Made by a program: the position numbers and the translations under genes. A stretch of DNA of 64,000 nt from an uncultured Pseudomonadota bacterium (lineage in GTDB: Bacteria > Pseudomonadota > Gammaproteobacteria > Steroidobacterales > Steroidobacteraceae). The stretch's first letter is position 1, and every line of letters begins with the position of its first letter. Location: positions 78,226 to 142,225 of the forward strand of contig CADEFJ010000001.1 of NCBI GenBank assembly GCA_902826575.1. Reading direction: 5' to 3'. Shown in pieces: positions 1 through 64,000 of the stretch. The notes beneath the pieces are model-generated. The model was not told where the DNA came from. It made no database searches and saw only the letters and a program-made list of their open reading frames with translations.

Positions 1-1
1 T

Positions 2-190
2 TACGACTGGCTGTTCACGATTCACACCGGACGCGCAGCGCGGCTGCCCGGGCGCTTCGTCGTGCTCATCGGGGGCCTGTCGCTCGTGTTCTTCGTGACG
101 AGCGGATTCTGGTTATGGCTGTCCGCCCGGAAACAGCGCCGCGCGCGTCGCATGAAGGCCAGGGTGCGCCTTGCCTGCGAAGCAGAGTGA
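2..190 (+). CDS. PepSY-associated transmembrane protein, C-terminal end (partial)
   Basis: The gene enters from the left edge; the last 62 codons are visible, ending at TGA 188–190. The piece shows an IHTGR segment, a PGR turn, one strong membrane helix (GGLSLVFFVTSGFWLWL) and a basic tail rich in Arg/Lys. This pattern matches the last transmembrane unit of PepSY-associated TM proteins, inner-membrane proteins often linked to siderophore-iron reduction or respiration. The family call rests on this short piece only, so the exact role is unknown. The SGNH hydrolase gene begins 7 bp after the stop. Confidence 0.6.
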   Translation, partial: YDWLFTIHTGRAARLPGRFVVLIGGLSLVFFVTSGFWLWLSARKQRRARRMKARVRLACEAE

Positions 191-197
191 TCAAGTG

Positions 198-941
198 ATG
201 GGCCCCGCACGCTTCGCGGCCCTCGCCCTGGTCATCGTTGTTGTGTGGCTGCTGGCATCGCGCACCGCGGCCGCCGGGCCCGCAAGCGAGCGGACGTTGT
301 GGCAGGGAGATGCGGCGGGCGCCACAGTCCATGCGCAGGCCAACGCAGACCTGCTTGCCTCGAACGACGGACGAGCGCGCGCGGTGCTGATCGGGGACTC
401 GATCACCTGGCACTGGGAGTCGCAGTGGCTGCCCCAGCTCGACGGCACACTGCTGGTCAATCGCGGCATCGCCGGGCAGAACAGCAGCCAGATGCTGCTG
501 CGGTTCGAAGACGATGTGATTGCCCTGACGCCGGTCGCAGTCGTCATTCTCGCGGGCACCAACGATCTGCGCATCGACGCTGGAACTCATGCCGACGCGG
601 CGCCCGAGATCCTCGCCCGCATCCGCCGCAATATCACCGCGATGGCGGATATCGCCGCAGCGAACGGCGTGAAAGTGATCATCAGTAGCATTCCGCCGAT
701 CGTGCCTGCCCTGCAGGGCAAGCGCCGCGATCCGCAGACGCTTGCTGCCGCCAACCGCTGGCTGCGGTCATTCGCGGACCGGCGAGGCTACGCGTTCGCC
801 GACTACGGAGTGCTGGCTGATTCACGGGGTTTCCTGCGGGAGGCGTTGACCGCGGACGGCCTGCATCCGAACGCCGAAGCCTACAGGCTGATGCAGCCGG
901 TGCTCGCTGCCGCGCTCGCGAGGGCGGGGCTATCCCGCTGA
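198..941 (+). CDS. SGNH/GDSL-family hydrolase, exported
   Basis: A 247-residue lipase/esterase-like protein. I chose ATG 198 rather than TTG 171 because it opens directly on a signal-peptide-like stretch (residues 5–26, ending AAAG) and does not overlap the preceding gene. Block I is IGDS with the nucleophile Ser68; Gly and Asn of the oxyanion hole are in NRGIAG (about 88–93) and AGTND (Asn122); the catalytic pair is DGLH (Asp220, His223). The family includes thioesterases, lysophospholipases and carbohydrate acetylesterases, and the substrate cannot be read from sequence. The stop overlaps the convergent histidine kinase stop by 12 bp. Confidence 0.85.
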   Translation: MGPARFAALALVIVVVWLLASRTAAAGPASERTLWQGDAAGATVHAQANADLLASNDGRARAVLIGDSITWHWESQWLPQLDGTLLVNRGIAGQNSSQMLLRFEDDVIALTPVAVVILAGTNDLRIDAGTHADAAPEILARIRRNITAMADIAAANGVKVIISSIPPIVPALQGKRRDPQTLAAANRWLRSFADRRGYAFADYGVLADSRGFLREALTADGLHPNAEAYRLMQPVLAAALARAGLSR

Positions 942-2345
942 GGCCGCGCGCAGCGGCGCGTGCAGCGCGACGACGAGCGTCTGCGGCGCATCGAGCCGCG
1001 CATGCACCTCCCAGCCCATTGCCCGCGCGAACTCCCTGACCAGCGCAAGTCCGAGTCCCATGTGCACACCGCCGCTGCGCGCAGCCTCGCCGCGCCAGAA
1101 GCGCTCGAACAGATGGTCGACATCGGCCGCGGTGAGGCCGGGAGCCTCGTTGCTCACGCTGAGCAGGTAGTGGCTCCCTGCGGCTCCGCCGGCGACCGCG
1201 ATCAGGCCGCCGTCCGGGCCGTAGTGCGTCGCGTTCTCGTAGAGATTCGTCAGGATCGACTGCAGCAGTGCCGGGTCGGCCTCGAGCACGCCCGACGCGA
1301 CCTGGAACCGCGCCCGCATGCCGCGCGCGGCGGCGAATTGCGCGTGCGGCTGCCACGCGCGCTGCGCCGCATCCGCAAGGTCGACGCGCTCGAGGCTCGC
1401 GACCAGCTGGCCCGATTCACTGCGTGCGAGTGCGAGCATGCGCGTGACGAGCGCCTCCATCTGCGTGGCAATCGCCAGCGCGTCACTGTCGGTATCCGGC
1501 GGCCGGCTGTCGGGCCATTTGAGTGCGCTCTCCGCCAGCGTGCGCAGCTCGGCGATCGGCGTGCGCAGTTCGTGCGCCATCGCGGCACTGACACGTCGCT
1601 CGCGCTCGAACGATTCTTCGAGGCGCGCGAACAGCGCGTTCAGCGTGGTTGTGATCGGGGTGAGTTCGCGCGGCAGACCGGTGGTCGCGAAACGGGTGTC
1701 GAGTGTCGTGGCATCGACGCGCGCGACGTCGCCCGCGAGGCGCTCGAGTGGCTTCAGGCCACGGTAGAGGAGCCAGGGCACGAGCAGCGCGATCAGGAGC
1801 AGCAGCCCGGCTGCCGAGGCCGCCGTTCCCACCAGCAGTTCGCGCAGCTCCGCGTCGAGACGCTCGGAGCGGGTGGCCACGACCAGTCGCAGTTCCGGAG
1901 TGTCGACTTTCGATTGCCGGTTGGCCCGGCGCGGCTCGAACTCGATACCGACGGCACGCGCCGGCCTGTCGTTCGCGAGCCGCAGGAAAAAATACTCCGG
2001 GTCTTTCAGTTCATCGGTACGCAGCGGCAGATCGGGTTCATCCTCGAGGCTCTCGGAGCGCGCGAGCGTGCGCCCCTGCGCGTCCCATAGCTGGTAGAAG
2101 TCGCGCGCCTCATCGTCGTCGAAGCCGCGCATGAACCGGTCGCTGAACGCGAGCCGTACCGCGCCATCGTCGTCGACCGTGACCAGCGTGCTGATCGCGT
2201 GGGCCTGCGCGGTGAGCGCATCGTCGAAGCTCTCGATGAATTCGCCGCGCACGACCACGTAGAGCGCGATCATGCCCCCCGCAAACACCGCAAGGAGCGC
2301 AAGCAGCAGGCTGACGGTCAAGCGGCGGCGGATCGACGCGCTCAC
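930..2345 (-). CDS. Two-component sensor histidine kinase
   Basis: A 471-residue inner-membrane kinase: TM1 about 8–32, periplasmic sensor about 33–168, TM2 about 172–193, HAMP about 194–246, HisKA with phospho-acceptor His258 in MAHELRTP, and HATPase_c with N-box NLYENATHYG (about 367–376) and G2 box GLGLAL. The G1 box reads NEAPGL, so its first acidic residue is replaced by Asn, a tolerated variation. Its start overlaps the response regulator stop in an ATGA junction, so the two are translationally coupled. Overall it resembles QseC/TctE-type kinases. The stimulus is unknown; the porin at the head of the operon suggests an envelope or nutrient signal. Confidence 0.93.
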   Translation of the reverse strand: MSASIRRRLTVSLLLALLAVFAGGMIALYVVVRGEFIESFDDALTAQAHAISTLVTVDDDGAVRLAFSDRFMRGFDDDEARDFYQLWDAQGRTLARSESLEDEPDLPLRTDELKDPEYFFLRLANDRPARAVGIEFEPRRANRQSKVDTPELRLVVATRSERLDAELRELLVGTAASAAGLLLLIALLVPWLLYRGLKPLERLAGDVARVDATTLDTRFATTGLPRELTPITTTLNALFARLEESFERERRVSAAMAHELRTPIAELRTLAESALKWPDSRPPDTDSDALAIATQMEALVTRMLALARSESGQLVASLERVDLADAAQRAWQPHAQFAAARGMRARFQVASGVLEADPALLQSILTNLYENATHYGPDGGLIAVAGGAAGSHYLLSVSNEAPGLTAADVDHLFERFWRGEAARSGGVHMGLGLALVREFARAMGWEVHARLDAPQTLVVALHAPLRAASAG

Positions 2346-3016
2346 GGCGCCTGGCCGAACACGTAGCCGAGGCCGCGCCGGGTCCGGATCAGGGGTCGCG
2401 CGTTGCCGCCGGCGAGCTTGCGCCGCAGGATGCAGATCGCCGAATCGACCGCGTTGCTGGTCGGGCTCGACGCGTCGTTGTACAGGTGCGCCTCGAGATC
2501 GGCGCGCGGCACGACTTCGCCCTGGCGACGCGCCAGGTACTCGACGAGATTGTATTCACGCGCCGTCAGCTCGATGGCCCGCCCGGCCCGTGAAACTGTG
2601 CGCCGGGCCGTATCGATCTGCACGTCCTCCACATTGAGCACGTTCTGCTTGGCGCCATAGGCACGCCGGCACAGCGCCGCGACCCGTGCCAGCAGTTCCT
2701 CGAGCGCGAACGGCTTGACCAGGTAGTCGTCGGCTCCGATGCGCAATCCCTCGACGCGATCGGCCACGGTGTCGCGCGCGGTGAGCAGCAGCACATGCGC
2801 ATCATTGCCGGCCGCGCGCATGCGCTTGAGTACCGTGAGGCCGTCCACCTTTGGCAGCATGATGTCGAGGATGATGGCGTCGTAAGCGGCGGTCTCGATC
2901 CGCCACAGGCCTTCCTCGCCGTCGGCCGCCGTGTCGACGGCGTAGCCCGAGCGCTCGAGCGCGGTGGCGACACTGCGCGACAGTCGCGGGGAGTCTTCGA
3001 CGTAGAGCACACGCAT
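2342..3016 (-). CDS. OmpR-family response regulator
   Basis: A 224-residue DNA-binding regulator. Start ATG 3016 gives the canonical opening MRVLYVEDSP; an upstream in-frame start at 3076 would add a non-homologous tail that runs into the porin gene. The receiver domain (1–115) has the acidic pair in VED, phospho-acceptor Asp51 in LDIMLP, the switch Thr in LLTA and Lys101 in LVKPF. The winged-helix domain (about 125–220) ends RTRRGLGYVF, typical of the OmpR/PhoB group. It sits 16 bp after the porin stop, so porin, regulator and kinase look like one transcript. Inferred targets are its own operon including the porin. Confidence 0.94.
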   Translation of the reverse strand: MRVLYVEDSPRLSRSVATALERSGYAVDTAADGEEGLWRIETAAYDAIILDIMLPKVDGLTVLKRMRAAGNDAHVLLLTARDTVADRVEGLRIGADDYLVKPFALEELLARVAALCRRAYGAKQNVLNVEDVQIDTARRTVSRAGRAIELTAREYNLVEYLARRQGEVVPRADLEAHLYNDASSPTSNAVDSAICILRRKLAGGNARPLIRTRRGLGYVFGQAP

Positions 3017-3032
3017 GGCGCAGTGATCCGGC

Positions 3033-4343
3033 TCAGTAGGCGATCTGCATGCGCGCGAACAGGCGGCCCGAGTCATCCGGCAGGTTCGGCGCGTCGCCGA
3101 ACATGTAGTTGACCATCAGCTTGATGTCGCTGCCCTTGATCAGGTAGTTGAGTCCGGCGACCCAGTTCTCGGTGGCATCGCCCGCCACGTCGAGGTCGGG
3201 ATCGAAGACCTCCCGCCGCAAGGTCGCCTCGAGGCGCTGCGGCAGCAGCATGTAGGTGGCGGTGAGGTGCCATCCCTGTGCGTCGAAATCCGCCGCGGGA
3301 ACGGCATTGTCCGGCTTGAAGCTCTGGCGCAACAGTTCGCCCGAGAGCGTCGCGCGGCCGAGCGACCAGGCTGCGTCGATGCCCCAGCCGGATCGTTCGC
3401 CACGGAAGATCGCGTCGGGCACCGTGCCGCCGCTCAGGTTGAAGCCGAAGCCGGGCTTCGAGAGCAACGTGTCATCGGAACGCATGGCATTGATGCCGCC
3501 GGTCAGGCGGCCTGCGCGCGGCGAGTCGAACAGCGTGCCGTAGAGGCGCACCGCGCTCATGAAGCTGTCGTTGTCGTTGAGACTCGAGTTGTTACCGTTG
3601 CCATTGCCGAATGTCACGGTGTAACCGAGCCGCTTCTCGAGGAAACTGCCATACAGGCCGAGGCCCGGCTGGCGGCCATCCGCGATGCGGTCGCTGCCGA
3701 GGAAGCGTTCGATCGTCGGCGTGGTCAGGTCGCTCGCCAGCTGCTCGGCGCCGAAGGCGGGCTTCAGGTAACCGATGCGAAGGTTGGCCGCGGGGTACTT
3801 GTTCCAGTTGACATAGATCTCGTTGGCGGCCGCTCGCAGCCCGCTCGACGGCGAGAGCGAGTTCGCGCCGAAATCCGCCTCGACGCGGAAATCGAAGTGC
3901 TCCGCAAATGCGCCGGTGACCGAGATGCGTCCGCGACGAATGTAGAAGCGGTCATTGACCCCGACGAAGCGCGCATCGCCCGCGTCGCCCGCTTCGTACT
4001 GAGCCTGCACGAACCCGCCGAGCGTCAATCTGGCCACGTTGCCCGCGGCCAGTACCTGCGCCGGAGCGTCGTTGTTCGCGGGCGCAGTCGTGTTCGCCCG
4101 CGCGGCCACCATCACCTGTGCGGCAGGTTCGGCTGTGATGGCCGGCGTGGGCGCGACTGGCGTCGTGCCCGCGGCGACCAGGGCGCGCAGCTGGGTATTC
4201 TCCGCCTTGAGCTCGGCGTAGCCGGCCTCGAGCGCCGCAAGACGCTCCTCGAGGGTGGGGGCGGCGGCCTGGGCGGCAGAAACCACGACGGCTGCCGCGA
4301 GCAGCGTGGCGCAGTGGGTGGCGAAGCGAAGGCGAATCGGCAT
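3033..4343 (-). CDS. OprO/OprP-family outer-membrane porin
   Basis: A 436-residue outer-membrane β-barrel. Residues 1–26 are a signal peptide ending SAAQA; about 29–57 is a short coiled coil (LEERLAALEAG..ELKAENTQL), typical of the trimerisation segment before the barrel in this family; a spacer rich in Ala/Pro/Thr follows; the barrel begins about residue 100 (RLTLGGFVQAQYE) and ends on an aromatic-terminated strand (MQIAY). Family members such as OprP take up phosphate or polyphosphate, but several homologues have other anion substrates. It is the first gene of the porin–regulator–kinase operon, implying substrate-linked control. Confidence 0.88.
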   Translation of the reverse strand: MPIRLRFATHCATLLAAAVVVSAAQAAAPTLEERLAALEAGYAELKAENTQLRALVAAGTTPVAPTPAITAEPAAQVMVAARANTTAPANNDAPAQVLAAGNVARLTLGGFVQAQYEAGDAGDARFVGVNDRFYIRRGRISVTGAFAEHFDFRVEADFGANSLSPSSGLRAAANEIYVNWNKYPAANLRIGYLKPAFGAEQLASDLTTPTIERFLGSDRIADGRQPGLGLYGSFLEKRLGYTVTFGNGNGNNSSLNDNDSFMSAVRLYGTLFDSPRAGRLTGGINAMRSDDTLLSKPGFGFNLSGGTVPDAIFRGERSGWGIDAAWSLGRATLSGELLRQSFKPDNAVPAADFDAQGWHLTATYMLLPQRLEATLRREVFDPDLDVAGDATENWVAGLNYLIKGSDIKLMVNYMFGDAPNLPDDSGRLFARMQIAY

Positions 4344-4401
4344 GAAACTGTCCTGCGGTGAAACCGGGGGACATTATGCCGCGTCGCGGGTTATCCGAAG
4401 A

Positions 4402-6219
<1,818 letters not shown>

Positions 6220-6296
6220 GCTGGAGTCCGGCGATCCGGTCGGGCGGAAAAAAAGGTCGCGGAGTCTACCATACCGGCGCCCGCCAGCCGGCGGCT

Positions 6297-6806
6297 TCAG
6301 TGCCAGAGATCGAAGAAACGCCCCGGGGCGTCGTATTCCGCGCTCGTTGCACGGCCGGGGTCCTGCCAGTTGCCGCTTTCCAGCGTCAGCGTGCAGCACG
6401 CCCCCGTGGCGAAGCTGGCGAGGCCCGCGTCGGGCGCGAGCGCCAGGGCGAGATCGCTGAGCCCGGGATTGTGACCCACCACGAGCAAGTGTGTGATACG
6501 CGGCCCGCTGCTGGCGGCGATCGCTTCGAGCAGGGCATCCGGCGTCGCCAGATAGAGAGTATCGATACGCTTCACGAGCCGGGGCGCGACGCCCAGCTCC
6601 TTCGCGAACACCTCGGCGGTCTGCACCGTGCGCACCGCAGGGCTCGTCAGCAACAGGCCCGGGGACGGCAGATCCTTCACGCGCAGGCGTCGCGCCATGT
6701 CCGTCGCTTCGGCGAGTCCCCGTCGGGTCAAGGGTCGGTCGAAGTCTGCCAGCATCGTGGCCTGCCACTCCGCCTGGCCGTGCCGGACGAGGGTCAGCCG
6801 TTTCAT
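6297..6806 (-). CDS. sixA: Phosphohistidine phosphatase SixA family
   Basis: A 169-residue histidine-phosphatase-superfamily protein. Start ATG 6806 opens MKRLTLVRHGQAEW with the catalytic RHG triad; the second catalytic histidine is in VVGHNPGLSD (about 106–115). The length and the absence of a lid domain fit SixA, which removes phosphate from phosphohistidine on Hpt or PTS proteins. The gene lies 32 bp after sufT on the same strand, so it is probably carried on the suf transcript or a read-through product; a functional link to Fe–S assembly is not established. Confidence 0.9.
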   Translation of the reverse strand: MKRLTLVRHGQAEWQATMLADFDRPLTRRGLAEATDMARRLRVKDLPSPGLLLTSPAVRTVQTAEVFAKELGVAPRLVKRIDTLYLATPDALLEAIAASSGPRITHLLVVGHNPGLSDLALALAPDAGLASFATGACCTLTLESGNWQDPGRATSAEYDAPGRFFDLWH

Positions 6807-6838
6807 GCATCGACCCGGCGTGGAGTCATGGCGCGATT

Positions 6839-7390
6839 CTAGAACATGCCGGTCTGCAGCCGGGCGGCCTCGGACATCATTGTCTGGTTCCAGGGTGGAT
6901 CGAACACCAGTTCGACATTCGCGCTGCGGATCGTCGGGATGATCTCGACTTTTTCCTTGACGTCCTGCACCAGCACTTCGCCCATGCCGCAACCGGGGGC
7001 GGTCAGCGTCATCGAGACGCCCACATCGTGGGTGCCATCGCCATTCGCCTTGACGTCGCAATCGTAGATCAGGCCGAGATCGACGATGTTGATGGGAATC
7101 TCCGGGTCGTAGCAGGTCGCCATCTGCTCCCAGATCAGCTTCTTCAGGTCATCGAGCGTCGCGTCGGGCGGCAACTCGGGCGGCTTGACGACTTCATGCC
7201 CGATCGCGTCGGCCTGGTCCCCGGGCAGGCGGAACAGGTTGCCGTCGATATACAGGGTGAAGCTGCCGCCGAGTGCTTGCGTGATGTAGCCCGCCTGGCC
7301 GGGCTTCAGGTTCACTTCGATGCCGGCCGGCACCATGATCGCCTTGACCGCGCGCTGCACGACGAACGGTTCATTCTGGTGCGTGCGCAT
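6839..7390 (-). CDS. sufT: Fe–S assembly protein SufT (MIP18/DUF59)
   Basis: A 183-residue protein. The N-terminal half (1–85) is the SufT-specific extension; the C-terminal half (about 85–175) is a DUF59/MIP18 domain with the DPEIPINIVDLGLIYD block and the conserved cysteine in TAPGCGMG. SufT is an auxiliary Fe–S cluster maturation factor used by bacteria with SUF systems, mainly under high demand for Fe–S enzymes such as aconitase and LipA. It begins 3 bp after the sufU stop, in operon with the core SUF genes. Confidence 0.93.
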   Translation of the reverse strand: MRTHQNEPFVVQRAVKAIMVPAGIEVNLKPGQAGYITQALGGSFTLYIDGNLFRLPGDQADAIGHEVVKPPELPPDATLDDLKKLIWEQMATCYDPEIPINIVDLGLIYDCDVKANGDGTHDVGVSMTLTAPGCGMGEVLVQDVKEKVEIIPTIRSANVELVFDPPWNQTMMSEAARLQTGMF

Positions 7391-7393
7391 CGC

Positions 7394-7843
7394 TCACTCC
7401 GTCGTCACGGCCGTGCGCTCGTGCGCGAGGGCCGCATTGAGCGTGTGCCAGCACAGGCTCGCGCATTTCACGCGCGCCGGAAACTCGCGCACGCCGGACA
7501 GGGCCGCGAGCTTGCCGAGGGGCATCGCTGCGCCGGCATCGGCCTCTTCGCCCGTGAGCGTGGCGTGCACGGCGTCGAACAGTCGGGCGATCTCGCCACG
7601 GCCCTTGCCGGTGACGGCCTCGGTCATCAGCGAGGCGGAGGCCACCGAGATTGCGCAGCCCTGGCCGTCGAAGCGCACCTCGCGGATGCGCTCGCCATCG
7701 AGGTTCACGTACACGGTCAGCCGATCTCCGCACAGCGGATTGTGGCCGTCGGCGCTGGTATCGGCGGGCGCGAGCGCGCCGAAATTGCGCGGCTGCCGGT
7801 TGTGATCGAGGATCACGTCGCGGTAGAGCTCCTTCAGGTCCAT
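7394..7843 (-). CDS. sufU: Fe–S scaffold/sulfur acceptor SufU (IscU-like)
   Basis: A 149-residue IscU-fold protein. Three ligand cysteines are visible: NPLCGD (about residue 38), GQGCAIS (about 62) and RVKCASL (about 125), plus the Asp of CGD. The SufU-type insertion between the second and third cysteines and the C-terminal RVKCASLCWHTL block distinguish it from housekeeping IscU. SufU accepts sulfur from SufS, often as a zinc protein, and passes it to SufBCD. Its ATG overlaps the sufS stop (TGATG), indicating coupled translation. No sufE or sufA is present in this operon. Confidence 0.93.
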   Translation of the reverse strand: MDLKELYRDVILDHNRQPRNFGALAPADTSADGHNPLCGDRLTVYVNLDGERIREVRFDGQGCAISVASASLMTEAVTGKGRGEIARLFDAVHATLTGEEADAGAAMPLGKLAALSGVREFPARVKCASLCWHTLNAALAHERTAVTTE

Positions 7844-9108
7844 CAGGCAAATACCTCACGCGCGGCATGCAGCGCCGCGATAAGTCGATCGACGTCGCCG
7901 TCGACGTTGTAGCAGGCGAACGACGCGCGCGCGGTGGCGGCGACCTTGAAGAAATCCATGACCGGCATCGCGCAGTGGTGGCCGGTACGGATCGCCACGC
8001 CCTCGTGGTCGAGGATCGTGCCGAGGTCGTGCGGATGGATGCCCTCGATCGTGAACGAAAGCACCGCTGCCTTGTCGCTCGCGGTGCCGATGATACGCAA
8101 GCCCGGTATTTCGAGCGCCGCCGCCGTGGCCTTCGCCAGCAGGCGCTGTTCATGCGCATGCACGGCCTGCGGGCCGAGGCCCTCGAGGTAGTCGATTGCA
8201 GCCGCGAGACCCACCGCGCCGGACATGTTGGGTGTGCCCGCCTCGAACTTCCAGGGCAGGTCGTTCCAGGTGCTGCCCTCGAACGTCACCGACAGGATCA
8301 TGTCGCCGCCGCCCTGCCACGGCGGCATTTCGCGCAGCAGCGCTTCGCGCCCGTACAGCATGCCGATGCCGGTCGGGCCGTAGAGCTTGTGGCCCGAGAA
8401 CGCATAGAAGTCGCAATCGAGCGCCTGCACGTCGGCGCCGCCGTGCGCCACCGCCTGTGCGCCGTCAAGCAGCACCGGTATGCCGCGTGCGTGCGCTGCC
8501 GCGACGATCTGCTTCACCGGCAACACGGTGCCGAGGGCGTTCGAGACGTGCGCGGTGGCGACGAGCTTCGTGCGAGGGGAAAGCAGCGCCTGGAATTCGT
8601 CGAACCGCAACTCGCCGCGCTCATCGATCGGCGCGACGCGCAGCGTGGCGCCGGTGGCCGCACACACCATCTGCCACGGCACGATGTTGGCGTGATGCTC
8701 GAGCCACGTGACCAGGATTTCATCGCCCGGCGCGAGGTGCGGCCGCGCATAGGACTGCGCGACCAGATTGATGGCCTCGGTCGTGCCGCGCGTGAAGATG
8801 ATTTCCTTCGTCGAGCGTGCGTTCAGGAAGCGGCGCACGCGCTCGCGCGCGCCTTCGAAGGCCTCGGTCGCGGCCTGGCTCAGCGTGTGCACGCCGCGGT
8901 GCACGTTCGCATGCAGGTGCGTCTCGTAGTGATCGACCGCCGCGATGACCGCCCGCGGACGCTGCGCCGACGCCGCGCTGTCGAGATACACGAGCGGTCG
9001 GCCGTTGACCTCACGGGCGAGGATCGGGAAGTCGGCGCGCGCGCGTGCCGCGTCGAACCTGCCGGTGGCGAGGGCGGCGGCAGTGGCGGTGGCGGCAGCG
9101 GTGGCCAT
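7843..9108 (-). CDS. sufS: Cysteine desulfurase SufS
   Basis: A 421-residue class V aminotransferase-fold PLP enzyme that removes sulfur from cysteine for Fe–S assembly. Start ATG 9108 sits in a TAATG junction with sufD; an upstream frame exists but lacks homology. The PLP lysine is in FSGHKLYGPTG (about residue 233), the catalytic cysteine in RTGHHCAMP (about 370), and the group-II SufS pattern is shown by the NVHRGVHTLS segment. The first about 22 residues are an Ala/Thr-rich run (MATAAATATAAALATG), probably a disordered tail. Confidence 0.95.
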   Translation of the reverse strand: MATAAATATAAALATGRFDAARARADFPILAREVNGRPLVYLDSAASAQRPRAVIAAVDHYETHLHANVHRGVHTLSQAATEAFEGARERVRRFLNARSTKEIIFTRGTTEAINLVAQSYARPHLAPGDEILVTWLEHHANIVPWQMVCAATGATLRVAPIDERGELRFDEFQALLSPRTKLVATAHVSNALGTVLPVKQIVAAAHARGIPVLLDGAQAVAHGGADVQALDCDFYAFSGHKLYGPTGIGMLYGREALLREMPPWQGGGDMILSVTFEGSTWNDLPWKFEAGTPNMSGAVGLAAAIDYLEGLGPQAVHAHEQRLLAKATAAALEIPGLRIIGTASDKAAVLSFTIEGIHPHDLGTILDHEGVAIRTGHHCAMPVMDFFKVAATARASFACYNVDGDVDRLIAALHAAREVFA

Positions 9109-10399
9109 TACACGAGTTCCTGGGCTACGGCGGCGTCCTCGCCGGTGAAGCGCTGCGCGAAGGCGCGCTCGACCTGCGCGCGCAGGTCCGCGATCGGAAT
9201 GCGCGCGACGAGTTCGGTGAGGAACGCCCACTTCAGGAGGCTTTTCGCCGTGCGACGCTCGATGCCGCGCGACAGCAGGTAGAACAGCATCTGCTCGTCG
9301 ATCTTGCCAGCGGTCGCGCCGTGGCTCGCCTTCACGTCGTCGGTGTAGATCTCGATGTGCGGCCTCTCGTCGACAACAGTGCCGGGACCCGCCAGCAGGC
9401 TGCGCAGCGACTGGCTCGAAGCGGAACCCGCGGCATTGGCCCGCATGATGACGTGGCCGTTGAAGGCGACGCGCGAGCGTCCGGCGGCGATGCCGCGATA
9501 GTCCTGCGCCGTCACGGTGGCCGGAGCCGCATGTTCGATCACGACGGCGGCGTCGTTCACCTGCGTGCCGTCGATCGCGACTGAACGGCCGTAGGCAATG
9601 CGCGCGCCGCGGCCCGCGAGCCGCACATGCAGCGTGGAGCGCGCCGCGAGTGCACCGAGCGCGATCGTGTCGAGCACATACTCCGCACTGTCCGCCACCT
9701 CGGCGCGCAGGGTTTCGATATGGGTGGCGAGCGCCCCGGCCTGCTGCACGCGCACATGACGCAGTCGTGCCGCCGCGCCGACCTCGATCGCGAGCGCAGC
9801 GTTGGCGAAAGTTGCGACATCATGGGCACCAATATGGCGCTCGACGAGGCGCAGCCGCGCATTCGGCGCGAGCTGCACGAGCAGGGCAGGGTAGGAGGCG
9901 GTCTCGCTGCCGGCCGCCGTCGCCACGAATACCACTTCGATGTCGCGGGCGGCGCCGGTGCGGGCCGTAACCCGGATGGCCTGCGGTGCAAAAGCGCTGG
10001 CGAGGGCGCCAAAGCGCGCATCGCCGCCCGCGCTGGCGTAGCCGGCATCGATGCCGGCCTGCAACGCGACCTCGACATCGTTCACCTCGCCGCTCGCCGC
10101 GGACAGCGCCACGGCAAACAGGCCATCGACGATGACGTAGCGATCGAAGCCCGGGAGCGGTGCCGGCAGCAGTTCCGCGGCGCGCACCAGCGCGGCGGCT
10201 TCGAGCGTGAGACGCGGTGTGAAACGCAATTGCTCGAGCGGGCGCAGGTTGGCGTAGCGCCAGTTCTCCTCGCGGCCGCCCGGCAGGCCTTGCGCGGTCA
10301 GCGTGGCGAGCGCGGCGCGACGGGCCGCGTGTGGCATGGCGCCGGCCGGCAGCGCGTCGAGCACGGCCGCATGGTCCGCCGTGAGTTGCTCGATTGCGC

Positions 10400-10403
<4 letters not shown>
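9108..10403 (-). CDS. sufD: Fe–S assembly scaffold subunit SufD
   Basis: A 431-residue right-handed parallel β-helix protein, the partner of SufB in the SufBC2D scaffold. The N-terminus (1–100) has the ENWRYANLRPL motif; the C-terminal part carries SufD landmarks such as DDVKASHGATAGKIDEQMLFYLLSRG... within about residues 350–380, including the conserved histidine of KASHGAT. The length matches E. coli SufD (423). Start ATG 10403 overlaps the sufC stop by 4 bp. Confidence 0.95.
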
Positions 10404-11152
<749 letters not shown>

Positions 11153-11154
11153 GT

Positions 11155-12596
<1,442 letters not shown>

Positions 12597-12600
<4 letters not shown>

Positions 12601-13073
12601 GGCACGCTCCGTGCGCGCGTGCCGACGAATTTCACTTCGTGCTCCAGAGCCGACAGCTGCGAGGGAGATGCATCGAGACCGGCAAGTTGCGCGAGGCTGA
12701 CATCCTGCAGCGAGCGGCGGATCGCGTCATTGACGCTCTGCCAGGCGCGCGAGACGCGACAGTGACCTTCGATGTCGCACTGGCCGTGCCCGGTGGAACA
12801 CTCGGTCAGGGCGAACGGACCTTCGAGGGCATCGAGGATCGCGGCGGCCGAAATCTGCCCGGCGCCCCTGGCCAGCTGGTAGCCGCCGTGCAGGCCGCGG
12901 GTCGAGGACACGAGCCCGGCGCGATGCAGCTGTTTCATCAGCTTGCTGACGGTGGGCGCCGCGATGCCCGTGCGCGCGGCGAGCGCCGCAGCCGTCATTT
13001 GCGGCGCGGAAGAACGGGCGAGCGCCGCGAGCGCGACGGTCGCGTAATCGGTCATCCGGCTGATGCGCAACAT
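12597..13073 (-). CDS. Rrf2-family SUF operon regulator (IscR-like)
   Basis: A 158-residue transcription factor heading the suf operon. The start [11 protein letters not shown] is the family norm, and an in-frame TAG lies two codons upstream, so ATG 13073 is the first possible start. The winged helix spans about 1–70; three cluster-ligand cysteines are Cys92, Cys99 and Cys105 (spacing C-X6-C-X5-C), close to IscR Cys92/98/104, so an Fe–S cluster is expected to tune DNA binding. A GACTATTTTAGTC operator overlaps its own start codon, indicating autoregulation of the whole operon. Confidence 0.93.
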
Positions 13074-13096
13074 AGGGGACTATTTTAGTCCTCTTT
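13072..13096. promoter_or_regulatory. IscR type-1-like operator
   Basis: The core GACTATTTTAGTC fits the central part of the published IscR type-1 motif (GACT-R-www-Y-AGTC), with arms GGACTA/TAGTCC around TTT. The outer ATA of the consensus is also present on the left side; the outer YY/RR positions do not match. The site begins at the second base of the regulator's ATG read from the plus strand and covers the predicted −10 of the suf promoter, so binding should block transcription. Confidence 0.75.
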
Positions 13097-13110
13097 AAGG
13101 GGCACTGCAA
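13082..13110 (-). promoter_or_regulatory. Predicted suf operon promoter
   Basis: On the minus strand, TTGCAG (13110–13105) and TAAAAT (13087–13082) are separated by 17 bp. The −10 lies inside the IscR-like operator. Initiation about 7 bp downstream would fall at about 13075, leaving almost no leader before ATG 13073. No Shine–Dalgarno sequence is placed at a useful distance, so a leaderless or near-leaderless mRNA is suggested. Confidence 0.5.
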
Positions 13111-13123
13111 AAGGCCATTGGGC

Positions 13124-13129
13124 TATAAT
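13124..13129 (+). promoter_or_regulatory. Predicted −10 element for the aldolase gene
   Basis: A perfect TATAAT lies 44 bp before the aldolase ATG. No convincing −35 hexamer is found 16–18 bp upstream. A Shine–Dalgarno-like GGGAG (13160–13164) is well placed before ATG 13173. The promoter is divergent from that of suf and only about 15 bp away from its −35. Confidence 0.45.
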
Positions 13130-13172
13130 CGGCGGCTACTTCTGGCAGCTTGACGAATAGGGAGCCAAGGCG

Positions 13173-14195
13173 ATGGACAAGGCGGATCTCGAGCGCGTGG
13201 CGCGTGCAATGGTGGCGAAGGACAAGGGCATTCTCGCGGCCGACGAGAGCACCGGAACCATCAAGAAGCGCTTCGATGCGATCAAGCTCGAGTCCACCGA
13301 GGAGCAGCGTCGCACCTACCGCGAAATGCTGTTCACGACGCCTGGCATCGGCCAGTGGATCAGCGGCGTGATCCTCTACGATGAAACCCTGCGCCAGAAC
13401 ACGCGCGACGGCACGCCGTTCGCGAAGTACCTCGATGCGGCAGGCGTGCTGCCGGGCATCAAGGTGGATATGGGTGCCAAAGCGCTCGCCGGCTTTCCCG
13501 GCGACACCATCACCGAAGGCCTCGACGGCCTGCGCGAGCGGCTCGCCGGCTATTACCAGCTCGGTGCGCGCTTCGCCAAATGGCGCGCGGTCATCGACAT
13601 CGCCGAGGACGTGCCGTCCCGTTTCAGCATCGAGGCGAATGCCCACGCGCTTGCCCGTTACGCCGCGCTGTGCCAGGAACAACAGATCGTGCCGATTGTC
13701 GAACCGGAAGTCCTGATGGACGGCGGACATTCGATCGAGCGTTGCGAGGAAGTCACCAGTGCCGTGCTCGATGCAGTGTTCAGCCAGTTGCACCACCACC
13801 GCATCCACCTGGAAGGCATGGTCCTGAAGCCCAACATGGTGATATCGGGCAAGAAGGCGCCGAATCGTGCGAGCCCGGAACAGGTCGCCGAGGCGACCGT
13901 GCGCACGCTCAGGCGCCATGTGCCCCCGGCGGTGCCCGGTATCGCCTTTCTCTCCGGCGGCCAGTCATCGTCCGAGGCGACGCTGCACCTGTCGCTGATG
14001 AACAAGCTCGCGCCGCTGCCGTGGAATCTCACCTTCAGCTATGGCCGCGCCCTGCAGGAAACCGCGATCAAGGCCTGGGGCGGCAAGCCGGCCAGTTTCG
14101 CCGCGGGCCAGAAGGAGTTCGCCAAGCGCGCGCGCCTCAACAGCCTCGCCACCACCGGCCGTTATGCCGCTGCGCAGGAGGCCGAAGCCGCTTGA
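13173..14195 (+). CDS. Class I fructose-bisphosphate aldolase
   Basis: A 340-residue Schiff-base aldolase of the classical (animal/plant-like) type, interconverting fructose-1,6-bisphosphate with DHAP and glyceraldehyde-3-phosphate. Family blocks: GILAADESTGTIKKR (about 20–34), ILYDETLRQ, PGIKVDMG, the FAKWRAVI block, and the Schiff-base Lys in EGMVLKPNMV (about residue 218). FLSGGQSS and FSYGRALQ, which bind phosphate, follow. It is about 20 residues shorter at the C-terminus than the animal enzyme. ATG 13173 is supported by GGGAG 8 bp upstream. Confidence 0.95.
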   Translation: MDKADLERVARAMVAKDKGILAADESTGTIKKRFDAIKLESTEEQRRTYREMLFTTPGIGQWISGVILYDETLRQNTRDGTPFAKYLDAAGVLPGIKVDMGAKALAGFPGDTITEGLDGLRERLAGYYQLGARFAKWRAVIDIAEDVPSRFSIEANAHALARYAALCQEQQIVPIVEPEVLMDGGHSIERCEEVTSAVLDAVFSQLHHHRIHLEGMVLKPNMVISGKKAPNRASPEQVAEATVRTLRRHVPPAVPGIAFLSGGQSSSEATLHLSLMNKLAPLPWNLTFSYGRALQETAIKAWGGKPASFAAGQKEFAKRARLNSLATTGRYAAAQEAEAA

Positions 14196-14217
14196 GCGGC
14201 GACGGCAGCCTGACCGC

Positions 14218-15075
14218 GTGACTGAAGCACAACGGCCGATCGCCCCGTCGGCGCAGGCCGGCGACGCCGTGGTCGAGGTGGCGGGGCTGCGCTACGCCGT
14301 CGGTCGCCGCGAGATTTTCACCGACCTCGACTTCGTCGCGCGGCGTGGCCGGGTCACGGCGGTGATGGGGCCGAGCGGCACGGGCAAGACCACGTTGCTG
14401 CGCCTGATCACCGGCCAGGTCGCACCGAGTGCCGGCGAGGTACGCATGTGGGGCGCGAATGTTGCGACCCTGGGCCAGCGTGACCTGTTCGCGCTGCGCC
14501 GGCGCATCGGCATGCTGTTCCAGAACGGTGCGCTGCTCACCGACCTCGACGTGTTCGAAAACATCGCCTTCCCGGTGCGCGAGCACACCAATCTCACCGA
14601 ACCGCTGCTGCGCGAACTCGTGCTGACGAAGCTGCACGCCGTGGGCCTGCGGGGCGCTGCGCGCATGATGCCGGCCGAGCTGTCGGGCGGCATGGCCCGC
14701 CGCGTAGCGCTCGCGCGCGCGGTGGTCATGGATCCGGAGCTGCTGATCTACGACGAGCCCTTCGTCGGCCTCGACCCGATCTCGATGGGCGTGATCGTAC
14801 GCCTCATCAGGCAGATGAACCGGGTGCTCGGCATCACCAGCATCGTCGTATCGCACGACGTGCACGAACTGGGTGCGATCGCCGACGAGAGTTACCTGCT
14901 GTCGGAGGGGCGCTGCGTCGCATCGGGCAGCCCGGACGAGCTGCGTGCCAGCGATTCGGAGATCGTGCGGCAGTTTCTCGATGGTGTGGCCGACGGGCCG
15001 GTGCCGTTCCACTATCCGGCGCCGGATTATCGCGAGCAGCTGTTCGGCGTGGACGACCCGCGAGGTCGGGGCTGA
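14218..15075 (+). CDS. mlaF: Phospholipid ABC transporter ATP-binding protein MlaF
   Basis: A 285-residue ATPase of the Mla system, which moves phospholipids between the outer and inner membranes. I chose GTG 14218: upstream in-frame codons lie inside the aldolase gene in another frame and are not conserved. Walker A GPSGTGKTT, signature ELSGGMARRVALARA, Walker B LLIYDEPFVGLDP and H-loop VSHDVHE are intact. The region after the H-loop ends HYPAPDYREQLFG, the C-terminal MlaF extension. Its TGA overlaps the mlaE ATG (TGATG). Confidence 0.95.
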   Translation: MTEAQRPIAPSAQAGDAVVEVAGLRYAVGRREIFTDLDFVARRGRVTAVMGPSGTGKTTLLRLITGQVAPSAGEVRMWGANVATLGQRDLFALRRRIGMLFQNGALLTDLDVFENIAFPVREHTNLTEPLLRELVLTKLHAVGLRGAARMMPAELSGGMARRVALARAVVMDPELLIYDEPFVGLDPISMGVIVRLIRQMNRVLGITSIVVSHDVHELGAIADESYLLSEGRCVASGSPDELRASDSEIVRQFLDGVADGPVPFHYPAPDYREQLFGVDDPRGRG

Positions 15076-15842
15076 TGAGCGGCGCATCCACCCGCGACGG
15101 GCTGTTGGTCGGCATGCTGCGCCGCATTGGCGCCGTTGCCGTGTTCTTCGGCGCGCTGCTGGCGCAGTGCGCGCCGGCGCTGCTGCGCCCGCGCCTGATC
15201 GTGCACCAGGTCTACAACGCGGGAGCCCGGTCACTGATCATCATCATGCTGTGCGGCGTGTTCGTCGGCATGGTGCTCGGCCTGCAGGGCTTCGATCTGC
15301 TGCAGCGCTTCGGTTCCGAGGACGCGCTCGGCGTCGCCGCCGCGCTCGGCCTGCTGAAGGAGCTGGGCCCGGTGGTCACGGCGCTGCTGTTTGCCGGCCG
15401 TGCCGGCACCGCGCTCACTTCCGAGATCGGCTTGATGCGCGCCACCGATCAGCTGACGGCCATGCAGATGATGGCCGTGGATCCGATGCAGCGGATCATC
15501 GCGCCGCGCTTTCTCGGCGGCGTCATCGCGATGCCGCTGCTGGTGGCGATTTTCAACGTCGTGGGCCTGTTCGGCGCGCAGCTGGTCGGCGTGCAGCTGA
15601 TGGGCGTCGATCCGGGCGCGTTCTGGTCGCAGATGCAGGGTGCCGTCGAGCTGAACGACGTTCAGGAAGGATTCATCAAGAGCCTGGTATTCGGTACGGC
15701 ATGCAGCCTGGTTGCCGTGTACGAGGGCTACCATTCCGAACCGACCGCCGCGGGCGTCGGGCTCGCAACGACGCGCACCGTGGTCACGTCATCGGTGCTC
15801 ACGCTGCTGCTCGATTACATCCTGACTGCAGCATTTCTCTGA
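15075..15842 (+). CDS. mlaE: Phospholipid ABC transporter permease MlaE
   Basis: A 255-residue inner-membrane permease of the MlaE/TTD family. About five to six hydrophobic segments are visible; the conserved core GLLKELGPVVTALLFAGRAG lies about residues 93–112 and the EIGLMRATDQLTAM coupling region follows. MlaE pairs with MlaF, MlaD and MlaB. It is translationally coupled to mlaF and 13 bp before mlaD. Confidence 0.95.
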   Translation: MSGASTRDGLLVGMLRRIGAVAVFFGALLAQCAPALLRPRLIVHQVYNAGARSLIIIMLCGVFVGMVLGLQGFDLLQRFGSEDALGVAAALGLLKELGPVVTALLFAGRAGTALTSEIGLMRATDQLTAMQMMAVDPMQRIIAPRFLGGVIAMPLLVAIFNVVGLFGAQLVGVQLMGVDPGAFWSQMQGAVELNDVQEGFIKSLVFGTACSLVAVYEGYHSEPTAAGVGLATTRTVVTSSVLTLLLDYILTAAFL

Positions 15843-15855
15843 AGGGTTCGATCGT

Positions 15856-16365
15856 ATGCGTCCCAATCGTGCACTTGAAATCGGTACCGGGCTGTTCGTG
15901 CTGCTCGGCTTTGCGGCCCTGTTCTTCCTCACGACGCAGTTGCCGGGCAGCGGCATCAAGGTCGGGGGACCTGCGGGTTATGCCGTGAGCGCCCGCTTCG
16001 ACAACGTCGGTGACCTGAAGCCGGGCTCGCCCGTTACGCTGGCTGGCGTGCGCATCGGTCGCGTTGCGGGCATTGCATTCGATCCAACCGACTTCAAGGC
16101 CGTGGTGACGCTCGAGATCGAGAATCAGTACAACCAGATTCCGGACGACAGCGACGCCAGCATCCAGACAGCGGGCCTGCTCGGCGGCAAGTACGTCGGC
16201 ATTGGTCCGGGCGGCTCCGAAACCCATCTGCACGCTGGCAGCACCATCGAGTTCACGCAGTCGGCGATCGTGCTCGAAAGCCTCGTCAACAAGTTCTTCG
16301 CGAACTTCGCGAGCGGCCGCGAATCAAACAAGGCGCCGCAGGAAAGCGAGGCCGGGACACCATGA
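15856..16365 (+). CDS. mlaD: MCE-domain substrate-binding protein MlaD
   Basis: A 169-residue protein with one N-terminal membrane anchor (about 8–28) and a single MCE domain (about 38–120). Typical blocks are ARFDNVGDLKPGSPVTLAGVRIGRV and AGLLGGKYVGIGPG; each is intact. MlaD forms a hexameric ring at the periplasmic face of the MlaFEDB complex. It ends in a short charged tail. Its stop overlaps mlaC by 4 bp (ATGA). Confidence 0.95.
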   Translation: MRPNRALEIGTGLFVLLGFAALFFLTTQLPGSGIKVGGPAGYAVSARFDNVGDLKPGSPVTLAGVRIGRVAGIAFDPTDFKAVVTLEIENQYNQIPDDSDASIQTAGLLGGKYVGIGPGGSETHLHAGSTIEFTQSAIVLESLVNKFFANFASGRESNKAPQESEAGTP

Positions 16366-16994
16366 CAAAGACATTGGCTCTGATCACGACGTTGTTTGCA
16401 GCGGTACTGCTCGCCGCACCGGCGCTGGCCGCCGATCCCGTCGATGCGAGCGGGCCCGGCGAGCTGATCCAGACGGCTGCGCAATCGATGCTGAAGGCGC
16501 TCGATGCGGATCGCGAGGCGTATCGCAAGGATCCGAAGAAGGTCGAGCAGCTGGTCGAGGAAGTATTGCTGCCGCACTTCGATTCGCAGTACGCGGCGCG
16601 CCTGGTGCTGGCGAAGCACTGGCGCACGGCGACGCCCGGGCAGCGCGATCGCTTCATCAAGGGCTTCCACAATTCGCTGCTGCGCAATTACGGCACGGCA
16701 CTGGCCGATTTCACCGGGGATCGGCTCAAGGTGTTCCCGGCCCAGGTCGCGCCCGAAGGGGATCGGGCCACGGTGCGCACCGAAGTGAAGCGCAGCAACG
16801 GCGAGCGCGTGCCCGTGAACTACACCTTGCGCCGCGTCGAGGGCGTCTGGAAGGCATGGGACGTCACGATCGAGGGCATCAGTTACGTGAAGAGCTTCCG
16901 CGAGGATTTCGGCAGCGAGATCGACGCGAAGGGACTCGATGCCGTGATCGAGCGTCTCGAGCGCGGCGATGTCCCGGTGAAGAAAGCCGCATGA
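16362..16994 (+). CDS. mlaC: Periplasmic phospholipid carrier MlaC
   Basis: A 210-residue soluble lipid-binding protein that shuttles phospholipid between MlaA and MlaD. A signal peptide ends about residue 22 (APALAAD). The mature part carries the Ttg2D/MlaC fold with LPHFDSQYAARLVLAKHWR, FTGDRLKVFP and WDVTIEGISYVKSFREDF. It ends in a short basic tail. The stop overlaps the mlaB start by 4 bp (ATGA). Confidence 0.95.
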   Translation: MTKTLALITTLFAAVLLAAPALAADPVDASGPGELIQTAAQSMLKALDADREAYRKDPKKVEQLVEEVLLPHFDSQYAARLVLAKHWRTATPGQRDRFIKGFHNSLLRNYGTALADFTGDRLKVFPAQVAPEGDRATVRTEVKRSNGERVPVNYTLRRVEGVWKAWDVTIEGISYVKSFREDFGSEIDAKGLDAVIERLERGDVPVKKAA

Positions 16995-17293
16995 TCGAAC
17001 TGGTGGCGACCGCACCCGGGCGTCTCGCGCTGCGCGGCGGGCTCGACTTCGGCAGCGCTGTGATCGCGCACCAGGCGGGCCTCGCGTTCTTCTCGCGCAG
17101 TGACACGCGTGAATGGACCATAGACTGCAGTGGCCTCACGCACGCGAACAGCGCGGCACTGGCGGTGCTGCTCGACTGGCTGGGCGCGATGCATCGTGCG
17201 GGCGGCAGGCTGCGCTACGAGGGCCTGCCGGAGCGCGTACGGGCCATCGCCGAGATCAGCGAAGTCGACGAGCTGCTCGCGGCAGGCGTCTGA
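16991..17293 (+). CDS. mlaB: STAS-domain protein MlaB
   Basis: A 100-residue STAS-domain protein, the small cytoplasmic subunit that stabilises the MlaF dimer. Start ATG 16991 overlaps the mlaC stop. The STAS landmark is CSGLTHANSAALAVLLDWL (about 46–64), with the conserved Thr/Ser position; the C-terminus EISEVDELL matches the family end. The stop codon TGA 17291–17293 is the first triplet of the GGGCTNAG repeat that follows. Confidence 0.9.
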   Translation: MIELVATAPGRLALRGGLDFGSAVIAHQAGLAFFSRSDTREWTIDCSGLTHANSAALAVLLDWLGAMHRAGGRLRYEGLPERVRAIAEISEVDELLAAGV

Positions 17294-17596
17294 GGGCTGG
17301 GGGCTGAGGGAGGGCGCAGGGCTGAGGGCTCAGGGCCAAGAGCCGGACGCTGCGCGCAGCGGGCTGCACTGTCTACCTGAATGTAGTGGGCACGGTCGGA
17401 GCCATCGCATTCACCTGCGAGCATGCAACAGCGCCGGACGCATGCCTCGGACGGGAACCCTTTGCGACGCTGGCGAGGACTGCGGATGCCCGCAAACCAG
17501 CGCGCACAACGGGTCGTTGGAACCGCGGCGCCTCTGGCTCTCAGCCCTAAGCCCTGAGCCCTGAGCCCTGAGCCCTGCGCCCTCCCTCAGCCCTCA
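17291..17596. repeat. GGGCTNAG inverted-repeat element between mlaB and mlaA
   Basis: Tandem GGGCTGAG/GGGCTCAG-type units form two inverted arms; 17302–17323 is the exact reverse complement of 17571–17592 (22 bp). The interior (about 17341–17530) holds no gene-like reading frame. The inner edge of the right arm carries GGCGCCTCTGGC (17527–17538), which recurs in the element at 49.95–50.03 kb. The arms contain the stop codons of both mlaB and mlaA. This looks like a small non-coding dispersed (MITE-like) element; it could also act as a two-way terminator. Confidence 0.8.
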
Positions 17597-18382
17597 GCCG
17601 GGCGGCGGGTCCATTGCGGGAGGGGCGTCCTCAACCGGCTCGCCTTCGGGGACCTCGTTCGGGTCCTCCTCGTCCCAGTCGATGCCCTCATCCGCAGGTG
17701 TGTCGATCACGTTGCCGTCATGAACCGCATAGTTGCGCTGCTGGAAGTACGCGCTGCGGATGAATGCATACGGGTCGTGGATTTCATTGAGCGCCTCCGA
17801 TGCAAGCAGCAGGCGCGCGCGCCGGTCAAGCAGGCGAAAGCCGTCGAGACCCCACTGCCAGCGCCAGTCGTCGACATAGTGGACCGGATCGGCAAACCGG
17901 TCGGTGATCCGCCCGGCGCCGTCCCGCACCGAGGTGGGGCCAAGGATCGGGATGATCACATAAGGTCCGTGCGGGAGACCCCACTTGCCGAGCGTTTGGC
18001 CGAAATCCTCGTCGTTGCGATCGAGGCCGGCCGCGGTGGCCGGATCGAGGATGCCGCCGATGCCGGCGATGGTGTTCAACAGGAAGCGTTCGAGGTCGTG
18101 CAAGCCCGCGAGCGGCTTGCCCTGCAGGAACTGGTTGATGATCGTCTTCGGGTAGGTCGCATTGCTCCAGAAGTTGCTGACGCCCGTCTGGACGATCTGC
18201 GGCGTGACCTTGCGATAAGCCGTTGCGACAGGCTTCGCGAACGCACGGTCGAGCTTGTCGTTGGCGGTAAAGATCGTGCGGTTTATTTTCACGAGCGGGT
18301 CGCGCGGATCGGGCTTGAGTGTCTGGGTCGTGCAGCCGGTCAACACGAGCGTGGCGATTGCCACGAGTCTCCAATGGGGCAT
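17594..18382 (-). CDS. mlaA: Outer-membrane phospholipid lipoprotein MlaA (VacJ)
   Basis: A 262-residue lipoprotein; the lipobox LTGC gives Cys16 as the mature N-terminus. MlaA blocks are present: DPLVKINRTIF, NFWSNATYPKTIINQFLQGK, ERFLLNTIAGIGGILDPA, FGQTLGKWGLPHGPYVIIPILGPTSVRDG. It extracts mislocalised phospholipids from the outer leaflet and hands them to MlaC. The C-terminal about 35 residues are acidic and Pro-rich. It faces mlaFEDCB across the repeat element, so all Mla parts are within 4.2 kb. Confidence 0.96.
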   Translation of the reverse strand: MPHWRLVAIATLVLTGCTTQTLKPDPRDPLVKINRTIFTANDKLDRAFAKPVATAYRKVTPQIVQTGVSNFWSNATYPKTIINQFLQGKPLAGLHDLERFLLNTIAGIGGILDPATAAGLDRNDEDFGQTLGKWGLPHGPYVIIPILGPTSVRDGAGRITDRFADPVHYVDDWRWQWGLDGFRLLDRRARLLLASEALNEIHDPYAFIRSAYFQQRNYAVHDGNVIDTPADEGIDWDEEDPNEVPEGEPVEDAPPAMDPPPG

Positions 18383-18411
18383 TGGCGCATGATACAGGGC
18401 GCGGCGCCCCG

Positions 18412-18430
18412 CGCTAAGGGCTCAGCCCTT
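18412..18430. repeat. Short GGGCT/AGCCC palindrome at the bepA stop
   Basis: AAGGGCT-C-AGCCCTT (18416–18430) is a 7-bp-arm palindrome of the same GGGCTNAG character as the larger elements. The TGA stop of the BepA-like gene lies inside it. It may be a fragment of the dispersed family or simply a hairpin at a gene end. Confidence 0.5.
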
Positions 18431-19864
18431 GCCCCGTTTGCGCCCGCGATCGATCGCTTCGCGCACTTCATCCATGCGCGCCTGGAAGCGGTGGCGTTGC
18501 ACTGCCGTCAGGTCCGGGGCGGCCAGGGCGAGCTCGAGCTGCTGCACCGACAGCGGCAGGTTGCCGTTGGCGATGTGGTATTCGCTCATGTAGAAGTACG
18601 CGTCGCCCGTGTCGCCCGCGGCGCTGGCGGCAATGGCGGTGAGGCGGATCTGTTCGGGTGTCGGCGCAACGTTGTTGAACAGGTCGAGCAGGACCACATG
18701 CGCCTCGCGCGCGCGATCGACGCGCATCAGGGCCTCGGCGTAGCGGATCGTGAGCGGCACGTTGCGCGGCGACAGCCGCAGCGCTTCGGCAAAGGTCGCG
18801 AGCGCCGCGTCGGTGGCACCGGCCGCCATCTGCGCCTGGCCGAGCGCGCCTGCGATCATCGGATGGCCTTCGTGGCCCGACCTGAGTTCCGCGAGGATCG
18901 CCACGGAATCGCCCGCATGGCCGCGCGTCATATCGGCGAGCGCAGCGCCGTACTGCTCGCCGACGCCGTAGCGGCCCGCGGACTTTTCGCCTGCAAAGTA
19001 ACGTTCGAGTTCCGCGTCATCCGTCGCGACTATGACGCGTGCCCGCTCGCGCACCACCTGGTAACTGATCTCGGGCTGCGGCCTGGGCCTGGGATAGCTC
19101 TCGGCGCGATCGCGCGACTCGGCGATGCGCGTCGAGGTGACCGGGTGGGTCAGGACGAACTCGGGGATGTCCTGGCGGGACAGCCCGGCACGCCGCTGCA
19201 TCGTTTCGAAAAACGCCGGCATCGCATTGGGGTCGAACCCGGCAGAGGCGAGGAATGAAATGCCGATGCGGTCGGCCTCGTGCTCGTTCGAACGCGTGTA
19301 GTTGACCTGCTGCTGCGCGGCCGAGCCTTGCGCCACCGCGATCGCCGCCTGCGCAGCGTCGCCGCCCCCCATCGCGCCGAGCAGGATGCCCGCGATCACC
19401 ATCGCGGTGGTGGCCAGGCTCTGGCGCCCTGCTGCGCGGATGCTGCGCGCGATATGCCGCTGCGTCACGTGCGCGATTTCGTGCGCGAGCACGCTCGCGA
19501 GCTCCGATTCGCTCCTGGTCGCGAGGATCAGGCCCTGGTTGACGCCGATGAATCCTCCCGGCAGCGCAATGGCGTTGATACCTGTATCGCGCACGACGAA
19601 GAACGTGAAACGCTGGCCCTCGTCGGTGGCCTGTGCCGCGATGCGCGTGCCGAGCGCCTGGATGTACTCCGATATTTCAGGATCCTCGAGGATCTGGCCC
19701 TGCTCGCGCAGCTGGCGCAACACCGTGAGTCCGATCCGGTACTCGTCGCCCTGGGTGAGGATCGCGTCGACAGGATTGCCCATGTCGGGCAGCTCGGTGC
19801 CGGTCTGGGCGCCGGCGGTCGTCGCCAGCGCGCAGCACATCATCAGGGCAAGAACCTGCTTCAT
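18422..19864 (-). CDS. bepA: Periplasmic M48 metalloprotease/chaperone, BepA-like
   Basis: A 480-residue protein: signal peptide 1–19 (ending AGA-Q), M48 protease domain with zinc motif HEIAH (His128, Glu129, His132) and the downstream Glu in NEHEADRIG (about residue 198), then tetratricopeptide repeats (about 300–450) with the familiar HPMIAGALGQAQMAAG-type helices. BepA assists LptD assembly with the BAM complex and degrades stalled LptD. It ends in a basic tail (RGRKRGKG). It lies 39 bp upstream of the mlaA start, same strand. Confidence 0.92.
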   Translation of the reverse strand: MKQVLALMMCCALATTAGAQTGTELPDMGNPVDAILTQGDEYRIGLTVLRQLREQGQILEDPEISEYIQALGTRIAAQATDEGQRFTFFVVRDTGINAIALPGGFIGVNQGLILATRSESELASVLAHEIAHVTQRHIARSIRAAGRQSLATTAMVIAGILLGAMGGGDAAQAAIAVAQGSAAQQQVNYTRSNEHEADRIGISFLASAGFDPNAMPAFFETMQRRAGLSRQDIPEFVLTHPVTSTRIAESRDRAESYPRPRPQPEISYQVVRERARVIVATDDAELERYFAGEKSAGRYGVGEQYGAALADMTRGHAGDSVAILAELRSGHEGHPMIAGALGQAQMAAGATDAALATFAEALRLSPRNVPLTIRYAEALMRVDRAREAHVVLLDLFNNVAPTPEQIRLTAIAASAAGDTGDAYFYMSEYHIANGNLPLSVQQLELALAAPDLTAVQRHRFQARMDEVREAIDRGRKRGKG

Positions 19865-19907
19865 CTGCTTTTCGACTGCGGTTGCCCGCGAAGGTTCAGG
19901 CGCGCGC

Positions 19908-21392
19908 TCAGAGGATCTCCGAGGCGTGATCGGCGAGCCGCGAGCGCTCGCCGCGCACCAGTGTGATGTGGCCCGAGTGCTGCCAGCCGCGGAACCGGTT
20001 CACCACGAAGGTGAGTCCCGAAGTCGTTTCGGTGAGGTAGGGCGTGTCGATCTGCGCGATGTTGCCGAGGCATACGAGCTTGGTGCCCGGGCCGGCGCGC
20101 GTGACCAGCGCCTTCATCTGCTTGGGTGTCAGGTTCTGTGCTTCGTCGAGGATGATGAAGCGATTGAGGAAAGTGCGACCGCGCATGAAGTTGAGCGAGC
20201 GGATCTTGATGCGGTTGCGCAGCAGGTCGTTGGTCGCCGCGCGCCCCCAGTTGCCACCTTCCTGGCTCTGGGTCAGCACCTCGAGGTTGTCCATCAGCGC
20301 ACCCATCCACGGCTCCATCTTCTCCTCTTCGGTGCCGGGCAGGAAACCGATGTCTTCGCCGAGGGGGATCGTGACGCGCGTCATGATGATCTCGACGAAG
20401 CGGTTGCTCTCGAGTGTCTGCATCAGGCCCGCCGCGAGCGTCAGCAGTGTCTTGCCTGTGCCCGCCGGGCCGAGGATCGACACGAAGTCGATCCCCGGGT
20501 CCATCAGCAGGTTCAGCGCAAAATTCTGCTCGCGGTTGCGCGCCGTGATGCCCCAGACGCTGTGGCGCTCATTGCGAAAGTCGCGCGTCAGCTCGACGGT
20601 CGCGGTGTCACCGTCGATCTTGCGCACGATCGCCTCGATGCCCCTGTCCGCTTCCTGGTAGACGAACTCGTTGGGCTGCCACTCGTGTATCGCGGGGCCC
20701 GTGAGCGTGTACCAGGTGCGATCCGCCTCCTTCCACGAGCGCATGTCACGGCCGTGCTGCTCCCAGAAATCGGCCGGCAGCGGCGCGTGGCCGGTGTACA
20801 GGACGTCGGCGTCCTCGATGGTCTTGTCGCTGTAGTAGTCCTCCGCGTGCACGCCGACCACGGCGGCCTTGATGCGCAGGTTGATGTCCTTCGATACGAG
20901 GGTGACGCGCGCATCGGTGTGCAGCGCCTGCAGCGCCAGTACCTGCGCGAGGATCGCGTTGTCGCTGCCGTGGCCGGGCAGGTACTCAGGCAATGCCGAG
21001 GACAGCTGGCGCGTCTGGAAATAAAGGCGCCCGGACGAAGCCTTCTTGCCGTGGTTGCCGGAGTAGCCCGAAGGCAGCGGCAGGCCGGCGTCGATCTGCT
21101 CCTTCTTCGCATCGCGCATCAGCTCGTCGAGGAAGCGACTCACCTGGCGCACGTTGCGCGAGGCCTCCGAGAGGCCCTTCTTGTTGGCGTCGAGTTCCTC
21201 GAGCACGATCATCGGCAGGTAGATGTCGTGTTCCTCGAAGCGGAATATCGAGGTCGGATCGTGCATCAGCACATTCGTGTCGAGCACGAAAATGCGTCGT
21301 TCGCGGGGAGTGGGGCGGTTTTTCAAGTTTTCGGGATGGGTGTCACTGCTGCGTCCGGCGCCTGCGCCGTCAGAGATGCTTCGCCTCTTCAA
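19908..21392 (-). CDS. PIN–PhoH fusion ATPase
   Basis: A 494-residue PhoH2-type protein: an N-terminal PIN ribonuclease domain (about 33–160, FVLDTNVLMHD with the first acidic residue) and a C-terminal PhoH P-loop ATPase (about 230–494) with GPAGTGKTLL, FIILDEAQNLTPKQ and GNIAQIDTPYL. Such fusions are proposed RNA helicase/nucleases. The only plausible start is TTG 21392: GGAGG lies 6 bp upstream, and the ORF overlaps the end of bcp by 23 bp. No ATG or GTG occurs in frame before the conserved PIN start. Confidence 0.9.
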   Translation of the reverse strand: MKRRSISDGAGAGRSSDTHPENLKNRPTPRERRIFVLDTNVLMHDPTSIFRFEEHDIYLPMIVLEELDANKKGLSEASRNVRQVSRFLDELMRDAKKEQIDAGLPLPSGYSGNHGKKASSGRLYFQTRQLSSALPEYLPGHGSDNAILAQVLALQALHTDARVTLVSKDINLRIKAAVVGVHAEDYYSDKTIEDADVLYTGHAPLPADFWEQHGRDMRSWKEADRTWYTLTGPAIHEWQPNEFVYQEADRGIEAIVRKIDGDTATVELTRDFRNERHSVWGITARNREQNFALNLLMDPGIDFVSILGPAGTGKTLLTLAAGLMQTLESNRFVEIIMTRVTIPLGEDIGFLPGTEEEKMEPWMGALMDNLEVLTQSQEGGNWGRAATNDLLRNRIKIRSLNFMRGRTFLNRFIILDEAQNLTPKQMKALVTRAGPGTKLVCLGNIAQIDTPYLTETTSGLTFVVNRFRGWQHSGHITLVRGERSRLADHASEIL

Positions 21393-21828
21393 GTACTGCC
21401 TCCGCGTGGCCCTTGACTTTCACCTTGCGCCATTCGCGCGCGAGCTTGCCTGTCGCGTCAATCAGGAAGGTGCTGCGCTCGATGCCCAATACCTTCCTGC
21501 CATACATGTTCTTCTCCCTGATGACATCGAACAGCCGGCAGGCCTTCTCGTCGGCATCGGAGAGCAGTTCGAACGGGAAGCGTTCCTTCGCCCGAAACTT
21601 TGCATGCGAGGCGCAGCTGTCGCGGGAAATCCCGAACACGGCGGTCTTCGCGCGCCGGAACGCGGCGTGCAGGTCGCGGAAATCCTGCCCCTCGAGCGTG
21701 CACCCTGTGGTCATGTCCTTCGGGTAGAAGTACAGCACGACTTTCTGCCCGGCATGGTCCGACAGGCGCCACTCGCTGCCGTCGCTTTGCGGCAACCGCA
21801 GTGCCGGGACCCTGGCGCCCGGCTTCAC
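21370..21828 (-). CDS. bcp: Thioredoxin-dependent peroxiredoxin (Bcp/PrxQ)
   Basis: A 152-residue peroxiredoxin reducing peroxides with thioredoxin. Start GTG 21828 (MKPGARVPALRLP) overlaps the upstream gene's TGA in a GTGA junction; longer starts lie within that gene. The peroxidatic cysteine is in YPKDMTTGCTLEGQDFRD (about residue 44). PrxQ-type enzymes place the resolving Cys five residues later; here that position is not Cys, and another Cys occurs in SRDSCASHAKF, which matches the subset with the alternative resolving site or 1-Cys behaviour. Confidence 0.92.
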   Translation of the reverse strand: MKPGARVPALRLPQSDGSEWRLSDHAGQKVVLYFYPKDMTTGCTLEGQDFRDLHAAFRRAKTAVFGISRDSCASHAKFRAKERFPFELLSDADEKACRLFDVIREKNMYGRKVLGIERSTFLIDATGKLAREWRKVKVKGHAEAVLEEAKHL

Positions 21829-22355
21829 GATTTGACCGGCTCCATGATCGCGTCGAGGTTGAGGGAATCGCAGAAGTCCATGAATTCCTCGCGCAGGTGC
21901 GCAAGGTGTATGCGGGTGGGCACGTTGACGATCATCTGCACCGAAAACATGGTGGCGCCGGTATGCGCAGCCGAGTAGACACGCGTCGCAAGCTCGGCGA
22001 TGTCGATCGAACGGCTCGAGAAGAAGCCCGCCAGGCTCGCCACGATTCCGGTCTGGTCGACGCATACCACGTCGACCGAGTAGGGCACCATGTCGGTACG
22101 CGCGCCACGCGGCTCGGTGCGTTTGACATTGATCGTGAGGCCCGCGGTTTCGCCGAGCTTCTTCAGTTCGGTTTCGAGTTTGGCGAGCGAATGCCAGTTG
22201 CCGGAGATCAGCAGCAGCATCGCGAACTCGGCCCCGAGGTTCGCCATGCGGCTTTCGCTGATGCTGCCACCGCACTCGGTGATCACGCGCGCGAGCTCGT
22301 GGACGATGCCGGTACGATCGGTGCCGACTGCCGAGACGGCGAGATGTTGCTTCAC
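21825..22355 (-). CDS. ACT-domain protein, GcvR-like
   Basis: A 176-residue protein with two ACT domains (about 3–80 and 92–170): AVGTDRTGIVHELARVITECGG and CVDQTGIVASLAGFF are the ligand-loop segments. I chose GTG 22355 (MKQHLAVSAVG); the open frame continues upstream but without homology. In E. coli GcvR represses the glycine-cleavage operon by binding GcvA, but in many gammaproteobacteria the gene lies beside bcp/dapA, as here, with unproven function. Confidence 0.85.
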   Translation of the reverse strand: MKQHLAVSAVGTDRTGIVHELARVITECGGSISESRMANLGAEFAMLLLISGNWHSLAKLETELKKLGETAGLTINVKRTEPRGARTDMVPYSVDVVCVDQTGIVASLAGFFSSRSIDIAELATRVYSAAHTGATMFSVQMIVNVPTRIHLAHLREEFMDFCDSLNLDAIMEPVKS

Positions 22356-22475
22356 GGGCAGAGTGTACCGGGCGGCGGGCGCAATGCGAAACGGTCTTGA
22401 CGGCCGCTTGCCTCGCCCGCGGCTGGCCCTTACCATCGCCCGAATCCCTTCCACGCCCGCAGTTTCTGGACCCCG

Positions 22476-23360
22476 ATGTTTTCAGGCAGTCTCGTTGCCG
22501 CGATCACGCCGATGCGGCACGACGACACGATCGATTTCGAGGCGTGGTCCCGGCTGATCGATTTCCACGCCGCCCACGGCACGAGCGGTGTCGTCGTCGG
22601 AGGCACGACCGGGGAATCGGCCGCGCTGACCGACGCAGAGCTCGATGAGCTGACCGCACGGGCGTGCGAGCGTGCGGCGGGACGCCTGCAGGTCATCGCC
22701 GGCGCAGGCACCAGCAGCACCGCGGCCAGTGTCGCGCGCGCGGCACGCCTTTCGCGGCTCGCCGTCGATGCCCTGCTCGTCGTGACACCAGCTTATGTCC
22801 GGCCCACCCAGCAAGGACTCTTCCGTCACTTCGAGGCGGTCGCGCAGGCGAGTGCGGTGCCGGTGATCCTGTACAACGTGCCTTCGCGTACCGCGGTCGA
22901 CCTGCTGCCGCAGACCGTGGCGCGCCTTGCCGTGCTGCCACGCATTGCTGCAATCAAGGAAGCGGTCGCCTCGATGGAGCGCATCGAGCAACTGGTCGCG
23001 CTCGCCCCGCCGGGATTTACTGTGCTGAGCGGCGACGATGCCACGGCGTGCGAAGCCATCGCGCACGGTGCGCGGGGGGTCATTTCGGTCACCGCCAACG
23101 TCGCCCCGCGGCAGGTTGCCGCCACGATCGCAGCAGCGCTCGCGGGCGACACACGACGTGCCGCGGAACTCGATGCGCATCTTGCGGGTCTTCATGAGGC
23201 ACTGTTCGTCGAGCCGAACCCGATTCCGGCCAAGTGGATCGCATCCCGGCTGCTCGGACTGGTACCGCCCGGCATCCGCCTGCCGCTGACTCCGCTCGAG
23301 CCGCGGCACGAAGACACCCTGCGCCGTGCGATGATGGCGGCGGACCTGGCACCCGAATGA
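22476..23360 (+). CDS. dapA: 4-hydroxy-tetrahydrodipicolinate synthase
   Basis: A 294-residue TIM-barrel enzyme condensing pyruvate with aspartate semialdehyde, the first committed step to lysine and meso-diaminopimelate. Motifs: GGTTGESAAL (about 42–51), the catalytic Tyr in LYNVPSRT (about 131–138), and the Schiff-base Lys in AAIKEA (about residue 160). The length is the family norm. The BamC-like lipoprotein follows after 10 bp, the same pairing as dapA–bamC in E. coli. Confidence 0.96.
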   Translation: MFSGSLVAAITPMRHDDTIDFEAWSRLIDFHAAHGTSGVVVGGTTGESAALTDAELDELTARACERAAGRLQVIAGAGTSSTAASVARAARLSRLAVDALLVVTPAYVRPTQQGLFRHFEAVAQASAVPVILYNVPSRTAVDLLPQTVARLAVLPRIAAIKEAVASMERIEQLVALAPPGFTVLSGDDATACEAIAHGARGVISVTANVAPRQVAATIAAALAGDTRRAAELDAHLAGLHEALFVEPNPIPAKWIASRLLGLVPPGIRLPLTPLEPRHEDTLRRAMMAADLAPE

Positions 23361-23370
23361 AGGAATCTGC

Positions 23371-23646
23371 ATGAGAAACGCAATCACTGCACTGCTGCTC
23401 GGCGCCATGCTCGTCGGTTGCAGCACTTTCGGGGGCGGCGGGGGCTGCGACAAGCCGCGCGAGTACACCAATTCCGAAAGCATCCCCCCGCTGCAAGTCC
23501 CGGCCGGCATGGACCTGCCGAATACGCGCGGGGCGATGCGGGTGCCCGAACTCGACACGCCGGAGCGCGTGCGCGGCCCCGGTGAACCTTGCCTCGACCA
23601 GCCGCCGCTCTACGCACCGCCGGCGGCTACCCCGCCACCGGCCTGA
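23371..23646 (+). CDS. Small BamC-like lipoprotein
   Basis: A 91-residue lipoprotein: lipobox LVGC gives Cys17. After a Gly-rich linker comes PPLQVPAGMDLPNTRGAMRVP, which resembles the N-terminal unstructured, BamD-binding segment of BamC (E. coli has APAGMILPVTSGDYAIP at the matching place). The two helix-grip domains of BamC are missing; the rest is a Pro-rich tail. It sits directly after dapA with AAGGA 8 bp before its ATG, exactly where bamC lies in enterics. I infer a minimal BamC. Homology is short, so this remains tentative. Confidence 0.65.
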   Translation: MRNAITALLLGAMLVGCSTFGGGGGCDKPREYTNSESIPPLQVPAGMDLPNTRGAMRVPELDTPERVRGPGEPCLDQPPLYAPPAATPPPA

Positions 23647-23690
23647 CAAGCCTGATATCATGCCAGGATCCTGCGTCATTCACTGATTCC

Positions 23691-23781
23691 GGAGAGGTGG
23701 CCGAGCGGTTGAAGGCACTTCGTTGGAAGCGAAGCAACATCCAAAAGGTGTTCGAGGGTTCGAATCCCTCCCTCTCCGCCA
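23691..23781 (+). tRNA. tRNA-Ser (anticodon GGA)
   Basis: The acceptor stem GGAGAGG pairs with CCTCTCC; the D-arm is GGCCGAGCGGTTGAAGGC; the anticodon stem-loop is CTTCG-TTGGAAG-CGAAG with anticodon GGA; the long variable arm typical of serine tRNAs is ACATCCAAAAGGTGT; the T-arm GAGGGTTCGAATCCCTC is standard. The CCA end is encoded (23779–23781). It decodes UCC/UCU. Confidence 0.96.
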
Positions 23782-23813
23782 ACACCGGCACTGCCAGTCA
23801 GAGGTCAGCCCAT

Positions 23814-23926
<113 letters not shown>

Positions 23927-23941
23927 TCCATTCCTGAGCCC

Positions 23942-25534
23942 ATGAGCTATACCGCACTCGCACGCAAATGGAGGCCGAAGCGCTTCACCGAAATGGTGGG
24001 GCAGCAGCACGTCCTGCAGGCCCTGACCAACGCCCTGGCCGAGGGCCGCGTACACCATGCCTTCCTGTTCACCGGCACGCGGGGCGTCGGCAAGACGACC
24101 GTCGCGCGCATCCTCGCCAAGTGCCTGAACTGCGAGAGCGGCGTCACGGCCGAGCCTTGCGGCGTCTGTACGGCGTGCCGCGCGATCGACGAAGGCCGTT
24201 TCATGGACCTCATAGAAGTGGATGCGGCGTCGCGCGCCAAAGTGGATGAAACGCGCGAACTGCTCGAGAACGTGCAGTACGCGCCATCGGGCGGGCGCTA
24301 CAAGGTCTATCTCATCGACGAAGTGCACATGCTGTCGCAGCATTCGTTCAATGCGCTGCTGAAGACGCTCGAGGAGCCGCCGCCGCACGTCAAATTCCTG
24401 CTCGCGACCACCGATCCGCACAAGCTGCCGGTCACGGTGCTGTCGCGTTGCCTGCAGTTCAGCCTGAAGCGGCTGCCGGTGACCCAGATCGCGGCACGTA
24501 TGGCCGAAATCCTCGGCGCCGAAGCTGTCGCCTTCGAGGCCCCGGCGCTGACCCTGCTTGCGCATGCCGCGGACGGCAGCATGCGTGATGGCCTGTCATT
24601 GCTCGATCAATTGATCGCATTCGGCGGCGGTTCGGTGAGCGTGGCGGCGGCACGCGAGATGCTTGGCAGCATCGACCGCGAGCGCGTCAGCGTCATTGCC
24701 GAGGCACTCGCCGCCGGCGACGCGGGGCGCGTGATCGCCGCGGCGCGCGCGCTCGAGGAATGGGCGCCGGACTACGGCGCGGTGCTCGATTCGCTGGCCG
24801 GCCTGTTGGTGCAGGTGGCGCTGCGCCAGGCTGTGCCCGATTACGATCTGTCCGAACTGCCCGACGCAGCACTGATCGAGCGGCTCGCCGCCGCCGTGGC
24901 CGCGGATGACGTGCAGCTCTACTATCAAATGGCGATCATCGGTCGCCGCGACTTGCCGCTCGCGCCCGATCCACGCACCGGCTTCGACATGGTGTTGCTG
25001 CGCATGCTGGCGTTTCGCCTGCCGACGGGCGGCGCGCTCGCCAGGCCCGCAGCACAGGTGGCCCAGGGGGCGCGCGCCGCCGCTGTGAGCCCGCCACGCG
25101 GCGCTGCTGTGCCGACGCGCGATGCAGCGCCCGCTCGCGACAGCATGTTGAGCGCCGCGGGCTGGCCGCAGCTGGTGGCAAGCCTCGACCTGTCGGGACT
25201 CACGCGCCAGTTCGCTGCGCACTGCGCCTTCCTCGGCCGGCAAGGCAACCTGGTGCGGCTCGGCCTCGATGCGCGCCATGCCACGATGCGCACGCCGACG
25301 CAGGAGGATCGACTCGCCAAGGCGCTGTCGCGCCAGCTCGGTGAGACCGTGCGGCTCGAAATCGAAGTCGTCGATGGTGCGTTGCCAACGCCCGCTGCGC
25401 ATCGCGAGCGCGAGTCGGCCGCGGACCTCGAGGCGGCGCGCGCCACGCTCGCGGGCGATCCCGCGGTGCGCGCGCTGCAGGAGAAATTTGGCGCCACACT
25501 GCATCCAGAAACGGTGCGGCCCACTGGCAAGTGA
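23942..25534 (+). CDS. dnaX: DNA polymerase III subunit gamma/tau
   Basis: A 530-residue clamp-loader ATPase. ATG 23942 gives [15 protein letters not shown], the family start. Walker [10 protein letters not shown] (about 45–53), the zinc-binding cysteines in CLNCESG…CGVCTAC (about 64–79), Walker [10 protein letters not shown] and the SRC motif (LSRCLQF) are present. At 530 residues it is shorter than E. coli tau (643), and the linker from about residue 365 is Ala/Pro-rich. I saw no A-rich slippery heptamer of the kind that makes gamma in E. coli, so a single product is likely. Confidence 0.96.
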
Positions 25535-25545
25535 GAGGACAAGGC

Positions 25546-25869
25546 ATGGCCCAGAATTTCGGCAACATGATGAAACAGGCGCAGGCCCTGCAGGCCAATA
25601 TGCAGAAGGCGCAGGCGGAGATCGCCAACCTCGAAGTCATCGGGGAATCCGGCGGCGGCATGGTGAAGGTCACGATGAATGGCAAGCACGACGTGAAGCG
25701 CGTGCAGATCGAGCCGGCCGTGATCGGCGAGGACCGCGAGATGCTGGAAGACCTCATTGCCGCCGCATTCAACGACGCGGTAAAGAAGGTCGAGCAGCGC
25801 TCCGCCGAGAAAATGTCCGGACTGATGTCGGGCCTGCAGTTGCCGCCCGGCATGAAGCTGCCGTTCTGA
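25546..25869 (+). CDS. YbaB/EbfC nucleoid-associated protein
   Basis: A 107-residue protein of the YbaB/EbfC DNA-binding family, which forms tweezer-shaped dimers. ATG 25546 has GAGAGGAC upstream; the GTG at 25531 would overlap dnaX. Landmarks: [19 protein letters not shown] helix, the [11 protein letters not shown] strand, and the C-terminal Met/Gly-rich [15 protein letters not shown]. The conserved order dnaX–ybaB–recR supports a role linked to replication or repair. Confidence 0.95.
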
Positions 25870-25886
25870 ACCCCCGCAACGGTCCA

Positions 25887-26482
25887 TGAAACACTCCCCG
25901 GCACTCGCCGGCCTGATCGATGCGCTGCGCACACTGCCCGGCGTCGGGCCGAAGAGCGCGCAGCGCATGGCGTTTCACCTGCTGCAGGATGGTCGCGCGG
26001 GTGCAAACGCGCTCGCGGCATCGCTCACCGCGGCGCTCGCCGCCGTCAGGCGCTGCAGCCGCTGTCGCATGCTGACCGAAGCGGAGCTGTGCAGCATCTG
26101 CGAATCGCGCCGTGACGCCGACCTGTTGTGCGTGGTCGAGTCGCCCGCGGATGTCGTCGCGATCGAATCGTCGGGGAGTTTTCGCGGCCGCTATTTCGTG
26201 CTGATGGGCCACTTGTCGCCGCTCGATGGCATCGGGCCCGAGCAGATCGGCATCCAGGAACTCGAGGCGCTGCTCGCGCAGCCGGGGCTGCGCGAGTTGA
26301 TCCTCGCGACCAATCCGACCGTCGAGGGCGAGGCCACCGCCCATTTCCTGTCCGAAGTGGCCCGTCGCCACGGCATAGCCGCGACCCGCATTGCGCACGG
26401 CGTGCCGATCGGGGGTGAGCTCGAGTATGTCGACGGTGGCACGCTCGCCCACGCACTCGCGGGACGGCAGGCGATCAGCTGA
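25887..26482 (+). CDS. recR: Recombination mediator RecR
   Basis: A 198-residue repair protein that with RecO/RecF loads RecA at gaps. The helix-hairpin-helix [17 protein letters not shown] is at 18–34, the zinc finger [16 protein letters not shown] (about 57–72) is intact, and the Toprim domain (about 80–175) has the CVVESPAD and [12 protein letters not shown] acidic motifs. The start is ATG 25887; the preceding gap is 17 bp after ybaB. Confidence 0.97.
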
Positions 26483-26495
26483 CCCGGGAGGCGCC

Positions 26496-27185
26496 ATGGA
26501 CGGCCCGCATCCGCTCGACAACCCCATGTGGCACGCGCTCACGACGCGCCAGCGCTCCTTCGCAATCGGTGCCGGCCGCGCGCGCCGCTACGCGCCGCAG
26601 GTCGCGCCGTTTGCGGCTGTCGAGGCCGCCACCGCCCACGCGGATATCGATCTTGCCGCGATTGTGGCGGTTGGCGAGCAGGTCATCGTCGTCGGTGTGG
26701 CGCCCGTGCTGTCACCGGCCTGGCGCTTGCTCGACCACGGTGTCGTGATCCAGATGATCTGCAGCGAGCCGCCGCCGCCACCGACCCGGCCTGACGTGCC
26801 ATGGGTGAGGCTTGAAACACGTCACCTGCCGGCAATGCTCGAACTGACCGCACTCGTGTACCCGGAGTACTTTCGCGAGCGCACGAGTGAACTCGGCCCT
26901 TACATCGGCATCCACCAGGGCGACAGGCTCGCGGCCATGGCCGGCGAGCGCCTGGCCACTGACAGTGGCATCGAGATCAGTGCGGTCTGTACGCATCCCG
27001 AGTTCACCGGGCGCGGGTTCGCGGCACTGCTGTTGACGATACTTGCGCGCGACATTGCCGCGCGCGGTGCGCTGCCGTTCCTGCACGTGAGCGATCGCAA
27101 CCAGCGCGCGATCGAGCTCTACCAGCGCACGGGATTTCGCGAACGCGCGCGCCTCGGGATCTGGAAGCTGCAGCGGGAGCGTTAG
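26496..27185 (+). CDS. GNAT-family N-acetyltransferase
   Basis: A 229-residue protein. Residues about 1–110 form an N-terminal lobe without recognisable motifs; the C-terminal GNAT fold (about 110–225) has the acetyl-CoA loop CTHPEFTGRGFAALLL (motif A) and the NQRAIELYQRTGF end. The architecture resembles FR47-type acetyltransferases. ATG 26496 is preceded by GGGAG at 5 bp. It follows recR by 13 bp, probably on the same transcript. The acceptor substrate is unknown. Confidence 0.85.
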   Translation: MDGPHPLDNPMWHALTTRQRSFAIGAGRARRYAPQVAPFAAVEAATAHADIDLAAIVAVGEQVIVVGVAPVLSPAWRLLDHGVVIQMICSEPPPPPTRPDVPWVRLETRHLPAMLELTALVYPEYFRERTSELGPYIGIHQGDRLAAMAGERLATDSGIEISAVCTHPEFTGRGFAALLLTILARDIAARGALPFLHVSDRNQRAIELYQRTGFRERARLGIWKLQRER

Positions 27186-28117
27186 GGCTGGCGGGGTCGC
27201 CGCGTCGGGCCACGCGCAGCGACCAGCTGTTCGTACAACCGGCGCATGCGCCGGTAGCTCTCGTAGCGCCGTGCGTGCAGCTTGCCGGCCTGCACGGCCT
27301 CGGTGATCGCGCAACCCGGCTCGCGCAGGTGCCGGCAGTCGAGGAACCGGCAGGACGGCGCCAGCCAGGCAATGTCCGCGTACCCGAGCGTCGCGGGCTC
27401 GAGATGGTCGATCGCGGGCGAGAAGTCGCGCACGCCGGGAGAGTCGATCAGCCGGCCACCCCCGGGCAGGTCATAGAGGCGCGCGGTCGTCGTCGTATGC
27501 TTGCCTTCCTCGGTCTGGCGTACCAGTTCGGACGTGGCGACGCCGGCACCGGGCACGAGCGCGTTGACGAGCGAGGACTTGCCGACCCCCGACTGGCCGA
27601 CCAGCACCGCCGTGGCGGATTTGAGCAGGTTCCGCAGACCGTCCACTCCGTCGCCGCTCGCAGCCGAGCAGCAGACTGTCGCGGCGCCGAGTGCCTCGTA
27701 CGCCATGAGTTCGTCGCGCAGCGCCTGGTCGAGACCGAGGTCCGCCTTGTTGGCGACCAGCACCGATGCAATGCCGCTCGAGGCGGCGGCGGCAAAATAG
27801 CGATCGACGACGAAGAAATCGGGTGATGGGCGCGGCGCGATCACAGCGACCAGGTGCGAGATGTTGGCGACGATGATCTCGGCGCCGCCACGCAGGTTGG
27901 AGCGCCACAGCGCGGTGCGGCGCGGGAGCACCTCGGTGACGTGCACTTCCTCATGGTGCACATCGCGCACACAGCGCACCTGGTCGCCGCAGGCCATTGC
28001 GATCCTGCGTCCGCGCGGGCGGACCTCGATCTCGGCGGCCGCGTGGTCGCGCACCAGCGCATGGCGCCCGAAAGTCGCGATGACCTCGGCTTCGAATTCA
28101 GTGGCGGCTGTCGTCAC
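27182..28117 (-). CDS. rsgA: Ribosome small-subunit GTPase RsgA
   Basis: A 311-residue circularly permuted GTPase for late 30S assembly. I chose GTG 28117 (MTTAATEF): longer frames run into orn on the other strand. An OB fold (about 1–75) is followed by the permuted G motifs: G4 NKADL (about 127), G1 GQSGVGKSS (about 178–186), G3 DSPGVRDF (about 225–232); the zinc-binding end has [14 protein letters not shown] (Cys, Cys, His, Cys). It is divergent from orn, a common gammaproteobacterial pairing; only 58 bp separate the two starts. Confidence 0.95.
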
Positions 28118-28175
28118 GGGCAGCGGCAGCGTAGCCTTTGCTAGTATCCACCACAACTTTCCCGGCGCAGTCACC

Positions 28176-28733
28176 ATGGCCAGCCCTGAACATCTCATCT
28201 GGATCGACCTCGAAATGACCGGCCTCCTGCCCGAGACCGATGTCATCATCGAGATTGCCACGGTCGTCACCAATGCCGAGCTCGAGGTCGTGGCGGAGGG
28301 CCCGGTGCTCGCGATCCACCAGCCCGACGAGGTGCTCGCGCGCATGGACGAGTGGAATCAGCGCCAGCATGGCGCATCGGGGCTCATCGCGCGGGTGCGC
28401 GCCAGCACCGTGAGCGCCGCCGACGCCGAGCGCGAGACGCTCGCATTCCTCGCGCGGCATGTGCAGAAGGGCGCCTCGCCGATGTGCGGCAACAGCATCT
28501 GCCAGGACCGGCGCTTTCTCGCACGGTTGATGCCGGACCTCGAGCGCCACTTCCACTATCGCAATCTCGACGTCAGCACGCTCAAGGAGCTTGCGCGCCG
28601 CTGGGCGCCGCGGGTGCTCGACGGTGTCGTGAAGGAGGGCACGCACCTGGCGCTCGCCGATATCCGCGACTCGATTGCCGAGTTGCACCACTACCGGCGC
28701 CATTTGCTGGCGCCGGAATACCGCGGTGGGTGA
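28176..28733 (+). CDS. orn: Oligoribonuclease
   Basis: A 185-residue DEDDh 3'-5' exonuclease that degrades di- and oligoribonucleotides, including pGpG from c-di-GMP turnover. The acidic motif I is WIDLEMTGL, motif II is [12 protein letters not shown], motif III is [11 protein letters not shown] with the catalytic His/Asp; the length matches E. coli Orn (181). A TAGTAT −10-like element lies at 28142–28147. The stop overlaps the next gene's GTG by 8 bp. Confidence 0.97.
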
Positions 28734-29691
28734 CACGCTGCCCGACTTCGCGGCGGTCGTTGCCGCCGCCGGGCGCCTCAAGGGCCGTGTGCGGCGCACG
28801 CCGGTGATGCACGCTGACCGTTTCGACGAACGCGCCGGCAGGCGCGTGGTGTTCAAGTGCGAGAACCTGCAGACCGGCGGGGCGTTCAAGTATCGCGGTG
28901 CGTTGAACGCGCTGCTGACCCTGCCGCCGGATGCGGGCATCACGCGTGTTGCCACGCATTCTTCCGGCAACCACGGCACGGCGCTCGCGCTGGCGGCGAG
29001 GTCGCTCGGGCTCGAATGCACGGTCGTGGTGCCAGCGGGCGCGGCGCGCCCCAAAGTCGCGGCCATCGAGGCCGCCGGCGGCAGGATCGTCCATTGCGAG
29101 GCCGGGACCGCCGCGCGCGAGGCCGCGCTCGCCGCATTGCTCGCTCGTGAGCCGGCGCATGTCGTGCATCCCTACGATGACGCCGACGTGATCGCGGGGC
29201 AGGGCACTGCGGCGCTGGAGCTGCTGTCCGAGCCGATGGATTTCGATACGGTGATCGCGCCGGTGGGCGGTGGCGGGCTGATCGGCGGCACGGCACTGGT
29301 GGCGCGCGGGCTGCTCGGCGAGTGCACGGTGATCGCGGCCGAGCCGGCGGCTGCGGACGATGCGTTTCGCTCGTTCACGTCGGGCAGGCGCGTCGGTGTC
29401 GGCGCGACCGACACCATCGCCGATGGCCTGCGCGCGTCGATCGGCGTGCGCAACTTCGAATTGCTGCGCCGGGACGTCGATGAAGTGGTGACCGTGTCGG
29501 AGGCCGAGATCGTCGCGGCGATGCGCCTCGTGCTCGAGGACCTGAAGCTGCTGATCGAGCCGTCCTCGGCCGTGGCCGTGGCGGCCGTGCTCTCCCGTCG
29601 CGCCACGCGGCTCGGCGAGCAGGTCGGCGTGATTCTCTCCGGCGGCAATATCGATCTCGACCAGTGCCCGTTCCTTGCGGGGCGCGCGTGA
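28726..29691 (+). CDS. PLP-dependent threonine/serine dehydratase-like enzyme
   Basis: A 321-residue fold-type II PLP enzyme. GTG 28726 overlaps the orn stop; it is the first start after the conserved region of orn ends. The PLP lysine is in GAFKYRGA (about 49–56), the phosphate or cofactor loops are [10 protein letters not shown] and GGGGLIGGT. There is no ACT regulatory domain, so it is the short catabolic form; candidates are threonine dehydratase, serine racemase or a hydroxyaspartate dehydratase. Sequence alone does not separate them. Confidence 0.87.
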
Positions 29692-30092
29692 GCAGCGACG
29701 TGCCATTCATCCTGCACCGCGGTGGTTGTCATTGCGGTGCCGTGCGCTTCGAGGTCGAAGCACCCGCCGCGATCGACGCACTGGAGTGCAACTGCTCGAT
29801 CTGTCGCGCCACCGGTTTCCTGCACCTCATTGTCCCGCGCGCGCGTTTCCGGCTGCTCGCCGGCGAGGGCGCCCTGCGCGAATACAGGTTCCTCACCGGG
29901 ACCGCGCAGCACCTGTTCTGCAGTACCTGCGGCGTGAAGTCGTTCTATGTGCCGCGGTCCAATCCGGACGGCTACAGCGTGAACGCGCGTTGCCTGGATC
30001 CGCGCACGGTCGCCAGCCTCACGGTGCGCCAGTTCGACGACGGTGATCGCGAGGCCGCCGAGGCCCGCATCCGGAACCTGTCGGCGTTCTAG
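29688..30092 (+). CDS. GFA-family zinc protein
   Basis: A 134-residue member of the glutathione-dependent formaldehyde-activating (Gfa/CENP-V) family. GTG 29688 overlaps the dehydratase stop (GTGA). Zinc cysteines are in GGCHCGAVRFE, CNCSICR and FCSTCGVKSF, two structural CxxC/CxC sites plus the central one. Most GFA homologues have no demonstrated formaldehyde function, so the reaction is left open. It ends convergent with, and overlapping by 4 bp, the DUF937 gene. Confidence 0.88.
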   Translation: MSSDVPFILHRGGCHCGAVRFEVEAPAAIDALECNCSICRATGFLHLIVPRARFRLLAGEGALREYRFLTGTAQHLFCSTCGVKSFYVPRSNPDGYSVNARCLDPRTVASLTVRQFDDGDREAAEARIRNLSAF

Positions 30093-30607
30093 CGACCCAT
30101 CTGTTTCAGGATCGCTTCAAGCGGATTGCCTGCGCCGGGCGCGCCGCCGCCGCCAAGCAAACCTCCAAGCAGGCCACCGAGACCACCACCCGCCTGGGGC
30201 GCCGCAGCGCCGTGTTGCTTCGCCAGGTAGCCGGCGGCCACCATGGCAAGCAGGGGCAGCATTTTCTTGAGAACACCGGGGTCGAGGCCCGATGTCGACG
30301 CCGCGTTCTGCGCAACAGCACGACTGACGTCCTTGGAGCCGAAGATCTGCCCCAGCACGTTGTTGCCAGCTCCGACATCGGTGGGCTGTGAACCGAGCAC
30401 GCTGTCGAGCAGGCCGCCGCCCAACTGGCCAAGGAGACCACCGGGAGCCGGACCGGAGGACTGCGACTGCATTTGCCTGGTGAAGCCACCGAGGATCGCC
30501 GGGGCAAGCGCCGCCGCGCCGCTCGCCACCTGTGACTCGCTGATTCCGAGTTCGCGCGCGATCGACTGTACTGCGCCCACCTGATTGAGTATGTCCGTGA
30601 GTTGCAT
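30089..30607 (-). CDS. DUF937 domain protein
   Basis: A 172-residue cytoplasmic protein of unknown function. The N-terminus MQLTDILNQVGAVQSIARELGIS is the DUF937 signature; helical repeats with GAAALAPAILGGF and VLGQIFGSKDVSRAVAQ follow. The end is a Gly-rich, low-complexity stretch (about 130–160) before a final amphipathic helix (NPLEAILKQMG). ATG 30607 was chosen because the family signature starts there. Confidence 0.85.
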   Translation of the reverse strand: MQLTDILNQVGAVQSIARELGISESQVASGAAALAPAILGGFTRQMQSQSSGPAPGGLLGQLGGGLLDSVLGSQPTDVGAGNNVLGQIFGSKDVSRAVAQNAASTSGLDPGVLKKMLPLLAMVAAGYLAKQHGAAAPQAGGGLGGLLGGLLGGGGAPGAGNPLEAILKQMGR

Positions 30608-30691
30608 GCGGCTTCTCCTCGTCGACTGCGACACGCCGTCGCGGCAGTAGGGTACTCTATGTTGCCCGCGTCGAGGCAGCTGGGGGTAACC

Positions 30692-31040
30692 ATGGATATG
30701 CTCGCCGACATCGTCGTGGCGCTCGTCGCGCTGCTGCATATTTATATCCTCGTGCTCGAGATGTTCCTGTGGGACAAGCCCGCAGGCCTGCGCGCGTTTC
30801 GCATGACGGCGGAGAAGGCGGGCGCCACGAAGGTGCTCGCCGCGAACCAGGGGCTGTACAACGGCTTCCTGGCCGCAGGTCTGCTGTGGGGGCTCGCACT
30901 CGGTGCCGACGGTACGGCCGTGAAGCTGTTTTTCCTCGGTTGCGTGTTCGTCGCCGGCGTGTACGGCGGGGCGACCGCCTACCGCAAGATCTTCTACATC
31001 CAGGCGCTGCCGGCAGCGATCGCCTTCGCGCTGGTGTGGC

Positions 31041-31051
<11 letters not shown>
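30692..31051 (+). CDS. DUF1304 family membrane protein
   Basis: A 119-residue inner-membrane protein with four predicted helices. Family blocks: [16 protein letters not shown]-like start (here [19 protein letters not shown]), [13 protein letters not shown] and a late [19 protein letters not shown] 30692 is preceded by GGGGGT. An ATG 33 bp upstream lacks a ribosome site. Function is unknown. It overlaps the convergent ppsA end by 11 bp. Confidence 0.88.
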
Positions 31052-33395
<2,344 letters not shown>

Positions 33396-33463
33396 ATGTG
33401 GGGCTCCAGGAATCCGCTGCAGCGCACTTGCAGGGTGGGTCGAGCAATGAAAGACTCGGCCGC

Positions 33464-34285
33464 ATGAGTCGACGGACAGTTTTCTTCGTTTCCGATCAGA
33501 CCGGAGTGACAGCGGAGACCATGGGTCACAGTCTGCTGACTCAGTTCGATGGCCTCGAGTTTCGGCCAGTGACTTTGCCATTTGTGTCGAGTGTTGACAA
33601 GGCAGAGGAAGCCGTAAGGAAGATCAATCTCGCGGCCGGGGAAAGCGGCATCAGGCCGATCATCTTCTCGACGCTCGTGCAGGAAGACCTGCGGGAAGTC
33701 GTCATGCGCGCCAATGGCCTGTTCCTCGATTTCTTTGACGCGTTCGTGGGACCGCTGGAGAAGGAACTTGCTACGCGTTCCACCCATCGGTCAGGTCGCG
33801 CGCACGGCATGGCCGACCTCACCGCATATACGGCCCGCATCAACGCGACCAATTTCGCGCTCACCAACGACGACGGCAGCGGGCGCGATTATGAAGCGGC
33901 CGACGTGATCGTGGTCGGCGTGTCGCGCGTCGGCAAGACGCCGACCTGCCTGTACATGGCGCTGCAGTACGGCGTGTTCGTCGCCAACTATCCGTTAAAC
34001 GACGACGACCTTGAGAGTGGCCGGTTGCCGAAGGCGATCGAGCCGTTTCGCCACAAGCTCTACGGGCTCACGATACGCCCCGAGCGGCTGCAGCAGATCC
34101 GCCACGAACGCCGGCCCGACGGCCGCTACGCCTCGCAGCAGCAAGTGCAGTATGAGCTGCGCTCTGCCGAGTCGCTGTTCTCGCGCTATTCGATCCCGTT
34201 CCTCGACACGACCGAGTGCTCCATCGAGGAAATTGCGAGCCATATCCTCGAGAGCTCGGGCATCGAACGCAGGGTTCGACCTTGA
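33464..34285 (+). CDS. ppsR: PEP synthase regulatory kinase/phosphorylase PpsR
   Basis: A 273-residue DUF299 protein that switches PpsA off and on by ADP-dependent phosphorylation of a Thr next to the catalytic His, and by phosphate-dependent removal. ATG 33464 gives [25 protein letters not shown]; a nearby ATG at 33447 is out of frame. The P-loop [15 protein letters not shown] (about 149–163) is intact, as are the family end motifs [13 protein letters not shown]. Its place opposite ppsA supports the assignment. Confidence 0.96.
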
Positions 34286-34350
34286 GGCAGGTCACACCCT
34301 GGCACAGGGCTCACTTGCGGACCGCCATGTCTGCGTTATAGTCACATCGA

Positions 34351-34734
34351 ATGCAGACTGACGCGCTTGCTTGTGTTTCCTGGCGCGCACGGCCCCAAAG
34401 CTTTGTTGCGCTGATGGCGCTTTACGAAAGCAATTTCGTGCGCCTCGGGTGGCTGGCCGGCGATCCCGGCAAGCTTCGCGACAGCGCTGCCTCGGACATC
34501 GTGGGCGACTGCCAACTGCGTCTCACTGTCTGCGAGCGGGCTCGCTATACCACCACCATCGAGCTGACCTACGCGCCGCTCGCCATGCCCGACCTGCACA
34601 TTCGCGTGTATCACGATGCGCGCCTTGCCGAGGCGCAATGCGACGGCGGGATCCACGAGCGCTGGTCGCGCAACATGCTGCTGAACAAATGGCTGGAGTA
34701 CTGCGTCGATCGCGGCCATCGCCTCGATCGCTGA
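34351..34734 (+). CDS. DUF1249 family protein (YqiB-like)
   Basis: A 127-residue protein of unknown function. Residues 12–32 (RARPQSFVALMALYESNFVR-type) and the later LTVCERARYTTTIEL and IRVYHDARLAEAQC blocks match DUF1249; the end NKWLEYCVDRGHR is typical. ATG 34351 keeps the family's N-terminal helix, whereas ATG 34414 would cut it. In other gammaproteobacteria the family neighbours cpdA/nudF; here it precedes a coiled-coil protein. Confidence 0.8.
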   Translation: MQTDALACVSWRARPQSFVALMALYESNFVRLGWLAGDPGKLRDSAASDIVGDCQLRLTVCERARYTTTIELTYAPLAMPDLHIRVYHDARLAEAQCDGGIHERWSRNMLLNKWLEYCVDRGHRLDR

Positions 34735-34745
34735 ACCTGAACCCG

Positions 34746-35801
34746 ATGTTCTCAGTCAAGCCACTCGCCAATCTTCGCTTCGGCAAGGAACCCGAGAAGG
34801 AAGCCGAAGAGCAGCGGGTCGTGCAGCTGTTTCGCAACCGCGCCGAACTCAAGAAGGCCTACGCGTCGCTGCAGGATGAGGTACACCGCCTCAAGGACCG
34901 CCTGAAGCAGCAGGAGGGCGCGACCGCACGCGTGCAGGAGATGCTCGAGGGGCTCGAGGCGCGCCTGGCTGCGCCCGAAACGGCCTACCCGGCGCTCGTC
35001 TTCTATCACCTGCGGGGGCTGTGGGGCATCGGCCGCGAGCTCATCAGCCAGCTGGTTGCGGACCTTGCCCGCCAGCAGGAAGAGAAGGAGCGCCGCCACC
35101 ACCTGACCGAGTCGAACCGGCGCCAGTTCGCGCGGCGCCAGGCGATCGATGCGCAACTGCGCGAGGCAGAGACCACTGCCTCCGAAGCGGTTGCGCGGCT
35201 CGCCGACGCGCAGCGCCGGCTGGCCGCGCTCACCCGAGTCTGGCATTACTTCCAGCGCCGGGAGCTCGGCCGGCGCGTGCACGCGCTCGAGGCGAATTCG
35301 CAGGCGGCCGCCGCGCTGCTCGCGCAGGCGCGCCAGGCGCACGAGGCGCTCGCCTCCGAGCAGGCCGCGGAGTTCCCGGGCCTGTCGGTGGAGGCCCGGC
35401 GTGCGATCAACCTGGCCGCGATCGGTTATGCCGAGTTGCTGTGCCTGCGCCTTGCGCGTACGCCGCTGGTCGCGCAGGCGAGGGATGCGGCCGCACGCCG
35501 CGAAGTGATCGACGACTATGGCGCGCGCGCGGAGTGCGAGCGACTGATGGGCGATATCGCGCGCGCCAAGGCGGTGTTGCAGCACCGCGGCCAGTTGTCA
35601 CAGGAGCTGCGCGCCCGCACGGATCGCCTGCGCCAGCTCGCGAAGTACCGCAGTGCCTCGGACTCGATGCCCACCGTCGAATCGATCGGCATGGCCGAGG
35701 GCGATGTGCTGGACCGCGGCGCGCAGGGCGCGAACGCGTCGCGCCTGCCGAACGTGCTCGCCGAGGACACCTGGGACCTCTTCAGGATCGTGCTGCGCTG
35801 A
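34746..35801 (+). CDS. Unrecognised coiled-coil protein
   Basis: A 351-residue cytoplasmic protein I do not recognise. There is no signal peptide or membrane segment. Charged heptad-like helices span about 15–75, 110–185 and 190–230 (runs of Glu/Arg/Gln/Ala with Leu at intervals), separated by the hydrophobic segment YPALVFYHLRGLWGIGREL (about 85–103). The end is acidic/polar. It begins 12 bp after the DUF1249 gene on the same strand, so the two probably share a transcript. Its stop overlaps the convergent RND gene by 20 bp. A scaffolding role is conceivable but unproven. Confidence 0.75.
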   Translation: MFSVKPLANLRFGKEPEKEAEEQRVVQLFRNRAELKKAYASLQDEVHRLKDRLKQQEGATARVQEMLEGLEARLAAPETAYPALVFYHLRGLWGIGRELISQLVADLARQQEEKERRHHLTESNRRQFARRQAIDAQLREAETTASEAVARLADAQRRLAALTRVWHYFQRRELGRRVHALEANSQAAAALLAQARQAHEALASEQAAEFPGLSVEARRAINLAAIGYAELLCLRLARTPLVAQARDAAARREVIDDYGARAECERLMGDIARAKAVLQHRGQLSQELRARTDRLRQLAKYRSASDSMPTVESIGMAEGDVLDRGAQGANASRLPNVLAEDTWDLFRIVLR

Positions 35802-38800
35802 CATCGCCCGGCGCGCGCGTGCGTGCCATGAAGCGCCGCATCGCCACGATGCCGTCGTCCAGCCACTGGTAGAACACCGGCACTGCGAACAGCGAGGTCG
35901 CCGCGCTGAATACCAGCCCGCCCATGATCGAGCGTGCCATCGGCGCGTAAGACGGGCCACCGACTCCGACGGCGAGCTGCGCGTCGCCGAAGGCGAGCGG
36001 CGAGAGGGCGAGCGAGGCCGTCAGGGTCGTCATCAGAATCGGGCGCAACCGGTCGCGGCTCGCCTGCACGATCGCTTCCAGCCGCCCGGTGCCGGCGAGG
36101 CGCAGGTCGTTGATGTGAGCCACCAACACGATGCCGATATTGACCACCACGCCGATCAGGATCTGCACGCCGATGATCGCCATGAACGTGAACGTGGTGC
36201 CGGTGAGGAACAGTGTCCAGATCACGCCAATCACGGCCATCAGGATCGAACTCACGATCGAGATCGGCAGGATCGTCGACTCGAACAGCGCGGCCATCAC
36301 CAGGTAGATCATCGCGATCGCGAACAACAGGTTGAAGATCATCGCCTGCGTGCCATCGTCGTTCTGCTGCACGCCGCGCCCGAACTGCCACGAGTAGCCC
36401 GGTGGCAGCTGGTAGGCGCCCATCAGCTTCTCGACCCGCTCCTTGACGACCGGCAGCGTGGCGTCCTCGGCAATCACGCCGCCGAGTGTCACGGAGGTCA
36501 GGCGGTTGACGCGCTGGATCACCCGGGGGCCGCGCTCGATCGAAAAGTTGGCAATCGCGCCGAGCTCGATGCGCTCACCGGAGGGCAGGTACAGCGGCAG
36601 GCGTGCGAGGTCGGCGACGTCCTGGCGGTCGGACTCGCGGAATGCCAGGCGCAGCGTCAGTTCGCGGTCGGCGGAGCGGAACTCGCGCAGCTTGTCGCCG
36701 CGCAGTGCCGCGGCAATCGACAGCGCGGCATCCTGCGGCGTCACGCCGAGCGCCGCCGCCCGGCTGCGATCGACACTGATGCGTACCTCGTCGTCGCCAT
36801 CGCGAGCCTCGGACCGGACCGAGGTGAGTCCTTCGATGTCGCGCAACGCGCGCGCGACATCGGCGGCGAGCACGGCCAGGCGCTCGGTGGACTCGCCGGT
36901 GATGCGCATCGAGAAGCCGCCGGCTGCGCCGGTGCCCTCGATGTCGAAGCTCGGCTTGCCGATGATGATCTCCGGCATGTTGGCGTTCACCAGGCGCATC
37001 GTCTCGGACGCCGCAATGCGCATCTTGTCCTTCGGGGTCAGCTTCAGGAGGCTGTTGGCCGAACTTGCGTCATAACGCGAATAGACGCTCTCGATATCGA
37101 ACTCCTCGCGATGCTCGGCGAGGTAGTTCTCGACCGTCTTGACCGCTGCCTCGACCCGATCGATCGGGTGGGTGCCGTCGATGCGGTAATCGATGAACAA
37201 CTCGCGGCCGGCGTCCTGCGGGAACATGTCGAAGCGCACCAGTTTGTCGGGGAACATGCTCGAGGCCACCAGCAGGCCGGCTGTCAACGCGAGCAGCAGG
37301 CCGAGTGCCGCGGCCGGCCGGCGTGGATGCGTCAGCGAGGCGCGCAGGATCCTGCTGTAGCGGTCCTGCAGGCGCGCGAACGCACTGCCGTGCGAGATCG
37401 GCGGTGGGGGTGGAAAGCGCGAGGTCAGCATCGGCACGATCGTCTGGGCGACCACCAGTGAAGCGCTCATCGCGACCACTATCGGCACCGCGACGTGCGA
37501 CAGGAAGATGGTCAGCTGGTTGCGCTCGCCGAACAGGATCGGGAGGAACACGACGACGCAGGTGGCGGTGCCCGCCAGGGTCGCGATGCCCACCTCGCGC
37601 ACGCCGGCGAAGGTCGCCGCCAGCGGATTGCCGGGATCGAGCTGCCGGTGGCGGAATACGCTCTCGGTCACGACCACGGCATTGTCCACCAGCATGCCGA
37701 TGGCGAGCATCATGCCCATCATCGTCATGACGTTGATCGACAGGTCCAGGAAGTACATCGCCGCGAGCGTCACCAGCAGCGACAGGGGCACCGCGAGGCT
37801 CACGATCAGGGTCGTCGGCCAGTGCCGCAGGAACAGGTACAGCACGATCAGCGCGAGCACGGCGCCGATCAGGCCGGCTTCGCCGACGTCGGCGAGCGAG
37901 TTGCGGATCGACGTCGCCTGGTTGTCGATCACGTAGATCGTGACACCCTGCAGCTGCGGCAGCTCGTGGGCGCGCTCGAGCACCTGCAGCACATTGTCGG
38001 CCACTTCGATGACATTGGCCTGGGTCGTCTTGAACACGTCGACGCCCACGGCCGGGCTGCCGTTCAGGCGCCTGCGCGTGGTCAGTTCCGGCGTGATCAG
38101 CTCCACCTCGGCGAGATCGCGCAGGCGCAGGTCGGGGCCGATCACCAGGTTGCGCAGCTCATCGAGCGAGCGCAGCTCGCCGATCGGGCGCACCGTGAAA
38201 CGCTCGCTGCCGTTGGTCAGCTGGCCGGCGCTCACCGAGAAGTTCGCGCGCTGCAGCTTCTGCACGAGTTCGCGCACGTCGACGCGGTGCGCAGCGATGC
38301 GCCCGGCATCGACCAGCACGCGCACCTCGCGGGGCTCGACGCCGGCGAGTTCGACGCGCGCGACCCCGTCGACGCGCTCGATCGGCTTCTTGAGCGTGCG
38401 CTCGAGCACTTCGTATTGCGAGGAGAGGTCTGAGTCGGCCGACAGGCGGATCGTCAGCACCGACTGGTCGGCGCTCGAGGCGCGGAACATCAGGATACGG
38501 TTGGCGGCGGCAGGCAGGTCGTGCCGGATCGCATCGAGCTTGGTGCGCACCTCGAATCCCGCCGCCTCGACATCGGTGCCCCAGTCGAACTCGATCTCGA
38601 AGCTGGCCTGGTCGCTCTCGGACTTGGAGCGGATTTCGCGGATGCCGGGCAGCGTGGCGAGCGCATCCTCGACCGGACGCGTGATCTCCTCTTCGATCTC
38701 CTCCGGAGTGGAGCCGGGGTAGGGAATCACGACGCCCATGAACGGGAAGGTGATGTCCGGGAACTGCTCGAGTGGCAGCAGGCGCGCAGCCATCGCGCCG

Positions 38801-38871
38801 ATGGTCGCCACGGCGGCGAAGACCATGATGGTCGTGACCGGGCGGCGCAGCGCGAAGTTCGTGTGGATCAC
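35782..38871 (-). CDS. RND efflux transporter subunit (AcrB-like), second copy
   Basis: A 1029-residue inner-membrane resistance–nodulation–division pump subunit. The start MIHTNFALRRPVTTIMV, TM1, two large periplasmic loops and twelve membrane helices follow the AcrB plan. TM4 reads MLAIGMLVDNAVVVTES with one acidic residue (VDN rather than the VDD of AcrB), as in several HAE-type pumps. It overlaps the upstream RND gene by 4 bp (GTGA/ATGA type), so both are made from one mRNA. Substrate is unknown; drugs, solvents or lipids are all possible. Confidence 0.93.
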   Translation of the reverse strand: MIHTNFALRRPVTTIMVFAAVATIGAMAARLLPLEQFPDITFPFMGVVIPYPGSTPEEIEEEITRPVEDALATLPGIREIRSKSESDQASFEIEFDWGTDVEAAGFEVRTKLDAIRHDLPAAANRILMFRASSADQSVLTIRLSADSDLSSQYEVLERTLKKPIERVDGVARVELAGVEPREVRVLVDAGRIAAHRVDVRELVQKLQRANFSVSAGQLTNGSERFTVRPIGELRSLDELRNLVIGPDLRLRDLAEVELITPELTTRRRLNGSPAVGVDVFKTTQANVIEVADNVLQVLERAHELPQLQGVTIYVIDNQATSIRNSLADVGEAGLIGAVLALIVLYLFLRHWPTTLIVSLAVPLSLLVTLAAMYFLDLSINVMTMMGMMLAIGMLVDNAVVVTESVFRHRQLDPGNPLAATFAGVREVGIATLAGTATCVVVFLPILFGERNQLTIFLSHVAVPIVVAMSASLVVAQTIVPMLTSRFPPPPPISHGSAFARLQDRYSRILRASLTHPRRPAAALGLLLALTAGLLVASSMFPDKLVRFDMFPQDAGRELFIDYRIDGTHPIDRVEAAVKTVENYLAEHREEFDIESVYSRYDASSANSLLKLTPKDKMRIAASETMRLVNANMPEIIIGKPSFDIEGTGAAGGFSMRITGESTERLAVLAADVARALRDIEGLTSVRSEARDGDDEVRISVDRSRAAALGVTPQDAALSIAAALRGDKLREFRSADRELTLRLAFRESDRQDVADLARLPLYLPSGERIELGAIANFSIERGPRVIQRVNRLTSVTLGGVIAEDATLPVVKERVEKLMGAYQLPPGYSWQFGRGVQQNDDGTQAMIFNLLFAIAMIYLVMAALFESTILPISIVSSILMAVIGVIWTLFLTGTTFTFMAIIGVQILIGVVVNIGIVLVAHINDLRLAGTGRLEAIVQASRDRLRPILMTTLTASLALSPLAFGDAQLAVGVGGPSYAPMARSIMGGLVFSAATSLFAVPVFYQWLDDGIVAMRRFMARTRAPGDVSAARS

Positions 38872-41800
38872 GGCCGTGCGCTCGCCGCGAGCGGTGCGGG
38901 CAGCGGGGCGGGAGCGCTGTCATCGCGCTGCAGGCGCTTGCGATCGAGCAGCGTATACAGCACCGGGATGATGATCAGGGTCAGCACCGTCGCGACGAGC
39001 ATGCCGCCGATCACGGTGATCGCCATCGGCCGACGCACCTCGGCACCCTCGCCGATGCCGATGGCCATCGGCAGCAGGCCGAGGATCGTGCTGACGCTCG
39101 TGATCAGGATCGGGCGCAGGCGGGTGCGGCCGGCGAGCACCAGCGCGTCGTGGCGGGTGAGGCCCCGCTCGCGCGCCTGGTTGACGGCGTCGAGCAGCAC
39201 GATCGCGTTGTTGACGACGATGCCGGCAAGCAGGATCAGGCCGATGAAGGCCACGGCGTTGATGGTCGTGCCGGTCACCGCGAGGCCCCACACCGCCCCC
39301 ATCAGGCCCATCGGGATCGTGAACAGGATCACGAACGGATGCAGCAGCGATTCGAACTGCGAGGCCATCACGAGATAGACGAGGAACACGGCGAGCGCGA
39401 ACGCCATAAGCAGGGAGCGGAAGCTCTGCTGCATTTCCTCGCTCTGGCCGGTCACGCTGTAAGTGATGCCGGCAGGCAACGGCGTCGCCGCGAGGATCTC
39501 GTTGGCGGTGGCGGTGGCCGCCCCGAGATTGCCACGGGCGGGCGAGGCGGACAGCAGCGCGACACGCTCCTGTCCGGCGCGGCGGATCTCCGCCGGACCC
39601 ACGGCCAGGTTCACGTCGGCCACCGCGGCGAGTGTCACGGGCTTTGCGGCGCCTGGATTCACGATCAGGTTGCGCACCGCCTCGATCGAGGCGCTGCGGG
39701 TATCGACGCTGCGCACCAGCACGTCGATCTTCTTGTCGCGCAGCTGGTAGCGCGTTGCCACATCGCCGCGCAGGCTCGACACCACGCTGTCCGCGATGGT
39801 ACGCACTTCGAGACCCAGGCGCGAAGCGCGGTCCTGGTCGAACAGGATCTGTATCTCCGGATGCCCGCCCTCGATCGAGGAGCGCAGGTCGGTGAACGCG
39901 CCACTCGCCGCCATGCGCGCGTGCACGGCCGACGCGGCAGCCTGCAGGCGCTCGAGCTCATAGCCTGACAGCACGACTTCGAGCGGCGTCGACAGCGTAA
40001 AGAGGGCCGGGCGCGAAAACTCGTACTGCACGCCGGGCAGGGCGTCGAGCGCAGTGCGCAGCTGCGCCATGGCAGCGGCTTCCTCGCGCGGACCCGCCGG
40101 CTGGCGCAGGCGTATCGACATCTCGCCGATGTTCTCGCCGGAATCCACCGGATTTGCATCGAGGCGGTTGCCGGTGCCCGACACGGCGTACGCGTGATCG
40201 AGGCCCGGCAGGTCGATCGCACTCGAAAGCGCCGCGCGCATGATGCGATCGGTACTGTCGAGCGGCGAGCCGGCGGGCAGTCGCAGCTTGACGTTGAACT
40301 CGCCCTGCGCGAGCTGCGGGATCAGTTCGGTGGGCAGGCGCGTCAGCACCAGCGTGGTGAGTGCGAGCAGCGAGACGGCGACGCCGAGCACGACCGTCCG
40401 GTGGCGCAGCGACCACTCGAGCGAGGCGGGGTAGAGCCGCTCGAGCACGGCAAAGCTCCGCTGGGTCAGGTGCACGGCAGGGGCAAGGATGAATCCGCAC
40501 AGTGCGCCGAACGTGCCGGCAAGCGCCCGTGCGAGCCTGATCAGCGTGGCCAGCACGAGCCTCAGCGGCCAGGCGAGCCAGGCGAAAAGGCGTCGCAGCC
40601 CGCGCGCGGCGGGCGCCCGGCCGAACTCGCCGGGGCGCAGCGCCCGTCCGATGCCGCGCAGCCGGTCGGCCAGGATCGCGCCGCGTTCGGCCAGTTCGGG
40701 CCGAAGCTCATCGCGCGGCACGCGCCGCTCGCCATCGTTCGCGCGCCACGCCGCCATCATGGGCACCAGCGTGAGGCTCGCGAGCAGGGAGAGGATCTGG
40801 GCGAAGGTGACAGTCAGCGCCTGGTCGCGGAACAGCTGGCCGGCGATGCCGCTCACGAACACCATCGGGAAGAACACGGCCACCGTGGTCAGCGTCGAGG
40901 CGGTGACCGCCATCGCCACCTCGGCGGTGCCTTCGCGGGCCGCCTGCACCGCGGGCATGCCTGCCTCGCGTTTGCGGGAGATGGCCTCGAGGATCACGAC
41001 CGAGTTGTCGATCAGCATGCCGACCGACAGCGCGATGCCGCCGAGCGACATGATGTTGAGGGTCAGGTCGAAGCCGTACATCAGCACGAAGATGCCGATG
41101 ACGGTCACCGGGATGACGATGCCGGCGACGAGCGTGGCGCGCGCATCGCGCAGGAACAGGTACAGCACGATCACCGATAGCAGGCCGCCCCAGACGGCCG
41201 CATCGCTCACCTCGCTCACCGAGTTGGCGATGAACTGCGACTGGTCGTAAACGGTTTGCAGTTTCGTTTCCGGCGGCAGCGATTTCTCGAGTGCCGCGAG
41301 GCGCGTGCGCACGGCCTGGGCCAGCTGCACCGTGTTCGCGTCGCCTTCCTTGTAGACAGCGAGCTCGACACACTCGCGTCCGTCGAGGCGCGTGATGGCC
41401 GTGCGGTCCTTGTAGCCGTGCTCGACACGCGCGATGTCGCGCAGGTAGACGGGGTGCGCGTCGACCGTCGCGATCACCGCCGCCGACATCTCCTCGAGTG
41501 ACTGGAATTCGTTCAGCGTGCGCACCAGGAAGCGCTGTGTGCCCTGTTCGAGGCGCCCGCCGGAGAGGTTGACGTTCTCGGCGCCGATGCGCGCGGCGAC
41601 GCTCGCAACGTCGAGCTTCAGTTGCGCGAGCCGCTCCTGGTCGACGTGGACGTGGATCTCGTCCTCGAAGCCGCCGCTGACCTTCACGGCGGCGGAGCCT
41701 TCGGTCGCTTCGAGTTCCGGCTTGAGGCGATCGTCGGCGTAGCGGCGCAGGGTCTTCAGCCGCTCGTCGGACGCAGCGCTGCCTTCTGCCAGATCGACGA

Positions 41801-42221
41801 ATGCGAGCCGCAGCACCGGCTCGGTGGACGGATCGAAGCGCAGCAGCAACGGGCGCTCCGCATCGGTGGGCAGCTGCAGCAGGTCGAGGCGTTCGCGCAC
41901 CTCGATGCCGGCGAAATCCATATCGGTGCCCCAGGCAAACTCGAGCACCACGTCGGCCTGGCCGGAACGCGACACCGAGCGCACGCTGCGCACGTTGCGG
42001 ATCGTGCCGGCCGCTTCCTCGATGGGCCTCGTGATCAGGTTCTCGACCTCGAGCGGTGCGGCGCCCGGGAGCTCCGTGCGTATCGTCAGCGTCGGATACG
42101 AGAGGTCCGGCAGCAGGTTCACCTTCAACCGCGACAGCGAGACGGCGCCAAAGAGCGCGATGGCAACGGTGGCCATCGCGATCGTGACGCGGCGGCGCAG
42201 GGCGAGATCGACGATACGCAT
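38868..42221 (-). CDS. RND efflux transporter subunit (AcrB-like), first copy, with insertion
   Basis: A 1117-residue RND subunit. The start MRIVDLALRRRVTIAM, the LPDLSYPTLTI loop, and TM4 GIALSVGMLIDNSVVILEA match the family. It is about 85 residues longer than usual because of an insertion between TM6 and TM7 (about residues 495–600), rich in Arg/Leu/Ala with a long hydrophobic stretch, that probably faces the cytoplasm or lies on the membrane. It starts 18 bp after the adaptor gene. Together with the second copy it suggests a heteromeric pump as in MdtB–MdtC. Confidence 0.92.
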   Translation of the reverse strand: MRIVDLALRRRVTIAMATVAIALFGAVSLSRLKVNLLPDLSYPTLTIRTELPGAAPLEVENLITRPIEEAAGTIRNVRSVRSVSRSGQADVVLEFAWGTDMDFAGIEVRERLDLLQLPTDAERPLLLRFDPSTEPVLRLAFVDLAEGSAASDERLKTLRRYADDRLKPELEATEGSAAVKVSGGFEDEIHVHVDQERLAQLKLDVASVAARIGAENVNLSGGRLEQGTQRFLVRTLNEFQSLEEMSAAVIATVDAHPVYLRDIARVEHGYKDRTAITRLDGRECVELAVYKEGDANTVQLAQAVRTRLAALEKSLPPETKLQTVYDQSQFIANSVSEVSDAAVWGGLLSVIVLYLFLRDARATLVAGIVIPVTVIGIFVLMYGFDLTLNIMSLGGIALSVGMLIDNSVVILEAISRKREAGMPAVQAAREGTAEVAMAVTASTLTTVAVFFPMVFVSGIAGQLFRDQALTVTFAQILSLLASLTLVPMMAAWRANDGERRVPRDELRPELAERGAILADRLRGIGRALRPGEFGRAPAARGLRRLFAWLAWPLRLVLATLIRLARALAGTFGALCGFILAPAVHLTQRSFAVLERLYPASLEWSLRHRTVVLGVAVSLLALTTLVLTRLPTELIPQLAQGEFNVKLRLPAGSPLDSTDRIMRAALSSAIDLPGLDHAYAVSGTGNRLDANPVDSGENIGEMSIRLRQPAGPREEAAAMAQLRTALDALPGVQYEFSRPALFTLSTPLEVVLSGYELERLQAAASAVHARMAASGAFTDLRSSIEGGHPEIQILFDQDRASRLGLEVRTIADSVVSSLRGDVATRYQLRDKKIDVLVRSVDTRSASIEAVRNLIVNPGAAKPVTLAAVADVNLAVGPAEIRRAGQERVALLSASPARGNLGAATATANEILAATPLPAGITYSVTGQSEEMQQSFRSLLMAFALAVFLVYLVMASQFESLLHPFVILFTIPMGLMGAVWGLAVTGTTINAVAFIGLILLAGIVVNNAIVLLDAVNQARERGLTRHDALVLAGRTRLRPILITSVSTILGLLPMAIGIGEGAEVRRPMAITVIGGMLVATVLTLIIIPVLYTLLDRKRLQRDDSAPAPLPAPLAASARP

Positions 42222-42239
42222 GGTGACCCCCGGAAACGC

Positions 42240-43349
42240 CTAGCGCCTGGCCGTCTGCGTGTCGGCGGCCATCTTGGCGGCCGCCGCCGCGCGCAGCGCC
42301 GATGTCGGCTTGGTCTCGAGCGACACGACGCGCACGGCATTGCCGTCCTTGAGACCGCTCTGGCCGACGATCACGACCGATTCGCCGTCGGCGACACCCG
42401 TGGTGACCTCGATGTTGCCGCCGTCGACGAGGCCCGTGGTGACCGCGCGATGCACGGCCTTGCCGTCCGCGACCACGAAGACGCTGCTCGTGCCGTCGGC
42501 TTCGATCAGCGCGACACGCGGCACCTGCAGCGCCGCTTCGCGTCGCTCGAACACGATGCCCACGCGGGCGAACATGCCGGGCTTCAGCAGGCCCTGCTCG
42601 TCCTCGATCTCGAGCGTGACCTTGAAGGTCGCGGTGGCCGGGTCGATGGCCGGGGAGACGAGCGTGACACGGGCGGGGAAGGTGCGACTGCCGAGCGCGT
42701 CGATCAGCGCCACGGCGGTCTGGCCCGTCGCCAGGTGCGCGAGCTCGCGTTCGGGCACGAACACACTCGCCTTGAGCGGCGTCGGGTCGGTGATGCGGAA
42801 GGTCTTCGCGCCCTGCGGCACGTTCTGGCCGACCTTCACGAATCGCGAGGCGACGATCCCCGCGAACGGCGCGCGGATCTCGGTGTACGACAACTGCAGC
42901 TCGGTGAGCTGGTAGGTCGCGCGCAGGTTCTCGAGGTCGAACTTGAGGCCCTCGAACGCACCGGCCGAGACGAGCCCCTTGTCGTGCAGCTCGACCTGGC
43001 GGTGGTAGTCGCGCTCGGCCTTGGCAAACTGCGCGCGCGCCTGCGCGGCCTCGAGCCGCAGCTGGCGCCCGTCGAGGACGGCGAGCAGCTGGCCCTCCTT
43101 GACCTGGTCGCCTTCCTCGACCAGCACCCGCAGGACTTCGCCGCCGGCACGGGCGATCACATCAGCGTCAGCCTCGGCTTCGAGGGTCGCGGTACCGGTG
43201 TACCGGGCGAGCATCTCGCCACGCTTTGCGGCCACGACTTCGACGGGCACCGACGCCGGGGCGTCAGTCTTGGCGGTGTCCGGGCTGGAGCCGCCACAGG
43301 CGGCCAGGAGCGCCGCGCTGGCGGCGATGAGCAGGGCTTGCGTGCGCAT
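42240..43349 (-). CDS. RND periplasmic adaptor (membrane fusion protein)
   Basis: A 369-residue lipoprotein-like adaptor: N-terminus with ALLAACGGSS, a lipobox giving Cys18. A lipoyl/barrel-sandwich hybrid (GTATLEAEADADVIARAGGEVLRVLVEEGDQV region, about 54–86), a short helical hairpin (about 95–140), and β-barrel domains (about 165–300) follow. It is first in the operon, adaptor–RND–RND, behind the palindromic operator. No outer-membrane factor gene lies nearby, so a channel encoded elsewhere must be used. Confidence 0.93.
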   Translation of the reverse strand: MRTQALLIAASAALLAACGGSSPDTAKTDAPASVPVEVVAAKRGEMLARYTGTATLEAEADADVIARAGGEVLRVLVEEGDQVKEGQLLAVLDGRQLRLEAAQARAQFAKAERDYHRQVELHDKGLVSAGAFEGLKFDLENLRATYQLTELQLSYTEIRAPFAGIVASRFVKVGQNVPQGAKTFRITDPTPLKASVFVPERELAHLATGQTAVALIDALGSRTFPARVTLVSPAIDPATATFKVTLEIEDEQGLLKPGMFARVGIVFERREAALQVPRVALIEADGTSSVFVVADGKAVHRAVTTGLVDGGNIEVTTGVADGESVVIVGQSGLKDGNAVRVVSLETKPTSALRAAAAAKMAADTQTARR

Positions 43350-43381
43350 GGATCAACCTCGCTGAACGATCAGGCGAGGCG

Positions 43382-43410
43382 ATCCTACCGCTAGATAGTG
43401 TTGTAGTCAA
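43382..43410 (-). promoter_or_regulatory. Predicted RND operon promoter
   Basis: On the minus strand, TTGACT (43410–43405) and TAGGAT (43387–43382) are 17 bp apart. Initiation is expected near 43375, about 25 nt before the adaptor ATG, and GAGG lies within that leader. The −35 lies inside the 26-bp palindrome. Confidence 0.6.
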
Positions 43411-43421
43411 CTACAACACTA
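43396..43421. promoter_or_regulatory. 26-bp near-perfect palindromic operator
   Basis: Arms TAGTGTTGTAGT and ACTACAACACTA are exact 12-bp inverted repeats around a CA centre. The site covers the −35 of the RND promoter. There is no T-run on either side, so it is not a terminator for prc. The size and symmetry fit a TetR-family operator. No TetR gene occurs in the window. Confidence 0.75.
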
Positions 43422-43429
43422 CCCCTTTA

Positions 43430-45538
43430 TTACGGGCTGAGGGACACCGTCTTTGGCGCGAGGCCCCGTCGGTCGTAGCCCCCGATCATATCGGCCATGA
43501 CCTCGGTGGCCTGGTTCAGCACGATATCGGGAGCGTCGTCCGGGTCGAGGTCGTCGACCGACTTGACGGGCTCCTGGCCCAGCGCCGCGCGCCGGGCGTT
43601 TTCACGGGCGAGCCGGTCGCGCTCCAGGGCGGCGCGCTCGTCCTGGCGCTGCTTGAGATTGAGCGAGACCGAGGTCTGGCTCCTGATTTCCTCGATGGCT
43701 GCGATGTCCGCAACCAGCCAGCGATAATCCGGGTCGACTGCGGCGCGCGCACCTTCCTCGTCGGCGAGCGCCGTCGGGACCACACCGTCCGCCGCGACGG
43801 TGCGATAGGGCACACCGGCGATGCGATCCCAGGGCAGCGCTTCGTCGAGCGAACTCTCGCCCACATCGTTGAGGCTGATCAGCGAGGCGAGCGGCACGTC
43901 GGGCGAGACCCCGCGCAGCTGCGTGCTCTCGCCCGTGATGCGATAGAACTTGCCGATGGTGACGGTGAGCTGGCCGTTGACCGGCTTCTTGACGAAGCCG
44001 TCGAGCGGCACGAGGTTCTGCACGGTGCCCTTGCCGAAGGTCTGCTGGCCGAGCACGATGCCGCGCCGGTAGTCCTGGATCGCGCCGGCAAAAATTTCGG
44101 ACGCCGAGGCGCTGAAGCGATCGACGAGTACGGCCAGCGGGCCAGTGTAAGCGACCCCCGCTTCCGGGTCGTCGAGCACTTCGGTGCGCCCGCCGGAGTC
44201 GCGCAACTGTACGACCGGACCGCGGTCGATGAACAGGCCGGTGAGGGCGGTGGCCTCAGGCAGGTAACCACCGCCGTTGCCACGCAGGTCCATCACCAGG
44301 CCGTCAATGCCCTCGGCTTGCAGTTCCTCGATCAACCGGCGCACGTCGCGGGTGGTGCTGCGGAAGTCTTCGTCACCGGCATTCTGCGCGGCGATGTCCT
44401 GGTAGAAGCCCGGCACGCTGATCACGCCGACGCGATAGCTGTGCCCGCCACGTTCGAGGGTGTGCCGCGACTTCTGCGCGGCCTGCGCTTCGAGCGTGAC
44501 CTTGTTGCGCTTGAATTCCAGTGTTTTCTCGGTGGTGCCGGGAGCGGCACCGCCCGGCAGCACACGCAGGCGCACGAGTGTGCCGCCCTTGCCGCGGATC
44601 AGCTGCACCACGTCGTCGATGCGCCAGCCCACCACGTCGGTGAAGGCGCCGTCCGCGCCCTGGGCGACGCCGACGATGCGGTCGGTGGGCTTGAGCGTGC
44701 CGGCCACGGCCGCCGGGCCGCCCTCGATGATGTTCATCACCGTGACGAACTCGTCGATCAATTGCAGCGAGGCGCCAATGCCCTCGTAGTTGAGGCTCAT
44801 CTGGATGCGGTATTCCTCGGAGTTGCGCGGCGAGAAATAACTCGAATGCGGGTCGAAAGTGCGCGCGTACGAGTTCATCAAATTCTCGAACACGTCCTCG
44901 GCGCTCACCTGCTCGACGCGCTTCAGCACGCGCTCATAGCGTTTGCGCAGCGTGTCGGCCGCCTCATCCCAGGTCTTGCCGGCGAGGATCAGGCCGAGTG
45001 CGTCGTTCTTGACCCGCCGGCGCCAGATCTCGTTCATCTGCGCCTCGGTGGCTGGCCAGCTCGCCTTCGAGCGATCGAACTCGAAGGACTCATCGACGGT
45101 CCAGTCCGGCTCCTTCGCGAGTTGCACCAGCGCGTGCTGCACGCGATCCCGGTTGCGGGCCTGGTAGCGCGCGAAGATCACGTAGGCGGGCTCGATCTCG
45201 CCGGTGCGGATCATGTCGTCGAAGCGCAGCCGATAGCGCTCGAACTCGGCGATGTCACTCGCGAGGAAGTAGCTGTGCTGGCCGTCGAGGAACTGCAGGT
45301 AACGATCGAAGACCTGCGCGGACATCTGGTCGTCGATGTCGGCGCGGCGGTAATGCGTGTCCTCGAGGATCATGCCGACGCGCCGGGCGACCAGCCGGTG
45401 GCGCTCGCTCGGCGCAAGTGCGCCGGGCGGCAGCGCCGAAGTGCTGGCCGGGGCCTGCGAAGAACTGACCAGGGCCAGCAGCACCGCAACCATGGCGGAA
45501 GCGGTGAAACCGGTGGTGAGGCGTTGGGTCGACTGCAT
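43430..45538 (-). CDS. prc: C-terminal processing (tail-specific) protease Prc/Tsp
   Basis: A 702-residue periplasmic S41 protease. ATG 45538 opens a signal peptide (about 1–31). An N-terminal helical domain, a PDZ domain (about 245–330) and the protease domain follow; the catalytic Ser is in the SASASE segment (476–481) and the Lys is Lys503 in TFGKGT. The C-terminal DUF3340 region is present to the end. It cleaves proteins with non-polar C-termini, including ssrA-tagged periplasmic proteins, and controls the murein hydrolase MepS in E. coli. The longer frame upstream is spurious. Confidence 0.95.
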   Translation of the reverse strand: MQSTQRLTTGFTASAMVAVLLALVSSSQAPASTSALPPGALAPSERHRLVARRVGMILEDTHYRRADIDDQMSAQVFDRYLQFLDGQHSYFLASDIAEFERYRLRFDDMIRTGEIEPAYVIFARYQARNRDRVQHALVQLAKEPDWTVDESFEFDRSKASWPATEAQMNEIWRRRVKNDALGLILAGKTWDEAADTLRKRYERVLKRVEQVSAEDVFENLMNSYARTFDPHSSYFSPRNSEEYRIQMSLNYEGIGASLQLIDEFVTVMNIIEGGPAAVAGTLKPTDRIVGVAQGADGAFTDVVGWRIDDVVQLIRGKGGTLVRLRVLPGGAAPGTTEKTLEFKRNKVTLEAQAAQKSRHTLERGGHSYRVGVISVPGFYQDIAAQNAGDEDFRSTTRDVRRLIEELQAEGIDGLVMDLRGNGGGYLPEATALTGLFIDRGPVVQLRDSGGRTEVLDDPEAGVAYTGPLAVLVDRFSASASEIFAGAIQDYRRGIVLGQQTFGKGTVQNLVPLDGFVKKPVNGQLTVTIGKFYRITGESTQLRGVSPDVPLASLISLNDVGESSLDEALPWDRIAGVPYRTVAADGVVPTALADEEGARAAVDPDYRWLVADIAAIEEIRSQTSVSLNLKQRQDERAALERDRLARENARRAALGQEPVKSVDDLDPDDAPDIVLNQATEVMADMIGGYDRRGLAPKTVSLSP

Positions 45539-45640
45539 TCGGGGCTCGATGATGAGTGCTCGGTTACAATGCCATGAGTCTAGGCTAGAACGCGCTGGCG
45601 GAAGCAGCAAGTCTGCACCGCGGCATACCCGCTGGAGATC

Positions 45641-45925
45641 ATGCGACCCCTCGCCATGCTCATTGGAATCGTGATGGGATCGACTCTTTCGATCTCGGTC
45701 GCACTGGCTCTCACCGGCATCGTATTCCTGTTGCTGCCGGAGTACGCCGATCGGCTGGCGCCAGAACGCGCGCCGCTCGCGCGCGCGCTTGCGCTGGCGC
45801 TTGCCCTGACCGTGCTCGCCGCCACCAGCTTCCTTGCCGAGATCCGCATGCGCAGATGGCGTCCGGCCGCCCATTTCGCGCTGCTCGCGGGGCTGGCGTT
45901 CGCCACCTGGATGTACTGGCCCTGA
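45641..45925 (+). CDS. Small membrane protein of unknown function
   Basis: A 94-residue protein with three hydrophobic segments (about 5–33, 45–65, 75–92) separated by the basic/acidic loop LPEYADRLAPERAPLAR. ATG 45641 has GGAG 6 bp upstream. The TGA overlaps the next start (TGATG), so it is co-translated with the M28 peptidase. I do not recognise a family. Confidence 0.75.
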   Translation: MRPLAMLIGIVMGSTLSISVALALTGIVFLLLPEYADRLAPERAPLARALALALALTVLAATSFLAEIRMRRWRPAAHFALLAGLAFATWMYWP

Positions 45926-47595
45926 TGAGCACTCACCAGCTGTTGGAGCCGGCGAGGCGCCCGCGGGTTCCCGCCTGGTGTATTTTGCTCGCCTCGGCCG
46001 CAGCCGCGGCGGCGGCAGCCGATGTCCCGGTAGCCGTTTCTGCCCAGGTCTACGAAACACATATTGCCGCGCTCGCGGCCGACGACATGCAGGGGCGCAT
46101 GCCCGCGACCGACGGCGAGGCCCTGACCATCCGCTACCTCGAGAACGAGTTTCGCAAGCTCGGTGTGGCGCCGGTCGGCGGCAGCTACCAGCAAGGGGTG
46201 CCGCTCGTTGAAATCGCGCCGCGGCCTGATGCCGAACTGCGCTTCGCGACGCCGCAGGGCGAGCAGCGGACGCGCTTCGGTGAGGATTCCGTCGTCTGGA
46301 CCAAGCGCGAAGTGACCGCGGCGTCGGTCACGGACAGCGATCTGGTGTTCGTCGGCTACGGCGTGAACGCCCCCGAGTACGGCTGGAACGATTACGCCGG
46401 CGTCGACATGCAGGGCAAGACCGCGTTGATCCTGATCAACGATCCGGGTTTCGCGACCGGCGACGAGTCGCTGTTTCGTGGCCAGGCGCTGACCTACTAC
46501 GGCCGCTGGACCTACAAGTTCGAGGAGGCCGCGCGCCAGGGCGCCGCCGCGGCGATCATCGTGCACGAGACCGTGCCGGCCGCCTACGGCTGGCCCACCG
46601 TCGTCAACAGTTGGGCGAATCCGCAACTGCAGATGCGGAGCGTGAACGGCAACGCCGATCGCGTGGCGCTCGAGGGCTGGATCACCCAGGAGTGCGCCGC
46701 TGCGCTGCTGGCCGCGGCGGGGCAGGACTTCGACACCCTGAAGAAGGCCGCCAATACGCGCGGCTTCAGGCCCGTGCCCTTGCCGGTGCGCGTCAACGGG
46801 CGCGTCGCGAACACGCTGCGCCATTCGAGTTCCGCGAATGTCGTGGCGCAGATTCGCGGTACTGAACGGCCGGAGGAATACGTGCTGTATGTCGCGCACT
46901 GGGATCATCTCGGCCGCCTGGCAGGGGGCGAGGGCGATCGCACGTTCAACGGCGCGGTCGACAACGCGAGCGGCGTGGCGGGCCTGCTGGCGATTGCCGA
47001 TGCCTTCCAGCGCGCGCCGGTGAAACCTGCGCGCAGCATCCTCTTCGTCGCGGTAACCGCGGAAGAGCAGGGGTTGCTCGGCAGCGAGTACTACGTCGCG
47101 CATCCGCTCGTGCCGCTGGCGCAGACCGTGGCGGTTTTCAACATGGATGCGCTGCAGTTCGCCGGCCCGACGCGCGACGTGCGCGTGGTGGGTGCCGGCG
47201 CGTCCGAGCTCGAGCGTTACCTGCACGAGGAGGCGGGCAGGCGTGGCCTGCGCGCGGCGCCGGAGGCGAACCCGGAGCGCGGCGCGTTCTATCGTTCCGA
47301 CCATTTCAATTTCGCGCGTGCCGGCGTGCCGGCGCTGTATCTCAAGGTCGGCATCGACGATCTGGACGGTGGTGTCGAAGCCGGGCAGGCGCGCGAAGCC
47401 GACTACATCGCCTCGCGGTACCACCAGGTCGGTGACAACTACGCCGCGGGCGTTCGACTCGAAGGCGGACTCATCGTCGTCGAGCTCGTGCATGCCATCG
47501 GCAGCCGCCTCGCACAGGAATCAGGCTTCCCGAACTGGTTGCCGGACAATGAATTCCGCGCGGCGCGCGATGCGAGCCGCCCTGTCGGGCCCTGA
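45925..47595 (+). CDS. M28-family aminopeptidase, exported
   Basis: A 556-residue zinc peptidase. Signal peptide about 1–32 (an Ala-rich run ending AAAD). A PA-like insert (about 130–270; VDMQGKTALILINDPGF) interrupts the fold. Zinc and catalytic residues: VAHWDHLG (His, Asp), GAVDNASGVAGLL (Asp), EEQGLLGS (Glu-Glu), MDAL (Asp), and YRSDHFNFAR (His). This is the usual M28 layout of secreted aminopeptidases. Coupled to the membrane protein upstream. The stop TGA is inside a GGGCTNAG-like repeat. Confidence 0.92.
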   Translation: MSTHQLLEPARRPRVPAWCILLASAAAAAAAADVPVAVSAQVYETHIAALAADDMQGRMPATDGEALTIRYLENEFRKLGVAPVGGSYQQGVPLVEIAPRPDAELRFATPQGEQRTRFGEDSVVWTKREVTAASVTDSDLVFVGYGVNAPEYGWNDYAGVDMQGKTALILINDPGFATGDESLFRGQALTYYGRWTYKFEEAARQGAAAAIIVHETVPAAYGWPTVVNSWANPQLQMRSVNGNADRVALEGWITQECAAALLAAAGQDFDTLKKAANTRGFRPVPLPVRVNGRVANTLRHSSSANVVAQIRGTERPEEYVLYVAHWDHLGRLAGGEGDRTFNGAVDNASGVAGLLAIADAFQRAPVKPARSILFVAVTAEEQGLLGSEYYVAHPLVPLAQTVAVFNMDALQFAGPTRDVRVVGAGASELERYLHEEAGRRGLRAAPEANPERGAFYRSDHFNFARAGVPALYLKVGIDDLDGGVEAGQAREADYIASRYHQVGDNYAAGVRLEGGLIVVELVHAIGSRLAQESGFPNWLPDNEFRAARDASRPVGP

Positions 47596-47636
47596 GCCCT
47601 AAGCCCTAAGCTCTTAGCTCCAAGTTCCGAGCCCAG
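47592..47636. repeat. Degenerate GGGCTNAG repeat arm
   Basis: CCTGAGCCCTAAGCCCTAAGC and further imperfect units follow the M28 stop. Only one arm is seen; no matching inverse arm is within the next several hundred bases. It appears to be a decayed member of the family found at 17.3–17.6 kb and 49.95–50.03 kb. Confidence 0.6.
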
Positions 47637-47641
47637 CGAGC

Positions 47642-47854
47642 CTAGCGGCGTCCGCCCTGACGGCCCCAGATGTTCGCCGGCGCCTTGCCGGCATTGGCAT
47701 TGTACGGATCGTTGCCGCGCTCACGTTCATCGGAAGCAATTTCGTGCAGCAACGCGAGGCTCACGCGTTTCAGCGTGTTGTCGTTGCTCCCGGTGTCACT
47801 GGCGGCCACGGGCTCCGAGGGCGTCTTCGGCGCCCGTTCGGACAGGTTCTTCAT
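47642..47854 (-). CDS. Conserved-looking small hypothetical protein
   Basis: A 70-residue soluble protein. ATG 47854 has GGGGATGAG just upstream; an ATG at 47902 would be 16 residues earlier without a ribosome site. The N-terminal half is polar (Ser/Thr/Pro); a helix SLALLHEIASDERERG is followed by NDPYNANAGKAP and a WGRQGGRR end. The DPYN motif in a short acidic/basic protein looks deliberate, but I do not recognise it. Confidence 0.55.
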   Translation of the reverse strand: MKNLSERAPKTPSEPVAASDTGSNDNTLKRVSLALLHEIASDERERGNDPYNANAGKAPANIWGRQGGRR

Positions 47855-47952
47855 CTCATCCCCGGTCTGGAAATTCGTATACGTCGCCCGCCAGTGTCGC
47901 ATTCTTGGTCAAACGCTGGTGGACCAGGCCCGAAACCGTGACACAGCTCACA

Positions 47953-48243
47953 TTAACGCGCTGTTAAACGAAAGGCAGCGCGCGCACCGCGGGCAAACAG
48001 CAGCAGGGCGTACGGGCCGAGCGCGATGAGCCACCACGACAGGCCACCCTGCGCCAGTCCCTTGAAGAAATCGCCCCAGAAGCGCCACAACCCGCCCCCG
48101 GTGTAGGGTCCGAGAGTCTCGACGCCGGTGTAATACACCGCGACCGGCAACAGCGTGACGCCCACGATCAGGGCAATGAGCGCGATCAGCGCCTCGCGCA
48201 CCACGGGCGACTGGGCGCGATAAGTGGCAATCGGGTTGGCCAT
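47953..48243 (-). CDS. Small membrane protein of unknown function
   Basis: A 96-residue protein with two membrane helices (about 17–41 and 67–86) separated by a Gly/Trp-rich loop (ETLGPYTGGGLWRFWGDFF). ATG 48243 starts MANPIATYRAQ. It is divergent from the oxidoreductase gene, whose start is 20 bp away. No family recognised. Confidence 0.7.
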   Translation of the reverse strand: MANPIATYRAQSPVVREALIALIALIVGVTLLPVAVYYTGVETLGPYTGGGLWRFWGDFFKGLAQGGLSWWLIALGPYALLLFARGARAAFRLTAR

Positions 48244-48263
48244 GAGGCGGGCATAATACCGTG

Positions 48264-49220
48264 ATGCAGGACTTGCGCACCGCCGTGGTCGGCGTCGGCT
48301 ATCTGGGCAGATTCCACGCGCAGAAGTATGCGCAGGTGCCGGGCAGCCGGCTCGTGGCGGTCGTCGACGCCAACGAGGAGGCCCGCAACCGCGTGGCGGC
48401 GGAGACCGGCGCCAGGCCGCTCGCGAGCTACCAGGACCTGCTGGGCGAGGTCGACGCGGTGAGCGTCGTCACACCGACTGCCAGCCACGGTGAGATCGCG
48501 CTCGAGTTCCTGCGGGCCGGGGCGCACGTGCTGGTCGAGAAGCCCGTCACCGAGACGGTGGAGCAGGCGCGCGCGCTGATCGACGCCGCGCGCGTCGCGG
48601 GCCGCGTGCTGCAGGTGGGGCATCTCGAGCGTTTCAATCCCGCGGTGCTCGCGGCGGATGCGTGGCTTGCCACGCCGCGGTTCATCGAATGCCATCGCCT
48701 CGCGCCGTACCGGGAGCGCGGCACCGACGTGAATGTGGTGCTCGACCTGATGATCCACGACATCGACATCGTGCAGTCGATCGTCGGCAGCCCGATCGCG
48801 GCGCTGGAGGCGGTCGGCGCGCCCGTGTTCTCCGACGAGATCGACATCGCCAATGCGCGCATCCGCTTCGAGAACGGCTGCGTCGCGAACACCACCGCGA
48901 GCCGCGTGAGCCTGAAAACCGAGCGCAAGCTGCGCCTGTTCCAGGACGACGCCTACCTGTCGATCGACCTGCAGCAGCGGATCCTGACCGTGATCAGGAA
49001 GCGCGCGGGCGGGCCGGCGGAGGGGCAATTGCCGGTCTCGATCGAGGAGCAGAGCTTCGAGCAGGGCGATGCGCTGCGGGCCGAAATCGAATCCTTCCTC
49101 GATTGCGCGCGGCACGGCAAGACGCCGGTGGTGACCGGCGAGGACGGCCTGCGTGCGCTCGAGACCGCCATCCGGATCACGCGCGAAGTATCGGCGAGTG
49201 CGCGGCGGGCGCTGGCTTGA
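48264..49220 (+). CDS. Gfo/Idh/MocA-family oxidoreductase
   Basis: A 318-residue NAD(P)-dependent dehydrogenase. The Rossmann motif is VVGVGYLGRFHAQ (about 8–20), EKP is in VLVEKPVTE (about 93–101), and VGHLERFNPA and the later DLMIHDIDIV carry substrate-side residues. The VGHLERFNP and HDIDI patterns occur in enzymes such as GnnA (UDP-GlcNAc 3-oxidase for lipid A), but the usual lpx neighbours are absent here, so this is only a possibility. ATG 48264 is preferred; GTG 48261 is one codon upstream. Confidence 0.88.
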   Translation: MQDLRTAVVGVGYLGRFHAQKYAQVPGSRLVAVVDANEEARNRVAAETGARPLASYQDLLGEVDAVSVVTPTASHGEIALEFLRAGAHVLVEKPVTETVEQARALIDAARVAGRVLQVGHLERFNPAVLAADAWLATPRFIECHRLAPYRERGTDVNVVLDLMIHDIDIVQSIVGSPIAALEAVGAPVFSDEIDIANARIRFENGCVANTTASRVSLKTERKLRLFQDDAYLSIDLQQRILTVIRKRAGGPAEGQLPVSIEEQSFEQGDALRAEIESFLDCARHGKTPVVTGEDGLRALETAIRITREVSASARRALA

Positions 49221-49250
49221 AATAGGCGCCGGGGCCCCAATCCTTGTCCC

Positions 49251-49943
49251 ATGAGCACGCTGCTGCCCGAAATTGCCGCGCCACGCGGCACCCTCGATAT
49301 CGACCTGGTGGGTGATTTCGCCTGTCCGTGGTCGTATCTCGGTACGCGCCGCCTCGCGCGCGCGCTCGATCATCTGCACGGTGTCGCGGTGCGCGAACTG
49401 CGCTGGCATCCGTTCCGGCTGCAGCGGCCCGACGCCGGCGCGCCGGCCCAGTGGCGTGAGCTGCTCGCCTCGCGACTGCCGCAGGGTGTCAGCGTCGAGC
49501 TGGCCGAGTCGAGCCTGGCGGAGGCCGGCGAAAGCCTGGGCATACGTTTCAATTTCAAGCAGCTCACGACCGTGCCGGATACCACCGCCGCGCATCGGCT
49601 GGTGAAACTGGCCGAACCCGAGGGCCTGCATGGCACGGTGCTTGATGCGATCTTCCGCGCCTATTTCGAGCAGGGTCGCGATATCGGCGACATCGAAGTG
49701 CTCGCGGCGATCGGGGCCGAGTGTGGCTTGGGCGACGCGGTGCTCGCTACCCTGCGCGATCCGCAGGCGGGCTACGCCGAGGTGATCGACGAGGAGCGGC
49801 GCCTGCTGCTGCTCGGTGTGACCGCGATCCCGAACCTGCTGTTCAACCGGCAAGTCCTCGTGCCGGGACCGGCGGACGAGCAGATATACGTGAAGGCGCT
49901 CGACCAGGCGCTCTTCCCGGGGACTGGCGCCACGGTGCACTGA
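49251..49943 (+). CDS. DsbA-family oxidoreductase, FrnE-like
   Basis: A 230-residue thioredoxin-fold protein with an inserted helical domain. The active-site region is DFACPWSYLG (about 22–31), i.e. CPWS with a single Cys rather than CPxC, as in FrnE/2-hydroxychromene-2-carboxylate isomerase-like members. The cis-Pro loop is GVTAIPNLLFN (about 184–194). It is cytoplasmic, without a signal peptide. Function may be glutathione-linked isomerase or redox chaperone. Confidence 0.85.
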   Translation: MSTLLPEIAAPRGTLDIDLVGDFACPWSYLGTRRLARALDHLHGVAVRELRWHPFRLQRPDAGAPAQWRELLASRLPQGVSVELAESSLAEAGESLGIRFNFKQLTTVPDTTAAHRLVKLAEPEGLHGTVLDAIFRAYFEQGRDIGDIEVLAAIGAECGLGDAVLATLRDPQAGYAEVIDEERRLLLLGVTAIPNLLFNRQVLVPGPADEQIYVKALDQALFPGTGATVH

Positions 49944-49945
49944 TG

Positions 49946-50030
49946 GGCTTGGGGCTCAGGGCTGAGAGCTTAGGGCCAGAGCGCGGGCTGGCCGGCTGGC
50001 GCCTCTGGCCCTAAGCTCTCAGCCCTTAGC
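49946..50030. repeat. GGGCTNAG inverted-repeat element, compact copy
   Basis: 49958–49981 is the exact reverse complement of 50003–50026 (24 bp), with a 21-bp GC-rich interior. The right arm is preceded by GGCGCCTCTGGC, as at 17.53 kb, which argues for a common origin. It begins 6 bp after the DsbA-like stop and ends 24 bp before aguB. It can fold to a strong hairpin and may terminate transcription. Confidence 0.8.
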
Positions 50031-50053
50031 AGTCCACTCGTAGCACCAGCGCC

Positions 50054-50965
50054 ATGTCCTCGCCCACGCCCCGCACCGTCACGGTTGCCGCCACGCAGTT
50101 CGCCTGTACCTGGGACCTGGCGGCCAATCTCGACACCGCCGAGCGCCTGACGCGCGAGGCCGCGCAGCGCGGCGCCCAGGTGATCCTGCTGCAGGAACTT
50201 TTCGAGACCCCGTATTTCTGCATCGAACAGGACTCGCGGCATCTCGCGCTCGCGACCACGCTCGAGGACAACGTGGCGGTGCGGCGCTTCGCGCCGATCG
50301 CGCGCGAGCTGGGCGTGGTACTGCCGATCAGTTTTTTCGAGCGGGCAGGCCAGGCATTCTTCAATTCGATCGCGATCATCGACGCCGACGGTACGGTGCT
50401 CGGTGTGTACCGCAAGGCGCACATCCCGAACGGTCCGGGTTACCAGGAGAAGAACTATTTCTCTCCCGGTGACACCGGGTTCAAGGTGTGGAACACGCGC
50501 TATGCGCGACTTGGTGTCGGCATCTGCTGGGACCAGTGGTTTCCGGAAACCGCGCGCTGCATGGCGTTGATGGGTGCGGAGCTGCTGCTGTATCCGACCG
50601 CGATCGGCAGCGAGCCGCCGCCCGCGCTGCCCGTCAACTCGCGCGAACACTGGCAGCGTACGCAGCAGGGCCATGCCGCCGCGAATATCATGCCGCTGAT
50701 CGCCTCCAACCGTTACGGCATCGAGCGCTCGAAGCAGGATCCCGAGGGCCTGTGGATTCGCTTCTACGGATCGTCGTTCATTGCCGACCCGACCGGGGCG
50801 AAGCTGGTCGAGGCGGGCGAGGCGGGCGACGCGGTGCTCACCGCGAGTTTCGATCTCGACGAGATCGAGAGCCTGCGCAACAACTGGTTCGTGTTCCGCG
50901 ACCGGCGTCCCGACCTGTACGGCGCGATCACGACGCTCGACGGCCGGCATCCGCCGGCACGCTGA
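50054..50965 (+). CDS. aguB: N-carbamoylputrescine amidase
   Basis: A 303-residue nitrilase-superfamily amidase converting N-carbamoylputrescine to putrescine in the arginine–agmatine route. The catalytic triad is Glu48 (LLQELFETPYF), Lys121 (YRKAHIPNGPGY) and Cys158 (VGICWDQWFPE). The blocks PYFCIEQD and NGPGYQEKNYFSPGD are AguB-like. No agmatine deiminase (aguA) is next to it, unlike many genomes. Confidence 0.93.
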   Translation: MSSPTPRTVTVAATQFACTWDLAANLDTAERLTREAAQRGAQVILLQELFETPYFCIEQDSRHLALATTLEDNVAVRRFAPIARELGVVLPISFFERAGQAFFNSIAIIDADGTVLGVYRKAHIPNGPGYQEKNYFSPGDTGFKVWNTRYARLGVGICWDQWFPETARCMALMGAELLLYPTAIGSEPPPALPVNSREHWQRTQQGHAAANIMPLIASNRYGIERSKQDPEGLWIRFYGSSFIADPTGAKLVEAGEAGDAVLTASFDLDEIESLRNNWFVFRDRRPDLYGAITTLDGRHPPAR

Positions 50966-50982
50966 CTGCCGCGACCGACAGT

Positions 50983-52233
50983 TCAGCTGCCCGAGCCACG
51001 TCCGAGTTGATCGAGTCGCGCGCGGATGTGGGCGGCTTCGGCCGGGCCATTGGCGAGCGCGATGGCGCGATTGAACGCCTCGCGCGCTTCCTCATGGCGC
51101 TCGAGCTGCGCCAGCAGCGCGCCCCTGACGCCATGGAAATGAAAATAGGCGGACAGCCGCGGCGCGAGCGGCTCGATCAGCTCGAGCGCGGCAGCGGCGC
51201 CGCGCAGCTTCCACGTCGCCACCGCGCGATTCAGGGTGACGACGGGCGAGGGCTGCAGCGCTTCGAGCGCCGCATACAGCAGTTCGATCTGCGTCCAGTC
51301 GGTGTCTTCGGAGCGCGCGGCGCGCGCATGCAGCGCCGCGATCGCCGCCTGGACCTGGTACGGGCCCGGCTGCGCATGGCGCAGCGCCTTGTCGAGCAGC
51401 GCAAGGCCCTCATCGATCATGGCACGGTTCCACCGGCTGCGATCCTGGTCCTCGAGCAACACGATCTCGCCAGCTGCATCGAGCCGCGCAGCGGCGCGCG
51501 CGTGCTGCACAAGAAGCAAGGCGGTGAGCCCCATGATCTCGGGTTCGGTCGGGAACAGTCGCAGCAATAGTCGCGCGAGACGAATCGCCTCGGCGCACAG
51601 CTGGCTGCGCAGCTCGCCCGTCTCGCCGGTGGCCGAGTAACCTTCGTTGAACAGCAGATAGATCGTCGCGGCCACGGCGGCCACACGCTTGGCGCGTTCC
51701 GGTGCGCCCGGAGCCTCGAACGGCACGCCCGCTTTGGCGACACGCGCCTTGGCGCGCGTGATGCGCTGCTCCAGGGCGGCTTCGGAGACCAGGAAGGCGC
51801 GCGCGATCTGCGGCACCGTGAGCCCCGAGACGATACGCAGCGCGAGCGCGATCTGCTGGGTCGGCGGCAGGTCGGGATGGCAGCACACGAACAGCAGCCG
51901 CAGGATGTCGTCGCGATAGTCGTCGCTGTCGAGCCGTTCGACGAGCGCGGCTTCGGAATCCTCGAGGTCCGACAACAGCTCATCGGGGGGCAGAGGCTCG
52001 TGCTTCGTCCTGCGGCGCACGGCATCGACCGCCGCATTGCGCCCGACCAGGATCAGCCACGCGGCCGGATCACGCGGCGGCCCGTTCACGGGCCAGTGCC
52101 GCAAGGCACGCAGGCAGGCCTCCTGGAAGGCCTCCTCGGCCGTGTCGAGATCGCGGAAGTAGCGCAGCAGTGCCGCGACGGCCTGCGGGCGTGCGCCAAT
52201 CAGCGCCGCGTCGAGCCACGCGACATCGTTCAT
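50983..52233 (-). CDS. ECF42-type RNA polymerase sigma factor
   Basis: A 416-residue sigma factor. Region 2 (about 12–80; AEEAFQEACLRALRHWP, DPAAWLILVGRNAAVDAVRR), region 4 (about 115–170; GLTVPQIARAFLVSEAALEQRITRAKARV) and a long C-terminal TPR-like domain (about 180–410; DUF6596) that is the mark of ECF42. The ATG overlaps the YciI-type gene stop (ATGA). ECF42 proteins have no anti-sigma factor; the C-terminal domain and the partner DGPF protein are thought to control them. Confidence 0.92.
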   Translation of the reverse strand: MNDVAWLDAALIGARPQAVAALLRYFRDLDTAEEAFQEACLRALRHWPVNGPPRDPAAWLILVGRNAAVDAVRRRTKHEPLPPDELLSDLEDSEAALVERLDSDDYRDDILRLLFVCCHPDLPPTQQIALALRIVSGLTVPQIARAFLVSEAALEQRITRAKARVAKAGVPFEAPGAPERAKRVAAVAATIYLLFNEGYSATGETGELRSQLCAEAIRLARLLLRLFPTEPEIMGLTALLLVQHARAAARLDAAGEIVLLEDQDRSRWNRAMIDEGLALLDKALRHAQPGPYQVQAAIAALHARAARSEDTDWTQIELLYAALEALQPSPVVTLNRAVATWKLRGAAAALELIEPLAPRLSAYFHFHGVRGALLAQLERHEEAREAFNRAIALANGPAEAAHIRARLDQLGRGSGS

Positions 52234-52601
52234 GCAGGAAGGCCGCTGGGCCGATAGAGCGCGACTGGCCGCAACTCGTAGGCCCCGCCGGGGTTCGCGG
52301 CCGCGAGCTTGCGGGCCGTGTCGAGTGCTTCGTCGAGCGATGCGCACGCGACGATGTAGAAGCCGAGGAGCTGCTCCTTGGTTTCGGCGAAGGGCCCGTC
52401 GACGACCAGCGGCGGGTCGCGGTCCTTGCGCAGGGTGGTCGCGGCGGTGGTCGGCATCAGCCGCGCGACTGGTCCAAGCCGGCCGGTGCGCGCGATCTCC
52501 TCCTGCACTGCCGCGAGGCGCCTCATGACGGCGTCGTCGTCTTCCGCACTCCAGCCGCAGACCACGTCTTCGCGGTGATAACAGAGAATTGCGTACAGCA
52601 A
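52230..52601 (-). CDS. YciI/DGPF-domain protein, ECF42 partner
   Basis: A 123-residue YCII-related (DGPF) protein. The name-giving motif appears as VVDGPFAETKEQLLGFY (about 67–83). TTG 52601 (MLYAILCYHRED) is the likely start: GAGGAG lies 9 bp upstream and no ATG/GTG is in frame nearby. DGPF proteins are nearly always encoded with ECF42 sigma factors; they may be regulators or enzymes of unknown activity. Confidence 0.9.
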   Translation of the reverse strand: MLYAILCYHREDVVCGWSAEDDDAVMRRLAAVQEEIARTGRLGPVARLMPTTAATTLRKDRDPPLVVDGPFAETKEQLLGFYIVACASLDEALDTARKLAAANPGGAYELRPVALYRPSGLPA

Positions 52602-52646
52602 CGGCGTGCACTCCTCGGGCCACAGGACGCACGAGTATGCGCTGCC

Positions 52647-52674
52647 CCGACAGTGCGCTGCGGCGCAGTGTCGG
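52647..52674. promoter_or_regulatory. 28-nt imperfect palindrome between divergent genes
   Basis: CCGACAGTGCGC and GCGCAGTGTCGG form an 11-of-12-bp stem around TGCG, with one G·G mismatch. It is between the outward-pointing YciI and DUF1428 genes, so it is not a terminator. It could bind a regulator of either promoter. Confidence 0.45.
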
Positions 52675-52733
52675 AACGGGTCCCCTTTGCGCGTCCTCGG
52701 GCGTACGCTATCGAAACTACGAGGAGTGTAATC

Positions 52734-53096
52734 ATGGCCAACTATGTCGATGGATTCGTGCTGCCGGTTCCGCGTCGCAAGCTGGCGGCCTACCGCGCGA
52801 TCGCGCGCAAGGCGGCCAAGGTCTGGCGCGAACATGGCGCACTCGAATACCGCGAATGCATTGCCGATGACGTCAAGCCGGGCAAGGTCACGTCCTTCCC
52901 GCAGAGCGTGAAGCTGAAGCCCGGCGAAGTGGTGATGTTCTCGTGGGTGGTCTACAAGTCGCGCCAGCATCGCGACAAGGTCAACGAGAAGGTGATGAAG
53001 GATCCGCGGCTCGCCTCGATGATGGATCCGAAGAAGCTGCCGTTCGATGGCACGCGCATGTTCTGGGGCGGCTTCAAGGTGTTCGTGGCGGCGTGA
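52734..53096 (+). CDS. DUF1428 family protein
   Basis: A 120-residue protein. The start MANYVDGFVLPVP and the core EYRECIADDVKPGKVTSFP, VVYKSRQHRDKVN and MFWGGFKVFV are the DUF1428 pattern, a dimeric α/β-barrel (ABM-like) family. GAGGAG precedes ATG 52734. Its stop overlaps the methyltransferase start by 4 bp. Divergent from the ECF42–DGPF pair. Confidence 0.9.
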   Translation: MANYVDGFVLPVPRRKLAAYRAIARKAAKVWREHGALEYRECIADDVKPGKVTSFPQSVKLKPGEVVMFSWVVYKSRQHRDKVNEKVMKDPRLASMMDPKKLPFDGTRMFWGGFKVFVAA

Positions 53097-53836
53097 ACCG
53101 GTCGTTCGCGGACCACTTCCGCAGCGTCTCGCGAGGCTACGCGAGCCATCGCCCGACCTATCCGGCCGCGCTGTTCGACTGGCTTGCGCAAGTGGCGCCC
53201 GCGTGCGGGCTTGCGTGGGATTGTGCGACCGGCAGTGGCCAGGCGGCGGCGGACCTGGCGCGGCACTTCGCGCGCGTGATCGCCACGGACGCGAGCGCCG
53301 CGCAGATCGCCCAAGCAGAGCCACATGCGCGCATCGAGTACCGGGTCGCGCCCGCGGAGCACTCGGGCCTCGAGGCGCACAGCGTCGACCTCATCGTGGT
53401 CGCGCAGGCCTTGCACTGGTTCGATGTCGACGCGTTCCACGCTGAAGCGCGGCGCGTGCTCGTCCCGGGTGGCGCGATCGCCGAATGGTGCTACGAAATC
53501 ACGGTCGTCGATGCCGGTCCGATCGACGCGCTCCTGCTCGAGGTCTACCACGGCGCACTGGCTCCGTACTGGCCGCCCGAGCGCGCGCACATCGAGCGCG
53601 GCTATCGCGACCTGCCGTTCCCGTTCGCGGCGATCGAGGCTCCACCGTTCGCGATGCAAATGGAGTGGACCCTGTCGCAGTTCACCGGCTACCTGCGCAC
53701 CTGGTCGGCGACGGCGCGCTATGTCGCGGCGCGCGGGCACGATCCGATCGCTGCGCTCGAGGAGCGGCTGGTGCCGCACTGGGGCGATGACGCGCGTCTG
53801 GTGAGCTGGCCGCTGGTGCTGCGCGTCGGCAGGTAG
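53093..53836 (+). CDS. Class I SAM-dependent methyltransferase
   Basis: A 247-residue enzyme. GTG 53093 overlaps the DUF1428 stop (GTGA). Motif I is WDCATGSGQA (about 42–51), the next acidic residue is in ATDASAAQI, and the post-motif DLIVVAQALHWFD (about 98–110) is typical of methyltransferase-11 and trans-aconitate methyltransferase-like proteins. The substrate is unknown. Confidence 0.88.
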   Translation: MNRSFADHFRSVSRGYASHRPTYPAALFDWLAQVAPACGLAWDCATGSGQAAADLARHFARVIATDASAAQIAQAEPHARIEYRVAPAEHSGLEAHSVDLIVVAQALHWFDVDAFHAEARRVLVPGGAIAEWCYEITVVDAGPIDALLLEVYHGALAPYWPPERAHIERGYRDLPFPFAAIEAPPFAMQMEWTLSQFTGYLRTWSATARYVAARGHDPIAALEERLVPHWGDDARLVSWPLVLRVGR

Positions 53837-53860
53837 TCTTGCGGCGTTTCGGCCCTCACC

Positions 53861-55060
53861 TCAGGGCACAGCCATCGCCGCGGTAAGCACCCGTGAGCCG
53901 CTCCAGGCGAAAACCACTGTGCGCCCAGTGCGCACCATGCGCGGGAAACCGTTCGAGCGCGCGGTGCCGGCAGGCGTGACCGTGACAGCAGCGTGGCGTG
54001 TGCCGTCGCTGCCGATGCGCCGCACGCGAACTGCGCCGCCGTCGGGCAGTTGCTCGAGCCAGGAGACCAGCGCGTCGCCATTGGCGAGCAACAAGATGGC
54101 CACGCGCCCCGCAGGCTTGCCATCGTCGGCGATCACCGGGGCACCGAAGCTTGCACCGGCGTCGTTCGACAGTGCGACCTTCACGTGCGGCCGGCCGTCC
54201 ACGGCGGTGTACCACGCCACGGCGACACGACGGTCCGAAGCCGCGACCGCCGGCCCATTCACGGGACAGCCCTCGATGCGCCAGGCGTCGCGCGCCACAG
54301 GTGCCGGCTCGGTCCATTTGCCGCCCGCGAGGCGCACGATGGCAATGTCGCGAACTTCCTGCGCCGACCGGTCCCGGTAGACCACCACGGGCCCGTCGCG
54401 CGTGAGGGCGGCCGAGGTCTGGCAACACTCGCAGGTGCGCGCATCGAGCAGCGCCTCGTCGCCCAGCGTGCCGTCGCGGGCGATCGTCGCGTAGCGCAGC
54501 GACATGTCGCCCTCGCCATGATCGTGCCCGCCGCCACCCGCCCGCATCGCGCGACCATCCAGCCACACAGCGGCAAGCGAGCCATCCTGCGCGGCGAAGA
54601 GCGACACGAAGCCGTGTTCGGTCGGCGTGCCGTCACGATGCGGCACGATCGGCGTGCCCCAGGTTGCGCCGCCGTCGAAGGAGCGGGCGACGTTCACGTC
54701 GTAAGCGAAACTTCCCGCCGCGCTGCGCACCAGCCAGTGCGCGGCGAGCGAACCATCCGGCAGCACGCTCATCGACGGAAAATCCGCCCAGTTGACGAAC
54801 CAGTTCGCACCCTCGGCGATGGTGCGCGGCGCGGACCAGCCCTTGCCATCCCCGGAGGCAAAGCGCAGCGCGGCGCGGCCGCCTTCCTGGCGTTCGATCC
54901 AGCTGAGGAACACGCGTCCGTCGGGCGCGACGGTCAGGTTGGCCTGCGCGCTGCCCTCCGGGGCCGGGGATGGAATTTGCCGCAGCGTTTCGGCCGCGGG
55001 TGTCGTGATCGACCACGAGGCGAGCAGGGCGATGAGGGCAGCGATCGGCAAACGGGCCAT
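53861..55060 (-). CDS. Exported sialidase-fold (BNR/Asp-box) protein with CECC motif
   Basis: A 399-residue protein with a signal peptide (about 1–22, ending PAAE). β-propeller Asp-boxes are seen at [11 protein letters not shown] (about 125–135) and [11 protein letters not shown]. Unusual features are the cysteine cluster TCECCQTS (Cys210, Cys212, Cys213) and a [11 protein letters not shown] loop (175–185), which together look able to bind a metal or to form a disulfide. True sialidase Arg triads are not evident, so glycosidase activity is doubtful. ATG 55060 is the only start before the signal peptide. Confidence 0.78.
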
Positions 55061-55279
55061 GCGCGATACCTTGCTGTCGTGGGAGACGTCGCATTGTGCC
55101 AAGTATCCGCGTTGCGTGGGCGGACCGTTGAAACTGAGCTTCGGCCGCGTGGCGGCCCGGGACATCGTGTAAAGCCCCTATCGGACCGCGCGCGCGTTCG
55201 GACCATAATCGAACGGCGCACCGCGGAGGCCCGGCATGACGAGATCCATCGAGTTCCTGCACCTGGATACGGACCGCGG

Positions 55280-56236
55280 ATGAGCACCCGATTCAATGCG
55301 GCCGCGGCCCACGCCGCGCCGGTCCTGCTCGACAAGTCCGCCACGCTCGACAAGGTGTGCGCGCTGATCGCCGAGGCCGGTCGCAGCGATGTGCGGCTGC
55401 TCGCGTTCGCAGAGACTTTCGTACCGGGCTATGCGTACTGGCTCGGCGTCTACCCGGCCATGGCGCAACAGGCAGTGATGCTGGAGTACGCGGCGCAGTC
55501 GGTGTCGATCGCCGCGGGCGAACTCGCGCCCGTGCTCGAGGCCTGCGCCAGGCATCGCGTCAACGTGGTGCTCGGCTTGTCGGAGCGCGACGGCGGCACT
55601 CTCTACAACAGCCAGGCCTTCATCGACGAGCACGGGCGCCTGCTCGGCGTGCGCCGCAAGCTGCAGCCGACGATGTCGGAGCGATACGTCTGGGGCCAGG
55701 GCGATGGCTCGACGCTGAAGGTGTACGACATGCCGGTCGGCAAAGTGGGCGGGCTGATCTGCGGCGAGCACTCGATGAACCTCGCGCGCCACGCGCTGAT
55801 CCTGCAGCACGAGGAGGTCCACGTTTCGTCCTGGCCCACCTTCGCGACCTTGAAGGGCAGGGAGGCCTGGTTCGACCCGCACGTCGATGCGCTCTCGAAA
55901 GTGCATGCCTACACGGGCTCGTGCTTCGTCATCGTCGCGCAGGATCCGATCACGCAGGCGAACCTGGATCGCATCGAGCGGCTGCTCGGTCCGCAGGATG
56001 TGTTCAAGGCGGGCGGCGCACGCTCGGCCATCTACGGGCCCGGTGAGGAATTCGTCGCCGCGCCCCATACGGGGCTCGAGGAAAAGCTCGTGATCGGCGA
56101 GATCGACCTCGGCCGCATCCGCGCGGCCAAGCTGCAGCACGATTCGGCGGGCCACTATGCGCGCGCGGAAATCCTGCGGCTCGTCATCGACACGGAGCCG
56201 AAGACGCCGCTCGTCGGCGCGCCGCGGACTGACTGA
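55280..56236 (+). CDS. Nitrilase-family hydrolase
   Basis: A 318-residue protein of branch 1 of the nitrilase superfamily. The triad is Glu45 (AFAETFVPGYAYW), Lys127 (RRKLQPTMSER) and Cys161 (GLICGEHSMNLAR). The Cys is followed by GEH instead of the WEH usual in true nitrilases, so nitrile specificity may differ. Length and AFAETFVPGYPxW-type block fit aliphatic/aryl nitrilases. A CATAAT element lies at 55201–55206. The gene ends immediately before the mobile-element remnant. Confidence 0.9.
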   Translation: MSTRFNAAAAHAAPVLLDKSATLDKVCALIAEAGRSDVRLLAFAETFVPGYAYWLGVYPAMAQQAVMLEYAAQSVSIAAGELAPVLEACARHRVNVVLGLSERDGGTLYNSQAFIDEHGRLLGVRRKLQPTMSERYVWGQGDGSTLKVYDMPVGKVGGLICGEHSMNLARHALILQHEEVHVSSWPTFATLKGREAWFDPHVDALSKVHAYTGSCFVIVAQDPITQANLDRIERLLGPQDVFKAGGARSAIYGPGEEFVAAPHTGLEEKLVIGEIDLGRIRAAKLQHDSAGHYARAEILRLVIDTEPKTPLVGAPRTD

Positions 56237-56248
56237 CGCCGCGCGCGG

Positions 56249-56257
56249 TATTGGTGG
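56249..56257. other. Possible attachment-site half (TATTGGTGG)
   Basis: This 9-bp word is repeated at the 3' end of ssrA (58673–58681); with one further mismatch the similarity runs to 14 bp. It falls between the nitrilase stop and the recombinase remnant, as expected for one boundary of an element integrated at ssrA. The repeat is short and could be chance. Confidence 0.3.
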
Positions 56258-56439
56258 TGGAGAAAGTCATCGCGTCGCCGAACGACCTCGAAGTGCGACT
56301 GCGCGCCAACGGCATCGACCGCCTGTTGCTGGAGCTGCACCCCGAGCCTGTCGAGCAACAAGAGGTACACCACTGCGCGACATCCGCATCCAGAAGACCG
56401 GTGAGCTGGATATGCAGTAGACCAGCGACGATAGGCTGA
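56251..56439 (+). pseudogene. Remnant of a serine-recombinase C-terminus (tentative)
   Basis: The reading VEKVIASPNDLEVRLRANGI continued by DRLLLELHPEPVEQQEV resembles the last part of large serine recombinases that precede small HTH genes in integrative elements; no catalytic domain is left. After that the frame degenerates to a stop at 56439. There is no start or ribosome site of its own. The assignment rests on resemblance and on the gene that follows. Confidence 0.4.
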
Positions 56440-56447
56440 CCGCGTCC

Positions 56448-56864
56448 GTGCCGATCCAGATCAAGCGCCGCAGTGGCCGCAAGTTGGTCACCTTGCCAAA
56501 CGGGGAAACCATACCGGTCAGACCGTGGGACGTGGCGCCAACCTCCATCCAGCTGGCGCTGGCCAGGGGCCATAGGTGACTGGCCATACCGGAATCGGGG
56601 GAGGCGAAATCATTGATGGAGATCGCCACACGTTAAGGAATAGACAACAGCTACGTCAGCCGGATGGTCAGCCTGACCACGCTCGCCCCCGACACCGTGG
56701 CGGCCATCCTGGATGGCGCATTGCCGAATCACATCACGCTGTTTGATATGGCGGTTGATCCGCAAGCGCTGTGGGGTAAGCAGCGGGAGCGAGTCGGCCT
56801 TCCGCGTTGGAAATCAACCCGCGTCTGCAGGCGACCACGGACCACCTGCCTGCCAGCGGGCTGA
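56448..56864 (+). pseudogene. Broken HTH-type protein of a mobile element
   Basis: One frame reads IQIKRRSGRKLVTLPNGE, then RPWDVAPTSIQLALARGHR, then NSYVSRMVSLTTLAPDTV, then LPNHITLFDMAVDPQALW, a composition I know from small DNA-binding proteins encoded after serine recombinases in integrative elements. Two in-frame stops interrupt it: TGA 56577–56579 (where Trp is expected after GHR) and TAA 56634–56636. The gene is therefore inactive. Similarity fades after RERVGLP (about 56800), and the last 17 codons overlap the convergent toxin gene. Confidence 0.65.
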
Positions 56865-57731
56865 AAGCGCCGCATTGGCATTGGCCGCCTTGATGACGGG
56901 CAGCATGAACGCGACCAGTGCCGCAATGACGTCATTCAGCGCCAGCGCGTCCAGGCGGTTCTTTCTCAGGAAGGCCTGCCACTGCGCCTGCTTCTGCGCA
57001 TCTTGCGCAAACGCATCGGTAAGGCCGAATGGGGCCTCTCCAGCCAGAGCGGTCTTGCGTCGATCGAAGGTCGCCCGAATCGCTTGGCGAAGGGTGTCGC
57101 CATCGAAGTCGGTGTGCCGCGCCAATATCCACAGGTCGAAATAATCCTTCATGCGACTATTGGCGATGCCAAGGGACGATAGCGCCTCGAATTTCTCGGC
57201 CACCACGGTGTAGCGCGGATAGACACGCAGTCTTGGTGCCGCGAACTCCGACAGCATGACGGGGTATTCGACATCCTCTGGGCCAGGCGTGACGGCGTCG
57301 CCGAATCCAATATCGATCTGAATCTGGCAACGCGCGCCATCGATCACGCCAGGCAACATGACGCGCACACCGGCGTAGTTCGCCTCCTTGCGGATTTCTG
57401 CGGCGTGCACGGTGTCGGGTTGAAACATTACGCCGTCGTGCGTTTCGATCGCGCAGATTTCCCTGAAGACGGCTTCGATGTGCGGCAACTCCGCCGAGCC
57501 GAATCCCAAGAAATCGGCGTCCCTGGTTGGGCGATGTGGGATGTCGAACCACAGGTCAAACAACAAGGCACCCTTGAGCAGAAACTGATCCGCGTGCTGC
57601 GAGATGCTGATGCGGTACAGCAGCCGCTCAATCGCATAGCGGGTAAGGACCAAGTTGAAATCCTGCTTGGTCTCGCGGGCGCGGTTGAGCAGACGGGCAC
57701 GTACTGATGCCGCCACGTTTCTTTCATTCAT
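56814..57731 (-). CDS. AbiEii-type nucleotidyltransferase toxin
   Basis: A 305-residue toxin of the type IV AbiE system. NTase motifs: KGALLFDLWF with RPTRDADFLG (motifs I–II, about 55–80), CQIQIDIGFGD (motif III, about 147–157), and KFEALSSLG with SRMKDYFDLWIL (motif IV region, about 195–225). ATG 57731 overlaps the antitoxin stop (ATGA). AbiEii blocks growth by modifying tRNA 3' ends in characterised relatives, giving phage abortive infection. Base composition here is less GC-rich than around it, which fits horizontal gain. Confidence 0.9.
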   Translation of the reverse strand: MNERNVAASVRARLLNRARETKQDFNLVLTRYAIERLLYRISISQHADQFLLKGALLFDLWFDIPHRPTRDADFLGFGSAELPHIEAVFREICAIETHDGVMFQPDTVHAAEIRKEANYAGVRVMLPGVIDGARCQIQIDIGFGDAVTPGPEDVEYPVMLSEFAAPRLRVYPRYTVVAEKFEALSSLGIANSRMKDYFDLWILARHTDFDGDTLRQAIRATFDRRKTALAGEAPFGLTDAFAQDAQKQAQWQAFLRKNRLDALALNDVIAALVAFMLPVIKAANANAALSARWQAGGPWSPADAG

Positions 57732-58327
57732 GGCAGGCTTTCCATGTAGGGGCGCATCACATTGGCCACGCGGCACAGCGTGGCATAGCGCCAGAGTTCG
57801 TCCATGCTCGCGCGCTTGGCTCGCCAGGCTTCCTTCAGGGCTTCCATCGCCACATCGAGGCCGATTTTGTTGCGAAACTTGAAGCAGTCGGCCACGGTGC
57901 GAGCGACGTTGGTCACGCGCACGTTCACGCCATCTATCTGGTGTTCTTCGATGCCATCGGTCAGTGCGGCACCCGAGAAGCGCACGATGCGCAGTGGCGG
58001 GTAATCTATCTTCGGTGCACGCGCCTTGTTCGGAATGGCGAGCCAAACCTCGAATGGCGACTGTGTGGTGAGGTCGTGCACCCGCAGCGCTGACAGCAGG
58101 CAGACGATGGCTTGCGGGTGTTTGCGTGCCACCTCTGCGAGCGTGCCATGCTCGGATACGCTGCGATCAGGACGGGCATACAGACCCCGACCTACGCGGG
58201 TAAGCAGACCCTGCCGAACCAGTCGCGTGAGGGTGACACTGGGCAGACCCAGCGCATCGAGATCGCGCGAGCGTATGAGGCCGCGCTGGGCGGCGAGATC
58301 CAGAATGGTCTGATGCGAACTTTTCAT
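57728..58327 (-). CDS. AbiEi-family antitoxin/repressor
   Basis: A 199-residue antitoxin. The N-terminal winged helix (about 1–60; ILDLAAQRGLIRSRDLDALGLP, LTRLVRQGLLTRVGRGLYARP) is the AbiEi_4 wHTH; the C-terminal domain (about 65–190) has VCLLSALRVHDLT and the NVARTVADCFKFRNKIGLDVAMEALKEA region. ATG 58327 was chosen; ATG 58345 (six residues longer) is the alternative. Upstream, GGTCAATATATACC (58359–58372) is AT-rich and partly symmetrical and could be its promoter/operator, because AbiEi represses its own operon. Confidence 0.9.
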   Translation of the reverse strand: MKSSHQTILDLAAQRGLIRSRDLDALGLPSVTLTRLVRQGLLTRVGRGLYARPDRSVSEHGTLAEVARKHPQAIVCLLSALRVHDLTTQSPFEVWLAIPNKARAPKIDYPPLRIVRFSGAALTDGIEEHQIDGVNVRVTNVARTVADCFKFRNKIGLDVAMEALKEAWRAKRASMDELWRYATLCRVANVMRPYMESLP

Positions 58328-58381
58328 GCCGTCATGATGTTGCATTAAGTCGGTAGTGGTCAATATATACCTACAAAACAC

Positions 58382-58636
58382 AACACAGGCGGTTTCCTCT
58401 GCTATCCGATGCCCCAATCCAATCGTTTGACTCGTCCGCGCGTAACCCTTTGATCTGTAAGGCGCTGACTTATGGCCTTTGCGGACTTCGGGCCAGTTCC
58501 AGGGAGCGAGGCCGGAGCGAGGAATGGCCAGGAGAGAGTGGAATGCGGTGCGAAACTGGCTGACGGGCCGGGCGGCTAAGACTGCAGGATTCCTCAGGAA
58601 CCCACACGAGTACGCGGGAACTGGCGCGATCGGGCA
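58382..58636. other. Intergenic stretch without recognised gene
   Basis: About 255 bp between the AbiE promoter and the ssrA terminator. I see no credible coding frame; the plus-strand frame through it runs on into ssrA and is an artefact. It may be residual island DNA. Confidence 0.5.
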
Positions 58637-58670
58637 AGAAAAAACACCAACCGAGAACGGTTGGGGTTTT
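58637..58670 (-). terminator. Rho-independent terminator of ssrA
   Basis: On the minus strand, CCAACCG-TTCT-CGGTTGG (58664–58647) is a 7-bp stem extended by imperfect A/T pairs, followed by TGTTTTTTCTTG. It begins 6 nt after the tmRNA CCA end. Confidence 0.85.
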
Positions 58671-58672
58671 GT

Positions 58673-58681
58673 TATTGGTGG
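58673..58681. other. Possible attachment-site half at the ssrA 3' end
   Basis: TATTGGTGG includes the complement of the tmRNA CCACCA end. The same 9 bp occur at 56249–56257, on the far side of the element remnant and AbiE pair. tmRNA 3' ends are frequent integration targets. Confidence 0.3.
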
Positions 58682-59027
58682 AGGCGGGGGGAATCGAACC
58701 CCCGTCCGCAAGTCCTAGACTTCAGGATCTACGTACGTAGCTCTCTCTTTGTTTCTCGCCTCACGCTACCCGAGGAGCAGGGAAGACGCTCGGCCAGCGA
58801 CAGTGACTCTTAACGGAACCACCCCGTCGCACGGTGGCCCGCGATCCTATGAGCGCGTCCCCTGATGCAGTGGCATAGGCACCAGCTGGTCAGAGGTCAG
58901 CCGTGATTAGGCGGCTAGAGCGTAGTTGTCGTCGTTGGCAACTAAGTTTTGCACAGTGATTAACGAGGGCCATGCGCCTCGGTACGCCCCTGAAGGTTCG
59001 CAACCCACGTCGAAACCGGTCGCCCCC
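58676..59027 (-). ncRNA. ssrA: tmRNA (transfer-messenger RNA)
   Basis: A 352-nt one-piece tmRNA. The 5' end GGGGGCG pairs with CGCCTCC before ACCA to form the acceptor stem; the T-arm GGGGGTTCGATTCCCCC is at the 3' side. The tag reading frame is 58939–58907: GCC AAC GAC GAC AAC TAC GCT CTA GCC GCC TAA, giving ANDDNYALAA. It rescues stalled ribosomes with SmpB. It lies 38 bp after panE, two genes from smpB, all on the minus strand. Confidence 0.97.
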
Positions 59028-59043
59028 ATACAGGTACCCCTTG

Positions 59044-59049
59044 AGTATA
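59044..59049 (-). promoter_or_regulatory. Predicted −10 of the ssrA promoter
   Basis: TATACT on the minus strand lies 16 nt before the mature tmRNA 5' end, in the gap after panE. A TTGAAA is found 14 bp upstream (59069–59064), shorter than the usual spacing, so the −35 is uncertain. Confidence 0.5.
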
Positions 59050-59065
59050 GTCGATCCGGTCCGTT

Positions 59066-60046
59066 TCAAGGGCCGGGCGGGTTGCGGGCCGGATCGAGGG
59101 CGGCCACGACACCGTAAAGCGTCTGCAGCACCGGCAGTTCGAGGCCGACGCCGGCGGCGCGTTCGAGCGCGTAGCCCAGCGTCTCGTGGACTTCGAGCGG
59201 GCGGCCCGCATCGACGTCCTGCAGCGAAGACATGCGATGTCCGGCGGCATCCCGCCGGTAGCCCTCGCCGATGGCCACGATGCTTGCGACCGCGTCGCGA
59301 TCGGGACTGCGCGCGATGCTCGCCACCGGCAGTACCGACGCATCGCTGACCGCGATGCCGAGCCGGTCGGCGAGGCGCACCATTTCGCGCACCACGCGCA
59401 CGATCACGAGCGCTGCATCCGCGTCGACGAGGAACGCCCACGTGGGTCGCCGCGTGGTCACGGACAGCGCCATCAGCCCGGTCCACGCGCAGAACTTCGA
59501 CCACTCGAGGGCCAGCACCTGCGGAGTCTGCGCGGCGCGAACACCGGACGCATCGATTTCGCCGGCAATGCGCCGCACCCGATCGCTCGTGCCCTCGGGC
59601 AGCTCGCCGATGAAGACATTGACGTTGCGCGTGAACAGCACCGCGCCATCCGGCAGCAGCTCGGCGCTCGTGTTCGCGAGCGCCCCCAGGGTGCGATCGC
59701 GTCCAACGGCGGCGGCCAGCAGTTCGTTCTTGCCCGGGCCGTTCTGGATCGAAAAGGCGGCCTCGAGCGTCTCGAGTTGCAGTGAGGCGAGTGTCGCGGC
59801 GGTGCCCGGGGTCTTGGTGGCGACGATCAACACGCGCGCGGCGCGCAACGCCGCCGGGTCGCGCACGACGCGCACCGGGACCGTGAACGTGGCGAGCCCA
59901 TCGATCGTCAGGCCATCGCGCTCCACCTGAGCGGCGCGCGTGCCGCGCGCGAGCACGGCAACTTCGTGGCCCGCGCGCGCCAGGTGGGCGGCGAGGACGG
60001 AACCGATCGCGCCGGCGCCCACGATCGCGTAGTCGATGCCGCGCAT
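59066..60046 (-). CDS. panE: 2-dehydropantoate 2-reductase (ketopantoate reductase)
   Basis: A 326-residue NADPH-dependent enzyme of the pantothenate/CoA route. The Rossmann motif is IVGAGAIGSVLAAHLARAG (about 7–25); the catalytic Lys is in LEWSKFCAW (about residue 180), with the Asn/Asp-containing substrate block AFSIQNGPGKNE before it; the C-terminal helical domain has SSLQDVDAGRPLEVHE. The family also includes related oxidoreductases, so the substrate is probable rather than certain. It starts 2 bp after smpB. Confidence 0.87.
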   Translation of the reverse strand: MRGIDYAIVGAGAIGSVLAAHLARAGHEVAVLARGTRAAQVERDGLTIDGLATFTVPVRVVRDPAALRAARVLIVATKTPGTAATLASLQLETLEAAFSIQNGPGKNELLAAAVGRDRTLGALANTSAELLPDGAVLFTRNVNVFIGELPEGTSDRVRRIAGEIDASGVRAAQTPQVLALEWSKFCAWTGLMALSVTTRRPTWAFLVDADAALVIVRVVREMVRLADRLGIAVSDASVLPVASIARSPDRDAVASIVAIGEGYRRDAAGHRMSSLQDVDAGRPLEVHETLGYALERAAGVGLELPVLQTLYGVVAALDPARNPPGP

Positions 60047-60048
60047 GT

Positions 60049-60516
60049 TCAGCGCCGCTTCAGGACGCGCTGCTTGTCGCGCTGCCAGTCGCGGTCCTTC
60101 TCGACAGCGCGTTTGTCGTGCTGCTTCTTGCCCTTGGCGAGGCCGATCGCGAGTTTGGCGCGCCCCGAATCCCAGTGCAGGTCGAGCGGCACGATCGTAT
60201 AACCCTTGCGCTCGACTGCGCCAACGAGCTGGTCCAGTTCGCGGCGATTGAGCAGGAGCTTGCGCGTGCGGGTCGGGTCGGCCTGTACGTGGGTCGAGGT
60301 GGTATTGAGCGGCGTCACGTGCGCGCCGATCAGGAAGGCCTCGCCACCGCGCAGGTAGACATAGGCCTCGGTGAGGTTCGCGCGCCCGGCGCGCAGCGCC
60401 TTGACCTCCCAGCCTTGCAGCGCAAGCCCCGCCACATAACGGTCTTCGATGAAATAGTCGAAGCGCGCCTTGCGGTTCTCGGCGATCGGCTTGTCAGAAT
60501 TCTTTTCCTTGGCCAC
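60049..60516 (-). CDS. smpB: SsrA-binding protein SmpB
   Basis: A 155-residue RNA-binding β-barrel protein that delivers tmRNA to stalled ribosomes. GTG 60516 gives [21 protein letters not shown]. Conserved blocks: [42 protein letters not shown] and the C-terminal [17 protein letters not shown], which forms a helix in the mRNA channel. Divergent from ratA by 23 bp, the standard gammaproteobacterial layout. Confidence 0.97.
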
Positions 60517-60539
60517 GGCGTATTGTAGACAATTGCGCC

Positions 60540-60986
60540 ATGCGGGAACGGCAGGTGACACGCTCGGCGCTGGTGGCGATGCCGCCCGCAGTGCTTTACG
60601 CCCTGATCAACGACATCGAGGCGTATCCGCAGTTCGTGCCGTGGTGCACGCGGGCCGTCGTCGAGTCGCGCAGCGACAGGGAAATCGTCGCCACGCTCGG
60701 AGTGCGTCGCGGCGTGCTGCAGACCGAGTTCACGACCCGCAACACCCTGGAGCCGGTGCGCAGCATCTCGATGGAGCACCTGCGTGGCCCGTTCAAGCGC
60801 CTGCACGGTGTGTGGTCCCTGGTGCCGATCGGCGCGGCCGGCACGCGCATCGAACTGACGCTGCGCTTCGAGTTTGCGAATCGCGTGAGTGCGGCGCTTT
60901 TCGATGCGCTGTTCGAGGAGACGGCGGGCCTGCTGGTCGACGCCTTCGTGGCGCGAGCCCGCAGCCTGCGGGATGCGCCGACATGA
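60540..60986 (+). CDS. ratA: Ribosome association toxin RatA / START-like coenzyme Q-binding protein
   Basis: A 148-residue START/Coq10-like protein. The blocks [17 protein letters not shown] (about 22–38) and [16 protein letters not shown] (about 77–92) are family marks. In E. coli RatA blocks 70S formation when overexpressed; homology to Coq10 suggests a ubiquinone chaperone function. The stop overlaps rnfH by 4 bp. Confidence 0.93.
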
Positions 60987-61309
60987 AGCGCTGTACGGTG
61001 GTTCATGCGCTCGCGCAAGCGCAGTGGCTGTGGACGCTCGAGCTGCCGCAGGACGCCACGGTGGCGGACGCGCTGCGAGCCGCGCGTGTTGCCGCCGGCC
61101 AGTCGGGCGATGCAGGCAAGTCCCGCAGCGCAGGACAGCCCGGCATCGACTGGGATGACGCGACGGTGGGCATCCATGGCGTCGTATGCGGGCGCGAGCT
61201 GCGATTCGCCGACGGCGACCGCATCGAAATCTACCGGCCGCTCACGGTGGATCCGCGCGCCGCGCGGCGGACACGCGTGGCAAATGCGCGGCGGGCAGGG
61301 CGGCGTTAG
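60983..61309 (+). CDS. rnfH: RnfH-family ubiquitin-like protein (RatB)
   Basis: A 108-residue β-grasp protein of unknown function. ATG 60983 overlaps the ratA stop (ATGA). The family pattern is seen at DATVADALRAARV, IDWDDATVGIHGVVC and RIEIYRPLTVDPRAARRTR, the last being the RnfH C-terminal signature. It has an extra Ser/Gly-rich loop at about 36–48. Its stop overlaps bamE by 4 bp, convergently. Confidence 0.92.
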   Translation: MKRCTVVHALAQAQWLWTLELPQDATVADALRAARVAAGQSGDAGKSRSAGQPGIDWDDATVGIHGVVCGRELRFADGDRIEIYRPLTVDPRAARRTRVANARRAGRR

Positions 61310-61764
61310 CCGCCGGGAGTTGCGCTGTCGGTCGGGGGCGGAGCCTGCTCGGGCGCCGGGGCCTGCGCGGGCGCGCGCTGCGTATCCTCGGTGGGCAATG
61401 CCTGCGGCGCGGGCGTCGTCGGCACCAACACCGGCGCCAGCACGTTGATCTTCTCGATCCGCGCGACCTTGTCGTCCTCGAACCAGACGGTGAGCCTGCG
61501 CCGTTCGGGTTCCTGGATGCGGCCACGCTTCAGGTAGTAGAGGTAGTCCCAGCGATTCTCGTCAAACGCATCGGGCACCATCGGCGTGCCGAGCAGGAAG
61601 CGCACCTGGCTGCGTGTCATGCCCTCCTGCAGTTTCGCCACTGCATCGGGGTCGAGGTAATTGCCCTGCTGGATCGTCATGCGATAGACGCAGCCGCCAG
61701 CGAGTCCGGACAAGGCGATGGCGAGCACGGCAAGCCGTGCGAGTCGGGTCAATGGTGGTTGCAT
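61306..61764 (-). CDS. bamE: Outer-membrane assembly lipoprotein BamE
   Basis: A 152-residue lipoprotein of the BAM complex. A signal peptide leads to LAGGC (Cys25). The SmpA/OmlA domain has IQQGNYLDPDAVAKLQEGMT (first half of the fold), FLLGTPMVPDAF and RWDYLYYLKRG. The C-terminal about 45 residues are Pro/Ala-rich (APAQAPAPEQAPPP) and longer than in E. coli BamE. Divergent from fur, as usual. Confidence 0.95.
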   Translation of the reverse strand: MQPPLTRLARLAVLAIALSGLAGGCVYRMTIQQGNYLDPDAVAKLQEGMTRSQVRFLLGTPMVPDAFDENRWDYLYYLKRGRIQEPERRRLTVWFEDDKVARIEKINVLAPVLVPTTPAPQALPTEDTQRAPAQAPAPEQAPPPTDSATPGG

Positions 61765-61849
61765 GGGGCGGATACGGGGGATAATCGAGCAATGATAACC
61801 GGGAGCACCTGATTGTGAAGGCAAAGATCTTCGCAAGGCCGGCCTGAAG

Positions 61850-62239
61850 GTGACCCTGCCGCGACTCAAGATCCTCGAAATCCTCGAGTCAGGCACGCCG
61901 CGCCACCAGAGCGCCGAGGGCATCTACAAGCAATTGCTCGAATCCAACGAGGATATCGGCCTTGCCACCGTGTACCGCGTGCTCACGCAGTTCGAAGCCG
62001 CGGGGCTCGTCGTGCGCCATCACTTCGAGAACGGCATGGCGGTGTTCGAACTGAACGAAGGCGCGCACCACGACCATATCGTGTGCCTCGATTGCGGCAA
62101 GGTCGAGGAGTTCATGGAAACCGGCATCGAGGAGCGCCAGACCGCGGTGGCGACCCGGCTCGGGTTCGAGATCCGCGATCACTCACTTGTTCTTTACGGG
62201 CGTTGCCGCCGCGCGAACTGCCCCTCGCGCAAGTCGTAG
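61850..62239 (+). CDS. fur: Ferric uptake regulator Fur, apparent N-terminal frameshift
   Basis: The first in-frame start is GTG 61850, giving 129 residues that begin MTLPRLKILEIL. Conserved Fur sequence continues upstream in the same frame (KDLRKAGLK before the VTLPR) but has no start codon before a TAA at 61796. GTG 61815 with GGGAG 9 bp upstream looks like the ancestral start; it is one nucleotide out of frame and stops at TGA 61845–61847, 2 bp before GTG 61850. Metal ligands HHDH and CLDC (VCLDCGKVEEF) and the C-terminal CRRANC are intact. Either a deletion, a sequencing error, or reinitiation explains it. The end overlaps recN by 57 bp. Confidence 0.85.
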   Translation: MTLPRLKILEILESGTPRHQSAEGIYKQLLESNEDIGLATVYRVLTQFEAAGLVVRHHFENGMAVFELNEGAHHDHIVCLDCGKVEEFMETGIEERQTAVATRLGFEIRDHSLVLYGRCRRANCPSRKS

Positions 62240-63892
62240 CATCTCGCGCGCGTGGGCGCGCGCCTTGTCGGTGACTTCCACGCCGCCCAGCATGCGCGCA
62301 AGTTCCTCGACGCGCGCATCGCCATCGAGCGCGACGATCTGGGTGCGGGTGCTCTTGCCATCGGTGAACTTGCTCACACGCAGGTGATGGTGGCCCTGCG
62401 AGGCGACCTGCGGCAGGTGCGTGACGCTCAGCACCTGGCTGCGATCGCCGAGCGCGCGCAGCTCTGCACCGACGATCTCGGCGACCGCGCCACCGATGCC
62501 GGCATCCACCTCGTCGAACACCATGCAGCGGCCCTCGCGGCCACCGCGCGCGACCTGTACGGCGAGCGACAGGCGCGCCAGTTCGCCGCCCGAGGCGACC
62601 TTGGCGAGCGCGCGCATCGGCTGGCCGGGATTGGCGGTGACCCGGAACTCGACCTGGTCGAGGCCGTGCGGCGCAGGTTCCGGGGATTCGAGCGGCGACA
62701 CGTCGATCTGGAAGGCGCCGCCCGCCATGCCGAGCGTCTGCATGCGCTGGGTGATTTCCTTTGACAGTGATTTCGCGGCGGCCTTGCGCCGCGCCGACAA
62801 CTGCCCGGCGCGTGTGCGCCAGGCGGCGAGGGCATCGGCCTGTTCCTTGCGCAAAGTGGCGAGCTGGGTGTCGGCGTGTTCGAGGCCGGACAGCTCGGTG
62901 CGCAGCTGCGAGAGGCGATTCGGCAGGTCGGCGACGCCCACGCGATGCTTGCGGGCGAGTTCCTCGAACGCGGCGAGTCGCTTTTCCACCTCGCCCTGGC
63001 GCGCGGTGTCGAGGTCGAGCGTCTCGGCGTACTGCGACAGTTCGCGCGCGGCCTCGCGCAGGTTGATCAGCGCGTCCTCGACCATCGGCGCGATGCCGGC
63101 GAGGCGCGGGTCGTGGGCCCCGACCGCCTTCAGCGCCGCGAGCGCGCGGCTGGTCGCGGCATGGGCGTTCGCGTCCTCGCCCTCGTACAGCAGCGTGATC
63201 GCCTCCTGCGCGGCCCCGACGAGCTTGCCGCGATTGGCGAGCCGCGAGCGCTCCTCGGTCAGCTGCGCAAGCTCGCCGTCCTTCATGTCGAGCGCCTCGA
63301 GTTCGCGCGTCTGGAACTGCACGAGCTCGGTGCGCGCATCGCGATCGCGCACGCGGCTCTCGAGGTCGAGGGTGCGATTGAGCAGTGTGAGCCACACGCG
63401 CTGCAGGCCCGCGACTTCGGCGGCGAGCGCTTCGAGCCCACCGGAGGCATCCAGCAACTCGCGCTGCGAGGCGGCGCGCACGAGCGACTGGAACTCGTGC
63501 TGGCCGTGGATATCGATCAGCAGCACGCCGACCTCGCGCAGCAACTGCACCGGCACGGACTGGCCATTGAGGTAGGCGCGGCTGCGCCCGTCGCCGGATA
63601 CGACGCGGCGGATCGTCAGCTCCTCGCCGCCCTCGATCGATTGTTCGCGCAGCAGGCGCGCGAGCGGCGCGGCCGGGTCACCGATGTCGAAGCTCGCGCT
63701 GACCTCGCAGCGCTCGGCGCCATGGCGCACGACCTCGCTGCCCGCGCGCCCGCCGGCGAGCAGCTGCAGTGCATCGACGATGATCGATTTGCCGGCCCCG
63801 GTTTCCCCGGTGAGAACGGTGAGGCCCGGGCGGAATTCGATTTCCGCGGCATCGACGATCGCGAAGTCCCTGATCTGCAGGTGAGTCAGCAT
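62183..63892 (-). CDS. recN: DNA repair ATPase RecN
   Basis: A 569-residue SMC-like protein for double-strand-break repair. Walker A GETGAGKSI (about 29–37), two coiled-coil arms (about 155–345), the signature SGGELARLSLAVQVA (about 433–447) and Walker B CMVFDEVDAGIGG (about 456–468) are intact. ATG 63892 opens MLTHLQIRDFAIVD. Its 3' end overlaps the fur coding end, an unusual arrangement. Confidence 0.96.
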   Translation of the reverse strand: MLTHLQIRDFAIVDAAEIEFRPGLTVLTGETGAGKSIIVDALQLLAGGRAGSEVVRHGAERCEVSASFDIGDPAAPLARLLREQSIEGGEELTIRRVVSGDGRSRAYLNGQSVPVQLLREVGVLLIDIHGQHEFQSLVRAASQRELLDASGGLEALAAEVAGLQRVWLTLLNRTLDLESRVRDRDARTELVQFQTRELEALDMKDGELAQLTEERSRLANRGKLVGAAQEAITLLYEGEDANAHAATSRALAALKAVGAHDPRLAGIAPMVEDALINLREAARELSQYAETLDLDTARQGEVEKRLAAFEELARKHRVGVADLPNRLSQLRTELSGLEHADTQLATLRKEQADALAAWRTRAGQLSARRKAAAKSLSKEITQRMQTLGMAGGAFQIDVSPLESPEPAPHGLDQVEFRVTANPGQPMRALAKVASGGELARLSLAVQVARGGREGRCMVFDEVDAGIGGAVAEIVGAELRALGDRSQVLSVTHLPQVASQGHHHLRVSKFTDGKSTRTQIVALDGDARVEELARMLGGVEVTDKARAHAREMLRLARGAVRAAATPVKNK

Positions 63893-63897
63893 GCGGG

Positions 63898-64000
63898 TTA
63901 CCGGTTGTGCTCGTTGCCGCCACGACCCCAGTGCAGCTTGGAGCGCAGCAGGCGATAGTAATCGTAGCCCTTCGGATGCAGCAGGCGGATGGAGTGCTTC
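63898..64000 (-). CDS. nadK: NAD kinase, C-terminal end (partial)
   Basis: The last 33 codons are present, ending TAA 63900–63898. The reading HSIRLLHPKGYDYYRLLRSKLHWGRGG matches the NadK C-terminus (HPxxYDYYxxLRxKLxW). The gene continues beyond the right edge. nadK–recN is the usual gammaproteobacterial order. Confidence 0.85.
   Translation of the reverse strand, partial: KHSIRLLHPKGYDYYRLLRSKLHWGRGGNEHNR

Follow-up and report, generated by a model that had tools for sequence, protein, structure and literature searches.

Genes and features at the fur locus

The window, by which we mean the whole stretch of 64,000 nucleotides analysed here, forms the end of its 142,225-base contig in a draft genome of 3.11 Mb (225 contigs, 89% complete, 2.76% contamination). 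The genes around fur are arranged in the order smpB (minus strand), a RatA-like gene (plus), an RnfH-like gene (plus), bamE (minus), fur (plus) and recN (minus); bamE, fur and recN were scanned against family models, and the other three were named from their translations. The locus was compared with the six other genomes of the genus, called congeners below, and the fur locus is present in four of them. The features that describe fur and its start are the following.

61306 to 61764, minus strand: bamE, the divergent neighbour, with a probable ATG at 61764 (the stretch 61306-61767 was scanned and scored 63.1 bits against the BamE model, under the cut-off of 93)
61796 to 61798, plus strand: in-frame TAA, the upstream boundary of the Fur frame
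61801 to 61805, plus strand: GGGAG, probably the ribosome-binding site; CCGGGAGC of the window recurs unchanged in all four congeners
61814 to 61816, plus strand: TGT, at the codon where all four congeners with the locus have a TTG start codon
61815 to 61847, plus strand: out-of-frame mini-frame of 10 codons, starting with GTG and ending with TGA at 61845-61847
61817 to 62236, plus strand: Fur body in frame (EGKDLRKAGLKVTLPR...), 193.2 bits to NCBIfam NF006999 against a cut-off of 146
61850 to 62239, plus strand: longest Fur-frame ORF that opens with a standard start codon, here GTG; 129 aa, without helix 1, 175.8 bits
62183 to 63892, minus strand: recN, the convergent neighbour, whose 3' end overlaps fur by 57 bases (62183-62239)

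In congeners G001 and G004, too, the matches to fur and recN overlap one another.

On sequence grounds, the body read from 61817 is a canonical Fur. The equivalog cut-off is passed by the frame from 61817 and even by the shorter frame from GTG 61850, the body matches PDB 1mzb with an E value of 4e-52, and its identity to the four congeners is 92, 91, 88 and 84%. Residues H84, H85, D86, H87, C90 and C93 are invariant in 29 aligned Fur sequences chosen from the 110 loci described below, that of the window included, and we take these HHDH and C..C residues to be those of the metal sites. Compared with Fur as represented by NF006999/PRK09462 and 1mzb, the gene in the window has the same body, keeps the metal-site residues, and is adjoined by bamE and recN as in G001 and G004, but differs in having no in-frame start before the conserved N-terminus.

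The Fur frame runs uninterrupted from 61799 until its stop codon at 62237; its first codons after the TAA at 61796 are CCG GGA GCA CCT GAT TGT GAA GGC AAA GAT. As the original prediction had stated, no ATG, GTG or TTG was found in this frame between that TAA and GTG 61850. This GTG is the earliest standard start and lies within KVTLPR. Near-cognate codons were also sought (CTG, ATT, ATC and ATA), and none lies between the TAA and CTG 61844, the earliest of them, which is already within the conserved Fur N-terminus. The letters coding for the complete DNA-binding N-terminus are present, with no in-frame start ahead of them from which it could be translated. The competing frame was likewise confirmed: GTG 61815 follows GGGAG at a spacing of 9, runs for its ten codons to the TGA, and leaves GTG 61850 located 2 nt downstream of that stop.

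Fur starts in congeners and in other loci

A total of 110 fur loci were examined, chosen as the best-scoring ones rather than as a full census. Thirty of them, the window included, came from a set of 59 whole genomes, of which 58 gave a match, and the other 80 were the best of 585 loci in a named collection. The start region was located by its motif in 106 loci (the motif is absent in L082, L103, L105 and L112), and removal of three duplicates left 103 distinct loci. An in-frame ATG, GTG or TTG lies upstream of the motif in 102 of the 103, and the sole exception is the locus in the window, so that the missing start is more than chance. A non-standard start shared among relatives is ruled out by the same count. 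The four congeners, which serve as the comparison with close relatives that had been proposed, do not share the arrangement either, and where the window reads TGT, each of them has a TTG codon. A narrow search of the literature by title found no description of this fur arrangement.

The window and its four congeners do not differ in how far the first Fur codon lies from the TAA, and all have the same TAA-CCG-GGA spacing; the window therefore has no net insertion or deletion relative to them. Compared column by column, the start in the window differs from that of the congeners by two adjacent substitutions. The original prediction had claimed a frameshift, with one base missing after GTG 61815. 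It holds in that fur has no normal start where the relatives have one, whereas the missing base is not borne out; a single lost base as the direct reading was set aside given the congener TTG at the same codon and the equal spacing, and is kept among several two-step routes. A gain of one base and a loss of one base within a few bases could yield the same letters as two substitutions, and since the two histories are indistinguishable, a one-base frameshift may have been the last step. Moreover, both single-substitution intermediates would already be without a start, while the gain-and-loss routes can retain one until the last step. A frameshift as the final event, by mutation or by error, is thus still a live reading.

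The two congeners without a fur match are G003, where the contig ends fall inside bamE and recN, and G006 (78% complete), where neither bamE nor recN was found. Loss of fur across the genus was considered and is unsupported, because the first of these assemblies is broken within both neighbours and neither of them was found in the second.

Selection on fur and the origin of the missing start

The Fur body is under purifying selection. Paired with each of the four congeners, the window gives a dN/dS for this body of 0.067 (nearest congener), 0.067, 0.132 and 0.150, values that fall within the range of 0.050 to 0.182 seen for the six pairs among the congeners, and the differences private to the window are distributed as 2, 4 and 15 over codon positions 1, 2 and 3. 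Private differences in the gene body are most numerous in the window, 21 as against 5, 10, 10 and 19 in the congeners; over the 51 bases that precede the first sense codon, the window has six, as against 1, 0, 1 and 2. In each of the five genomes the eleven codons from the start site to GTG 61850 specify EGKDLRKAGLK, and all 13 differences found in them over the four comparisons of the window with a congener are at third positions. Only one change in these codons is private to the window, also at a third position; none is found at the 22 first and second positions, where 2.4 would be expected had the codons been unconstrained all along the branch (P about 0.09). So little mark on the first eleven codons is a weak sign that any loss of the start is young.

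Purifying selection on the body, together with the absence of the arrangement from every relative examined, leads us to view the lesion as either an assembly error or very recent. We are therefore fairly confident that the window holds a normal chromosomal fur, situated between bamE and recN as in the congeners, whose start codon has become unreadable by an error or a very recent event. Recent mutation or a small sequence error is most likely here, ahead of a new way of making Fur. Loss of a start codon and small assembly errors in draft genomes are ordinary and of a known kind. The window shares with such cases that one gene is hit, that the body and the relatives are intact, and that the arrangement is unconserved; it differs in that two adjacent bases are changed with no net change of length, which is less simple.

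An assembly or base-calling error, by which the true fur starts normally in frame and the draft is wrong by a base or two, is a strong possibility, if short of probable. The draft state of the genome, the selection on the body and the occurrence of the arrangement in a single one of the distinct loci all speak for it. No single wrong letter, however, converts a start codon to TGT, and an error would have to consist of two wrong letters side by side, or of a single-base indel added to a true difference of one base. The remainder of the window also argues against it. We audited 37 coding-like ORFs, each against at least two congeners, and found no convincing frameshift among them. A start column with a Shine-Dalgarno-like match, common to the congeners, was available for 21 of the 37, and as several of these columns are internal, the audit is a modest control. 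The window has no start at four of the 21 columns, namely that of fur (codon 6) and three that lie deep inside genes (codons 68, 109 and 304), and we judge fur to be the only one of the 21 ORFs without its gene start. Six frameshift candidates suggested by split alignments comprise three upstream of the recN or bamE starts and three in frames judged non-coding. In an earlier and broader audit, 12 of 50 frames had been flagged, including that of fur; most of the others were judged, as a group, to be antisense or to have another shared start further on, and such broader audits are noisy because antisense frames of G+C-rich DNA are counted as genes. Since the window otherwise looks well assembled, an isolated error at this place is not the obvious default.

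The same clean surroundings favour a real, recent loss of the start codon in the lineage or strain, after which no Fur, or a little truncated Fur, would be made; we regard this as quite possible and hold it tentatively. It agrees with the lack of private changes at the first and second positions of the early codons, a weak sign at the P value given above. On the other side, a real loss through two adjacent substitutions would be an uncommon event, which also counts against our overall reading; with both one-substitution intermediates start-less, a young loss would need a tandem change or a pair of indels. Furthermore, no loss of fur is shown in the congeners, given the state of G003 and G006 described above.

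A Fur-family paralogue might soften the effect of a real loss. The fur locus of the window is present once in the assembled genome, and no second Fur proper was found in this draft; the only other Fur-domain match is an Irr-like protein (L002, 1486-1860, contig C31) with 126 bits to the IrrA model, below the cut-off of 150. A weak Fur-family match is present in each of the six congeners as well. Irr is best known in alphaproteobacteria. If the loss is real, this would be a natural loss of the fur start caught before decay of the gene body, in a lineage carrying an Irr-like regulator, and it would let one ask whether Irr-type control replaces Fur outside the alphaproteobacteria. If the lesion is an error, the rule of taking the start codon alone would yield a Fur of 129 residues without helix 1 that still passes a curated cut-off.

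As assembled, the start region would have a simple consequence under our preferred reading of a normal fur with an unreadable start. The standard start codons close to GGGAG are out of frame, and a ribosome recruited by GGGAG would initiate at GTG 61815 and terminate after ten residues. Inefficient internal starts, GTG 61850 among them, would then be the sole source of Fur, which would be without helix 1 and, in the case of GTG 61850, also without the minor-groove lysine. With only truncated Fur from inefficient starts, Fur control would be largely lost.

Alternative initiation, frameshifting and flanking sequences

It is improbable, in our estimation, that the region is a working device giving low or regulated amounts of Fur, whether through reinitiation after the mini-frame, a start at CTG 61844 or GTG 61850, or -1 slippage on a tetramer within the mini-frame. 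Two further features bear on this.

61823 to 61826, plus strand: tetramer A_AAG, a motif of the -1 slippery type, read in the frame of GTG 61815
61847 to 61849, plus strand: AAG for lysine 11, outside the GTG 61850 product

Reinitiation is suggested by the 2 nt that separate the stop of the mini-frame from GTG 61850, and leader-peptide or reinitiation-coupled translation is a known kind of system. As in such systems, the window has a short frame ending just ahead of an in-frame GTG, but this layout is absent in the four congeners. The leader GTG at 61815 is present in none of them and its frame is not conserved, and the codon at 61850 is GTG in one and GTC in the other three. The product is a further objection. 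Residues G9, L10 and K11 are invariant in all 29 Fur sequences chosen from the 110 loci, and helix 1 comprises residues 2-7 in the predicted structure (mean pLDDT 87.6), so that reinitiation at GTG 61850 would give a Fur of 129 residues without helix 1 and without K11. From the shared K-V-T-x-x-R pattern, K11 of the window probably corresponds to Lys15 of Magnetospirillum Fur. This lysine contacts DNA in the minor groove, and the K15A protein binds its operator about tenfold more weakly (977 vs 85 nM) and has lost repression in vivo (PMC4506495). The suggestion that coupled reinitiation could still supply a Fur lacking its first helix is consequently tenable in principle, but the restart codon is not conserved and its product would be without the DNA-contacting lysine.

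Initiation at CTG 61844 would retain K11. CTG can serve as a weak start, and an AAGG sequence ends 5 nt ahead of this in-frame codon.

For the tetramer, PMC4066793 states that Z_ZZN-type -1 frameshifting occurs in the IS1 and IS3 families, and that in E. coli, with the IS3 pseudoknot downstream, A_AAG surpassed all other tetramers in efficiency. Tetramers without a pseudoknot gave a mean of 0.147% against 0.112% for controls without a motif, a mean that excludes G_GGG and does not refer to A_AAG alone (PMC4066793). Slippage on A_AAG without a stimulator would thus be expected to stay near background. In the window, the RNA after A_AAG shows no unusual structure (z 0.46; of 200 shuffles, 127 equalled or exceeded it in stability) by a fold that excludes pseudoknots; no stimulator was found with this fold, and none of the four congeners has the 0 frame. 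The window therefore has in common with programmed -1 frameshifting of the Z_ZZN type the A_AAG in the GTG 61815 frame, and differs from it in the ordinary structure, in the unconserved 0 frame, and in that the tetramer falls within the conserved Fur codons GGC AAA GAT.

One more feature overlaps the altered start on the opposite strand.

61792 to 61819, minus strand: promoter-like TTCACA-16-TATCAT directed toward bamE, whose first hexamer covers the altered start bases

This sigma-70-like match agrees with the consensus at 10 of 12 positions, and one such match was found where 0.2 are expected from shuffles of the window. None was found at the same place in the four congeners, among which the sole promoter-like match (L005) is on the fur-ward strand. 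We consider the window-only match toward bamE as a lead only. It would be a very remote prospect that the change is both real and selected, with weak fur expression through reinitiation or slippage, an improved bamE -35, Fur repression traded for more BamE, and perhaps the Irr-like protein as a backup.

Farther upstream, one gene away from smpB, lies a tmRNA gene.

58676 to 59027, minus strand: tmRNA gene, with the tag ANDDNYALAA

The stretch beside it, from 53.9 to 58.6 kb, had no match in the congeners and may therefore be an island at the tmRNA gene. No clear attachment pair was found at this stretch, where the repeats are short and in two or three copies. A pair of 16-nt repeats, 88% alike, has one copy within the tmRNA gene. 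Two adjacent ORFs in the non-syntenic stretch (56814-58400, minus strand) resemble, judging by their translations, what is presumably a toxin-antitoxin pair of the AbiEi/AbiEii type.
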